From Lepraria neglecta (taxonomy: Eukaryota > Ascomycota > Lecanoromycetes > Lecanorales > Stereocaulaceae), in the NCBI GenBank assembly GCA_033220425.1, contig CM065652.1, positions 2,480,001 through 2,544,000 of the forward strand: a DNA stretch of 64,000 bases, given 5' to 3'. Below, piece by piece: positions 1-64,000 of the stretch (the stretch's first letter is position 1; each line of letters opens with the position of its first letter). The notes beneath the pieces were generated by a model, which worked only from the letters and a program-made list of their open reading frames with translations, was not told where the DNA came from and made no database searches. The position numbers and the translations under genes are program-made.

Positions 1-114
1 AATCTTGTATTTAACTTGTAAGAAGATAAAGAGGGAATGGAGAAGCGTACAGAAGAAGCAGGGGCTCTATAGGGCGGGGAGGGTAAATGCTGGGCTTTGT
101 GTGTGCAGAGACTC

Positions 115-338
115 ATCATAACGATAATCAACTTAATGTTGGGACTCTGAATAACTCATGCTTGCACGGTTTTGCCGTTGAGCGGGCTCAGGGTAAGGCT
201 AATGTCCTTGCCAAGACTTTCGTGCCGTAAATACACCGTCAATCCTTCCGTCCAACTGACATGAGTCGCAGTTAAGTAAAGTCAGGCATAGTAGCGAAGA
301 AAGCGAAGACCTCTCGAGTCTCAAGGAACTGCTCCTCG
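115..338 (+). repeat. Diverged copy of the NLR gene's 3' flank
   Basis: This stretch aligns along most of its length, by eye, with the DNA immediately after the stop codon of the NACHT-ankyrin gene (8642-8863). Shared blocks include ATAACGATAA, GATTTTGCCG/GGTTTTGCCG, ATGTCCTTGC, AAGACTTT, AGTCAGGCA and TCAAGGAACTGCT, in the same order and spacing. No ankyrin code remains before it in the window. The simplest reading is that a related NLR gene lay to the left and was lost or continues outside the window, leaving its 3' flank. A dispersed repeat that happens to abut the NLR gene is the alternative. Confidence 0.75.
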
Positions 339-503
339 CTGCCGGGGAGATGCACGAGTAGCAACGAGCAGGCTCGAACCCTCAACGAAAAATGAAGAAA
401 GAGCAAGCGCCAAGAAGATCAGTCCATATAACACCCTTTGACCGACCGCCACCCAATTTTTTTCTGGCCTACCAGACATACAAGGGGGTGTGACTTTCCC
501 CAT

Positions 504-665
504 GGCCAAAACGAGGACGGAGATAGCGATGGAGATGGCGATGACGATGGAGATGGCGATGACGATGAAGACATGGAAGAAGATAAGGACGAGGATGATA
601 ACGAAGACGAGGATGATGAAATGAATGACGATGAGTATGATGAGGACAGCGAAGCAGAGTATAAA
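504..665 (+). repeat. Acidic GAT/GAC/GAG low-complexity tract
   Basis: The tract is dominated by GATGGCGATGAC-like and GAGGATGAT-like triplets. Read in one frame it gives a run of Asp and Glu up to a stop at 671. That frame has no nearby ATG, and the opposite strand gives poly-Ser, so the open frames are explained by the triplet repeat. It may be the remnant of an acidic protein tail, but nothing shows that it is expressed. Confidence 0.5.
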
Positions 666-1180
666 GAGTAAGAGAAGGAGGACAAAGCACGAGACGATTG
701 CGGCTGTTTAAGGATGCTATTTGTAGTCCTAGTCTAGGTTTGCGAAATAGAGAACTGTATAGTCGTTGAAGCGTGCGCTTAAAATATGCCCTGACAAAAT
801 TACGAGCTCAGACTCGTTGTCAAGGGGGAAAGTAAGCCGAGATTACAAAAAATGTATTTAGGGGCAGGTCTGCCCACTTTTCTTCCTCAGCAATCCGCGC
901 CCTTTCGATCTAATGGAATGTTCAGAACGTCTCCCTAGAAAACTTTCGTCGCCAACTGTGTACGTAGTAAGCAGAGTCTAACACTACTAGGGTTTAGATC
1001 TGCCTCCTGCCGGATTGCTTCAACCAACATCACTTTCTTCAAATCGTGACCGATGGAACTTCGGAGTCGGTCGATCAACAAGCAAAGCCTACCCTTGACC
1101 TCTCATAATACTTGAGCGAAGTCAGAAGTGGTACTAAGCATTTTGACGCTTTATTACTAATCTCGCAAGGTCTCAGCGTA

Positions 1181-1873
1181 ATGCCTCATTCGTTACCCCT
1201 AGAGATCCAGTGCCAAATTTGGGAATACGTATGTGGCGGGGAGGTACTTCATATCGAAGAAAGCAGCAGATTACCCCACTTCTGGAATACTATCTGCAAA
1301 TCGACTATGACAGAAGGAAAGGCTAAATAAATATATGTAAAAGACGAGACAGTTCCTCCCCTCTGTATGAACGGCACCGTAGCTGCGATTATTTCCCGTT
1401 TGAACACATTTGTCTCAGTTAGCTTCGGACCTGTCGATCTATTTACTTTCAGTTTTGGTCCTTCCCTTACTAACGGCATATATTTTACTTTAATGGCCCT
1501 ATTATTCTTCGAGATTTTGCTCGGTGGTATAGTAGATATGGAGATAACGGCTTGGAACACATTTCTACAGTCAATCTACGTGTTACATATGGAGCCAGGA
1601 TGCCGCAGGAACCTCTTTAATTATAGGAGCGAGGTAGAGTGGGCTAGAGTGTTAAGAGTGCTTTCAAAGACCTTTGTTTCACTTTCTGGCCTGAGTATTA
1701 CTTTGGAGCAAAAGTTGGGTTTCGGTTACCTACTTTTTCCGAGCACTTCCCGTTTCTCTTTCGCCCAGTCTCGAGCGTTTCTCAAAGCGCCCGCTCCGTG
1801 TCGGAAGGAATCTGGGTTGTCAGTCACGGCAGAAGAATTCAGCTGGGTTATGCGATACTCGATAGGATTTTGA
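1181..1873 (+). pseudogene. Decayed DUF7730-type protein gene
   Basis: A start with SLPLEIQCQIWEYVCGG followed by EVLHI resembles the F-box-like opening of fungal DUF7730 proteins, whose members have LPxEIRxxIYxxVLGG and then LHV. The intact relative at 25037-26038 shows the same block. After a stop, a second frame (1367-1873) contains FLQSIYVLHM and then EVEWARVLRVL with LSGLSITLE. These match in order the family's RLNxIxSLRL and WETLxxIxxTMxGLRxIxI stretches. The middle, including the CRQIYSEA motif, cannot be found. I read this as a disrupted copy; the family assignment is by motif memory and by comparison with the gene at 25 kb. Confidence 0.45.
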
Positions 1874-3232
1874 GGATCATTAGACCGAGTTGGATGGGTC
1901 GTGTACATGGTGAGAAGGCCACTGGGATGATAGGTTGATGTTCAACATAAAGATATCCGGCCACCGAATATGCTTTGGAACGAGGGAAATGGTGGTTTGA
2001 TGTTCATCGACCTTGAATGAGCGACGGAGATCCATAGGATACCACTTCAAGAATTACCGGTAAACAGGAAGCGAAAGCGAAGCTTTCAGGCGCCAAAACC
2101 GAGTTGGAGATCGACGGTTGATGACACAGGAGGGAAAATGGAAGCGGTACTTAGGAAGGCTAAGGACGATTCAAATGTTTGAGTGGGCGTTACCAAACCT
2201 TCTGCTTATGTGGACAGAGATCGTCTTATCATATCCAAGTTGATGTAAAATTGGAAATGACGAAGAGGATAAAACGTAGATATAGGTTCTTCTATATCTG
2301 TTGACTTATTCTTTTGCTTCAGTATTATCTCACTACTTTTATGTACTTGCACAAAAGTAACTGGTACAGGAGTAAATCGTATTTTACATCGAATGCTGGG
2401 ATGAAATCTCTAGGATCGGCTGTGCAACATTGGACTCGTGACAGAATTGATGCTAGATGTTAGAACCAGGAAAGGGTGCTCGGTGGCCGGATCACAACCT
2501 GCTTTTAGAGGAGAGTCCTGCCAATGAGGTAGACTTTAATGGTCATCAACGTCTTTGGAGGGGAGTGCGGCAGAGACATACTCCGGCCTAGCCAACCCTA
2601 GCTAGTTGTCTTTCTCCCCATTGTGCTCCTGCAGCCTCGCTCCCTCCCGTTCTTACGGACGGTTCTGACTGGCTAGAGATATGAGGCAATCTGTGTGTTT
2701 GTGTATCATCTATGCCCTCACTGTCGCCTGCATTTTGAGTCACTCCTTCTTCCTAGCCTCTAATGACTACATAAAACGTTTATTTCAGCTGGCATCTAAC
2801 TATCGACTTACCTCTCGTTACGTCTCTCAGCGACCGAAGGTTCCCGTCACTTTATTCTATCACCATCAGTTCACATTTATGTCTCAACCCTGCCGCTAAT
2901 TACATGTACCAGTATCACGCCGTGCAAGATGTGCGGATATAGGTACCCTATGGGACTCCAGGTAGGATCGCTATCAATTCTATGGTGGCTATAGCAATGC
3001 TAGGCTGGAGAACTCAGATCTACGCAGGCCTCAGTATGCCACAGTACAGTAGCTTTAGCCGAGGGAGGTAGGATTGGTCGAACATTCCCACCTGTATCTC
3101 CGCAAAATTATTGGACGAAGCTGCAAGCCACCTTTATCGCTGTTACCCCACCATAGAGCACAACGAGTTACACATCCCAGAGTGCTCTCTATAGACTATA
3201 GCTCCTATCACCCATTTGTGTATCTCTCGAAA
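1874..3232. other. No gene recognised
   Basis: About 1.4 kb upstream of the NLR-like gene with only short frames on both strands. I see no RNA gene, repeat or domain motif. The last few hundred bases should contain the promoter of the NACHT-ankyrin gene, but no convincing TATA box stands out. Confidence 0.4.
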
Positions 3233-6200
3233 ATGTATCGCCCATCATGGTTGCGAACAAAGAGAAACTTGAAACCTAATCCAGAAGCCTCGTCAACCGC
3301 TGCCTCGTCGAGGTCGAACCTGGCAAATGGGGCTGAAGCTGGGCTTGGAAGCCATCCGGAAGTATATGATCCGCCAGTCTGGAGCGCAGTAAATTCTGAT
3401 TAATGTTTATACCAGGCTCCGCAACCAAAAGCCGAACCTTGCCAAAGTCTCTGGGACCGGGCATACGAGGATTTGCGTAATGAGAAAAAGGAGCTTGTTG
3501 ATGCCTTTGAAAAGATGTTGGTGTCCAAACCCGAAATCGAACCAACATTGAGCCTGGGAAAGAAAGACATTTCGGAGAGGGAGAAGCAGATGTCAGCGCT
3601 TGTTGATGAGAAGCTGGCGGCCATGAATGAGAAGCAGTGGAGAGTTAGAGTGTGCGGAAGATCGGTGGAGATAAGGGAGCAAGTGGACCGGGTTGTCAAG
3701 GTCGTGCTTGTTGCAAAAGACTTTCTGTCTTCCGTTGCAAGTCTGGACCCCATTCATGCTGGTTTACCCTGGGCTGGAGTGTGCATGTTGCTTCCTGTGA
3801 ATGATCTCAAGATCCTACGGTCAGTACTCTAAAGGCTAACTATCATGGCCGCAGCTGGTGGTGAACGATACTAAGCAGCGTTCTGCCGCAATTGAGGGAC
3901 TCGAATCTATCTCGCAATTAGTTCGCCGCTATGCTGAAATCGAGCATATTTATCTTCAGGGAGAAGAACTCACGCTTCGGAATGATCTTGAAGCTGCGAT
4001 AACGAAGCTTTATAGCCAGGTACTGGAATACGAAGCCAGAGCTGCATGCCATTTCAATCGGAACACCGCCATTCAAATAGCGAGAAATATTGTCGAGGCC
4101 GATAGCTGGGAGAGTATCCTTGACAAGATAAAGACGTCAGAAATAGCCTGTGGTGAACTCAAAGAGATAATCGACGCAGAAGATCAGCGGGCGCGTATGA
4201 GACGGTTGGAGGATATGCTTGATAAACAGGCTCGCGAAGTCGACAGGCTGCTGGAAGTTTCTCGTGGTCAAGATGAAGAGCTTTTAGCGGAAATAAAGGC
4301 TATGCGAAAAGACCAGAAGGCATCATTCGAGACTCAAAAGGAGATGGATTGCCACAAGAGCCTTCGAACCACCGCCTACGAGAATACCATGGAAAAGAAT
4401 CCTGACCGCGTACCAGGAACCTGCGAATGGTTCTTGCGGAACCCGAGATACTGCAAGTGGTTGGATGATACTGCATCGGACTTGCTTTGGGTAACCGCGG
4501 ATCCGGGATGCGGCAAGTCTGTTTTATCGAAATTCTTGATAAACGACTACAAAAGCTGGATGTGGAAAGATATGTCCATCTGCTACTTCTTCTTCAAGGA
4601 TGATAGCGGCGAGAACAAGAGCGTATTGCACGCTCTCTGTGCAATGTTGCACCAGCTCTTCATACAGAATCATACGCTTCTCAAGCACGCCATGACCGAA
4701 TACAACAGCAATGGAACCCAGCTCCCCCAGCTCTTCGGATCACTATGGAGTATACTTCTACAAGCTGCAACAGATCCTAATAGTGGTGGCATTTTCTGCA
4801 TTATAGATGCCCTTGATGAATGCGATGAATCAAGCTGTGAAGAGCTCATCAGACGTCTAGCAGAGTTTCATTCGAACACGAGTAGGATGGCGAAGATCAA
4901 ATTTCTTATCACCAGCCGCCCGAATGCGTTTATCACACGCGTGTTCTCCCAACACTTTTCCCGACACAATCAGGACCTAGCGTCTGTCAAGTTGATGGGA
5001 GAGGACGAACCCGAAATGGAAGAAATCTGTACCGAGATTGGTTTGGTCATTGATGCGGAAGTGAAAGGATTTAAGAAAAGGAGATCCTCGTATGGAATTG
5101 ACGATAACGCAGACGTCGCCGTCCAACAGCAACTCAAGAAGATTGAGAATCGAACTTATCTCTGGACGGCTCTTATCTTCCCTGAATTGAACAAAGTGAT
5201 AGAATATGCCGAGGAAGAATTGCTGGAAGCTATCAAACGCATTCCTTCAACTGTTGACGAAGCGTATGAGAGGATCTTATCAAGGAGCTCCGATGGTGAA
5301 AAGGCCAGAAGGCTACTTCATGTGGTCTGTGCAGCTTCCCGACCACTCACACTCGTTGAGATGAACCGGGCACTGTCGATTAAAGAGAATGGTTGTATTG
5401 CTGCACTAGTGCCTCCGCAAACATTCGGGAACGTAGTTCGAAATCTTTGTGGTCTTTTCATAAGCATACAGCATGCGAAGATTTACCTCATCCATCAAAC
5501 GGCAAAGGAGTTCTTGATCCGTGAAAACGCTATTGAAGAGCCTATCAACCATGTTAGTTACCGCAGTGGAATTTGGAAGCACTCACTAGAACCAACGGAA
5601 TCGAATCTCGTCCTCGCAGAGATATGCCTCCGGTACCTCCTATTTCCTGAACTTGAAAGAGATCCACTAGTCGGGGACGAAATGATACTTTGGGAATATG
5701 AACAGTGCGTAGAAGAATGCGTAAACGAGCACGACTTTCTTGACTATTCAGCAAGACACTGGGCCACTCATTTCCGAAAAGCTAAAACTAAGCAGATGAC
5801 GATTCTTAAATTAGCCTTGGAAAATTGCAATACTAGATCCAAGCGGTTTAAGATATGGTTCCCAGTGTACTGGATTGCCACTGGACTCTACCCTCTTCGA
5901 AACTTTACCGACCTTATAGTAGGATCGTATTTCGGGCATGAGGCGGTCGTGAAGCAGTTGCTCGAGAGGGGCGTCGACCCGGATTTTGAGGATATCGACG
6001 GTCGAACGCCGCTATCGTGGGCCGCAACGAACGGGCATAAAGAGGTGGTAGAGCTGCTGCTCGCAAAGGACGGCGTCGACCTAGATTCTAAGGATTTCGA
6101 CGGTCGAACGCCGCTATCGTGGGCCGCACAGAACGGGCATAAAGAGGTGGTAGAGCTGCTGCTCGCAGAGGACGGCGTCGACCTAGATTCTAGAGATGAT

Positions 6201-8645
6201 AGATTCGATCAAACGCCGCTATCGTGGGCCGCAGAGTACGGGCATAAAGAGGTAGTAAAGCTGCTGCTCGCAAAGGACGGCGTCGACCCGGATTCTAAGG
6301 ATTCTAACGGTCGAACGCCGCTATTATGGGCCGTATCGAACGGGTATAAAGAGGTAGTAGAGCTGCTGCTCGCAAAGGACGGTGTCGACCTAAATTCTAG
6401 GGGTTCTGACGGTCGAACGCCGCTATTATGGGCCGTAACGAACGGGTATGAAGAGGTGGTAGAGCTACTGCTCGCAAAGGACGGCGTCGACCCGGATTCT
6501 AAGGATTCCAATAATCGAACGCCGCTATCGTGGGCCGCAGAGAACGGGCATAAAGAGGTGGTAGAGCTGCTGCTCGCAAAGGACGGCGTCGACCCGGATT
6601 CTAGAGATAATAGATTCGGTCGAACGCCGCTATCGTGGGCCGTAGAGAACTGTTATAAGGTAGTAGAGCTGCTGCTTGCAAAGGACGGCGTCGACCCGGA
6701 TTCTAAGGATTCCGACAATCGAACGCCGCTATCGTGGGCCGTAGAGAACAGGCGTAAAGAGGTAGTAGAGCTACTACTCGCAAAGGACGGTGTCGACCTG
6801 GATTCTAAGGATTCCAAAAATCGAACGCCGCTATCGTGGGCTGCAGAGAACGGGTATAAAGAGGTAGTAAAGCTACTACTCGCAAAGGACGGCGTCGACC
6901 CGGATTCTAAGGATTCCAAAAATCAAACGCCGCTATCGTGGGCCGCAGAGAACGGGTATAAAGAAATAGTAGAGCTACTACTCGCAAAGGACGGTGTCGA
7001 CCCGGATTCTAAGGATTCTAATAATCGAACGCCGCTATCATGGGCCGTACAGAACGGGTATGAAGAGGTAGTAGAGCTACTACTCGCAAAGGACGGTGTC
7101 GACCTGGATTCTAAGGATTCTAGTAATCGAACGCCGCTATCGTGGGCCGCAGAGAACGGGCGTAAAGAGGTAGTAGAGCTGCTGCTCGCAAAGGACGGCG
7201 TCGACCTGGATTCTAAGGATTCCGACAATCGAACGCCGCTATCGTGGGCCGCAGAGAACAGGCGTAAAGAGGTAGTAGAGCTACTACTCGCAAAGGACGG
7301 TGTCGACCCGGATTCTAAGGATTCCAAAAATCGAACGCCGCTATCGTGGGCCGCAGAGAACGGGCGTAAAGAGGTAGTAGAGCTACTACTCGCAAAGGAC
7401 GGTGTCGACCCGAATTCTAAGGATTCTATTAATCGAACGCCGCTATCGTGGGCTGCAGAGAACGGGTATAAAGAGGTAGTAGAGCTGCTGCTCGCAAAGG
7501 ACGGCGTCGACCTGGATTCTAAGGATTCCAAAAATCGAACGCCGCTATCGTGGGCCGCAGAGAACGGGTATAAAGAGGTAGCAGAGCTGCTGCTCGCAAA
7601 TGACGGTGTCGACCCGGATTCTAGAGATAGATTCGGTCGAACGCCGCTATCGTGGGCCGCAGAGAACGGGCGTAAAGAGGTAGTAGAGCTACTATTCGCA
7701 AAGGACGGCGTCGACCCGGATTCTAAGGATTCCAAAAATCGAACGCCGCTATCGTGGGCTGCAGAGAACGGGTATAAAGAGGTAGTAAAGCTACTACTCG
7801 CAAAGGACGGCGTCGACCCGGATTCTAAGGATTCCAAAAATCGAACGCCGCTATCGTGGGCCGTACAGAACGGGCGTAAAGAGGTAGTAGAGCTACTACT
7901 CGCAAAGGACGGTGTCGACCCGAATTCTAAGGATTCTATTAATCGAACGCCGCTATCATGGGCCGCAGAGAACGGGTATGAAGAGGTAGTAGAGCTGCTG
8001 CTCGCAAATGACAGCGTCGACGCGGATTCTAGAGATGATAGATTCGGTCGAACGCCGCTATTATGGGCCGTAGAGAACGGGTATAAAGAGGTAGTAAAAC
8101 TGCTGCTCGCAAAGGACGGCGTCGACCTGGATTCTAAGGATTCCGACAATCGAACGCCGCTATCGTGGGCCACAGAGAACGGGCATAAAGAGGTAGTAGA
8201 GCTACTACTCGCAAAGGACGGTGTCGACTTAGATTCTAAGGATTCCAACAATCGAACGCTATGGTGGGCCGCAGAGACAGGGCGTAAAGAGGTAGTAGAG
8301 CTACTACTCGCAAAGGACGGTGTCGACCCGGATTCTAAGGATTCTAATAATCGAACGCCGCTATCGTGGGCCGCACAGAACGGGTATGAAGAGGTAGTAA
8401 AGCTGCTGCTCGCAAAGGACGGCGTCGACCTGGATTCTAGAGATGATAGATTCGGTCGAACGCCGCTATCATGGGCCGCAGAGAACGGGCGTAAAGAGGT
8501 AGTAGAGCTGCTGCTCGCAAAGGACGGCGTCGACCTGGATTCTAAGGATTCCGACAATCGAACGCCGCTATCGTGGGCCGCACAGAACGGGCATGAAGAG
8601 GTGGTAAAGCTACTCCAATCGCGTAATAATATATCTTTATTATAA
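3233..8645 (+). CDS. NACHT-ankyrin NLR-like STAND protein
   Basis: Predicted three-exon gene: 3233-3361, 3416-3796 and 3855-8645, with introns of 54 and 58 bp in phase 0. It gives about 1,766 residues. Exon 2 opens the fungal NACHT N-terminal domain (SLWDRAYEDLRNEKKELV), which continues into exon 3. A NACHT NTPase follows, with Walker A at DPGCGKS and Walker B at FCIIDALDECDE, and then a winged-helix-like stretch ending in KIYLIHQTAKEFL. The C-terminal half is about 27 ankyrin repeats (6000-8616) that are nearly identical. In known fungal NLRs, repeats of this kind act as the sensor in non-self recognition or heterokaryon incompatibility. No N-terminal killing domain is visible in the first 43 residues. 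The second donor (GTGAAT) was chosen because its intron has a GCTAAC branch site and restores the family's continuity; a nearer GTCAGT donor would leave only 35 bp. The reading frame appears intact. The partner and effector are unknown. Confidence 0.88.
6000..8616 (+). repeat. Homogenised ankyrin repeat array
   Basis: The array consists of tandem units of 102 nt (34 residues), with some of 105 nt where DDRFGR replaces DSxNR and two of 99 nt. The consensus unit begins TPLSWAAENG, then xKEVVELLLAKDGVD and xDSKDSxN. Synonymous positions are also largely shared between units, which points to recent duplication or gene conversion. Because the period is a multiple of three, the opposite strand also stays open for long stretches. 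Confidence 0.95.
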
Positions 8646-8863
8646 CGATAACGAACTTGTTTTTAGAATTCTGATTAACTTATACTTATACGATTTTGCC
8701 GCTGAACGGGCTCGGTAGGATAAGGCATATGTCCTTGCTAAGACTTTGCTGCCGTAGGTATACTCTCTACCCTTCTTCTTTCCAATTGATATGAGCCGCA
8801 GTCAAGCAAAGTCAGGCACGGTAGCGCGGAAAGTGAAGACCTTCCGAGCATCAAGGAACTGCT
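8642..8863 (+). repeat. NLR 3' flank, duplicated at 115-338
   Basis: This is the DNA directly after the NLR stop codon. It is co-linear with the block at the left end of the window. The two copies differ by many substitutions and small indels, so the duplication is not recent. From here to about 9046 no gene is seen; the multicopper oxidase on the other strand ends at 9047. Confidence 0.75.
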
Positions 8864-9046
8864 ACAGCGTTGAACCACCGACATTTCGGAGTTCTCTGTT
8901 CTTTGGAAATTTTCCCTCTTCCGCAGACGCTGTCATTCGGTGATTAGAAACAGTACTTCCTTTGAGGTCCAACGGTCTTCGGTGATATCATCCACGAGTC
9001 CCAGCCTCTTCCTGTAATGTTTGTCTAAACCTGCGGCTGAACAATT

Positions 9047-11718
9047 CTAAATTGCACCTACGTTCGCTAAGAAAAGCGCAGCCACGAGTATTGCGATACA
9101 GATGACACGCCCGCTACGAGACACGTGTTCGATGGTCCGGCCTGAAGCATTGCTCGTTCCAACGCTGTTAGATTGAGGGCCATTGGAGGTGGAGGTAAAG
9201 TTCGAAGCGCCAAGTATGCTCGGTATCTTATTTTCACCCTCGACGAGCACCAATGCCATGCCGCTCTAAAGAAGAAGTTGCATCATTATTAATTGGTCGG
9301 TCAATTTGGAGCGGTGACGATATTGATCAAAAAGAAAAGACGCTTACCACGAGATGCCACTGGACGTGGCAATGAAGCAGCCAAGCCCCAGGATTGTCAG
9401 TGATGTACCTGTTCCTGGGTCAGCTGCAATTCAACCAGAGGCTTGATATCATTTAGCACGCGTCCACAAGACTGACCGAATGGCGAGCCAACCAGACATT
9501 GGTAGGTCTGTTGTGTCCCTGTACGGAGGGTCACGAAGGTTGATCGCAGACGAAGGGGCGGCGGCCACGGAAGAATATGGGAATTGTCCAGGTCCAGAGC
9601 CCAAAGCCCAAAACTTATGGCCGTGGAGATGTATAGGGTGGCCCATCTTGAAAACATCAGCAATCATGGCGTTAAGAGCGCGACGAGTTGTGCTTGCTGG
9701 CTATGCTTACGACGAGGAGAAGGGCTTACCTTATCCATAGAATCGTCCGCAACTGCCATGATAATGTCGATTGTTGAATTGGAAGGCAAATGGATTGTTG
9801 TATTTGCGTTCCATCCATCGGATGAATTCCCGTAAAGAATCGGCGTTGAAGCCTCGGTATATGGGTCACGGTCTATCACCCAAGTCACGATACCCGTCTG
9901 GCTGATGTTAAAAGCCTTGGTAATATCTGCCATTCTTGGCGGTGGCGAGTTGCCTTTGAAGGGGTGGAGAAGAGCAGTGTCGAGTGTAGACGCATTCATC
10001 GTCGCCGACCCATTCTTTAGCATCCACACCGACGCTGAGTCGGTGCGTGCTTCAATCGTACGTCCAGACATTGTTGTATTCATCTAAACGGTTAGCGCCA
10101 ATCCGACAAAAGGCTCTGAGACTCATACACTATAAGATACAACGGCTTGACCTTCTAGGACTTGTTGCATATCACCCGTTGGATACGACGAGAATCGAAG
10201 ATAATAATCCCCTGGCGATTGATTCAACTTGATCATGACCGAATAACGCTGGCCAATTGATAGGTAAAGGACCTTTCTCTATTAGCTTACGCTTGACACG
10301 GCTATCGGACGGTTTTCAACTGACCTTGACCTCTTGTAGGGTAACATATAGGCCATCGGCAGCATAGACATACATGGAATGTGCATCGAGCGATACAGCC
10401 AACTTGCTGACCGCGCCTGAATTGACGAGGTTCAGCGCTAACCATCCTTGCGTGTAATTTGCCGGAATCGTTAACAAGGAAGACGTTGTGTTCGCGCATG
10501 TTGCAGGAGGAAGTGAGCTGACATTGTAACCTGGCCTGAACATCATTGGTGGAGTGCAGCCGCGTGCGTTCAGCGAACCCATTCCTTGTGTGCTGGACAT
10601 TGATGCCATACTCGACATCGGGGCCATACTCGACATGGGTGAGGTCGAGGTCATCTGCGTGGAGCCTTCCGCCGTCGACATCCACTTCGTCGTCATGTCG
10701 ACCAACGTGCTTGATCCGCCCATGTCCATTCTTTTATCCATTCCCGTCATACTTGTTGGAGAGGCGTCAGTAAGTACCTGAGGGGATCCACTGCCTCCGG
10801 AAGATGAAGAATCGAGTCCTAGGCCTGTTCCCGCTTGGAGGATGTAGTCAGGAAGACATTCAACTCGTCCAAACCCATTTGCCAGAATGCTGTCAACGCA
10901 ATGCGGGAACGCGCCGGTTTTGAAATACTGCGCGTAGATCGTGTCCGAAAGGGCGTGAGTCCAATCGTTTAGGAGGATTGGGGGGGCATCACATTCAGCT
11001 TGGAGGAGCTTCGCCAGAGCATCGCTGTTCTCCGCGAGTCTCTCGAAAGGCCGGGGACGCGTACGTGATGGGTGTATCATTAACGGGCCTCGAATCGCAT
11101 CGTCGTAGTAGGCTCGAAAGTGGGAATGGTACCAGTAGAAGCCATATTCACTTCCCACAGAGAACTTATAGGTGAAGTTGCCTCCGGGAGCGATGGGATA
11201 CTATTTCATGTCAGATGGCAAACGTTTAGCTTGTCAGTGCACATGATAGCTGACCTGTGTTACCCCGGGGACTCCATCCATCTGAGGGGTTCCACGTTGA
11301 AGAAGACCTGGTATGAAGCGCTTAGTACTTGTTTCTTGACGAATTGAACGCTTTTTCAAGGAAATGATATCGCTATGAAGACAAAGTATCGGGTTGCTTA
11401 CCGTGCCAATGGATTGTGCTTTCCACGTACAAGTCGTTTTTCACAAAGACCTCGAGATCGTCTCCTTCGTCAATTTCAACCGACGGGCCAGGCTGTTGAC
11501 CATTGATGAGGTACACTTCTCGGGTAAAGCCATCTACAGATTATTAGCAGAAGTCCTTCCCCAACGCCCAGGAGATTGATGCTCGAACATGCAATCGATC
11601 ACTTACCGGGAGCTCTCGTGCCACTGTGGAGGGTAAAATTGTAAGTGCGCAAAGCTGCCTCAGAGAGTTTGCACGTGAGCAGCAAAAAGGTAATGAAGAT
11701 GAACAAAGGCGAGGCCAT
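9047..11718 (-). CDS. Multicopper oxidase (laccase/ferroxidase-like)
   Basis: Predicted with eight short introns. Exon 1 (11607-11718) encodes a signal peptide ([21 protein letters not shown]). All four copper-binding motifs are visible: HWHG at the end of exon 2, [14 protein letters not shown], and HCHVQWHL near the end. The residue at the usual axial position of the type 1 copper is Met ([12 protein letters not shown]). Between cupredoxin domains 1 and 2 lies a Ser/Met-rich insert with about 13 Met in 60 residues (10561-10740). The C terminus has a hydrophobic stretch ([17 protein letters not shown]), so the enzyme is probably anchored to the membrane or by GPI. The blocks [14 protein letters not shown] and [12 protein letters not shown] resemble the fungal ferroxidase-like and pigment-oxidase branch (Abr1-like). 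The substrate cannot be told from sequence. A DUF4396 membrane gene lies 2.4 kb away. Confidence 0.9.
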
Positions 11719-12234
11719 GGTTGACTTTGTGTTGGGTTATGCGTTGGTGGTGTGGTGAATATGAAATGAAGTGATGGTCGCACGTCTTCGCGTTCCATAG
11801 CAGCAAGGATCCGTCATGCGAGTTATTTTCGCGTGTTTTTAGGATTTCAACAGCCAAACAAGAGCTTTGATATCCGATGCGACTTACAGGGGCGATCTGG
11901 TCACTTTCTGGACGAGGGCTAGTGAAGCTAAAGTACGCACAAAACCCTCAGCGGTACCGGCAATGCCGCTGGCATGCAAAATGACGAAAGCAATTCATTG
12001 ATTGGCCAGAGCCTAAAGCTATGATACTCCTGAAGGACCGACTAAATACCGATTTGGCTCGCATGTACTGGCATTTTCACAAAGCATGTTACTGACCTAC
12101 TGGTGCGCAAATTTGGGTTCGACACTTTTTATCAATGCACTATCATATTTTTAACACACTACTGGCTCATGAATGGTTGCTTTCCTGAGTACTAGAGCAG
12201 CATTAGAACCTCGACGGTCATATGAAGCAAGGCC
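11719..12234. other. Intergenic between oxidase and HRD1-like gene
   Basis: About 0.5 kb that holds the promoter of the multicopper oxidase and the 3' end of the HRD1-like gene, both on the minus strand. I see no further gene, RNA or repeat. Confidence 0.4.
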
Positions 12235-13546
12235 TCAGCGAGCTCCACTGCGGGCAGGTCGTCGGCAAGTTGGACATGTTGTTTGCGTTTCAAACCACCT
12301 CTTCAAACATCCAAGATGTAATATATGCCCACACGGTAACCTTTTTGACCGCGAACTCTCACGCATGGACATAGTTGTACGTCTTTTCAGTCTCGATCCC
12401 TCTTCAACCTGAACTGGCCCTTCTCTTGACGTGTCAATCTGTTGCCATGCGGACATCTCCTCTTGACAGAAAATGCAAAAATCCTGTCTGGCGAGTTCTT
12501 CTGCTGTCGGGTCCGAGTATCGATTGTTGATAAACCCAATAGCTCGTTGATAGCGGAGAAGGTCCCGAGCACGCTTCGCTAAAGATCGAACTGTGAGGAA
12601 CGCATCGCGGATGATTTGGATAGGCACAGCGGAGAATGTCAGGTAGATGGATAAGTAGAAGAGGTATCCGAGTGTTTTGATAGAATCTAAAATCACCAAA
12701 AATATTATAGAGCCGGGAATTGAAAACGCTCAACGTTGGCTTACCAGTTGCCAAATTCAAATTAGCCATCTGTCGGCTCTTCTCCTCCCATACTAAGGTC
12801 ATTACTTCCTGATCTCGACGCTCGATGATAAAAGTCTCTGTGACTGAAAGCGCAAAGCGGGTAGCCGTCAGTGCTGATGATATCATCATGACACCAAATT
12901 CAAGTGCGACCAGAATCATCAAGCTTGGTCCAATCGTCGGCTGCATAGCCTTGATGGCGTACATGACCATGAAGACATCAAATGACAAGGATAAGAGTAG
13001 CGCGACGGAAAAGCGCGCACAGCCGAGTTTGGAAGCGGTCAATGGCCGCCGCTCATGTGTTTCTAGCATTCCTTCTCCCATCCAGGTCCACACTTTCCCC
13101 GCTAAGATTCCGACGAACATCAGCATGAAGCACCCATCAATCTTCAATCTCAACATGGCTGTGGCCAGGATTGTCTCGATGGTCATAATAGTGAACCTTG
13201 TATAAAGCTTCTCAATCTCGAGGGATCCGAGAGGGCCATACAGAAGAGACTGTAGCCCAAAAACCACAAGTGAAGCGTAAAGGAGGAGGAAGTTCAAGAG
13301 AATCTGTACTTGGTCAGAGGCCGCGTCTAAAGACACGTATGGAATAGAGTGTTGAGACCATGAGACCGCCGTTATCCTGAGAGAGGTAGATGTATGCTGT
13401 GTAAAGGCTGGCACGTTTGTAAAATGCTAATAAATTAAGGCCGGCGGCCACTGCAGAGGAGACCTGGATAATTTTTGATCAGGCTTTGGAACGTCATGTT
13501 CCGGATTGCAGGACAGACTTACCCCGGGGTATACCGCGAATCGCAT
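12235..13546 (-). CDS. HRD1: HRD1-like ER membrane RING ubiquitin ligase
   Basis: The start MRFAVYPG is a 24-nt exon (13523-13546) followed by a GTAAGT intron. The next exon gives [20 protein letters not shown], which matches the first membrane segment of Hrd1/Der3. A second intron precedes [16 protein letters not shown], and a third follows MANLNLATG. Six to eight membrane helices follow, including the [10 protein letters not shown] and [13 protein letters not shown] blocks. The RING-H2 has CIFC, then [11 protein letters not shown] and CPTC, so all metal ligands are present. In the family this enzyme ubiquitinates misfolded proteins in ER-associated degradation. Two points are odd: a basic, Ser/Met-rich insert sits inside the RING, and the protein stops eight residues after CPTC, without the long cytosolic tail usual in fungal Hrd1. 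It may be a short paralog. Confidence 0.85.
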
Positions 13547-14071
13547 CTCGAAAAGGGACTCAAATATAATTGCTTCGAATAGGTGCGCCTTTGGAATCTC
13601 AGCAAGAGGTCCGTGGCGAGACATTGAAGTATTTCTGCATCTCGAGCGATTTTTGCGTCTTTTAGACTTTCCTTTCAGGGCAAACTTCTCAACGACTGTG
13701 TACCAACTGCACATTTGTCCCCAGAATATTCTACCAAGCGGTCTTGACGAACGTTTTCCTCACAACCGGCAAAGGCATTACTGCTCCTTCTACACCACCT
13801 TTGCGACGTCCAGAGATCGAACTTTGTCGAATTTGAGCGGCAAGCGGCCTTTTCGCGTTGCTCTAAGTTTTCCGAGCGCCCGCTGAGTGCCACGTACTTG
13901 TTTCCGTGCCCCACCCTGCGGCATTATCGCGTACTTTGTCAGCGCCACTTATCCTGCGCCTGCAGGTGACGTTGTCAACAACGACGCCGATATAAATTAT
14001 TGCCGAACCTTTGGCTTTCTCGACTCTTCCGTTGACTCTTCCCGTAGCTTTTCTCAGGAACACATTCAGAG
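13547..14071 (+). promoter_or_regulatory. Divergent promoter region, HRD1-like / DUF4396
   Basis: The two genes are transcribed away from each other from this 525-bp gap. A TATAAAT sequence at 13991-13997 lies about 75 bp upstream of the DUF4396 start codon and is a plausible TATA box. A pyrimidine-rich stretch follows it. No bound factor can be inferred. Confidence 0.45.
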
Positions 14072-15199
14072 ATGGATACAACACCCGCATACACCCCACC
14101 GCTTTCCCTTACGATCCTTTCCGCTATCTTTATAGGTATCTTCGCCCTCTTCGCGTTATGGATTGGTCTCGACATCATTTACCGGCAGGGATGGAAGTCT
14201 ATGATGGCTGTAATGTACTTTGAAACATCTCCTCCAGCTTGTCCTTCACTTGTCAGTCGATTAACGTATCTTGGACTTTGCAGGATTCCCGTCTATATTC
14301 TCAACGCCCTCTACTTAGCACCGCTGACCTTATGGACTTACCTAAACTATGGTCGGCCACCAAAACCTAGCAAAGACGGCGGCTCCTCACAATCACACTG
14401 GTTGTGCCATATTCAAGGCGGCAACGGAGGGATGGCACTTGAGCACCGTGACCCGGAAGAAAAGACGGAAGTAGAGAGCGATGGAAACAACACGGTGACG
14501 GTGCACTCCAACGCAAACTCGGAGATCCGACCCCATGATCATCCGTCCGAGAAGGAAGGGAGAGGAGGGACTGTGTTGAGAGATAACCGTCATGTCCGAG
14601 GATATGGGTCTCAAGATGATGGCCCTGTAGATATTCAGGTTAAGGGGGATGACACTCATCGTGGACACGATATGTCAGGACATGAGCACCATCACATGAG
14701 CGCTGATCGGCCCATGTTCGCAACGGTAACTGTTGGTGTCTGTCATTGTGGCGCTGGCTGTCTGCTCGGCGACATCGTCGGTGAGTGGTTGGTCTACGGC
14801 ACTGGCGTCCAGATTCGGGGGCGCATGCTTTGGCCTGAATTCCTCATCGGTACGCTGTTACAATCTCTGTCCTTTCGAGATGGATGAGTTAACCTATGCA
14901 CAGATTATGCTTTTGCACTGGTCTTCGGTATTGTCTTCCAATACTTCTCGATCGCACCGATGTCAGGCGACTACGGGATGAAGACTATCTACCGTGCAAT
15001 CAAGGCGGACATCCTGTCAGAGATCGGTTTATTTGGCTGGATGGCCATTTTTCAGATTGCCATCTTCAACTGGCGCATCGAAATGAATACCATCACGTAT
15101 TGGTGGATGATGCAGATCGGCATGTTTCTTGGTCACTGGACGGCGATGCCGGTAAATTGGTGGTTAATCCAAGAGAAAATCAAGGAGCCATGTGCTTGA
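14072..15199 (+). CDS. DUF4396 multi-pass membrane protein
   Basis: Three exons (14072-14214, 14284-14849, 14904-15199) joined by clean GT..AG introns of 69 and 54 bp. Two N-terminal membrane helices (LSAIFIGIFALFALWIG and ILNALYLAPLTLW) precede a hydrophilic loop of about 110 residues. The loop ends in a His/Met-rich patch, HDMSGHEHHHMS. The diagnostic DUF4396 block VCHCGAGCLLGDIVGEW follows, then FALVFGIVFQYFSIAPMSGD and two or three further helices with HWTAMPVNWWL. The family has no established function. The cysteines in CHCGAGC, the His/Met patch and the nearby multicopper oxidase suggest metal, perhaps copper, handling; that is inference. The end KEPCA is followed by TGA. Confidence 0.82.
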
Positions 15200-16414
15200 T
15201 CCTCTTTGCTACCAATCCTTGTTGGGTACACCATTTGTACTATCACGACCCTTTTCCAATGTAGAGTGTCGGTCTCGAGGATCATTGCTATGGGCCCCTT
15301 CGACGCAGCATCATTTTGTTAATTGCCAAGGCCTACTCTGCAAGTGATCTGGACTGTCGTGTTGACAAGGCTAGCCTTTAGCTTGTACAGCTTCCCATCT
15401 GGTCTATCAAAGAACTCGCAGCATCCGGTGGAGCTCTTCCACCATTTTCGCTTCCTTTTTAGGTTCTTGGGCTGGTAGCTACATGGTCAACTTGGGCGAG
15501 CACGTAAAGATTGGAGACCATCCGCCAGGGTTGGTGCCGGAAAGCCGGGAGGAAACGAGGCCTGTGGCCGTTTACACGGTCTCGTAATATGAAACAGTAG
15601 CTCTAGATGATATTAAATGGACGGCTATCTGAAAGCAATCATGCCTGATAGGACGTGTTGCAAGGAAAGCATTTGTTAATATCTTCAAGCAGACGTAGGA
15701 GGACAGGTTTCGAGAAGAATTGCAAGCTTGATCGTAGTTGATGTGGTGACATTGAGTTTGATGACCTAAGTAGGATTTAATAATACTCCAGCCATTGTTC
15801 TAAGCCTGCACCACGCTGTCAGGTGTAGGATCGCAACCTGGAATGTGCCACGTGTCATTTGCGGCTGATTTCAAGACTATCGGCAAGCTCCGCCGATTAA
15901 TAAATACTTCCATACTTCGCCCGCTCCGCCCATTTTGTCCCCTTCGCTCTTACAATCGTCTATCCCTCCACCTCAGTCAAAGTGCAACGTTGATATAGCA
16001 AGTCGAGAATTCTAGCGCTTACGGAAATCGAAATAAATTTGCAAACCAACATGGACTCTGAACTACGATTGCGGCCTTGCGCACGCCCTGCGTGTGACGC
16101 TCGCCGTAACTGATCTTCCACCGGCTCCTATTGCGATGGTATATTAGTATCCTTCCTTGGTCAAAGACTTGCTACTAATAGTACGTAGAGAAATATCTTA
16201 AAGCTATCGCGCAAGCCTCGATCACGCAGATTGCCGACAATCCTGGTGATGAGGCTCGATCGACTCCCCGCAAAGCAATACAGTATTCTTTAGTATAATA
16301 TAAAGCCGGACGTTACTATTAAGAGCTCTAGAAAAAACCTGGCAGTCCAGATAAGTATTAAATACGTATTTCTAATTTAGTGTCAAGGGCCGGCAAAATC
16401 GAACGTGACCCGAA

Positions 16415-16468
16415 CGTGGCCCCAGACGCCCCACCCAGAAACCGGTCCGACGTGCGTCCGGGGCCACG
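16415..16468. repeat. Inverted repeat (potential hairpin)
   Basis: Left arm CGTGGCCCCAGACGC (16415-16429) and right arm GCGTCCGGGGCCACG (16454-16468) are complementary with one mismatch across a 24-nt loop. This would form a very GC-rich stem. Confidence 0.75.
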
Positions 16469-16629
16469 CCAATCACGGCTAAGGGCGCCCCGGGCCAACT
16501 TTTAATTAGTAAAAGATAGCGCCGGAAACCCCCCAACTAGTCTTGCTGCCACCCTTGGCTAGTCTCGCTGACTAGTCTCCGTACCCCCTGGCAACCTCCC
16601 ACGGGCGCATGCTGCTGCACCCTAACACT

Positions 16630-16673
16630 GCTGTCGCACCGCTGTCGCACCGCTGTCGCACCGCTGTCGCAAC
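16630..16673 (+). repeat. Tandem repeat, 11 bp x 4
   Basis: Four head-to-tail copies of GCTGTCGCACC; the last ends in AAC. It lies inside the GC-rich island. Confidence 0.9.
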
Positions 16674-17951
16674 CCCCGCGCGTATCACCCTCGCGAGAAA
16701 ATCGCCCGAATCGATCGATTCCAGCACCGCGTTGGGGGTAACCCCCGGGGTTGCTCCAGGGGGTTTCCCGAGTGCTCCGGTCGATCATCGAACATCAAAA
16801 AAAAATCATATAGGGCTGAAAACACGTGACTTGGCCCGAGAGGCGCCCGAGGCGCGTGGGGCCCCCGAAGTAGCTCGCGCTTTGGCCCGGGGCTGCTGGG
16901 GCCGGGTTCGAATTTGCCGACGCGGTGAGCAGTGCTCTACATATATATACATAGGAAATCAACCCATGAGGGATGGTAGAACCTTCGCTCGTCGCTCATA
17001 CTCCATGAGCGTTCCTGAGAGAACTCTGCGCCGCGGACTTTCAGTCCCGGTGAAGCTCCGGTTCTTAACACTAAGGAGCTAAAAAGAAAAGAGGTAAATA
17101 GATCTCTTTTATTTTAGATAATCAGAACTCTAGAAGTAGAGAAATACTAAATCGCGACTAAAATATAGATTAACTATATCTATTAACCTATTATAATAGG
17201 CTTGGAGAAGATTGCTATCCTATTTATTAATAAATAGGTCTATAGTATACTCTAGAGACTATAGGACTGTATAGAGGGCGAGAGGGGGCGTACGGGCTGG
17301 TAAATCATGTAAATAGCATAAAGCGCCTAATTAATGGGGGATCTGCGGGCAGTTCCGGGGGGCAGCCCCTGGGGAACTTCCGGGGGCGCTCTGCATTCTT
17401 TTTTGGTGTTGACGAGGAAGGTCAAGCGTGGAGAAAATGGAGATCATCGGCAACGTTGAGTCGTCCCGTCTCATTGGCCAGATCCGTCGCTAAACATCAT
17501 CACAAGCACACATACTCTCACTCGACCATGGTTTTGACTAGTGACGCAGGAAACCTATCACGGACACACCTCGATAGCTTCGGCCTGAGCCATCACTAGT
17601 CAAAACCAGCTCGATGCCCAAAACTGTTTCTTTTGTCGAGCTAACATCACATGTAAACTTACCGGCGCCATCGTGTAATCCATTGGCTGAAGTCTGACGC
17701 CAAATATCTTCAATGTAACCCACATATGCGACATGCATGCATGCTGTCGACATTTTGGGTATGGCCAATGCTTATCTTTGGTGATCTTGTCTATGGATGG
17801 TGATTTCCTCATGCATTCGAAAGTCAAATACCCCAAACCCGGGGGCGCATCCTTGCATTTTGGATCTGTCACTCTTGCCTGTTCGCTGCAGCCTTTTACC
17901 TTCGTTGTTTGTGTACTTGTTCTTTGCAATAATTGAGCAACTTCGCAAGCT

Positions 17952-19872
17952 ATGAACGTAATATCCAATGCAGAAGACGTGGTGTTGGACGTCATACACA
18001 ATGCTGAAGATGTGGTGATGGACGCCGTATCCAGTGCTGAAGATAAGATCTTGGACGCTGTCTCCAATGCTGAAGAAATCATCCTGGAAGCTACGGGTGC
18101 TCAAACCATATGGCCAGCAGCCGCATGTCTCTTAGCTCTTGTGAGCTGCGTACTCTTCACATGGCGAGTGTGGTCCTTCACTGTGCGGCCATGGCTCCAT
18201 CCAAATGATCCCAAAGAGTTGCCCTACTGGTTCCCTTGTAAGTTCTTACCTCTCATCCCCAGACTCGTTGCGAGGCTGATAGGTATCCAAGATATAGGTA
18301 AACTTCGAGCTATAGGCATATAAAGAGATGGTCTTTGACATGAGATATGCACATAGGCCATGCAATGAATTTCTTCGACAATTCTGATGGGCTCATCTCG
18401 TACGGGAGGTATGACCGTCCAACTCACGTCTACAATTGGCAAAGTCTCACGTTGGGCAGAGCATTCTTAGACGATGATGCGCCTTTCGCCATTTCGTTTC
18501 CCGGCCAGACCTACAATGTCATAATCAGGCCCCAGGATGTTGCAGCTGTATACGAGCATACCACAAGTCTATCTTGGGACTACTATCTGAAGGAGTTGCT
18601 GCTCTCTTTCGGCGTCGACAAGTCTGTTCTGGGCAAAACCTGGCGCAATCCATCCACTCACCAGAATGGGGATGCCAATCAAGCCAATGGAATCAAGTCT
18701 CACGGAATCAAGCCGGATCACAAGTCCCTTGTCCAGTGGACGGAGGATCTGTATCGACAGCAATTTCCCCCAGGGCCAAGATTCGACGAATTGAGTGACA
18801 AGATGGTTGGGCTCATTGAGGATTCCCTGCGTTGGACAAAGCTGCCAAGCCGATATACCGTCAACGAAGAGCGCATCCCACTCATGGACTTTTGTGCCAA
18901 CATCCTGATTAATGCAACAACGCGGTCTCTACTCGGCGACTTCATCTACGAAGTAGAACCAAAACTCACGCCAATGATGATTGACTTTACGGAGGAGTCT
19001 TGGAAGCTTCTGATGCTTCCTTACCCTAAAGTTGCGGCCCCAAAACTCCACACCGCCAAGAAAGGAATCCACAACGCGCTGTGCAAATACGTCACGTCGC
19101 CTCCAGAGTCACGAGCCAAAGCAGCGTGGATGATGAATGAAGTCATGCAGGCGCAAGTTGCTGCAGATATCGGTAACACTGATAAGGCTTCGATAATGCA
19201 TGCCCTCCTCTACATGTGAGCTTTTTCCTCCTCATATTTGCGCCAGTCTATTGACATCATCACAGAGCGAACATCAATGCATATAGACTCAGCTTCTGGA
19301 TCCTGAGCTACATTCTCTTTGACAAGAACCTATTGGCCGCCATTCGCGCGGAGGTTGTTCCGGCATTCCGGAGCAGCACGGCCGACTTTTCACACATTCT
19401 AGGGTGTTGCCCACGCCTGCTAGCCGTCTTCAACGAAACTCTACGTCTAACCTATGGATCCGTGTCAGTCCGACGAGTAATGGCACCCACCAAAATCGGC
19501 GACAAGAATCTACGCCCCAATACTAGTGTCATGATCCCAATTCGCCAGCTCCATTACGACGACGACGCATTCGGAGGCGACGCGGAAGTCTTCAATCCTG
19601 ACAGGTTCTTGAACGATTTTGATCGTAATCCTAGCTTCCTGCCCTTCGGCGAGAGATTTAACTCGTTTCCTCGACCTTTCTTAGCAAAACGAGAGGTCTT
19701 GGCGTTCGTGGCCCTGGTTCTTCACCGCTTTGAGATCGAGGTCGTCGGGAATATGTCCGATGAGAAAGCGGATCCTTCTCTTCCTGAGATTGATCAGGTC
19801 TGCCAGACACTGGGTATCATGCAGCCGGTTAAAGGGACGGAAGTGTGTATTAGGTTGAAGGAAGTTGCGTGA
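17952..19872 (+). CDS. Cytochrome P450-like protein lacking heme cysteine
   Basis: Exons 17952-18237, 18357-19215 and 19266-19872. Residues 3-46 are four 11-residue repeats. A membrane anchor follows (AACLLALVSCVLFTW) and then a basic and proline-containing hinge. The P450 fold is shown by the I-helix region (ANINAYRLSFWILSYIL), the K-helix ExxR (ETLRLTYGSVSVRR), the FNPDRFL motif, and the conserved FLAKREVLAFVALVLHRFEIEV after the heme loop. The loop itself should read FxxGGGxxxCPGR. Here it reads FLPFGERFNSFPRPFLAK, of the same length, with Phe (19666-19668) in place of the thiolate Cys. The family resembles fungal CYP7/CYP8-like enzymes. Without the ligand it should not act as a normal monooxygenase. 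It could be a dying gene or a non-catalytic protein. The rest of the frame is open. Confidence 0.85.
17958..18089 (+). repeat. 33-bp tandem repeats encoding an 11-mer
   Basis: Four 33-nt units encode VISNAEDVVLD, VIHNAEDVVMD, AVSSAEDKILD and AVSNAEEIILE. The units are in frame at the N terminus of the P450-like protein and are diverged at synonymous sites. Confidence 0.93.
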
Positions 19873-20448
19873 GGTGTTGAGGACTGGGCAATTTTGGTCC
19901 GCGGGATTGGAGGCTCTTCTTTTAGACTCAGCGAAATTGTGATAAGTGATACCATATAGGAGGCTGTAATGTAATAAGAACATGAGACATTTTGATTGGG
20001 AAAAGCAGCCTGAATTTCGTCATTTTCATGTGTGATCTTTGATTCAATCTCCCAATTGGTCTAATCTACCGAGACCGCCATGCCAGTCCACCCTTTTACT
20101 GTGCTCGTAGGCATTGCGTATGGTCTCGAATACGTCTGGGAAAGCTTGCAAGCAGGGAAGTTTTGTAGTCTAGGTCGTAGAACAAAGACTGACTGCTTCG
20201 TATCTCTCTAGCATGCAGTTCCATAACCCCGAAATCCAAGTAGCCTTGCGGCATTTATGCACTCTCTTAACGCCTGGTGTAGTATCATCCTTACTTTTGG
20301 CTCTCAATGAACGCCGTATGTCATCCATGTCCGCAATACCGTCCCATCAAACATTCATCTTCGACCGTTCTCGCTCGCTCGGGTTGTATCTGCCACCCCA
20401 TCACATTAGCCAAGCTCCTCCACCCTCCCTCATTCCTCGCCAGTGTCC
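19873..20448. other. Intergenic, no gene recognised
   Basis: This region holds the 3' ends of the P450-like gene and RPB10, which converge here. Only short frames are present. Confidence 0.4.
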
Positions 20449-20760
20449 TTACTTAAGCAATTTCTCAATCAAATCAACATGTGTCATGATCATGCGCCGG
20501 CAGCAGTACCGCTTGCATCCTAGCTTGTCCATAGCATCTCTGTAACAGATGAACTAGATTAGACGTGTAGACGCAAGGGGAGAGGGGGGAAAGGCGCACC
20601 CGTCTGCTACGCCTTCGTCTAGCATTCGGAGGTAGCTCTCCCACATGTCGCCGATTACCTGGGGGAGGAGGTCAGTACTGGATGGGGCGTGGAGGCAGGG
20701 TGGAAGGGTGGCGGGGGGGAGTACTTTGCCGCATGAGAAGCAGCGCACTGGGATGATCAT
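20449..20760 (-). CDS. RPB10: RNA polymerase subunit RPB10 (ABC10-beta)
   Basis: Three exons (20725-20760, 20600-20658, 20449-20539) encode 61 residues. The family start [12 protein letters not shown] is complete in exon 1. Exon 2 gives [16 protein letters not shown], and exon 3 gives [20 protein letters not shown]. The zinc ligands CFSC and CC are all present. RPB10 is a shared small subunit of RNA polymerases I, II and III. The last few residues found in the yeast protein after the IEKxL block are absent, which is within normal variation. Its promoter faces that of UTP17 across about 290 bp. Confidence 0.95.
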
Positions 20761-21053
20761 GGTGGGCGATCTGTCTTGAGGTTTACAGGCTGTGTGTCTG
20801 AGAGCCTGAGACAGAGATGGAGAGTTGACAGTAGGATGCTAGAGCATTGTTCTAGTGCTCGAAGCTGTTGAAGGAGGGCAAATTTTGGCGCTAGCGGAGG
20901 TCGGTCTTTCAGCCCTATCAAAGGGCAGCTTCAAAATTTACTTGAGGTCAATGCCCGCTTTCAAAAAGCCTAGCTGTGAACAGTACTCTGCCAATTCTCA
21001 TAGGTAGATGGGCGAACTCGTAATTTATCAGATTCTCGGAATTGCCCCTGGAA

Positions 21054-24000
21054 ATGTCTAAGAGAAAGCTGGGGACAGAGGAACCAGAGCTGAATCGTGA
21101 CCGCCGTCAGCGGGTCAAGAAGCAGAAGACGAGTTATGAAGAAAACTTTGAGGTCGATGAGCCACGAGATACCCCGAGCGAAACCTCTCAAATCAACGGA
21201 GCTTCTGAAAAGCCAGTGACGGGGGGAGAAGCCGGCAAGAATGCGCGCAAACGAGCAAGGAAGAAACTGAAGAGAGCGCAGAGGCAAGGCAAAACGCTAG
21301 AAAAAAGTTTGCAAGAGCAGGATGAGGCAGAAAACACAGAGGAAATGGCCGGTGGGGAGCTTCAGGAAAGAGACAGGTCAAAAGAGGAATCGAACAGGAC
21401 GAAGAGAAGGCAGATGAAAAAAGCGCGAAAAGAAGAAGCACTTGAAGATGGGCCGCAGGGGCAGGACGAGGTCGAAATTGGAGACAAATTGGCAGGTACC
21501 GAGCCTATGGTAAAGGAGAGGTCAGAAAAGAAGAGACGCAAAGAGCAAAGAAAGCAACGGGAAAAATGGTCGCAAGCGCAGGCTGGGATGGGCGATGGAG
21601 ACAAGACTGCAGGCGTGGAGCTTGTGGAAAGGGCGAAACCAAAAAAGAATTGGGGCAAGGAGCAGAGGAGGGCGTTGAAGCGAGCGCGAAAGGAAGAACA
21701 AGCCCTAGGAAAGGGGCCCCAGGAGCCAGTGCAAAATGGGAATGAGAATCAATTGGCAGGCGAGGAGCTTGTAGAAAAAGACAAGTCGAGAAAGCAAAGG
21801 CGTGAGGAGAAGAGGAAGCATAAGAACAAAGGGAAGGACCTCGAGACGCTTAATGAAGGCCCAGCTTGGAAGCTCTCAGATCCTGTTGGGGGGCATATGC
21901 TCGATCTGGATCCACGATTCTCACAAGACGAGAAGTAGGCGCCTCTGTTATTCCTCACATGCTTCCTTCTGCTAATAGCAGCTGTCACAGGTACTTGCTT
22001 GTTGCATACAGTGCAGCAGTTGCTGTGTACTCGACTTCGACCTCGCTACTCATTCGCCAGCTACGGATTAAGAAAGCAGACAGCATATCAGGCTTCGCAT
22101 TTTCATCCGAGAACCCAAGCCATATTTATATTTCGACAGTATCTGGGACGATCGAGAAGTGGGATTGGGTTGAGGGAACAAGAATCGGTCATTGGACGCT
22201 TTCATCGTCGATATACTCTTTGGTCACATCGACTCGAGGCCCAGAAGAATCGACTAGCGACCTTGTCTACACAGTTGATAGGAAGGACGGAGATCCGTGG
22301 TTGATCTCTGCACATCGTCTTGCGGGAGGAGAGGATACTGCAAACTCTGATGTAGCAACGCTGCTAAAATATGAAGAGCCAATATCGTCCGTCGAGGTTC
22401 TAGAAGGCGGTCGGATCATCGTTGCAACATCGGAATCGCAATTGATCCTCGGCTATTGTAAGAATCTGAACATGCCCAAGCTCAGAGACATTTCTTATGT
22501 ATGGCGTGTTGTCAAGTGCCCAGAATGGGTCGCAGGCTTTGATGTCCGAATTCGGCACAGGATGTCTCAGAATCAAGCGGAAAAGAAGGGCATGGCCTCT
22601 GAAGCTGTTGACATTGCCGTCGGAGGACTCAAAGGCTCCATTCACATTTACGAGGATCTCTTAAATAAGCTAATCCTCAGCGAGCGTCCTACGAGCAAGG
22701 ATAGCTCGAAGGACATCACTTCCCGAAGGCTGCATTGGCACAGAAACTCTGTGCTTACGATCAAGTGGTCACTGGACGGTGAGTACGCTCCGCAATTAAC
22801 GACGAAGAGTTGCTGATTGTCTAGGTAATTATCTCATCTCTGGAGGCCAAGAGACTACGCTCGTGCTTTGGCAGCTAGAGACAGGCCAGAAACAGAAACT
22901 CCCCCACCTTGGAGCTCCTATTGAAAGCATCGTTGTATCTCCCTCCGGCTCATCCTATAGCGTTCGACTTGCCGATAATTCCGCCATGATACTCTCTACC
23001 TCGGAACTCAAACCAACTTTCAGCATAACCGGTATTCAGACACCCTCAGCAATACAAAGCAACAGAGTTGAGTTACCGTTCACGCCTACTGTTGATGCGC
23101 CCGTGCAAGATATAAAGGCAGCTCAGAGGCTACGCTATCCTGCTTGTATTTCCTTGGGTCATCTACTTCTTGCGGTGCCGCCCTCGGTCACATCACGACA
23201 GGATTCTACGACACCGCAGAACTCGTCTTACTTACAGACCTTCGATATCGGAGGAGGGCAACACTTGTCGAGGCAAGCTCTCACAAGGACGAAAGTCACT
23301 GACTTAAATATGGGACCCGAGTCGAATACGATTGAGGAGCCCAACATTACCCATATTCAGGCAAGTGCCGACGGTCAATGGCTTGCCACAGCAGACGAAT
23401 GGATGCCACCTAAGAGAGATCTCGCACCACTCGCCTTCAATCAGAAAAGAGTGGTCGAAGAACAAATCTTCCGTCAAGAGGTCTACCTGAAATTCTGGTC
23501 ATGGAAGGATGAAACGAAAACGTGGGATCTGGTCTCGAGGATCGATAATCCACACGCTTCTCAAGCCGGCAATCCATACGATCAGGGTCGTGTGCTGGAA
23601 CTGGCTTCAGATCCAAGTACACCTGCTTTTGCTACGATCGGCGAAGATGGGATCGTCAAGACTTGGAGACCTGCAATAAGACGAAGGCACGGCCTGGAAG
23701 TCCGAAGCAAAGACGGCATCAGCCTGACGACATGGCATTGCAAGCATACTGTATCTTTGGAGTCAGCTGAACCAATCACACAGAAAAGTCCTCAGGGCGC
23801 CAAGCTTACCTATTCTCAAGACGGATCGGTCCTGGCTGCAGGCCTTCAGTCATCGACGCCGTCTCCCATCTACCTTATCGACGCTTGCAGCGGCGAGATT
23901 CGAAGCGTACAGACAGGCTTGTATAGCGGGCCGTTACTAGGTTTGGGCATCATTAACAAGTACCTGATCACACTTGCTCATGAGATCTGTGTTTGGGACC

Positions 24001-24623
24001 TGGTCACAGACGAGCGACAATATGGCATTCATCTGAAGTCACACGGTCTATCGCTGGACAAGCAACTAGGCTTGACACATCTCGCAGTGGATTCTCAGAA
24101 TAGCCTGTTCGCCATAGCTGTACCCGAGCTCGGACAGGGTACCAATGCAACCACAACATTGAAGTCGCAGATCGCAATCTTCAACCCAATGGATGCTTCA
24201 CCTTTGTTTCTGACTTCCCTACGAAACACAATCACGAACCTGCTACCAGCCACTCGAAGAAAGGGTTTCTACGCCATTGATTCAGCAGCTGAGGTCAGGA
24301 CATTGACGACAAATCAGGCAGGCCACTCGCTTTCCATGACTCTGCCAGAAGATGAGAAAACAACTTCTCGAGGACTAAACGATATCTTCGGCGATGGACA
24401 AAGCATGACAGCTTTGGAGCATGGAGCGGGCAAGCATGCTGGTTTGCTGACTTCGAAGTTCGACCACGTGACTAGAGAACCAAGGGTCCAGGAGGAGGAT
24501 GCAGTAGTCGTCAGCTCAGATCGGCTTGCAGAGATCTTTGACGTGGGGCCAGCTTACGCGCTGCCTCCCGTAACGGAGCTGTTTGAGCAGGTAGCTAGTC
24601 TCTATATTGGACGTGTGAGGTGA
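21054..24623 (+). CDS. UTP17: UTP17/NAN1-like WD40 ribosome biogenesis factor
   Basis: Exons 21054-21934, 21991-22778 and 22825-24623 give about 1,155 residues. The start is the ATG at MSKRKLGTEE. The first 270 residues are highly charged, Lys-rich and internally repetitive, which suits nucleolar targeting. WD40 blades follow, including YLLVAYSAAVAVYS, FSSENPSHIYISTVSGTIEKWD, LHWHRNSVLTIKWSLDG, YLISGGQETTLVLWQL and FATIGEDGIVKTWRP. The overall pattern matches Utp17/Nan1 (WDR75), a t-UTP subunit of the small-subunit processome needed for rRNA transcription and early 18S processing. The C terminus is helical and leads to ALPPVTELFEQV, as in the family. The charged N-terminal region looks longer than in yeast. 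Confidence 0.88.
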
Positions 24624-25036
24624 TGAACAAGTGTTTCTGGAGCATAGAATCAACTCCTCTGAATGTAATCAAACTGCTCAACTGTACCCTTCCACTCCAA
24701 TGGAGAGAAACATATCGCTTGGCTGAACGGCCAAATTCCGCCTTGGCACGGAAGCTTGCTTGCCGGCGAGGCGAGTGAGGCTGACTTCTGATTCTCCTCA
24801 TTGACTTCATCGTTTCTAAGGAGCATTTCCATGTGTCGGGGCACTTGTAGCATGGCAGAAAGCTCAGGTATGATTATAGCATCTATTGGTGACTGAAATC
24901 CATGATAACGCCTTATTTCATTTGAGACAGATCGAGGTTATTATCTAGGCAATCGCACTATCATCAAGTCTTGCTGAAAAGGCAAGCCAGACTTGAATGC
25001 CATAAAATACAACTTCAGCATATTTGATTGTCAGAG
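24624..25036. other. Intergenic upstream of DUF7730 gene
   Basis: This region contains the 3' end of UTP17 and the presumed promoter of the DUF7730 gene. No gene or repeat is seen. Confidence 0.4.
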
Positions 25037-26038
25037 ATGTCAATGGCTTCACTATTCCATGTCTCCGATCCTACACAGGGAAGCTCTAAGCACAAGCTAG
25101 ACGCACTCGACAGGGAAATGGCCGAGCGCCGTATGAGATACATACCGCGTCCTCTCCCCAGCAAGCGTCAGCGAAGACTAAGCCTGCCATCGTCACAGGC
25201 CAGTTTCGACTGGCCAAAATCCGGTCAGAAAATCGCCGACCAAACTCAATCAGCGCTCTTGTCTCGACTCCCGCTAGAGATTCGAAGCTTGATATACCAG
25301 CACGTCCTAGGTGGAAATTTACTGCACGTTACAACGATGTATGGCCGCCTTCATGGCAGAATGGCCCACATAAAGTGCCTGGTGCCTTCCGCTCCGAGGG
25401 GTGATCACAAGAATTGCTGGAGGCGGAAGGCTGAGAAAGCGAGCCCGGCATTGTCTCCCGGAAAATCAGACGATGGAGGACTTCTAAGCATTCTTGGGAC
25501 TTGCCGGCAGATGTAAGACTCACTACACGAGCAATTGTAGTAAATTCTCAGATACAATGAGCTCACATCATGCAGATACTCTGAAGCCATATCCGCGCTT
25601 TACACCCACAACATCTTCGATTTCAACCACAGAAACACCTTGGTTTATTTCTCGAAAAGTATTCTGCCTTCCCGCCTCAATGCCATATATTCACTCCGCC
25701 TAAGCACGTATTGGCCCCCCTTCCACGAAGGAGAGGAAGTGAAAGGCAAGGAGCAGAACACATGGGAAACGCTCTGCCGCATTATCACAACCATGCAAGG
25801 CTTGCGTAACATTCGTATTGACATTCTTTCCCGGCCTACGTACGACGAGGAGATATCGCGAGTACTAGTTCCACTGAAAGGGGTCAAGATTAGCGGGAGA
25901 TTCGAAATACACGGGCGTTGGTCCAAGCATTTTCGAAAGACGAAGCCGTGGGAGGATGAGGAAGTGCCGTTCGTGCTTATTAATCATCGCAAGGACTCCT
26001 TCTCTCAGGGCCTCACTCTGGTACCTCTAGGAATATAG
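25037..26038 (+). CDS. DUF7730 family protein (F-box-like)
   Basis: Two exons (25037-25512, 25576-26038) encode 312 residues. The family signature is clear: LLSRLPLEIRSLIYQHVLGG, then LLHV, then LGTCRQIYSEAISALYTHNIFDF across the intron, then SILPSRLNAIYSLRL and TWETLCRIITTMQGLRNIRI. Proteins of this type are numerous in Pezizomycotina, often in accessory DNA, and their N-terminal block looks like a degenerate F-box. No biochemical function is established. The first 80 residues are basic and low in order. The start was taken at the first ATG in frame; a second ATG is two codons on. A decayed relative lies at 1181-1873. Confidence 0.82.
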
Positions 26039-26163
26039 TTTGACATGTAGGTCGCCGATGAAGACGAGCTCGACGACCAACGACAATCTCAAAGCCATGT
26101 TCTGAAACGCTCTGCTATTACTAAAACTCGACGGAATCCCTCAACCTACCATTCCCACACCGC

Positions 26164-27063
26164 CTACTCCATCAACGGCCCCCACGCGCAGCTCCCATAC
26201 GTGAAAGTATTCACAAAACTCCTAAAAACCGCCGTGTCCCGCATAACACCATGCCAACCCACCAGCTCCTTACTATCATTAACATGTGGAAACGCCCCAT
26301 CCGGCTCATCCACGCCCAAAACGCACACAACGGTCGCCACCCATCTTGCACCTCCCATTCTAACAACCTCTCTTTTGGCACCGCTTGCCTCACTGACTCA
26401 TAGCGCTCGTTAAATCTCTCTATGCAGTTATCATCGTACTTGTTGCCGCAGAAATGCTCCCATGTCAGATGAACGTGCGAGTACCACGTCCCGCAGAAGC
26501 TGGGATCGGTGTACGGGAGGAGTTTCCGGGAGGGGCCATTGCAGAATCACGAGATGGAGGCGCGTATGCTGGTGAGCCAGGAGGCGGCCGGGCGCTGGTT
26601 CAGGAGGATTTTGGCGTGAGGGTAGGCGGTTGGGAGGTCCGAGGCGAAGAAGCAGCAGGGGATATCGAGAATGCACTGGGCTGAGTGTCAGAGCTGGCTG
26701 GGGGATATGTGGGGGGAGACGGGGGTGTACGTCAAAGTTTTTTGTGACTAGGTCGAATTCGTGACAGGCCCATGGCGCGCCTTTGCCGTGGAATTTTGCA
26801 AGGAGGGCGGTGTCCCAGGGGGAGGCGCCCGAGGAGCATGCGGTCGATGAAGTCGTAGGGTTTGTAGCCTAGTTGCTTGAGTGCTATTGCGAGTGCTGTT
26901 TCTTTTATAGTCTACTAAGCTTTGGGATGGAGTGGTTGAGTGATGGTTAAGACTGACACGTCGTTCCTGTCCTGCCCATGCCCATCACTAGCACCTTCAT
27001 TTCTCTCAAGCGCTGGACAACTTCCTGTTCGCCCTCGTTTTGTATGGGGTTTCGGTTCTCCAT
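26164..27063 (-). pseudogene. Sulfotransferase-like gene (broken)
   Basis: The start gives MENRNPIQNEGEQEVV and then a P-loop, MKVLVMGMGRTGTTS, followed across an intron by LAIALKQLGYKPYDFIDRM. Later blocks WEHFCGNKYDDNCIERF, AVPKERLLEWEVQDGWRPLC and GVDEPDGAFPHVNDS match the fungal P-loop sulfotransferase family (Sulfotransferase_4). The frame is broken at three places: a one-base shift in a C run near 26829, an in-frame TGA near 26560, and a one-base shift in a T run near 26285. The two shifts are in homopolymers, so assembly error is possible for them, but the stop is not explained that way. The function of these fungal proteins is not established. Confidence 0.8.
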
Positions 27064-28098
27064 GGTCGTGTTTTCAGTGATTGCAGATTCACATGAGGCA
27101 GAATTATAATGACAAAATTCGACGAAAGCCAAATCCCACGATGAATCCAGACCAGCCCACGGAAGACCAGCAAGAGAATTGTGTATCACATCCCAAGCAT
27201 AGTACGCGCGAGAACTTCGGACGCATGATGACGCAGGTTGCAGTTTCCGTAAACATGCTTGCGGCTAATGCAAATCAATGCACGAGATAAAAGGTGAGTT
27301 CCCGAAGCCCGGGTAGGAGCGAATGGGCATTGTGAAACAAGGTAAAATTCGATCTTGCTCAATGTTTCCCATGGTCCTCTTGGTCAGGCTGGAATTACCG
27401 TGGTACGACAAAGGAGCTGGAAGTTGATGGGTACAAGCATGTCTCGATGTTGACTAGCTGATGCAGACTCCCGAAGTAGCATCTGGGTCTGGAACTCTCA
27501 ATGCCATGGTAAAGGTGCAAATCCGTACCTGCACTAGCCGTTGCATTGTCTTACTGTAAGGAGCTTCTTCCGCCAGCCAACCCCACCTAAAGCGCTAGTG
27601 AAAAGGTTTGCAGGTCGCTGCCGCAACCTTTCTGATAATTTCACCACCTCATCAATGTTTCCAACCAAGGACTTGCGTTACGAATTCCGCGGGGTTACTT
27701 CGATGCTCGTCCTGTAGTTCTACAGACTCAGTTATCATGCGGGCTTGCGTAAATATGATGCCGAAGCCTCCACCCGAGCCACCTTGTATTCATGCCCGAG
27801 ACTGAAAGATATCGTTATGTCTCACGAGAAGCAAGAAGGCGCCGATGACCAAGCTCGAAGGTCATTGGCCGGTTTTTCGATTATGACCTAGCAATTGTCA
27901 AGATGCATCCGACTACTAGGGCTGATGAGCTAGGCGAGAATATTGATGAATCTAGAAGTTCCCCTCAAGTGTTCCTTCCTGTTTTACCCCAAACACGAAG
28001 TTTGAATCTGCACTGTTGTTCTATAGATTTTATCTGCTCCCACTAATCTATCGTTCGATCAACTTACACTCTCATTCAACTACTGCACTCAAGCTATC
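27064..28098. other. No gene recognised
   Basis: About 1 kb between two broken genes. Short frames occur on both strands, but none shows a domain or signal. No RNA gene or repeat is seen. Confidence 0.4.
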
Positions 28099-30024
28099 AT
28101 GCATAAGCGAAGCTGCAACGATGCACAAGCTAAAGGCCTAAGGATTGAACCTCTTGACGATCGGACTTTTGCCAAGGCCATGGAAGATGGCCATCTCTAA
28201 AAACTAGAAGTCATTCCGATTTGTAGCCTTTTATATATTCTCTCCAACATTGTTTATTTTATATATCGCGTCAAATTCACCCTCAATGGTCAAGCGCAGG
28301 CTTCAGGATTAGAGTTCCTTGTGGGATGGACATTTACCTTTATCGAGCTAGGTGTTGCTTGTAAGTGTTCGTGTCCGTAGAAGTGACCTTGAACTGACAG
28401 AAATGATTTCAGTGCCGGCAATCCCCACTTATGTGATGGGACTGGCTGCGAGGGGCAAACTGAAAAGTCCAAAAATACTGCGTTTACAGGGCAACCAAGT
28501 TCCAACGGTGGATGTCTTCGTACCATGCTGTGGAGAGGATTTGGATGTAATAATCGACACCACCAGGGCAGCCGCTGCACTTGATTACCCAAACGCCAAA
28601 ATTCGCGTCATTGTCCTGGATGACGGCGACTCTGCCGAAGTCCAAAAGAAAGTAACAGACATGCGGTCCCAAACGTCTACTATACCGCCCGCAGAGTAAA
28701 GGTCAATTCTCACTCGAAAGCAGGCAACATTAATCACGGCCTCGACTTCGTCAACACCTTACCAGGAGGTCCGTCTGAATTCATCGCAGTGCTGGATGTA
28801 GACATGATGCCTCTGCCATACTGGCTTCGCGTACTCATACCGCACATATTGAAGGATCCCAAGGTCGTAATGGCAAATCCACCCCAACGCTTCTACAACC
28901 TTCCGGATGGTGACCCTCTCGGGCAATCTATGGATTTCGTGTTCGATGTCTTGTCATACTTGCAGGATGCCTTGGATCTTGCATGGTGTATTGGTACTGG
29001 ATGGGTAGCTCAATGTTCAGCCATAGAACAGATCGGAGGAATCCTCACCGAAGCAATCCTGGAGGACGTTTTGACTTCCGTACTCCTCAACGCGAGAGGT
29101 TAGAAGGCAGCTTACGTCCATGAAAATGTGCAGTGGGGTCTCGTTCCAGACACATTTGCCGGCTGGGTCAAACAAACAAGGCGATAGACCTCGGGACTGG
29201 TTGGCTCTGCTACTTTTCCATGGAATTCTCGGATTGAGACAAGTCAGCGATGGAACGCAGGGATCGGTGGATTCCTCTACGGGTTCCAGATATTCAACTT
29301 GTCTCTCTGCCTGGTTGTACTACCCGCTCTTCTCTTCTCCGGCGCACCATTCATCGTATACAACACATCGCAGCAACTGATCTCACTCCTCCATTTCGGC
29401 TTCCTACAATTCTCAACGACATGGCTCTACGGATTCGTCATGGCACGGACATCGAATCACCACTTAAAGATCTTCCCATCATACCATCAGATCCTTATCT
29501 ACCTGGTGCCGTACCATTTCATGACTCTTCTCCGACTCGTAAGCCAGAATTTCACTCCAACGGGTAGAAAAAGCGACGGTGAACGCAAACAGCAAGTCAG
29601 AATGTCCGGTAATGTCCTTCAGTGAATGAAGGTCATGTTTTGGGATCAAAGAGCAATAATGCACATTCTCTTTGTAGCAGCTTGCATCTTCGGTGCGTGC
29701 CAATCTCTTCGTTCGACGTTCCAAGTCGTAGGAGCACACCAGGGCCTCGTCCAGGATATTCTAGTCCGTGCAGCGTGGCCACCGGCCTTCGTGCTCTGGA
29801 CCATGATTGCAGTGTACTTCTGGACTCCCATATCTCACGCCATCTCACCGCCTACTATCCGGACTCGTGAGAGTTTATTGGTGCGGGATAAGGATATTAA
29901 GGTTGCGTATCCGACGGGGGAAGCGATGAACTCAAAGCGGGTGCAGCGTTATGCTTTTGGGGCTCTCCTTAATCATGTTTCTGGCGTCGTGGCTCTTGTG
30001 AGCGAGAAGATCAGCATACCATAG
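28099..30024 (+). pseudogene. Family-2 glycosyltransferase (broken)
   Basis: A processive GT2 polysaccharide synthase is recognisable. N-terminal helices (SLLYILSNIVYFIYRV) lead to VPTVDVFVPCCGEDLDVI, the nucleotide-sugar site VIVLDDGDS, the second Asp in IAVLDVDMMPLPYW, an EDV block and the KQTRR part of QxxRW. C-terminal membrane helices follow (CLVVLPALLFSGAPFIVYN). The frame is interrupted by at least four stops and one shift. A TAG stands where the Trp of QxxRW is expected (29185-29190). Other stops follow MEDGHL, LLNARG and GNVLQ, and a shift lies after TDMRSQ. The general layout recalls cellulose- or capsule-synthase-like enzymes, but the polymer cannot be inferred. The decay looks moderate in age. 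Confidence 0.82.
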
Positions 30025-32852
30025 AGGGGTATGAATAGCTTTTTCCATCTTGATAAAGAGATTGATATGCTCATTAGACAGTCACTGGCCTGCTCGAAAC
30101 TAACTCGTTCCTGTATCTAGATTTCTATCGAATAGAAGTCGACGTGCTAAGGTGTCCGGGAGCCTAATGAAAGAACCCTTCAAAAATTGCGATCCAGGAG
30201 AATTCGCGCTAGCCCACCCATCATCGCTGAACGATGATGACCGCTACCCCATCACCCCACAAACTTCTCCCGCACACACACAGCTACGGAGACTGCGGGG
30301 ATGATATAAGAGCTAACCTGTTTGAGTTTTCTATATGTTTTACCTTGGAGCGTCGTGATTTTCTGTATAGCTTCAAAAACTTTGCCACTCAAGATGCTCG
30401 ACTTCAAGAGGTGTCGGAAAATATACATGACATTCAACGATCGAAGTTTAGAAAGCTTGAAATCGTTAGTGGGTCGTCGTCCACCCTGTTGCTCGCCTTT
30501 TATGTGAGGGGTTGCGTCTGCACGCCTGCGATGATGTCTCAGGTTTAGCTTGATAAAACACCTTTCTCCGTTCACGTCCCCTTACGCGACTGCTGTTCTT
30601 GTTAATTGAGGGTGCATTGTAATATTTATAGATCAGTTCTGCTAAGATAGGAGAGATGATCATCACGAAGTTTCCCAGCTCTGGTTTCAATGTCATCACT
30701 TAAGGTGGGCGACTTAGGTATCAAAGTGTTAAAAGCAAAGATTCAATAATATCAAGCATTCAGACACCCGTGCAAGTCAATCAAATCCCGGAAAGAAAAT
30801 AACCCTTCTCGACATCTTCAATGCACGCAGAGAAAGCAATGTCTGTCCTTCCACTAACCCACATCTCCAATCTGGTACCCGGCTCATGGCGCAACGCCTT
30901 CGCTACCACCAACCATACATATCTTGAAAGCAAGCCGATCCCCCTAACCGAATAGGCCGCCAAGATCACGACAGCAATCAAACACAATCCTCACATAAGC
31001 GTTTAGATGGCAGCGGCCCCGATTATCAGGATTCGAGTTATAGTCACAGCGACGGCATGTCCATCGCCATTAATAACCGTGTTGGATTAGGCCTAGGACT
31101 CCAGTTTCACTGATCACAGTCACAGGTTCGTGGATGGTATGGACGTCAGTAGTCGAGGGTATGTACGTGTGGGATGCATTGTGGATGATTATTCTTCCGC
31201 GAGTGACCTGGCGGAGGTTGATGATGTCGGTTGGTGAGGAGTGTGAGGAGCGAGTGGGTGGTCGATACGGGTGTTTTCGAGTGGTGAGGATATGCTTGTG
31301 AGTTCAAAGTCTTCCATGTCGAGTATGGCTGGCGTAAGATTTAGGTTCTCGAGTGACCAAGTATGTTGTTGAAGTTGTCAATCGTTTTCAAGGAACAACA
31401 TGGCTGGTTTTTCAGCTTTGCTCTTTTATGAATGCTGAGGAGAAGAATATGGTGCAAGAGAGAAGTGAGGATGTATATGAGATTTGTGCTTGAATTCGAG
31501 ATATGGCCAGCTGGTCGACGGTCAGGGTGCTATAACAATTACTCCACAAAACTCGTGCTACACTGGTATTGCGGAGAATCAACCATCTGTTCGGATCGAT
31601 CATAGTGATACAGAACAATCCTATTGAAGTCTCCACATTTGGGGATGCATTGGATTCTAATTTATGTACAAATTGATCAAGGCCACCCGATAGGCACGCT
31701 CCCAGGTTATCCAACCTCCAAGTCATTGCATTAATGATAGCGGGTCAGCCGATATCTCAACTCTATTAGTATGGACTTGAGACTTATTGTTGGCGAAGAT
31801 GGGCGCGATAGTCACAATTTCTGTACTTCAGTATATTCCTTTTCTTACAGTTGGAGCAGAGCCTTTTCCTTTAACCACCGTAGAGTACCTCAGAAGGTAG
31901 TGATATGGCAAGACCATAGGGATCAGGGTAGGAACCGTAGGATGGTACTTGGGGTAGCTCTAGTCTGAGTTATAGGAGTGGGTTCGCAAGAGAAAATGTA
32001 GTTCAGGCTCCGAGGCTGTCGAGGGCATAAATTTGAGGGACTCTGGTAGGAGTCCGCCATCGTGCTGTGCAGCTGGTTTCACAGTTGGGCTCCTTGAAAG
32101 AAGAGTGGAAGTCTCTTGAGAGTTATGGAACGAGAAGATGCTGTTGATTCTGTCAGAACGAAGTTTACTTTGAATGGAGAAAAAGAGGCTGGAGTACTTA
32201 CACCTTTAGATTTATAAGGGCATATTTGCTCTGCTCCTCATCGGCTCCATGATTATCGCACAAGCTATCGAATTATCCAATAAGCGGTGTCCACAGAGGT
32301 ATACAAACCACCAGATCTGCTTTGGCAATTCAGGAAAATGCTCGCCATTCACATGGGGAGGCTGGAGTTTTCCAAGGACAAACCCAAACTTGTCATATTG
32401 GCTGATGGACTTCAACCTTGATGAATCGTTTTTTCGTAGCTTCTTGATATGTTTGATGGCTCGTGGCTTTTTGTTCGGATCGTTTTGAGTAGTTTGGCAG
32501 AAGAGGAGGAGATCATCCATGTCCTCATATGACAAAATTGCTCTTAGTTTCTGGAAGACAAATATAGTTTACGCGTCGTCGACAGGCAATAGCACCTTTA
32601 CATGATGTGGGATCCCGCTCTGCATGCATTGAGAGATCCAAAAAGTAAGGCATGGTCTAGCAAACACGATTGTGGGAGCGCACGCGCAGTCCTCTTCAAA
32701 GGAATCAAGAGCTGGAAGACTATGACTGACTCATGAGAGGAAAAAGTAATACATCGCTTTAGGGAGTGCTTAAGTATACAGCAACAACAAACGAATCCAG
32801 GCTGCTTCATGAACACCTTACCAACCCATTCGTTGTCTAAATGCTAATACAC
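30025..32852. other. Gene desert with coding fragments
   Basis: No intact gene was found. On the minus strand near 31020-31060 the translation WTCRRCDY continues to NRGRCHLN, a zinc-knuckle-like fragment. Near 30781-30987 a short frame begins with a hydrophobic helix (MCLIAVVILAAYSV). A segment at about 32091-32272 is duplicated 1 kb to the right. The whole stretch looks like decayed accessory genes rather than functional intergenic DNA. Confidence 0.4.
32091..32272 (-). repeat. Duplicated segment, copy A
   Basis: This segment aligns with 33084-33293. On the minus strand copy A encodes SIACAIIMEPMRSRANM and copy B encodes SMACTIIMEMMRDAANM. Both are near an ATGGCGGAC. Amino acid conservation exceeds base conservation by eye, so both derive from coding sequence of an unrecognised family. 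Confidence 0.6.
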
Positions 32853-33071
32853 CTAGATACAAATATTACAGCGCTCATGTAGGCAGTGCATACAAGACGA
32901 GTGAGCCACAAAGTTCAGTGTAATACCCTCGTTAAATCTTGCACAGAAGCAGCAACACCACTTAGGCTCTGCACGAAAGGATGATCCAGGGATCTCAGAG
33001 TTTGGTGGCATTTCTGTTCTTGTGGCATACCCATTAGAGACGGGGCTAGAGCCGGAGGTTGTTGGTCCCAT
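32853..33071 (-). CDS. Small Cys-rich putative zinc-binding protein
   Basis: An ATG-initiated frame of 72 residues begins MGPTTSGSSPVSNGY and ends WCCCFCARF...SSCMHCLHERCNIC. The spacing of paired cysteines with one His resembles the small two-knuckle zinc proteins common in Pezizomycotina, which often end with HxxCxxC as here. Its surroundings are degenerate and it overlaps the start of a duplicated segment. It may therefore be the end of a larger broken gene. No function can be given. Confidence 0.45.
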   Translation of the reverse strand: MGPTTSGSSPVSNGYATRTEMPPNSEIPGSSFRAEPKWCCCFCARFNEGITLNFVAHSSCMHCLHERCNICI

Positions 33072-33083
33072 GGTTGAAGTCCG

Positions 33084-33293
33084 CCATCCTTGAAAGAAAA
33101 TTGGAGGTCTGTAGCGAGTTCTGCTCAAGTGGCGAGAATGTCGAGGAACCTGCTCTTGAGTTTATGAAAACGAACTTTATTTTAAACAGAAACGAGGAGG
33201 ATGGAGAGAGCAACGGTACCCCTGTATATACAAACAAGAGCATGTTTGCCGCATCTCTCATCATTTCCATGATTATCGTACAAGCCATTGAAC
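33084..33293 (-). repeat. Duplicated segment, copy B
   Basis: Counterpart of 32091-32272, about two thirds identical by eye. The best-preserved core is the sequence around TCCATGATTATCG on the plus strand. Confidence 0.6.
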
Positions 33294-34619
33294 CTCCTTA
33301 TCAGCATTATCAATGGAGCATGCTCTACCTTAGGAGTAGACAGACAAACCTCGATGTTGGGTCCGGTAATATTGTGAATTGGGTCAATTGCCGTGACGAG
33401 ACAGGGAATACTCCGAGAACAAACTCATAGCTGAGGGGCTTCAGTGGTGGTGACTCATTGTTCAGTAGCTTAATAGTATTCGACATGTTATGTCCACTCT
33501 TTCGTTCCGAGAACCTTGAGTACGAATGTGAGCTTAATAGCAAAGGGACATGAGGAAGACCTAGCTTGCATAGAACGCTGAAACTGAACATATAGCATCT
33601 CTGGAAGCAGAGTTCTGATCACTTAATCCTCTGCTGAAACCCAGTAACAGTCAAACTTCACAGCATGGAACAGCTTAATCCGGCACAAAGTAGTTCTAAG
33701 AAGCCAACTTCTAGTCCTTCTGGGCTTTGTTAGAGCCAAGGAAAAGCCAAACCTTGCCGCCCGAACCCGTGATATCTAGAGAACCATAGCACTGAAGAGC
33801 AGGCTTTTGGTCTGAATGTACTGGATAGCTTCGGCTCTTATGAATACAGAAGGAATCTGGAGCTTGGATCTGCTCACTTCGTTGAAAGTTGGTGCATGGA
33901 ATGACTCATTTCATGCTCAATCTTGATGTGTCTGGCTTGGATGGTTGATAAATTGAGCGGGCTGTTGGGCAAATTCAAGCTCGATGATCTATGACAGTCT
34001 CCAACTTTCAACTCGGCTGTTAATCAATTCGACATCTTTGCTGCTCTGATCTAGAGTGTTCTAGTAAAGGAAAAGGAAAGGGTGGACGAAGGTTTTTTGG
34101 AGTAGATGGAGGTATGGTAGGTGATTCAGCTATCGGGTACTCAAACTCGCCGTAGCCAAACAAGTTTTATTTGTGCGCCAAAGTCTTTCAACAGGGGCAA
34201 TGTAAGAATTATACGAGGCACAGCCCGCTAAGAGGTAGTAGGTAGTAGAAAACGCCTTCCGTGATGCAATCAATCAGGGACAAAGGAAATGCTCGCTAGG
34301 AGGTGTCTGGCCCGTAGATGTGGTAAAACACAAATCGCAACGCAAGCTGCTTGCTCGACCAAGAAAATGCAATTTTCCCCGCTCTTTCCAGCCCCCCTTT
34401 TATATAGTATGTAGCTTCTATCTGCCTCAATGGTTGGTTGAATCCTGCGCGAGCCCGGCGCGGTGGGTGATGAAGAAGGGAAAGTGGATGCTTATTACAA
34501 CAGGTACGTAGGCGATGCAATCTATTAAGACCAAGTATTTTCCAGACCGTCCGTTTCGCTCGCTAATGCTGGTATCTGAAAGAAATCGGGGGTATTATGG
34601 GTCCATTGTTGAGAGAAGT
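33294..34619. other. No gene recognised
   Basis: This is the downstream flank of the PSR-type phosphatase gene. Frames are short and show no motif. No RNA gene is seen. Confidence 0.4.
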
Positions 34620-36654
34620 TCATAATGCGACATCAAGCACCAGACTCACGTCTCGGACCTGGCTCCCTGCTAGATCTTCGAGAACGGGTATCAGATCTAG
34701 CAGCTCGTTGTCGTGGGCATCTGAGAACCAACTGCTTATCGGTACGGCGTGTTGTGGGTGGAAGATGTAGGACGTGGGGGAGTTGTCGATGATGATGGTC
34801 TCTCGGAGGTCGCGGCCAACTTGTGAAAGATCCTAGAATACTGTTAGCAAAGCGCTGCGTTGGGATATGAGAGAGCATGTACGGACTTTTACGTAGTTGC
34901 CTTGATGGTTGTAGCAGCTCTCGCGAAACAGGCGGTGGTGGACGACTTTGTGGATGTCTAGTTGATCGAGAAGTGGATCACCGTACTAGAGCGGGAACTG
35001 TTAGTACTGAGGCAGGCGAGTCAAGTTGCTGACGTGCTTACCTTTGAGACTGAAGCAGTGAAAACCACAACCTCATAGAGCTCGCCCACACGCTTCATGA
35101 ACTGATCCACGCCAGGCCTCTTGATCACATAAACATTGTGGAACTGTCCCTCAATCTCAACAGGTATGGTGAAGTCGGCTTGGTGAAGTATCTGTAGCTA
35201 TGTCAGATCAATAACGTGAAGACCAGCAGGCGTACGTACCTTGAAGCTGCTGTGAACCAAAGTCTCGTCTAAATCTAGTACTAAGCACTTCCGACCTTTG
35301 AAATGAGGCTGCAGTGGCGGTAGCAGCCATTGTTTTTTCTCGTTGGGCACGACGGCGTTGGAGCTAGAAGCCGCGCGATCCTGACCATTTCGTGGAGGTG
35401 GAGGTGGTAGGTTTGTTTGTGCCTGTGCCAGCTCTCGAGTGCTGGTTGATGGCGCATCTGCAGCTGGAGCTACCGGTGGAGCATCGACCATTGCGATATC
35501 GCTATCTCTTTGTTCTTGCTGAGGTGTGCGATCGTTGATCGTGGTCCCTTGTTGGGCAACTGATTCTTCGGGCTCGATCAATTGGGGGGTGCTACAATGC
35601 CAGCTGCTTGTGCCGGAACAGTGCCTTGGCCGTTCGTCGCACCTTTTGGTGGAACGTCGGTTGTATGTAGAGGTGATATTTGTGCATCGCGAAGTGCGGC
35701 AGGCGCTGAAGTCTCTTTGGTCTCTGCTGCCGGCTGACTCAAAGGTGTCTGAGTAGATGGCTTCTCCGTCGTCACTCTTTCCTTCGACGATCTTGTGATC
35801 ATCGTGGGTTTCGCAGCTGGTTTCAGCTCTGAATACTCTGGTCCGCCTATGCTCTCCTCCGCGACTTTGGGTTCTCCTGTACTTGACTCCCCTGCGCTGG
35901 CGTTAGGTTTTACCATAGGCGTAGATTGCCTCCCAGCTTTTAGTTGCGGCACTTTCTTCGCCGGAACTTCCTGATCTCCAAGTTCAACGGTGTTGGCATC
36001 TTCTGGGGCACTGCAGCAATTCAGTATTGACAGGAGACCCCCTCTCTTCTTCTTTCTCGGAGGGCTTGTTTGATCTCCAGCTTCTGTCTGATCGCCAGCG
36101 ACTATGGGGTTCGCTTTCTCCTTCTTCGAACCTCGACTCGCAACACTACCAGTACGGCTCTTTGGTTTGATGCTGCCCTTGGACCCTCTCCTCGAATTCG
36201 ATGTTGGGTTAGCAACAGTCTGCTCGATCATCGGAGTTTCGCCCGAAGTCTGTCCGTGTGCATTTGAAGACGAGCGTATTGGTACTGCTGGTCCAACCGT
36301 CCCTTCTGCTGCCTTCCCCTGCGCCTCAGTCGATGCTCCCGATGGTGAAGCTAATGTCTCAGCGCCTACAACCTGTGTAGCTGATGGATCTTGGTCTGGT
36401 TGATTGGATGTTGCAGATAGTGTTGGAGAATTATAATTAGAGCTGAGTGTAGGATTTACCGTAGAGGAGGTGGAATCTGGCTTAGTCATTAGCATACTCC
36501 GCCATTGGAATTATAGAGATCAGTCCAAGGCAGGATCTTATCATACCGTAAGTATCTGAACCAGGGGGTTCCAGGTGCGTATTTGGTGGAAGGTCGTTGG
36601 CGACCGTGTTCGAGAACGGAGAATCCTCGTTCGCTTGCGTGATGTCGCTGCTCA
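34620..36654 (-). CDS. PSR1: PSR1/PSR2-type FCP1-like (NIF domain) phosphatase
   Basis: Six exons are likely. Exon 1 begins [14 protein letters not shown] at 36654, and the second starts at 36476. A long disordered, Ser/Pro/Thr-rich region follows. It contains [14 protein letters not shown], a basic and double-Cys motif like the palmitoylated N terminus of yeast Psr1, here internal. The catalytic domain starts [22 protein letters not shown], with the DxDxT nucleophile motif. It continues with [46 protein letters not shown] and [14 protein letters not shown]. In yeast, Psr phosphatases act at the plasma membrane in the salt and general stress response. Between 35500 and 35590 an intron (GTAGCA..CTCAG, phase 0) best explains a change of frame; a lost C in a C run there is the alternative. 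Confidence 0.88.
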
Positions 36655-37827
36655 TGTGGGGCCACGCGTCAACCTCAAAGAGGCCGAGAGATGGCTATCG
36701 CTGCAGTGACTCGTTGACCGCGTAGCTTTTCCTCCCAGCTGATAGTCCGTCCCGAGGTGGCTCCGCTCAGTGTATAACCTCTCCCAGCGGCTGCCACTTC
36801 CCAATTTGCAAAGTAACGTTTCCAGCTCTTGAACCTTTATTCTGACCATCTACACCAACATCAACACATCCTCCTACTCCTGCAGACTCCGGTGCTGGGT
36901 TGTTGATCAGGCTGGAAATGAGTGGTGCGGCGTTTGCGACCGGACAGCAGTAGGGACTAGAGGGACAGAGTTTTTCGTAGCCGATTGACGAAGGGAGAAT
37001 ATACAATGAGATTACTGTCCGTGCTTGCGACAACTGGATGGGTGTTTAGAAGGTTTGACAGCCGTTAAACAAGAGGGATGTCAAGGTTGAAGTCGCGATG
37101 CGGAAGCGGATTGGGGATGCTTGTCACTAGCCACAGCAATTTCAGGGCACAGGGGGCAAATCCAATCAAAACACAGGTCACACAGCACTACAGCCACGAT
37201 AACATAAGACGAACAGATAGCAGTAAGTATACTCAGACTGCACAACTGCCTTCATTTATTTTATCTATGTCAAGACTTGGCTGTGCTGGTGTTACGCATA
37301 CCTCAGCACTCGAAAAGTCGAATTTGCAACAAAACTTGATTAGGATTGAGGCTTCTAGACGCGCACATGAAAGAAGTGGGCTGGGGGGGCGGCAGAAGCA
37401 AAGCTGTGGCTCCTTTCCACCTATCGGAGCAGATGTTGACCCTTCCGTCAAGTGTGATTGACGAAGCCAGCGACCAGGCTAGTGCCCAGTTTGAGATCGT
37501 CGCACTGTCATGCGCCACTCCTTCGACCATTTCTCCGGTTCAATGCCGAACCGAGCTATATCTACCAGATGATCAGGTCTCGAAGGCTCCTTGTTCCCTT
37601 TGCAGCTCGGGTCTTGCCTTGAAACCATGTCTCTTTGGCCAGAAAAGCAAACTTTGTATCAAAACCGTTACATCACTGGCGCGGATAGTCCGCTTGGCCG
37701 CATAGCTGTCAATGCCCGTGGTGTTGATCTCCCGCCATACGTGCTTCATGTAGGCCATGGCGGATTGAGAGTAGCCTGAGACCTGGAGAAGTGCGAGGAC
37801 TGTTATGCAGACCAGATGCAGTGGCTT
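36655..37827. other. Intergenic; possible extra exon of GH18 gene
   Basis: No separate gene was identified. On the minus strand, a frame at 37573-37758 (MAYMKHVWREINTTGID) lies just after the GH18 stop. A GTGTGT donor before that stop and an AACAG acceptor could join it to the GH18 frame, but I cannot decide. The right part of the interval lies beyond the 3' end of the GH18 gene; the left part is upstream of the phosphatase and should hold its promoter. Confidence 0.35.
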
Positions 37828-38703
37828 TCAGCAATTCCTCACACACCTCATTATCGCGGCCGCCCATTCCCACGGCGCACCCTCATCTCCAGGCCTGCTG
37901 TTGTAGTATTCCCAACCCATCACTCCCCCGAAGCCAGGATAGAACTGCGCCAGCGCAGCCAAGGTCCTCCTCAATTCCTCGAATTCTATGTAGCCATGCC
38001 CAAGTCCTGGATTCGTCAAGACACCCACAACGACTTTTTCTGGCTTCCAGCCCTGGCGCAGAATAGCATCGTAGTCTATGAAGCTTTCTAATCGCCCCCA
38101 ATTGTTGTAGAACTGCGTGTTGTACCAAGCTATGCTGCCGCCTCGTATGACTTCTAGAGCCTCATAGTCGAAGCCGGAAAGGTGGGGGCGACTTTGGAGG
38201 GCGGTGGCTACTGGAGCAAGTGTGATGATGAAGTCGGAGCCGAAGTCTGCTTTCAGACGGTCGATGAGCCTGATTATACCGCCCAGGGACATCTCCTCTT
38301 CGACATCTAGATCCAACCCCTCCAGATTGTGAAATCTTATCATATCCCGTAAAGGCACATAGTATGCTTCGAATTCGGCGTCGCTCCTATCTAGCCGTTG
38401 GAAACTGCCTTGAGCAGCGCCGCCGAGCATGCCAAGGACTTTGACGCCAATGTCCTGCATGACGGCGACTTCTTCCCATAGCGGGGCATTCTGCGGCGCG
38501 TGTGGTGGGTCATTGTTGAGGGTGATGTTGCCTGGTGGGTCATTGAGGTGGATGGCTGCGATGATCAGGTGGGTGATTGGAACCGAGTCAGCAGCCTCGG
38601 TGACGAGCGGGAGGACGGAGACGAAGTTGTTGTTGCGGAAGTGCGTTTGATGGTAGCAGACTACTCGCGGTTTGTGGGGTCGGGGCGGAATTGTGGGAGG
38701 CAT
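37828..38703 (-). CDS. GH18 glycosidase (chitinase/ENGase-like)
   Basis: Single-exon frame of 291 residues. The sheet-3 and sheet-4 motifs of GH18 are present: VKVLGMLGGAAQGSF and LEGLDLDVEEEM, where the DxDxE core keeps the catalytic Glu. Later blocks are FIITLAPVA, SIAWYNTQFYNNWG and FGGVMGWEYYNS. Family 18 hydrolyses beta-1,4 bonds of chitin, or the chitobiose core of N-glycans. The short single domain with VCYHQTHF at the start is like small fungal members and endo-N-acetylglucosaminidases. No signal peptide is visible (MPPTIPPRPHKPRVV), so it may be intracellular or the true start may lie upstream. Confidence 0.88.
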   Translation of the reverse strand: MPPTIPPRPHKPRVVCYHQTHFRNNNFVSVLPLVTEAADSVPITHLIIAAIHLNDPPGNITLNNDPPHAPQNAPLWEEVAVMQDIGVKVLGMLGGAAQGSFQRLDRSDAEFEAYYVPLRDMIRFHNLEGLDLDVEEEMSLGGIIRLIDRLKADFGSDFIITLAPVATALQSRPHLSGFDYEALEVIRGGSIAWYNTQFYNNWGRLESFIDYDAILRQGWKPEKVVVGVLTNPGLGHGYIEFEELRRTLAALAQFYPGFGGVMGWEYYNSRPGDEGAPWEWAAAIMRCVRNC

Positions 38704-39223
38704 TGTTTGGGGTGGGAAGATCGAGTTCTGGTGCCAATGGGATCTTAGCCTTCAGCCAATGGCATGCCGCACTACACTATCAGCAGCTCTTTCCATCTAC
38801 AAACCTATGGAGCTTTTTGTTAATGTTCATTAGCCCAAAAATCTTTATAGTTATTTAGGCTTTGATCGTAGCGAAGTTAAAAGCTAGATTAATGTTTTGC
38901 TCATTCCACATCATCCTTCACAACCTTGACAACGCCAGATGGGTATGTACAGATCATAAGCCTCTTCCAACCTACTCCCCCACTCTTCTCCCACGATTCT
39001 CCCCCTGGTACTACCTGCTCAAGTCCACATTCTCCGTTTGCCTTTCACCTGTTCTCATTTTTGCCTTCTCAAACCATGGCAGCGCCACACAGGGCAGCAA
39101 AGGATCCCGCAACGGCCCAATCCGGTCTCAGCATCCCGTCTGCGCTTGAGGCCTTCGTGGCTGAAGGAGATGGGCTCGAGGTGCTTGACGACATTGTTGA
39201 CGAGGACATAGCTGCGTGCACGG
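38704..39223. other. Intergenic, no gene recognised
   Basis: This is the upstream flank of the GH18 gene on the minus strand. No clear motif or second gene is seen. Confidence 0.35.
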
Positions 39224-39421
39224 TTAGCTTCGCTCTTCGAAGACCAGGCCGAGTAGCTTACTCGTGGAAGAAAGTGATGATACAGCCGCGGCGGAGCCTG
39301 CAGCGTCACCAGATCCCGAGTCAGTGCTCCCGCTATCACCACTTCCGCTGCTGCCAACTGGCGATTGGGCATATGCCAGAGCGAAGAGCCCGAAGGATAG
39401 AACGATCTTGAGGAAATACAT
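39224..39421 (-). CDS. Possible small secreted Ser/Gly-rich protein
   Basis: The ATG at 39421 gives MYFLKIVLSFGLFALAYAQS, a good signal peptide with a likely cut after AYA. A Ser/Gly/Asp-rich mature part of about 45 residues follows (SSGSGDSGSTDSGSGD) and ends LLGLVFEERS. No cysteine is present. It could be a cell-wall or effector-like peptide, or the first exon of a longer GPI-type protein. The overlapping plus-strand frame is less convincing. Confidence 0.4.
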   Translation of the reverse strand: MYFLKIVLSFGLFALAYAQSPVGSSGSGDSGSTDSGSGDAAGSAAAVSSLSSTSKLLGLVFEERS

Positions 39422-41067
39422 CGTCAATTGGTAGATGCGGGTTTTGGTCAGCAGGTGCGGATATCAATTGACTGGAGAGAAAGAAGCCCAGAATTGCTGG
39501 GCATTTTAAACATGCAATCAATGGTTCGCATGAAGGTCAAACGAAAGATGACGACAATGAAAAGCTACATGCAATTGCCAGAACTGGTATATTGCCATCA
39601 AAATCGAAGCTGCCATTGTGCAGTATCTTGCACCTCAGAAGGACTGCTTGCAGGACACGAGGGACAGACTTCAATTTTGATAGGCCCCGGGATTGCTTGA
39701 GAGTGGATGGCAGCGGTCAGTCCAGGCGTCAACTCCGAGCAGATCACCATGGACTTTCATCACGTGCAGAATCGGAATTGTTGCGATTGCCTATGTCATG
39801 AATCGGCACAACGGGAAAGCTGCAGGTTGCATACGGAACAACCGGCATCAATATCTCATCATTATTCTCATGGTCAACTACCGTGCCTTCCTCGGTGCAA
39901 TAAAATGTACGAGTACGATGGTAGGGTTGAATCATTCTTGTATCTTCCAAGTATCCTCCACCTGCTTTCACGTGGAGGATGATTGGTTCGGAAACAAAGG
40001 TGCCGTGCAGAACAGCGACGTTGACAGATGAAACCACCATTTTTCTGCTGTGAAATTTGAAAGTATTGAGCCCAAGTCCTGGATTATGCCAAAGGCGGAG
40101 ATCGAAAGAGATTGAGCTAGAAATCGTTGATGAACACTGAAGAGAGAGAGGAAGCAGATGGCTGTGGCTCCAATAATAACAGACAGAATATTTCACCAAA
40201 GGTTATCCCCAACGACGGTCCTGGATACTCCAAAGTGCATCTGGCTGGCGTCTCCACGCTGGCGTAATTTGCGCAAGTGATGAACACACGACCTGAGGGT
40301 ATGATTTCCCAAAGTCAAAAATATTCCTGGTGAGATTGGCCCTGACTGGATCCAATTGGGCTAGCGTGTGAGCGACGCAATCCATTTGCATGAAAGCCTA
40401 CGGCAGACATCGGTGGATCTAGCCAATCAATAATGACTATAGGATTTCTTGACATCATGGCCCCAGGGATTGGCGGTCTCCGCCTTCGAAAAAGTCATGT
40501 GTTGATGCTCCATATCCTCCCGTAGACTAAAACAAGCAGCAGGCAAGGTTCGTGGCGATGTTCTTTCGGTGGCGTTTCTGAATATCGGAATAGCTTACCC
40601 TAGTGCTTCGCTTAGTAACGTTAACATCCGCTTTGGGAACATCTTCCCCGCACTCTTGCGAAGTCTACGACGGACAATCAAAAAGTCCGATTCTCTTCAG
40701 CAAATCACGTATCTTACTAGAGATGACATCTACGCTATGAGTGCGGCTATCGACGACTAGCTAGCAGCTGCCGAGATGTGGGAGATCCAGATCGGCTTAG
40801 CCTTAGCAAGGTTCCTACCAAAGATCAGGCTGAGCGCTCCTACCGGAGGTACTCATGATGCACGCAGTCATGATGTCACTTTTCGCGCAAAGAGTAAACG
40901 ACGCGTCGGATTGGTGTGGTTATGCTGAATCGAACATGGTAATATGGAAGCTGGGGAGAGCTTCAAATACTGCTTGGCTCCTCCTGCAGGAACCGTTCTT
41001 CTAACTACACCTTTCAAGCTATCAATTCTCACCGAAGAGCCTCCAAAACAATCCACGAGCCTCCAAA
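39422..41067. other. No gene recognised with confidence
   Basis: A minus-strand frame within 39744-40199 contains MVVSSVNVAVLHGTFVSEP and could be a 98-residue protein of unknown kind, but it has no motif. A plus-strand frame at 40569-40760 is likewise unassigned. The last 200 bases should contain the promoter of the ferritin-like gene. Confidence 0.35.
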
Positions 41068-42098
41068 ATGCGTTTCTCTCTTGTGGCCGCCGGCCTTCTG
41101 GGCTTGGCTATTGCCCACCCCGTCGAGAAGAGGCAGGCTTTGCCACCTGTTGACAGCATGACGGACGAGTCTATCCTCCAGTTGGCTCTCTACCTTGAGC
41201 ATCTCGAGTTGGTCTTGTACACCAGCGGCTACGAGAACTTCACGGATGCAGAGTACACTGCTGCTGGCTTCCCTGCCGGGTTCCGTGAGAATGTCGGTGT
41301 GATTGCTTCGGTATGGAAAATCAAATAATCGTCTATAAAACGGTCTTCGCAGAAATAGTATGGCTAACATTCTAATCTCGATAGCACGAGGCTACCCATG
41401 CCGCTACCATTAGCTCCATTCTCGAGGCTGCTGGCTACTCACCCGTGCCACCATGCACATACAAGTTCCCCTACGACTCGCCCACCTCCTTCGTCGACCT
41501 CGCCAACATGATCACATCTGTCGGCATCGGCGCATACCTCGGCGGAGCTCAAAACCTGACCGATGACCCAACTTTGCTTACTGCAGCAAGCAGCATCCTC
41601 ACAGTCGAGGCGCGCCACGACTCCTACCTCCGAGCCGGTGTTGGAGGCTCGCCATTCCCCACAGCTTTCGACACCGCCTTGACTGGCGTTTACGCATACA
41701 ACTTGGCTCAGATGTTCATCGTTTCTTGCCCGATGCAGCTCCCACTCACCATCTTGCCAAAGCTTACGCTCAAGTCCCCTGCGATGCCACCACCAAACCT
41801 CCAGCCCCCAACTCCCGCTGGTACCCCATTGCAGTTCACCTATGACCCCTCGACTTTCTTCGTCCAGCCAGCTGCAGGCGCACCACTTTACATTGCCTTG
41901 ATCAACATGGTCACCAACATCACCTACACCGAGGTCACCAGCTGCGGCACCAACTGTGCCCAGATCCCTGTGCCTGCAGGTGCTGCAGGTGCTGCATTTG
42001 CCGTGCTGACGACGTTCAGCGGTGCTGATAATTTGAATGAGAACCAGCTTAGCGCCTTAGGTTCTTTGACTGGACCTGCTGAGGTCATCCTGTCTTAG
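41068..42098 (+). CDS. Secreted ferritin-like protein (Rds1 type)
   Basis: Two exons (41068-41310, 41385-42098) encode 318 residues. MRFSLVAAGLLGLAIAHP is a signal peptide, followed by a VEKR site that a Kex2-like protease could cut. The Ferritin_2 fold is shown by LALYLEHLELVLY, RENVGVIASHEATHA across the intron, and TVEARHDSYLRA, which supply the Glu and His residues of a four-helix di-metal site. Relatives include the fission yeast stress protein Rds1 and many fungal secreted proteins. Whether they bind iron or act as enzymes is not known. The C-terminal part (VTSCGTNCAQIPVPAG) is typical of the family. Confidence 0.88.
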
Positions 42099-44039
42099 AC
42101 GTGGGTGACAATCCAGCAGGGAAGATGGCTGTAGAGGTAATGATTGCAATGAGACAAAAGCTTGCATTATAATGACTCAAACACATGTACATATCTGTAA
42201 TCCTAATCTATAATCAGGACGCTCTTGCTCACAATAGTGCAACTGTGCTTGTATAAATTCTGATTCAGAATGTGTACGGCTATGAAATTGACCTCGAACA
42301 AACTGTTGCGTCTTTTGTGCGAGATTTAATCATCCCTAGGCTTTTCAATACAGTGTGTCAGTCTGTGTGTGTGTTTGTAATTCCTACTCGGAGGGGGATG
42401 GCCAGGATTCTAGCCGTGCCCCCTACCCGGCCTTCTGGCCATGTTCAGTTAAATATAAAGTAATTTGTTGTGTCCAGTAGCGTACTACCAGACACCGTAA
42501 ATATTTGAATAGTAGAACGCCTAAATCCTTGAATATACTGCAACGCAAAAACACGGCTAGGCCCGGTCCCCATCAACGTAAAAAGGAAAAAAGTAGCGTT
42601 CGCTGAACCAGAACTTTAGGACGGCATCCGGTCCCCTAGGGTGACGATTACCTAGGGCCCTTCCGCACGTCGCTTCCCCGGAAAAAGTAATGGTTATTAT
42701 GATTATGGGCCCCCGGATACCGTAGATATGGGGGCGTACCCGCGTACATACGCCTGTTCTCTTGTCTGGTTCCCCTCCTGTGAAAGAGGAGGTAGCCGGT
42801 CCACCAAAACAAACACCGTAGTAATTGACGCCGGGCCGTTGGTTTTTAGGTAGGTTTTCAATGATCCGTTGGGGTTCGAGGTAACTTTAGCGTTATCGCC
42901 GGCTCGTTAAGAGGAGGGAGGCTCGCCTTCAGGAGTTATCGACACCGCGCGTCGAGTCGATTAGGTAGGAATCCGCCGTTGTGGCCTTCGATCTACCGGA
43001 TTCCGTTGCGAAGTATTACCTGTGTACCTTATGAATGTTAGGCCACGTCTACGAGGCCCGACTTTCGGGTCGGTTTGGCCCATATTCGCCCCTATTCGAC
43101 GCGTTCGTAGGTTTGCTTTCTCTATGCTCCCTCTCTACTTCCCCTCTACTCCCCCTCCACTCCCTGCTGCTTCGTCCCTTTCGGCCATATTTTTCTCTCC
43201 CCCGCCCTGTTGACTTCCTTTTCTTGCTTTGCACGCCGGTTAATTTCTTCCGCTGTCGTTTCCCACCCAACTTTAGACGCCGGTTAAAATGGAGCCATTA
43301 TTTAACTTCCCCTGTGATATGAGAGACCATGCATTGCTCCTCCACTGAAACCCTCTTACTCTTCCCACCGTACTATGTCCTGGCCCTTCTCCTCCATTTT
43401 ACCATTTAGACACCTGAATTTCTGGCCGCCGATCCCTCCCCTTTCTCGTCCTCCATTCAAATTTACTCTACATCTTTCTTTTTGATCAGTGTTTCTCTCT
43501 TTGTCCTGTAGCTGCCAAAGCCTTCATTTGCCTGCCGGCTCTCTTTTTTTGTCTTCGAGGCTGACTCTCTTTTTCTCCTTTTTTATTTTTGACGACGCGG
43601 CAACGAATGGTCATGAATCGCTACTTGAAAGCAAGCTCAATTGTGATAAAGTTCCCAAGAAGCTTAAGATTTGTACAGAGACAGTGTACAGGCGAATGTT
43701 GGGATCTTTGGGACGAGTGGGCACCGGTTTACCTGTTCGCACATGAATATAGCCTTACACACCTTCACTGACTGAGTATGCTGTCAATAAAATAAATACA
43801 AGAGGAGAAACCCCGGTGTTAGTCTTTACAAGATAAAGCCTATCAAGCATCTCATCGAGGGCGTTCTCTCGTTTTTCGCAGATGCTCTGCTGGCGAACAG
43901 AGTCCACGCTCGTCATGGCTAGCAAATGCACGAGACTCTGTGGGACAAGTATTACAGGTAGAAATATATCACTCTATATGAGCCTTTTGGTACATTTTTT
44001 CGGTGTAAAATCCCTGCAACTATCATCGTGGAAGCCCTC
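42099..44039. other. Gene-free stretch of mixed composition
   Basis: From about 42350 to 43050 the DNA has many TAG/CCGG-rich segments and no open frame, and it looks like old inserted DNA of unknown family. A short inverted repeat, ATGGCCAG and CTGGCCAT, lies at about 42399-42441. From 43110 to 43600 it is strongly pyrimidine-rich (CTCCC and TTTCTC runs), as in fungal promoters. A frame at 43604-43771 has no recognisable motif. Confidence 0.4.
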
Positions 44040-45095
44040 TTATTGCTGCTGAGGAGCTGCGTGCAACTGGGGCACATTCTTAGTTAGTATTCGAAACTTC
44101 ACTGCCATAGCGCCAGGTAATAACAGAACTTACTGCGAAACGGCTGAACAACTCAAACTCCATTCGCTCCGCGGCCTTTGGGCCCCCACACATCTCACCC
44201 AGAACATCCGAGCCCGGAGGGAAGTCGATTTCGAAGATTGGCTCTCCAGCACTTCTCATATTCGCAAATACAGCTTGTCGAAAATGCCACCGAAGAAGTT
44301 CATCACAGGGTCTATCGGGATCATTGCGAAACTGCTCATCAAGGAATTTGCCTGCGATGTCATTTCCATCATCCGCAAAACAAACGATTTTATGATTATC
44401 CTACAATTATTAGTAGCTGGAAATTTAAGGGAGGGCGTGTGTGGTCATACGTCAGGATTGATTGAGATGTCATAATTATCAAAGAGCCCGTGAATATCTG
44501 CTCTTAACAATAGCCCGTTTTGCTTTGAATTAATTGTCTCCCCGTTAGCAGCCGGAATAATAATCCAACGAGCAAAATTGTGCTGAACCCAGTGGCCTTC
44601 ATAGGCGAGAGGAAAGATGTGTGCAGCTTCGAATCCCTTCCAATGATTACGATAAGCACCCAGTACTATATTGCCTGTGATGACACATCTGCCATCTCGT
44701 CTACGTATTTCGTCGCGGAATGACTGAAGACGACTGCCTGTAGACAATGAAATCGTGCGTGTGAGAAAAGGCTCCTTGCTGACGGTGAAGGACCCTATAG
44801 ACTATAAACCAATAGGCCCCACCAGGAGAAGGGCCAGAGGCTTACCTACAACATAGTAGTCCCCGCGGGGCAGTGGTTCTTCATTTTTCTCTAATGTAGC
44901 AGAGGTTTCATGTTCGATGGAAAAGGAGGATTGAAACAGTAGAAAATTTTCCACCATTGAGTAAAAATTGGCCTTGGTCACACCGTTGGTCAGGATCAGA
45001 CCACCAAGTAATGTTACCCGATCTTTGGCATCGTATAAATGGACGTTGCGTCCTATGGATCTATCAGCGGCCATGATGAGATGATCGAAGGGCAT
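44040..45095 (-). CDS. HNH_2-type endonuclease domain protein
   Basis: Four exons are predicted. The N-terminal part reads RNVHLYDAKDRVTLLGGLIL, then TNGVTKANFYSMVE, a block found before the nuclease in many Pezizomycotina proteins. The HNH domain has RDGRCVITG, FEAAHIFPLAYEGHW and NGLLLRADIHGLFDNYD, so the His, Asn and His of the motif are present. Exon 3 (ending with FELFSRFA) and a last short exon ending PQQQ are joined by GT..AG introns. The frame is intact. These proteins are common and multi-copy in filamentous fungi, and their role is unknown; a link to mobile DNA or to defence is speculation. It is transcribed divergently from MDM12. Confidence 0.85.
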
Positions 45096-45342
45096 CAGCT
45101 TGCTGGAAATGTATTTACTTCTTTGCCTCGGTAGCTCGGACCGGCTCCTCCCGGCTTTTGCTCTTAACCCTAACGGGGTAAGCCTCGCTTACGGCGCAAC
45201 TTTTCGCTCCAATCTTGTTCCACGATACGTTGAAAAGTGAATGTCAGCGTGAACAATTCGGGTATAACCTTCCTCTAGCGTTATGTCCGAAGAAATACCC
45301 AAACCTCTCACCACCTCGTAATCTTGACCAATCCGCCATGTA
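45096..45342. promoter_or_regulatory. Divergent promoter region, HNH gene / MDM12
   Basis: Two start codons face away from each other across 247 bp, which must hold both promoters. No TATA box stands out. Confidence 0.4.
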
Positions 45343-46509
45343 ATGTCAATCGAAATAGACTGGCCAACCCTAACCACCGGCCCCTCAGGCCAAGAGCTCG
45401 CCGACTCCATCCGCGACTTCATCCACGATAAATTCCAGCAAGTACAGCTTCCGCGCTTCATCCGCTCCGTGCAAGTCCACTCATTCGATTTCGGGGAAGA
45501 ATGCCCTGTCGTGGAGCTCAAGGATATTTCTGACCCGCTAGACGAGTTCTACGAGGATGATGAAGAGGAGGACGAAGATGGAGATGGTCCAGAGGAGGCA
45601 GAAAAAGGGCAGCTCGAAGCAGAATCGACAGCGAAAGCCCCCTTGAACACAAGCAAGCCACGGAAAAACAGCTCATCTACAACGCCCAAACCTACCTTCA
45701 TAGACACCCGCCTTCCAACTCTCCGCTCCGGCATCGCCACACCCTTCCTCTCCCGCTCCGCCACACCGGGCATAGGCGGTACCTCGAACTTAGGCTACTT
45801 CCACCTACCCATCAGCGCAGGTCTTTCAGGCACGCAGACGCCATTGGCACCTTGGAACGAATACCAGGGTCCCCCTTCGCCTTTGCGTCAACATGGGCAG
45901 CATTGGCATCATCAACATCATGAGTATGCGGATCCGAGTTCTAGGCCGTCGACATCACATACCCTCCCCGCTTCTCCACCCTTTGCAGAACCGCAGGGGC
46001 CTACTTCGGTGCAGGGTGATAGGTCGCAAGATCTGCAGACTACGTTGCATATCTCCTACAGTGGCTCGTTGTCGCTTTCCCTGACGGCCGAAATATTGCT
46101 GGATTATCCTATGCCGTCCTTTGTGGGTATACCGCTAAAGCTACAAATCACTGGTCTAAGCTTCGATGGTGTGGCGCTGTTAGCCTACCTAAGGCAGCCG
46201 GATAAGAACAAAGTGAACTTCTGCTTCCTAGGGGCTGAGGATGCTAAGGCTCTTGTTGGGGGTGATGGAGCGCTGGGCGGTGCTTCCCAAGACGATGGAG
46301 GCTTAGATGGCGCAAAGGAAAATGGCAAAGAGGGCAAGCTAGGCAGTCTTCTTCGGGAAATCAGGGTAGAAAGCGAGATCGGCAGACAAGAGAATGGGAA
46401 GCAAGTTCTCAAAAACGTGGGGAAGGTGGAGAAATTCGTGCTCGAGCAGGTACGGAGGATCTTTGAGGATGAATTTGTCTGGCCTAGCTTTTGGACTTTT
46501 CTTGTCTGA
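45343..46509 (+). CDS. MDM12: MDM12, ERMES complex subunit
   Basis: One exon of 388 residues. The start MSIEIDWPTLTTGPSGQELA and RDFIHDKFQQVQLPRFIRSV are diagnostic of Mdm12, followed by ELKDISDPLDEFYEDDEEED. The SMP lipid-binding domain is interrupted, as usual in this group, by a Pro/Ser-rich low-complexity insert. It resumes with TLHISYSGSLSLSLTAEIL and MPSFVGIPLKLQITGL, and ends RRIFEDEFVWPSFWTF. Mdm12 links Mdm10/Mdm34 on mitochondria with Mmm1 on the ER and helps carry phospholipids. The stop codon is 21 bp from that of the convergent methyltransferase gene. Confidence 0.95.
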   Translation: MSIEIDWPTLTTGPSGQELADSIRDFIHDKFQQVQLPRFIRSVQVHSFDFGEECPVVELKDISDPLDEFYEDDEEEDEDGDGPEEAEKGQLEAESTAKAPLNTSKPRKNSSSTTPKPTFIDTRLPTLRSGIATPFLSRSATPGIGGTSNLGYFHLPISAGLSGTQTPLAPWNEYQGPPSPLRQHGQHWHHQHHEYADPSSRPSTSHTLPASPPFAEPQGPTSVQGDRSQDLQTTLHISYSGSLSLSLTAEILLDYPMPSFVGIPLKLQITGLSFDGVALLAYLRQPDKNKVNFCFLGAEDAKALVGGDGALGGASQDDGGLDGAKENGKEGKLGSLLREIRVESEIGRQENGKQVLKNVGKVEKFVLEQVRRIFEDEFVWPSFWTFLV

Positions 46510-46530
46510 TGGCTTTTTCAATATCAGGCT

Positions 46531-47813
46531 CTAGCTATGGAGTCGAGTACTTGACGCCCATGCCCATACACTCCACCAACATGACACTTCCAGCCCTTCA
46601 TGCAATGAATTTTGCCAATCATCATACCCTACTTCTTCTCCTTCTTCTAGTAAGCCGAACCCTGCATCCTCCATCTTCATCCTAAATTCGCCTGGGTACG
46701 ACGAGTCAGGCCTCAGCGGTAGCTCAACGAATACCCGTGATTTTGCCTCCTTTCTCAAGTAATCCGCCATAGTACTGACTAGCCATCCCGAATGCTCAGC
46801 TGCGTAGAGCGAATCAGCTGCGAATATGATTTCGTATTTCTCCTCCTCTCGTAATAATACTAAGCTCTCTGACCAATCTAGCTCCCCGGCTGTAACAAAG
46901 CTTCCGCTGAATCTTGCTATCGCTTCATTCTGCCGCATGTTGTGCTCCAGATTTGGGAGGATAGGTGCCAAGTCAGTAATATGTATGTCAACAGAGAAGA
47001 GCCCTGAGGCTGCGAGGCCAACGAGACCGGTACCAGCTCCAAGCTCTAGAATTTTGGGACGAAGGTCGTTGGAGAGGGCTGAATGGGCATTTGGATTGCC
47101 TGGTTGGTGGATTATGGACTGATCGCGTGTCTTTGAGTCCTCTGATTGTGACAAGCCACGCCTTTGCGCGGAAAAGGCTTTGATAGAGGGGAAGTGTCTG
47201 GGAAGCAGTATGGGAAGCCGCTTGGCCAGCAGATACGAAGCAATCCACGTCTTATTTCCCAAATTATCGCCCGTAAGCGACGGCTCGTAGAGCTGGACAT
47301 TGATCTGTCTCTCATCACCCCAATGGCCTTCACGTCCATTCGACATTGCAACAGGGATCTTGAACGTTCGTGATAATGATGGCATGGCCGACCTCCCTGA
47401 CCGCTCGCTCAGCCGTTTGCTCGCTGTCTCCCATATCTCTTCTTTGTCTTCATCGTTCTCAATCCAATTCAGAGGACTGGATATAATCCTCGTTAGGTAG
47501 GATGGAACACCGTCTTGGTCTATCAGCGGGGATTTCGTGCTCTCGGTGGGATCGACATCCCAAGACGAGAGCCCGAGTGCAAGTTGAGAAAGCGTAGAAA
47601 GGAGCAACGCCGCAGACGGTTTGGTATAAAGTTGGGGGAGGTCGAAGACTACAGTGCAAATTCTTGATTCAGTGTCAGCTACTGATAGCGAGTGAAAGCT
47701 GTAATAAAAGGCGTACCATGCAGTGGGCCTCTATCTTCTCCTTCGCTACTAGACAGGATAGCTGGACCTGAGCCAGCTTCGTCGTCTCCTCTGGGAACAG
47801 TGACCCAGTCCAT
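46531..47813 (-). CDS. EFM2: Protein-lysine methyltransferase, EFM2-like
   Basis: Two exons (47717-47813, 46531-47648) encode 404 residues. The N-terminal block VFDLPQLYTKPS spans the intron and is typical of the Efm2 group. The SAM-binding motif I is PKILELGAGTGLVGLAAS, followed by DIHITDLAPILPNLEHN. The post-motif is IIFAADSLYAAEHSGWLV, then SRVFVELPLRPD. In yeast, Efm2 methylates translation elongation factors eEF2 and eEF3. The group is METTL21-like, so another substrate is possible. The gene is convergent with MDM12. Confidence 0.82.
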
Positions 47814-48108
47814 GTTCAATAGTAGCTTGGGAGCGCAAAGAATGAAAGCCTTGGGGGCTAGGATACCCGAGCGGGATGACGTTTGGGGGCGCTAGATCTG
47901 CCCCGGCGAGGCTCGGATACTACTCCACTCCCTAGAACCTATTGCTCCGGGCTTCATCGGTCATCCACGTTACTGGTTGACAGCTGTCTGCTAACACCAG
48001 GTGAGAAGCTTGGCCTGCAAAAGCTTTAAAGACATCACCTCGTCCAGCGACATTCCTACATCGTCGTCTCCTTTCTCAACAGCTAACGCTAACGCAGCTT
48101 CGACAACA

Positions 48109-48942
48109 ATGGTACTCGGTCTCCTAACCCTCGCCGCCATCCCCACCACAATCGGCGTAGCCGAAGGAGTCAACTCCCAGAAGGGAGAAAATGACCCCGA
48201 AACATCATCTAAGACAGAAGCAGAGCGAATGCGGAAATTCAACTTAGAATGCTACTGCGAGACCAAGAGCCGGATGGCAAAGGAAATCGATGGCGGGAAA
48301 GTCGTGCTAAGCGGAGATAAAGTCTACATCGACACTCAATCGTCGACAAAAGGGCATACATTTGAAGGGTTTTACATTGGATATCCAGATCCTGATCGGC
48401 CGCAACCGCCGCCGCTGGGGCTGGTGTCGAGTATCAGCAATGATCCGCCGATGTTGAATTGGATTTATATAGATAAAGATACTAGGGAAGTGAAATATGG
48501 GAACCGGACGCAGAGTAAGCAGCATATTGTAGGTTCGTGGGGGTGGGATGCGGGTGAGGAGGGAGGACCTGGGGGTGTAACGTTGGAGGGAGAGGAGGGC
48601 GCTGTGGCGGTTGAGACCGAGAATGGATGGGAAATTCGATGGGAAGATAAGAACGGCGATATCGGAGTGGAAGGGAAGAGGAAGTTGACAGTAAGCCTGG
48701 AGAGGAAGATGTTAGAGCCCACGGAGGAAGAGAAGCAAGAGCAAAAGACGAAAGCAGCTGGGGCGATAAAGACTGATTCGAATTTTACATTGACGAATAC
48801 TACATTCCAGAGCAACAAAAAGACCACAGGGGAGCCAGTGAAGGCAGTGAAAGCCTCGATCGAGAAAGCGAAACCAAAGCCTAAGGAGCCGAGACTCGAG
48901 TTCAGCAGCACGACTATTGAGAAACCAATGGAAGGGAAATAG
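48109..48942 (+). CDS. Conserved ascomycete protein of unknown function
   Basis: The chosen ATG gives MVLGLLTLAAIPTTIGVAEG, a hydrophobic segment that is the usual start in the family; an upstream extension in frame is less likely. Later conserved blocks are KFNLECYCETKSR, GGKVVLSGDKVYI, FEGFYIGYPDPDRP, GLVSSISNDPPMLNWIYID, REVKYGNRTQSKQHIVGSW and RWEDKNGDIG. The C terminus is Lys/Glu-rich. I know this pattern from many Pezizomycotina genomes but not a function for it. Length is 277 residues. Confidence 0.75.
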   Translation: MVLGLLTLAAIPTTIGVAEGVNSQKGENDPETSSKTEAERMRKFNLECYCETKSRMAKEIDGGKVVLSGDKVYIDTQSSTKGHTFEGFYIGYPDPDRPQPPPLGLVSSISNDPPMLNWIYIDKDTREVKYGNRTQSKQHIVGSWGWDAGEEGGPGGVTLEGEEGAVAVETENGWEIRWEDKNGDIGVEGKRKLTVSLERKMLEPTEEEKQEQKTKAAGAIKTDSNFTLTNTTFQSNKKTTGEPVKAVKASIEKAKPKPKEPRLEFSSTTIEKPMEGK

Positions 48943-49163
48943 ACAATGTCCCGTCTAGTCTAAGAGCCAGTCTATGAGCAACGTCCCCTGCCTCTATATA
49001 CACGCCGTTCTATATACGGGATCTCGCAGATGCAAATCTTGTATCATGCCCAACAAACTCCATCCGCCCGCAGGAGATTTGATGTACAATCCCACGGTCC
49101 CAAATGCAGTGGTCCCCCAACGCCTCTTCGCTGATGCAAAACCAGACCATCCCACGCCGTTCT

Positions 49164-51158
49164 CTACGCAACAGCATACTTGCTCCACTTTCGAATCTTC
49201 ACACCATAGATGTAGAAAAGATACGGCACGGGCACCAAGAGAGCACTCAGACAGCCTAGGATGGTCAATGTCCAATGAACGCCAAGATTCTTGTAAAATG
49301 GAATCGATACCTGCAAAATCGCGGAATTAGCATGTCCGTTTAAGATCAAAGATCGAATTGCGAGACACATCCAGGAGAAGATATGCTCCCGAGAAATGCT
49401 TACCTCAATCATACCCCCAGCCGCCACATATCGTATCAGTGTTGCGCTCGCCAACGCACTCGCCGCATAGGCCTCATAAGCATCAATAATATATTGATAG
49501 CTGCTGATGAAGACGCATAAGATGCCATATCCGAAGAGGACACTGGCGGCAAGGGGAGACCAATACGAGATGTCAGGGTAAGCGGTCCACCCCATCCAGA
49601 GCATGCTGATTGGAATCGCTGGCGCCCCAAACATTGCAAACCACAGCCTAAATTCTGGTGGGAGGCGGTCTCCGCCTTGCTCTTTGATCTTTGCAAGATC
49701 TCTTTTGGCCCACATGTATATGATGGGAACGAGAATGGATGCTAGGCAGAGTCCAATTCCAATCCCGATGAAAGAAAGACCAGTGATGCCTTCGGAAAAG
49801 CCGTACGTCTCAGTGAAGACGAAAGTGTAGCCGTTCAAGAAGGTGAAGAGGATGATATAGATGACGGTCAAATAAAGGGCTATGAAAATGATGATCGGTT
49901 CGCTAAATGTGAGGAGGAATGGCCGGTAGAGAGCTCGGCCTAATCGTTTGACGAAAGTGACATCTCGAATCTCGACTTCGGCTTTGTATCGATCATCACC
50001 AGTCAATTCGCGCAATCGAGATGCTTTCCATTTCAAGAGAATTGGAGCATACGTTTCCGGCTGGAAAAGGACGACGTTGAAAAGTATGAGTCCGGAAATG
50101 ATGAGGGTAATCCATTCTGTCCAGCGCCAGGAGACCAGAGAGGATTGTCCGATGAAGCCGCCAACCACAGGACCGAAGATTGGGCCCATAAAAGCAGCAT
50201 TGGCGAACACAGGGAATGCGTAGACCCGCTCCATGGGATTCCAAAGGTCCGAGATCGATCCCCCAGCACAAGTCAGAGGCGTTGCAGCAAAGCAGCCGGC
50301 AATGAAGCGAAAGGCAAGCTGTGCGCTAATATTGGGTGCCAATGCTGACGCCATGATGAAAATCATATAGAGGGAGAGGGTGGTAATGTAAACGGGATTC
50401 CGACCAATGGTTTCAGAAACCGGACCAGCAAGGAGAGCTCCAACTCCGAACCCTATTAGAAACAGTCCTGTGGCGAGCGATTCCGCGACTTCACTGACTC
50501 CAAAGTCCATGGATGCTTGCGTCAGGGCAGCGGAGTCAACACTAGAAGCGAATCCGACAATCCAACCAATGGATGCGATGTTGACCGTGGCGCCAATCCG
50601 AGTCGTGAAGCTCCAATTATGCGGGTCCATGATATCTTTCTCGCCCTCATAACCCACCACAAAGACCTTTCCCTGACCGCCCTCCTTCGTTGACCGATCC
50701 CTGACATCAATGCCCGTCAACGTCGTACCCAACGCTGTCCCCAAACTCCTTCTCGTCGCTACCGTAGACGCGCGACTCATATGTTCCGACTCCTCTCCAG
50801 CCATTGATCCCTCCCGGCCAGATGGCGCAGAGTGTATAGGCTCAAAGCTTCCACCATCTTTCTCAGCAAGCTGTTTTTCTGGGTCCTCAGTCTGTGTGTG
50901 GTCTTGTGCTTGGGTGGCGGCATCCCCGCCGGCTGCTTGTTCGCCCTTCTCTGGATCTCGTGTGTCGGTGTTGGCATGATATTGGGCGTGAAAGGCTTCG
51001 CCTTCAATTACCGGGCCAGCAGCATTCTCGTTCGAGGAATAGGCCAAGCCAGCCGCCGAGTTGTACGGTTGGCCCAGTGCTTCTGCCTTGCTTTTGTCTC
51101 GCTCATATTGCCTAGCTACATACTTTCCGAAACGGCGGTATTGGAGAATTGACTGCAT
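49164..51158 (-). CDS. MFS drug/polyamine transporter (DHA1, TPO1-like)
   Basis: A long acidic cytosolic N terminus of about 190 residues precedes DPHNWSFTTRIGATVNIASI. Twelve helices follow. The GPVSETIGRNPVY loop (motif A like) and AGCFAATPLTCAGGSISDLW with ERVYAFPVFANAAFMGPIFG are typical of the DHA1 multidrug and polyamine branch. One intron of 93 bp (49311-49403) splits MIE from VSIPFYKNLGVHWTLTILG. It has GTAAGC and GCAG ends and should be removed. It carries no stop and is a multiple of three, so the unspliced frame is also open. The spliced protein has 633 residues. The substrate is not predictable. Confidence 0.88.
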   Translation of the reverse strand: MQSILQYRRFGKYVARQYERDKSKAEALGQPYNSAAGLAYSSNENAAGPVIEGEAFHAQYHANTDTRDPEKGEQAAGGDAATQAQDHTQTEDPEKQLAEKDGGSFEPIHSAPSGREGSMAGEESEHMSRASTVATRRSLGTALGTTLTGIDVRDRSTKEGGQGKVFVVGYEGEKDIMDPHNWSFTTRIGATVNIASIGWIVGFASSVDSAALTQASMDFGVSEVAESLATGLFLIGFGVGALLAGPVSETIGRNPVYITTLSLYMIFIMASALAPNISAQLAFRFIAGCFAATPLTCAGGSISDLWNPMERVYAFPVFANAAFMGPIFGPVVGGFIGQSSLVSWRWTEWITLIISGLILFNVVLFQPETYAPILLKWKASRLRELTGDDRYKAEVEIRDVTFVKRLGRALYRPFLLTFSEPIIIFIALYLTVIYIILFTFLNGYTFVFTETYGFSEGITGLSFIGIGIGLCLASILVPIIYMWAKRDLAKIKEQGGDRLPPEFRLWFAMFGAPAIPISMLWMGWTAYPDISYWSPLAASVLFGYGILCVFISSYQYIIDAYEAYAASALASATLIRYVAAGGMIEVSISREHIFSWMCLAIRSLILNGHANSAILQVSIPFYKNLGVHWTLTILGCLSALLVPVPYLFYIYGVKIRKWSKYAVA

Positions 51159-51664
51159 GGTGCTCTAAATGCTCTAGCTACTCTATGAAAAAGAAAGGAA
51201 TGGCGAAAGATGTCAAGATGCGGAGATTGGGAGACGAAAGACACTGGGGCATGCAATTCAACATAAGCCAGCCCTCGATGACTCCGCCAACACCGAGACC
51301 GGCGTGCGCCGTCGAACTTATAAATCTGCAATTATGATTTGGATCTGACGTCAATTGGGGAGGCAGTCATCCCGCGACACCCGTGTGACATGGCTTCGGC
51401 AATTTTGGGCGGGTTGGCGGAGGTTAGGCCGAAAGCTTGTTTGGGTGGTTTGCTGGGATGGATCTTCCTGATTTGGAGGTACTTGGTACTCGGTCTTTGG
51501 CTGTGAGGAAGCAGGTCATGGAAAGAGACGAAAGGTCGAGAATAATTGGCAAGACGAGATTATTGAACGTGCAGAGTCAATGCTTTATTCTAGTCTATAG
51601 CTCTCAGCTATCATACAAACCCCTCCCCATCCCCATCCCCATCCCTCGCTCATCCATGCCCCAT
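51159..51664. other. Intergenic between MFS and MCR1 genes
   Basis: About 0.5 kb holding the MFS promoter and the MCR1 3' end. A CCCATC microsatellite lies at about 51618-51645. No gene is seen. Confidence 0.4.
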
Positions 51665-52884
51665 CTAGAACTTATAAACCTGCTCCTGGCTATACCCCAA
51701 CTCCTTCAAAATCCCCGTTAACTCCCCCTGATCCGCCGGACTCTTCTTCGCCCCACTAACCGCCTTATACAACCCCGGCGGCCCACAAACAAAAACCTTC
51801 ACATTCTTCTCCTTCGGCTCCGGCAGTACTGTCTTCAGCAAGTCCTTCGAAATAAAACCCTTCCCGCCTGCCCAGCCTTCAGGCGGCTTGTCAAGGAGAT
51901 AGAAAGCGCGGAAGCGTTGGGGGTAGGTGTTTTCGAGATCTTCCAATTCGCGTTTCAGGAGGATGTCGGCTTCGGAGATGTTGCCGAAGACGAGGGTGAC
52001 ATTTGTTTTGTCGGCGGGGTTTTTGAAGATGGCGCGGGCGAGTTGGTACATCCTGTGTATCCATACAATCAGTCCAAACTCATATCTTCACACCCAGAGT
52101 AAGGTCGGACGGATAAGCTGATAGTTAGTTACTTACGGCGTAATCCCCGTCCCACCAGCAATCAAAGCAATATGATCATGCTTATTAGCCTCCCACGGAT
52201 ACTTAGGAATGGGTCCCTTAAAATCCAACCGCTGCCCCTCCTTCATATTATGCAAATGCTCACTCATCGGCCCATTAGGGTATTTCTTTATCACAAAATC
52301 AATATACCCCGTCTCATCCTCATCGCTCGTAGGCGTATACGGCCTAATAACCGGCTTCTCCATTTCCGGGCCTTTGTACTTGGTGAGTAGAGCGCTGGCG
52401 ATTTGAAGGCCTGAGACATCGTCGGCGTTTGGCAAAGCAAAGCGGAATTTTTTCGTGTTGTGGTTGATTTCTTCGACGGATTCGAGTTTGAGGTCTATGA
52501 AGCCTTGGTCGCTGCCTTGGAAAGCTTTTTGGGGGAATGAGGCAGAGGCGCTGGGGTTTGAGGGGACGGTATTTTGTTCGGCGCTTGAGGGGGGGGCGTG
52601 GGATTCGGGTCTGGTGCGCTGGTAGTAGTAGTATCCTCCGCCTCCTAAAGCGGCGGCTGTGACGGTTGCGTAGATTACGGTGTTGGAGCCGCTGGAGGCT
52701 GGGCCTGGTGGGGTTGCATAACGGCGGACGCTCTGGAGAGGCAGCAATTGTCAGCAATGGGACGAGTCGATGGGAGGTCAATGGGATTGGGAAGGGCCTG
52801 ATTGAGGCGATTGAAGCACTCTAAATAGAGGATACTCACTTGCTTCAGCGGCTGGGCCAATCTTAGGACCTGTCTTGCTAACAT
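51665..52884 (-). CDS. MCR1: NADH-cytochrome b5 reductase 2 (mitochondrial)
   Basis: Exon 1 ([15 protein letters not shown]) with [11 protein letters not shown] from exon 2 forms a mitochondrial presequence. It is followed by a membrane segment, [20 protein letters not shown]. The FAD-binding motif [14 protein letters not shown] and the NADH-binding motifs [11 protein letters not shown] and [15 protein letters not shown] are complete, and GFISKDLL and [10 protein letters not shown] end the protein as in Mcr1. An intron separates GGTGITP from MYQLARAIF. Mcr1 sits in the outer membrane and intermembrane space and passes electrons from NADH to cytochrome b5, erythroascorbate radicals and sterol synthesis. 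Confidence 0.95.
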
Positions 52885-53215
52885 GGTGCAGCAGGTTGTG
52901 GTTGTAGTCGTAAAGCTGTTGGTGAAACAAAATCTCGTTCGCGGAGCTTCCAATGACGTACTTCGCTCGCGCTTTACCTGATTGGGACGGGCATCGGCTT
53001 GGGAGCATTAAACAATTTCTATATTCATGGACATTGTAGTCTTAGGGCTCATAGTTGAAGGGCCATACAGAGAGAGGCAGAGCATTAGGTTCGCCTGCCT
53101 ATCTATGCTCATGATAAATATATACAAGAATGTAAATTTTACAGAACAAAAGCCTCAATTTGTTCCACCACAACACACCATACAGCCATCGATTAGACTC
53201 GTTGGGCGCATTATT
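52885..53215. other. Intergenic between MCR1 and GH45 genes
   Basis: This interval holds the MCR1 promoter and GH45 3' end. No gene or repeat is seen. Confidence 0.4.
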
Positions 53216-54369
53216 TTAGGCCTCACATTCATCGTCAGCCTCCTCCTCAACCATGTGAGCATCGTAACTCACTTTATGATGGGGGCTCCAATGGGGATGG
53301 TGAGGCGTCGTCTTGGAGCTAGAGGAGCTAGAAGTAGTGGATGTGTGCGTGCTCGAGGTCTGAGTCGTTGAGGAGGCTGAGGTTGGAGCTTGGCTAATTG
53401 GCTTCGTGGTGCTACTGGGTTTGTTGACTGGAGTGACACTGGTGGTAGATTCCTTTACGGGGATAGCGCTAGTTGAGCTCTTTGGCGTACTGATAGGTGC
53501 CGCTGGGGCTTTTATCGAGTACGACGGGGTGGATGGGACGTTAGCAGTGTTGTATCCTGTCACTGAGCAACCAGACTTGGCGACCAGCTCAGCAGGACAG
53601 GTGACAACTTCCCAGTCGACACTGGAGATGTTAGCTGATGAATGTGGTTTTAGTATAGAGCAGGACATACCTAGGATTATCAGCTCCCTGCATCCAGCCC
53701 CAGCGGAAGTCACAGCCGGGCTGAAGCGCAGTTGGGAATTGGGAGCAGGTATTCGTGCTCGGTCCGCCGTACTGTGCTCCCCAGACAGCAGAGGTAGCAC
53801 CCCACTCGGAAGTGCAAGCATCATAGATGCCAAAGCCGCCTCCAGGTATCTAGCACCGTTAGTATTCTTACAGTAGCAGTGGACATAAAAAGCTTACAGC
53901 GAGATCAAATTGGGTGCTGGCGACATCAGAGCCTGTATTTGTGGCCTGCACAACCATTTTCTTTCCCGAAAGAACGGTGCTCGTGAAAGTAAGCTGGTAG
54001 CAAGCACAGCAATTAGGGGCGCTGGCGCTGACAGCAGCAAAGCCATAGGCCAAGTCGTCACTGATAGCCCATGGTGATTGATCACCGCACATGTAGGCAG
54101 TCCCACCTGCACAACCAGACTGTGCGTTGGCGTCTGCCAAAGTATTGTCTGACTTATCGCAGGTCTTGACGGGCGAGGTGATGCTGGAGCTGGACCAGGC
54201 ACAAGATGGCTTGCAGCAGTCCCTAATCATGGTTAACGATGCAGTATGCGGGGCAGTAGAGTTTATACCAGTAGCGAGTCGTAGTGCCAGAGCCAGACTG
54301 GGCTACACTTAGGGTAACATGGGTGCTAAGCAGAGCCGTAATAGCAATTGCCTTTAGGTAGTTTGCCAT
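53216..54369 (-). CDS. GH45 endoglucanase
   Basis: MANYLKAIAITALLSTHVTL with SVAQS is a signal peptide. The catalytic domain follows directly: TTTRYW, an intron, then DCCKPSCAWS, the GH45 signature with the catalytic Asp. Next come YMCGDQSPWAISDDLAYGFA, CCACYQLTFTS, TQFDLA with an intron, IPGGGFGIYDACTSEWG, PGCDFRWGWMQGADNP and, after a further intron, VDWEVVTCPAELVAKSGC. Cysteines are all conserved by eye. It should cut internal beta-1,4 bonds of cellulose. A Ser/Thr-rich linker of about 100 residues follows, but instead of a cellulose-binding CBM1 the protein ends in a His-rich and acidic tail (HHPHWSPHHK, then EEEADDECEA). Confidence 0.9.
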
Positions 54370-55742
54370 CCTTTTGATGATGGAGAAATATATACAGAGA
54401 AGGTATGGGTCTGAAAGTGCAATGCAGCAGTAATGACTGACTTGTGGCGGCTTATTTTAACGAAAGTGGGACTCAACTAGGAGCCAAAATTCAATGAATG
54501 ACTGGAAGGACTCGCAGAGTCGATCTTCAAAAAGGAGAAAAGAAAGGGTGAAACGTCGATAGTTATACAGATCTCTCATATTGACGCCCAAGGTCTTAGT
54601 GTCAATCTCGGTTGCATAAGCAGTTGGCTAAATGTCAGAACCACATGTTGACCCCGCTTTCAGTGCTGGCGACAAGGGTACCATGCAGCCGCCCTCTAGG
54701 AAGCTGGGAATCGTGCATCGATGCCCTAATCGAGCGGGGCTACCCCACCCCTGAGTACCTACAGTTATTGAGAATGTTTGAGCCCTAAGATTCGTGCGGA
54801 AAGCGAGTAGATTTCGATTTAACTATAGTCAGCTGTCCCACATTTGCTCTGGATCTCACTGCTCCAACGAAGTCTATGTTAGCAGCTGCAGACCGCATTA
54901 ACAATGGAAACAAGACCCCAGTCGTGAGTACCCCTGGACATGAGGGAATCGCTGGCGTCGTTCTCCTGGAGGATATGAGATCAAAACTAGGCCTAGACCT
55001 AACGTGCCAAATGATACCTCAAGATGGCTTGCACGGGTTGTTGAATCAATGCAACAAGCCGCGCGCTATCACTTGATTCCAAGAAGAAGATTGGATCATA
55101 TCCATGTCGTTAGGAATCGTGGAGGTTGAAGTGGGTGCAAACGAGATTGCCAAGGAGACGGAAGGATCTCCCTAGATGTTTCATACTGAACATCGTTTAT
55201 CAACCCCCATCTCGTCGGTGAGATCGTGCATCTTTCCAAGGAGCTGGAGTGTATAAGTGGCTTGCTAAAATCTCGGCTACAGACTTCAGGAGGTGACTGA
55301 GTCTTCGGAAGGGAGTGAAAGATGTTTGTAGAGAAGCAAATAACAAAAGCTCAGCCAGCTTATGTAAGCGAAAACGTCAACATTGTTCCTGCAAAAACTT
55401 GAGAAATCTCTAACCCATGGCGAATACAAATTAGGCCCATGCAGTCAGCATAATCCGAGTTCTGCAGTATTTCTGTCTCTTTGGTTTCGGATCAAAAAAA
55501 TTTTAAGAATTATTTAGCCAACTTTTAGGCTTGAATCGGGACTCAAGATTGACTCTATGGGCTCAGCACAAGCATATAAATCACAAAATGTTGGCTCAGT
55601 ATCTTTTATAACACGATTTATAAAATACGGACCTTTCACATTCGACCAATCGACTATCTCACGTCCCGTCCTCTTTTCGAGGTCGACCTGCTAGAAGGAC
55701 TGTCCCTAACATTTCGGACACTGTCTTGCTCGTTAATCGGGT
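54370..55742. other. No gene recognised
   Basis: This interval holds the GH45 promoter and about 1 kb of further DNA. A plus-strand frame at 54876-55076 (MLAAADRINNGNKTPVV) has no known motif and may be a relic. The DNA from 55480 to 55640 is AT-rich. Confidence 0.4.
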
Positions 55743-57545
55743 CTAGAATGTTTTGCCATGTGAAAATAGCCTTGCATAGGGAGGAATCTCCGTGGTGTCG
55801 TCTTCCGAAGAGGCATCGACCGAACTCGCAGATTTGCCCTGTGTCACCGTGAGAGGAGTCGCCAGCGTATACGCTGTGCCTTCAACTATCCCATCTAAAA
55901 ACCTTGTCAGTCGAAAGGTTATGAAGAGGGTAGGGGCGAGCTTACATATCTCAAGAATACCATACTCAACCAGAGAAGGAACCCAAACAGTGATAGCAAC
56001 GACTTGTGCGAATCCCCAATTGTTGTCCACCTCGGAGAGTTGGAAGAAGTAGGAGTAGTGGTAGAACCGGTAGCGAAAGCACATAGATCACGTCGCAACG
56101 CACATAAACCGCCAAACACGATTCAGAATCTTTCCAAAGAAAACATCATGCCAATGATAGCGAAGTTCGCAGTCCGTGACTTTATAGGTGCACAATCCGT
56201 GGCATGCTTGATGAGGTAATAAGAGGTCCAAAAAGCGCAAATGCAGCAGATCACCCACACCCATGCACTGGTCGCAAGCGTCGCAACATTGATCTTGTCT
56301 GCCAGTATTTGAGCGGTTCCACACCATAGATCCTTCAAGTCCAGTACGCTATAATCCCCACATTCCGTAACAGGATCGGTATCTCCACTCAGACCACCAA
56401 CATTGATTAGGATGATAGGAACCCCAGGGCTATTGATTTTCAAGAAGGGTTGCCACCAGACCATAGAATAGACGAGCGTCCCGGTCGACAATCCTAGGAC
56501 GGCCTTGGATAGAAAAAGCAAGTACCATGATTGTTTGCCATAGAACGAAATGAGCGTCAACGCAAATACGACCGGGACTGAGCCGCTTGTGGATATGGTG
56601 TAAAGGAGAGTGTCGTCTAGAAAGTCAGGCTCCGTCGCGTCGAGATGCCCCTCCAGTCCAAGGATGTTTTGTGGTTGCTGTTTCAGGAAGACGAGAGCGG
56701 CAATCTGAATAGCCATAGCGAAATAAGATTGAGCATTTTGGAACTCCACTACGGCCATCACTAAAGCTTGTCTGTCCCCGTTTCTTATTAGATGGAGCGG
56801 GCCAAATAGTAGAAACGAATGTGGCAAGTGAAGCAACAACGATGATAAAACTTTGTACGAAAAAGGATGAATACACCTAGCAGATGATTAGTTAGCTATC
56901 TATAGAGGACGATCAAACTGACATACCCCTATTCCTCCAAAGTCTGGATTTAAAGATCTTCGAATACACAGCTCCTCAAAGCGGCTTTCCATTAGACCCT
57001 CCTGAAACAAGCCGGGGATGGAGCAGGCATGAGGAACGACAGTCTGAACATTGGTGCTCCTACTTATCTCCTGGTAGAATCCCGTGAAGCATGAGGTAAA
57101 TTTGTTCTGCACGACTTCGTCGATGAAGGTATCGTCGCAGGTTTCTCCTAGATGGAGAAAGTCAACCCGGTTCGAATTGCTCCTCAATTTCGGTGTAAGA
57201 TCCGGGCGATATCGTTGCATTCTCGTAGCAATACGTGGCAAATAACCCGCAGTTCACCAGATTCACCGGTAGTCCCGAGTTGAAAAGTATTTCATTATCA
57301 AGGCATATGTCTGAGCAATAAAGCCCCGAACTTTCACCTTCGAACAACTCGCCACTATCGCAAGGCTCTAACACAGGAATTACGGTGCCACTCTCACGAT
57401 AGACCAGAGCATGATTGAAGTCAAACAAAGACTGCAGTCCCGAAGAAACCGACAAATGAAAAGGGGTACTGGGCTGATAGTGATGTTTGTTGAGGGGTGA
57501 TGGACGGGTTTTGTGGCAGACATATGCTCCAATGGATTGATACAA
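55743..57545 (-). pseudogene. Multi-pass fungal membrane protein (broken)
   Basis: The pieces in order recall an uncharacterised group of large fungal membrane proteins: LPVNLVNCGLFATYCYE in the first third, FTSCFTGFYQEISR, FQNAQSYFAMAIQIAALVFL, SGSVPVVFALTLISFYGKQSWYL, ILNRVWRFMCV, and NNWGFAQVVAITVWVPSLVEY near the end. The frame changes without a usable intron near 57165 and again near 56130, and a stop follows FMCVAT. No start codon was found for the first frame. Several breaks therefore make it a probable pseudogene. Some frame changes nearby are true introns (for example after SLVEYGILEI). Confidence 0.6.
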
Positions 57546-58163
57546 TCAGAGTTCGATGAGCATTGAAACCAAAATTCAGCAGGTTTCCACTTTAAGGAGC
57601 GAAGACAAGTGCCATCATGACCCTGTTATGGCTCGATATCGAGATATAATAAGGGACCACTAAGTCAGAAAACTGGCAAAGGGATTGTTTCAAGAACTCG
57701 AAAGCGTTGTTAGCTTTGGCTTCAAGCTGCCTCACCTCTGCAAATAATCGTTGGGTTATAGAAGGGTGACTGGCCCGATGTTAACTTGTCGGAGCAAGCT
57801 TGAGCGATCATATTTCAGACACAATATACAAAACCAACTTAGATGAACCCCTCGTCCCTTTCAGGAAAACAGAAGGCAGCTGATACCCTGAATTGGAGAC
57901 GATAGGCGAGAAAACGCATTGGCATGAATGAACACTTGTTTTGAGGTCCTATCGGGCTCTTGGCGTTACATTCATGCCCAATAGGGCGGGCGGAAAAACC
58001 ATAGAAGGGATCTAAGATGCCGGGCGTGAATAATTCCTTTGCCAAGCCCACGAAAATAGCGGCCCGTTCCGCAAGACGAACCGCCCGCCCCTGCTTGCTC
58101 AATCTTGTAACGATAGAGCGCCAACCGCTGCCTTCACGGCAAGCTCATAACCTCCCTCTCATT
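57546..58163. other. Intergenic upstream of NPR2
   Basis: This interval holds the NPR2 promoter. No TATA box, gene or repeat stands out. Confidence 0.4.
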
Positions 58164-59491
58164 ATGCTCAAAGCAATCTTCCTCGCCATCTTCGACGTTA
58201 ACGAAGGTCTTTCCCCCCAACGACTCCTCAAAATCCACCAACTAACAACTCCCCAGGCCCCAAAGTCCTCCACCAAGTCCCCACCTCCTCCATAACGGCC
58301 TCTCCCTCCACACCATCTATCCCCCTCCTCCACTCCCCTCCCATCGCCAACACACTAATCCCGCACCCCACCCTCTGCAACAACGGCCTCCTCCAACTCA
58401 CAACAGCCCACCACCGCATCCTCTCCTACCCACAATGCATCTCCTCCCCTTCCTACCCTCGGAATGCCTACACGTTCAACTTCTGCCTCGTGCTAGCCGA
58501 AGATGCCGATTTCAGCTCTTACATCTCCGTAGTACGAAAATTGAATACACTGTTCCGAACACTGGAAGAGCAGAGTCAATTTCTCTCAAAAGATGACTCG
58601 AAGCCTGATACGGGGAAGATTTACGCACTTTGTGAGATTCTACTTGAAGACCTAAACAACTACAGCGAGGCTATGATTCCCATCGACGACTCCAATACCC
58701 TCAACATCAAGCTCTTTCCTACGTACCCTCCTCCTCCGCCGCTCTACGCGCACCAGGTGCCGCTCAGCACAGTGCGGCTCGAAGATTTAGTCGATGAGAA
58801 CTGGGACCTAACAATGCTACGAATCCTCCCCCACATTAACGGCATCAATAGCGTCAAGCAAATTAGCATCCTAGCCGATGCGGATTTCAAGCTCGTGAAG
58901 AAAGCCATTCGGCATCTATTGTACTACGGCTGCGTACTGCTCCTCGATGTTTTTAGCTTCTCTGCTATATATGCATGCACAGCTGAGATATCGGAGTTTG
59001 TGGAGAGCGAGGAGACGCAGGAGGAGTGTGCGAGATATGTAGCACCAAGGGAGGATAATGCCGCTTTCGCTCTTCCGAAAGGTGACGAGGGTGAGATGAT
59101 CAGCGGTACGGAGCTAGCGGAACTGTATCTCTCACTTCGGCAAGGCCTCAGCGTCAGGAACTGGTGCTACGACCATGAAGACGTGGTATCGAAAATCGAT
59201 CTTAGACGGTTCATCACGTTTGGGGTCATCAAGGGCTTTCTCTACCGCGTACACAAGTACGCCTTCGCTACATCTAAGAAGAGGAGAAAATTGACGAAGG
59301 ACGAGCTTCAAAACGAACTAAGGAAGCCCAAAGTGTATGTGCCGAAAGATGAGGAGCCAGATCGGAAGCTCGAGAAGTATTTGGATGGGACGCATTGCTT
59401 CGATGAAATTTGCACGGATCTGATGATCAGTGAGAAGGAGCTGAACCAACGGTTAAAAGCTTGGGGTGATGTGCAGATTATCTGTCGATGA
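58164..59491 (+). CDS. NPR2: NPR2, nitrogen permease regulator (GATOR1/SEACIT)
   Basis: Exon 1 (58164-58206) gives MLKAIFLAIFDVNE. A 50-bp intron with a GTCTTT donor leads to exon 2 (58257-59491), which continues as GPKVLHQVPTSSI, the conserved opening of Npr2/NPRL2. Further blocks are NAYTFNFCLVLAEDAD, YISVVRKLNTLFRTLEEQS, INGINSVKQISILADAD, IRHLLYYGCVLLLDVFSF and FITFGVIKGFLYRVHKY. The end contains LEKYLDGTHCFDEICTDL. With Npr3 and Iml1 it forms the GATOR1/SEACIT complex, which restrains TORC1 when amino acids are scarce. Length is 425 residues, between the human and yeast proteins. Confidence 0.93.
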
Positions 59492-59749
59492 CATTTCAAG
59501 GAGTTGGGGTTGGGGTATCTAGTCTAGCATTAAGGTAGATCAAGAGCTGATCTTTCCAAACATTTACTGGCTGCATCGGGAGCAATTTTTTATATGTACT
59601 CATTAAAGAGATGGCTAAACGGAAAGGCTGCTCTCATCCTGGCAAACTAACAGCCCCTGTGTCCACCGTTGCCGCATTGATGCGATATGAGTTCCATAAA
59701 AATACTGTAAAGGGTTTTCAGTCCCGATACTGGACGCGCTAGACGCGCC

Positions 59750-59952
59750 TAGAAGGGTTCCCCTCCTGAGTTGTCAAACCCCCTGAGTTGTCACCCACGT
59801 GGGCCGCCCTTGAACAGAGCCTAAAGCTGGTCGTCTGGGGAATAGCAAGCGCCCCCGGAGATTTCGGATTTAGTCCGTCTCGGGGCCCAATTCGGCTCCC
59901 CGGAGGAGCCTCTTTAGGGCCCAACTGACAACTCAGGGGGTGAACCCTTCTA
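59750..59952. mobile_element. MITE-like element with TA target site
   Basis: The ends are inverted repeats of about 27 bp. Left reads TAGAAGGGTTCCCCTCCTGA and goes on GTTGTCA; the right end in reverse complement reads TAGAAGGGTTCACCCCCTGA and goes on GTTGTCA, with two differences. TA at both outer ends fits a TA target duplication as used by Tc1/mariner-type transposases. Inside, the CCTGAGTTGTCA motif is repeated once more at the left, and GC-rich palindromic segments (GGGGCCCAATTCGG) fill the centre. It is 203 bp and has no coding frame. It sits between NPR2 and PSY4. Confidence 0.8.
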
Positions 59953-60093
59953 CTCAAACCGAGGTGACGCGCATCGATAGCATTTGGTTCACCGTTGTGG
60001 CAGCTCCAACAGAGTCTCAACGTGCCTTACGTCCTCTTCTGGAATTTGTCTGAACTTTTGACTTGCTAGCTGAGAGCGTGCACTCCTCGAATC

Positions 60094-61744
60094 ATGACTT
60101 CAGGTGAGCCCAAAGCTTTTCTCTACATGTTTTGCTTGACCTGCTCTTTCCAAAGCTCGCTGATTCCGATCTCGCAGATGACAGTATCCTGGAGGGAATG
60201 AGGAAGGATGGCAAGATGGACTAGTAAGTTTCTATGAGCAAATTTGTCGGCGTACTGCAGAAAGCTGCTAAGATCAAACACAGCGCGGAATGGCCTGGCC
60301 TTCTCGATCGCATCTTGCCCAGGTTAGAGCGCGTACGGATAAGCATCCTTCAGACGTTCAAGTCCTCGTCTAACGTGCGTTTCAGATCGCCTACAATGAC
60401 TTCCCTACGCCGAGGATACCTCTACCAGAGCCTCTATCGCCGTTGCTGAAAGATGAGGATACACCCGCCAAACTAGAGGCCCCAGTAAAAGAAGATCCAG
60501 TAGGAAAACCCACAATCCAAGAAGAACCCGCAACAACGAAACAAGAGCCATCCGAGACAGAAGCCAGATCTCCCAAGAAGCGATCACTTTCACCAAAACT
60601 CGACCCATCACCCATGAAACGCGAAAGAACGACCTCCCCCACCCACAGCTCTACCCCACCCACCACGAATGCCATCACAACAATCGCGCCATCTCTAAAA
60701 ACGCTTCCTCCACCCCTCCTCTCCCTCCTCCAAACAATTCAATCCACCCTTCACACCTCCTTCCCCACAGCACCCCCACATACCTCCCAACGCCTCGCCG
60801 AACTACTCCTCCACCCAACAAACCACTACCGCACACTACCCTCCTACCTCCGCGCTCTCGACCGCATCGTCTCAGTCGCTAGTCCCGCTTCTGTCTTCCC
60901 TCTGCCAACACTCGCTCCGCCGACATCAGCCTTGACGGATGGGCCACTGTTGAATGGGATTGAAAGTCCTGGGGAGCAAGAGGAAGGACAGGGGACTCGG
61001 GATATGGATTTCATCGGCGGGGCGGAATTGACGGAGATTCCGTGGTTGCGGAGTCATAACACGAATGGGGGCAGTCCAGGACCAACAGGCAATACTGGGA
61101 ATGGAGGATTCGTGGGCGATCTCAGGACGGAGAGTACGCGGGTCATTGATGGACCGAATGGTGCCGGGAGCGTGGAGACTGTTACTGTGAACATGAACGG
61201 TGTTTCGTCCCACACGCCGCACTCATCAGACTCCAGCACTAGCAGCAGTAGTACTGGGCATGGCATTACACAAGGCGAGCTACTACGACAGGAGCAGGAA
61301 GCTGGAATTGTCCCCGTACCGTCTTCTCCAGTCCGGAATGGGCGAGTCACGAGAAGCGGCGCCGCTGCTGCTGCGGCTGCGAATAGAGGTGTCCTTGGAG
61401 ATCCGTCATCTGAAGCCGTTGTAGGCGATGTGGTTGAAGAGAGCGAGCCTGTGCATGCGAGGGGCCCGGATGTGATCGGTATGGAGGATATGGGGCCGCA
61501 GACATCTGGGAGTGGGTTGGCTGGTGGGTTGGATTTGGAGGGGGCGTTGGGGAGGAGGGGGGAGGGGGAGAGTATGGCTAGTGTTGTTGGAAGGGTGGAT
61601 GAGGAGAATATGGAAAGGGAAGAGAAGGATGGGGATGGGGACATTGTTGTTGCGGATGCTGATGGGGTTGTTGAGGGGGAGGAGGGGAAGGATGCCAGTG
61701 GGGAGAATATAGGGGCTGATGCTGTGGACAGTACCGCTTTATAG
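60094..61744 (+). CDS. PSY4: PP4 regulatory subunit R2 (PSY4/PPP4R2-like)
   Basis: Four exons, the first only 10 nt (60094-60103), give MTSDDSILEGMRKDGKMDY. After a further intron comes AEWPGLLDRILPRLER, then IAYNDFPTPRIPLPEP. A linker with SPKKRSLSPKLDPSP leads to the conserved helix block HPTNHYRTLPSYLRALDRIV. The rest is low-complexity (Ser/Gly/Glu-rich) with MDFIGGAELTEIPWL as a conserved island. The arrangement matches fungal PPP4R2 proteins. In yeast, Psy4 with Psy2 guides the phosphatase Pph3 in the DNA damage response, including dephosphorylation of gamma-H2A. The identification rests on the N-terminal block and the HYRTLPSYLRAL helix. Confidence 0.8.
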
Positions 61745-62544
61745 GTTACCTTATGGAATGGATGATTTGGGGTTCTAGCTATCTGTACGGGTCTCAATCA
61801 TCAGACACCGCGAGGATTGTCCCTAGGAAAGCAACTGGAATGAGCCGGGCTTCAGGCATTTGCTGCTCAGGTCTTGAGGATCTGCTGGCTTTAATGCTCT
61901 GGACTTCCGCAATATGGCCCTCAGTATGCTCGAGGCTTGAACGTAGCCTGGCATTCTGAGACCTGAGCGTTCGCTGTCTGTCCCTTTTTGGGCGCTCCAA
62001 GTTCTTTGCGTTTGGAGCTTCTGTTGCTCTGTTATTTTGTGAAGTCGGGCGTTCTACGCTCTCCTCTTCTGCTCTGCTTCGTCTTCGCCGCTCCCAGCGT
62101 TCCCGGTACAGGTGCTTTATTGCTCAACGCGTTCTCGAGCAGCCTATTCCTACCGCCGGCAGCGCCGGGTCATGGTCTGATATTCATGCTCTAAGGCCCT
62201 GTCAGCAGCACACCCCACTCAGATATCAAACGCAACTGGTGGACTGATCAATCAAATTTTGAGAAGGCAACTGGAAAAGATATTCTACAAATGAAATTCG
62301 TCAAATTGAGCTCAAATTATCCTTTGTCCATGAACCTGAATCGCGCCAGATATCCTCCCTAGTCGTAAAATGGTAGAATAGTATGTTATAGAGACCGACC
62401 CAAGCGCTCGTTTGTCTGCCTCAGCTCTTACTCCATCATGGGTATCAAACGCAGGCCTGAGAACACTTCCCGTGTGCTCGCCTGCTAGATGCGAAGCATA
62501 TCAAAAATCGTAACGCTATTCAGCACTCTCGATATAGCTGCCAC
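61745..62544. other. Intergenic between two convergent genes
   Basis: Both neighbours end here. A minus-strand frame at 61794-62000 has a coiled-coil-like piece (RSQNARLRSSLEH) but nothing else to support a gene. Confidence 0.35.
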
Positions 62545-64000
62545 TCAATCTATCTCCATACGATTCGACTGTGGTGCCCCGCCTGCTAGGTTGGGCATCT
62601 CCATCATAGTCGACTTTTCGTCCTCGCTCTCCACTTTGCGCTTCTGGATGTACGGCTTGAGCCCTTGCTTGAAGTTGGCGGCACACATGATGGCGTTGGT
62701 GATGGTGATAACAATGAGGATGATGGTCATGACGGCAAATGTGGTAAGAGATTTTCTCGCGGGTATGTAGTGTAGGGCTCGTGTCGTGTGTTGATACATT
62801 CGGACGAGCTTGAAGAGGAAGTAGGCAAGGCCTCCAAAGTAGAGTGTCTGCAGTGTAGCATAGTCAGCCAGTGTAGTTCACATAATGCAATAAAAATCAG
62901 GGCCACGTACGATGATAACGATCATGCCCGCCAGGCTCTCCTTCCGGGTAATGTAACCGGCCAAGATGAGAATCAAAATGGTGACAGGAATTGCGGCGAT
63001 TGTGAGTGCAAACTCCACGTCTTTCGTGTTGACGACAATAACCACGAATTGGATGGTGAAGCCGAGGAAGAGGAAGAAATCGAACTTGAGGAGTGCGATG
63101 TAAATCTGATGGGATACTTTTAATACTTGGATCGAGTAACGCAGGCTCAAGTATTTACCTGATATGTCAGATACCGTCTCTTCATTCTCAAGTCGGCACT
63201 GATATGCTTGTAAATCGTCCAAGAAAATTCGTCGTAAAGCTTCCTCGCAACGAAGGACATGGCAAATGTACCCACTGCTATCACGCAGGGAATTGCGACC
63301 AGGAATGGTTTGACTGCAGTCCATGTATTTGGATCAATGTTCCCACCGAGGCCATCGATGGCATCATGGATCTGACTCATTTGAACAGCCGCATAAATCA
63401 ATAATCCAAGATTATACATGCAAATGCCAATGATCTGAATTGTATTCTTCAATCGAAGGGCATCGTAGACCAGGACCACTTGGTAGACCAATCCAAATAT
63501 GTAGAGAGTGAGAAAGGTCGGAATAGTATGTTCGTACGTTTGGTATGGCGTAATAAGACTCCCCGTCGGCTGTGGACCTTGGGGTGGATTGAGATGTGTC
63601 TGGAAGTAGGCAAACACGTATCTGCACAAACGCATTAGCTCCTGTTACATATAGAAGCGTTTGTGGCGTGATGAAAGTCTCGACAGAAGGATCCGGTCAC
63701 GACCTGGGCAGGGCGTGCTTACGCTTCAAATGCTAACACTATAGCGGCCTGGACCACGGTCACCCCGACAAAGGCCCATGTCCACATCGAACTGGGCATG
63801 TACATCTGGGGGGATGCTACTGGACCTCCGCCAGCGGAGTATGGGGCAATCCCTTGCCGATGGCGATAGCCACCAGCGTAAGGCTGGTATTCGTATGTAC
63901 TGTCTGCGAGCTGACCCCCTAGAAGGGAAGCTCTCGCCTCGTGGCCACGAATTTTGGCGGCTATTCGATGAAGCCTAGATAGCGAATGCTCTTGGTAGAT
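62545..64000 (-). CDS. UPF0658 Golgi membrane protein (5' end off window)
   Basis: Several exons on the minus strand give MYMPSSMWTWAFVGVTVVQA, then AYVFAYFQTHLNPPQG, IPTFLTLYIFGLVYQVVLVY, RLKNTIQIIGICMYNLGLLI, YDEFSWTIYKHI, YIALLKFDFFLFLGFTIQ and, after another intron, RMYQHTTRALHYIPARKSLT. The end is a charged tail (MMEMPNLAGGAPQSNRMEID). Six to seven membrane helices match the UPF0658 Golgi apparatus membrane family known from fission yeast; the role is unknown. The frame stays open to the right edge without a start codon, so the true N terminus probably lies beyond 64000 or after one more intron. Confidence 0.83.

Follow-up and report, generated by a model that had tools for sequence, protein, structure and literature searches.

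The window analysed here is a 64,000-nucleotide stretch of the Lepraria neglecta genome (C7:2480001-2544000; assembly of 42.0 Mb in 11 contigs), whose gene content and short introns agree with a fungal origin. At positions 17952-19872 of its forward strand lies a P450-type gene which, modelled from the sequence alone, comprises three exons with a 1752-nt CDS, encodes 583 residues and contains no internal stops. Its features are listed in Table 1. Exon 3 matches PF00067 with E=4.8e-18 and 65.6 bits (cut-off 22.8), covering profile positions 283-446 of 462; no PF00067 match is obtained with exons 1 and 2 taken singly. Besides exceeding the curated Pfam cut-off, the gene possesses the helix-K ExxR and the PERF-type motif expected of the P450 superfamily, and the initial annotation was right in stating that ExxR and FxPDRF remain. 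NCBIfam search yielded a single P450 match, far under its cut-off (25.5 bits versus 525). The marks of an ordinary pseudogene (stops, frameshifts, lost splice sites) are absent: the CDS and both GT-AG introns are intact. GC3 of exon 3 is 0.592, compared with 0.521-0.615 in seven outgroup P450s; the broken paralogs described below are close (0.519-0.553).

Table 1. Features of the P450-type gene (positions in the window) and its paralogs in the same genome
Feature	Position	Strand	Remarks
Exon 1	17952..18237	+	ORF with donor GTAAGT; 11-residue repeats, then hydrophobic stretch, then ...PKELPYWFP
Four tandem in-frame 33-nt units, 11 residues each	17967..18098	+	NAEDVVLDVIH / NAEDVVMDAVS / SAEDKILDAVS / NAEEIILEATG
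Hydrophobic stretch	18108..18164	+	about residues 53-71, read by eye from translation
Intron 1	18238..18356	+	119 nt, GT-AG; paralogs with similar placement by eye
Exon 2, middle part	18357..19215	+	alone without Pfam match
Intron 2	19216..19265	+	50 nt, GT-AG; within I-helix region (..LLY/IANINAYRLSFW..; slash marks the intron)
Exon 3, I helix to C terminus	19266..19872	+	PF00067 match; stop 19870-19872
ExxR motif ETLR, residues 439-442	19435..19446	+	from translation
FNPDRF motif	19591..19608	+	from translation
Heme loop ERFNSFPRP	19651..19677	+	Cys position 19666-19668 = TTT (Phe)
Paralog B	C5:2.426 Mb		stop in exon 3; residues 196-383 without any match exceeding 25 bits; loop Trp
Paralog C	C7:2.601 Mb		stops in exons 2 and 3; loop Cys kept
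Paralog D	C7:2.863 Mb		exon-3 frame changes, exon-2 stops; loop Cys kept
Paralog E	C8:4.272 Mb		exon-3 frame changes, exon-2 stops; loop Cys kept

The 11-residue repeats of exon 1 are absent from the paralog translations, as judged by eye. In all six pairs of repeat units dN is lower than dS, the units being only 33 nt each. The hydrophobic stretch following them is probably an ER membrane anchor. Exon 2 gives weak matches to the broken paralogs, with about 25-31% identity over longer stretches. Two dispersed repeats are located upstream of the gene: one of about 500 bp at 16400-16925, with at least 36 further matches over 150 nt (68-93% identity), and one of about 220 bp at about 17191-17417, with at least six further matches (78-86%); 40 of 92 candidate matches were scored. 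Peptide read-out like that of these upstream repeats also adjoins paralog C. Elsewhere in the window, the long open frame at 3858-8645 represents an NLR-like fungal gene; it encodes N-terminal domains of NACHT type and numerous ankyrin repeats.

In the heme loop of the P450-type gene, the thiolate Cys had been noted to be replaced by Phe and the Gly and Arg of CPGR to be lost. Both observations are confirmed by the codons. Translation of 19291-19872 reads ...DAEVFNPDRFLNDFDRNPSFLPFG-ERFNSFPRP-FLAKREVLAFVALVLHRFEIE..., the immediate context of the loop being FLPFG-ERFNSFPRP-FLAKRE. Apart from Phe at the Cys position, Arg (CGA) is found two residues after it, where Gly is expected, and Pro (CCT) three residues after it, where Arg is expected. 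The heme-thiolate pattern FxxGxxxCxG, with its Cys, is thus represented by FGERFNSFPRP, and all three changed key residues fall within four codons. The loop holds no Cys, His, Met or Tyr. It had been described as a loop of ten residues with preserved length; the length is indeed kept, but nine residues lie between FLPFG and FLAKR. The loop Arg that precedes the Cys position by four residues was not counted as peculiar to the gene, because paralog D also has Arg (FGGRTTYCSGRY) and paralog C has Ser. Since the Cys ligand and the adjacent Gly and Arg are lost together, the predicted gene product cannot perform normal, thiolate-ligated P450 catalysis.

To place the gene among P450s of solved structure, a profile of exon 3 and six related P450s from the same genome was used as query. 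CYP8B1 (7lyx) ranked first with E=2.4e-22; CYP7A1 (3dax, 6.1e-19) and prostacyclin synthase (3b98, 1.2e-18) were among the first ten, with BM3-type P450s interspersed. When exon 3 was searched as a single sequence, CYP17A1 and CYP11A1 ranked first. The I helix reads ANINAYRLSFW, and the stretch IANINAYRLSFW is devoid of the usual acid-Thr pair; in the CYP7/8 group, this helix does not carry the acid-alcohol pair typical of P450s. CYP8B1, CYP7A1 and prostacyclin synthase are active enzymes with heme Cys, in place of which the gene has Phe. Among prokaryote genomes, the search returned four P450s that are only distantly related (22-29% identical where they align), none of which is an ortholog. 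AlphaFold prediction from exon 3 and these four prokaryote P450s had a mean pLDDT of 58.6, with values below 50 for residues 105-136, which include the loop; a model of this low quality is not suited to structural searching. No dioxygenase or peroxidase domain was detected in exons 1-3.

Heme loops were surveyed at loci of P450 matches in the same genome (L001-L074, many of them overlapping), which represent a subset of its P450s. The underlying Pfam search comprised the best 92 of 282 candidates, and the gene itself is absent from the matches listed. In the HMM loop alignment of 94 rows, 14 with a gap at the Cys column were dropped; Cys occupies this column in 76 rows and another residue in four, these being the gene and paralog B, each present twice via overlapping loci. 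The retained rows correspond to 64 distinct segments, 62 after exclusion of two judged spurious by eye. Heme Cys is present in 60 of these 62 distinct loops; the gene, with Phe, and broken paralog B, with Trp, are the exceptions. In the latter (L010 / L032, G000:C5:2426361-2426912), the loop is otherwise normal (FGGGISYWPGRF). A further P450 match, at G000:C4:4980152-4981393 (L066), contains seven TGA codons in frame.

Genome search with exon 3 identified four paralogs with 38-43% identity in the exon-3 matches, all of them broken (Table 1). Among the five copies found, the sole unbroken frame thus belongs to the copy without the CxGR signature. Exon-3 lesions of the paralogs are few, with one stop or one to two frame changes in each (L029-L032). 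In all ten family pairs pN (0.38-0.44) is well under pS (0.71-0.87), which indicates long purifying selection on the family before decay. In every pair, moreover, synonymous change is close to saturation or past it; together with the small number of exon-3 lesions, this suggests that the copies are old duplicates, four of which were broken late. The pattern looks like a recent family-wide loss. In the tree constructed from exon 3 with loop columns removed, the split separating the family has support of 99, and nodes within it are weak (49-72). The terminal branch of the gene is the shortest (0.56, versus 0.64, 0.77, 0.80 and 0.89 in paralogs); paralog C, however, lies closer to the inferred root of the family (0.64) than the gene does (0.83).

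The initial annotation had regarded the flanks of the loop as perfectly conserved and the change as confined to the loop. An alignment of 12 exon-3 sequences (the gene, four paralogs and seven more distant outgroup P450s) was evaluated with three definitions of a conserved position. When conservation is defined as presence in 85% or more of the other sequences, the first statement holds: outside the loop, 19 of 19 such positions are retained by the gene, compared with one of four inside it (Fisher p=0.0023). At family-unanimous positions, 24 of 28 are kept outside and neither of two inside (p=0.034), a weaker contrast. At outgroup-unanimous positions the gene keeps 11 of 17 outside and one of five inside, a contrast that is weaker too and not significant (p=0.14). 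Under the 85% definition, outside-loop losses in the broken paralogs amount to 4/22 (B), 6/21 (C), 5/23 (D) and 2/21 (E), and inside the loop each of the 11 other sequences lost at most one. Outside-loop conservation alone tells little, because the seven outgroup P450s lost from 0/14 to 9/27 (the latter in L020, the most distant one). In the family-unanimous set, the four of 28 outside losses of the gene equal those of broken paralog E. Loop damage is disproportionate to the rest of exon 3 under two of the three definitions; this contrast is real and rests on few loop positions, in exon 3 only.

In simulations of neutral point mutation on the CDS, the ancestor was represented by the present-day sequence. 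One of 24000 runs (six divergences, 4000 each) yielded four altered loop codons without any stop. Seven divergences between 0.01 and 0.2 were simulated 15000 times each, and in no run were the Cys, Gly and Arg codons changed with the frame still free of stops. The pattern is not reproduced by point mutations that arise independently and neutrally, and this explanation was rejected. We conclude from the simulations that the loop was subject to a separate regime of change, with the rest constrained, or else was altered in a single very recent clustered event. The earlier view that the gene is something other than a plain pseudogene in decay is supported by these simulations, by the intact three-exon CDS and by the kept positions of the 85% set. 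Absence of stops combined with retention of the 19 kept positions has P=0.157 at 0.02 and P=0.060 at 0.03 substitutions per site when indels are ignored; with one indel assumed per ten substitutions, the tolerable drift is about 0.01 (P=0.068).

Several other sources of the altered loop were considered. No sequence similar to the loop, which could have served as donor, was found elsewhere in the genome (at most three mismatches) or within the window, and 17800-20000 contains no inverted repeats of at least 14 nt. Compensating frameshift in the loop was rejected, as other frames, read by eye, do not contain CPGR. Dinucleotide indices of the gene bear no sign of RIP, and the loop changes do not seem to resemble its products.

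Tentatively, we favour the explanation that the gene encodes a catalytically dead P450 fold retained by selection, without claiming that this is probable. The locus would encode a full-length, probably ER-anchored P450-type protein of a fungal family, with CYP8B1 as best solved match in the profile search, in which the heme-thiolate ligand and the neighbouring Gly and Arg have been lost and the remainder stays coding and conserved. The fold may have been preserved because it serves a non-catalytic function, for example by holding a hydrophobic ligand or by acting as partner of another membrane protein, and the family members in the same genome would have decayed once the chemistry was no longer needed. 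If so, the protein is presumably made, heme-free and under continuing selection, and its ligand-holding or partnering job may be located at the ER membrane. A change of role would explain why the sole unbroken frame is that of the copy with the lost loop; under recent death of the gene, this has to be a coincidence. In favour of retention also count the intact CDS, the contrast in the 85% set, the shortest terminal branch, the low pN of the family and the failure of simulated neutral mutation to give the pattern. On the other hand, positions kept by the gene resemble those of an active P450, including Arg residue 451, which would be expected to contact a heme propionate, and this counts against a retained pseudoenzyme. 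Retention is further weakened by the outside-loop losses of the outgroup P450s and of the gene in the family-unanimous set, the outgroup-unanimous contrast, the GC3 values of the broken paralogs, the shorter root distance of paralog C, the poor AlphaFold model and the reported misfolding of Cys-mutated CYPs (PMC3990721). The strong rival is recent death: a normal P450, the last of five, would have been hit in the loop by one clustered (multi-nucleotide) mutation or by a few in quick succession. This is quite possible too, and with four sister genes already broken, each by few lesions as expected of old duplicates dead lately, recent death of the fifth is easily credible. It would agree with the clustering of the altered key residues and with the otherwise active appearance of the gene, and the untouched positions outside the loop fit it at least as well as retention. 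Drift of about 0.02-0.03 substitutions per site is likewise compatible with the unbroken, well-kept frame when indels are ignored, but this shrinks to the lower value above once they are assumed. Recent death moreover requires a rare clustered loop event as an early lesion, for which neither donor nor inverted repeat was found; independent point hits fail in simulation, and recent death leaves the coincidence of intact frame and damaged loop without explanation. The weights given to retention and to recent death are a matter of judgement and not of computation.

It is unlikely that the protein still carries heme, held by a different ligand or by no ligand at all, and performs non-P450 chemistry, for instance of the peroxidase kind. 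Retention of the I-helix residues ANINAYR and of conserved residues outside the loop would suit such chemistry, as would the presence of prostacyclin synthase, an isomerase-type P450, among the first ten solved relatives. However, ERFNSFPRP offers no Cys, His, Met or Tyr to take the iron, and Arg and Pro in place of Gly and Arg should crowd the proximal side. An error of assembly or base calling is very unlikely: it would be atypical for such an error to place several substitutions inside 12 nt while leaving the frame intact and the flanking sequence clean. Supply of a normal loop by an alternative exon through splicing is hardly credible at all, as six-frame search of the 64-kb window with a P450 C-terminal profile gave no match above noise besides exon 3 (next best E=0.53).

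P450 folds without the heme Cys are already known in print. In oomycetes, CYP5619D has a degenerate CXG motif, with six members devoid of the conserved cysteine; CYP5619 proteins are described as peroxidase/dioxygenase fusions, and P450s with degenerate motifs are suggested to possibly carry out non-traditional reactions (PMC5919972), which would also speak for the other-ligand possibility. The gene shares with CYP5619D the missing Cys but shows no such fusion, and P450s of CYP7/8 type lead or rank high among the solved structures in its profile search. Aspergillus 10R-DOX-1 contains a Cys-less P450-like partner domain fused to a dioxygenase (PMC13049297), and the title of a paper on A. nidulans PpoC speaks of 'only one active haem'. 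In contrast to 10R-DOX-1, no dioxygenase domain was found in the exons of the gene. Mutation of the invariant Cys in most CYPs is reported to result in inactive, misfolded protein (PMC3990721).

Both Cys-less cases that we found in the literature are thus fusion proteins; the gene described here shows no such fused domain. In its fullest form, the retained-fold explanation pictures a free-standing, membrane-anchored, heme-free pseudoenzyme that has outlived its catalytic kin because it came to bind or partner instead of oxidising, with the expanded repeat N terminus as a part of this new role; as a whole, this picture is conceivable but doubtful. The locus raises a small open question, namely whether selection can keep a P450 fold without heme. 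If the gene is retained, a free-standing case in an otherwise broken family would allow a non-enzyme role of P450s to be asked about; if it is freshly dead, it would provide a clean snapshot of the loss of a P450 family.
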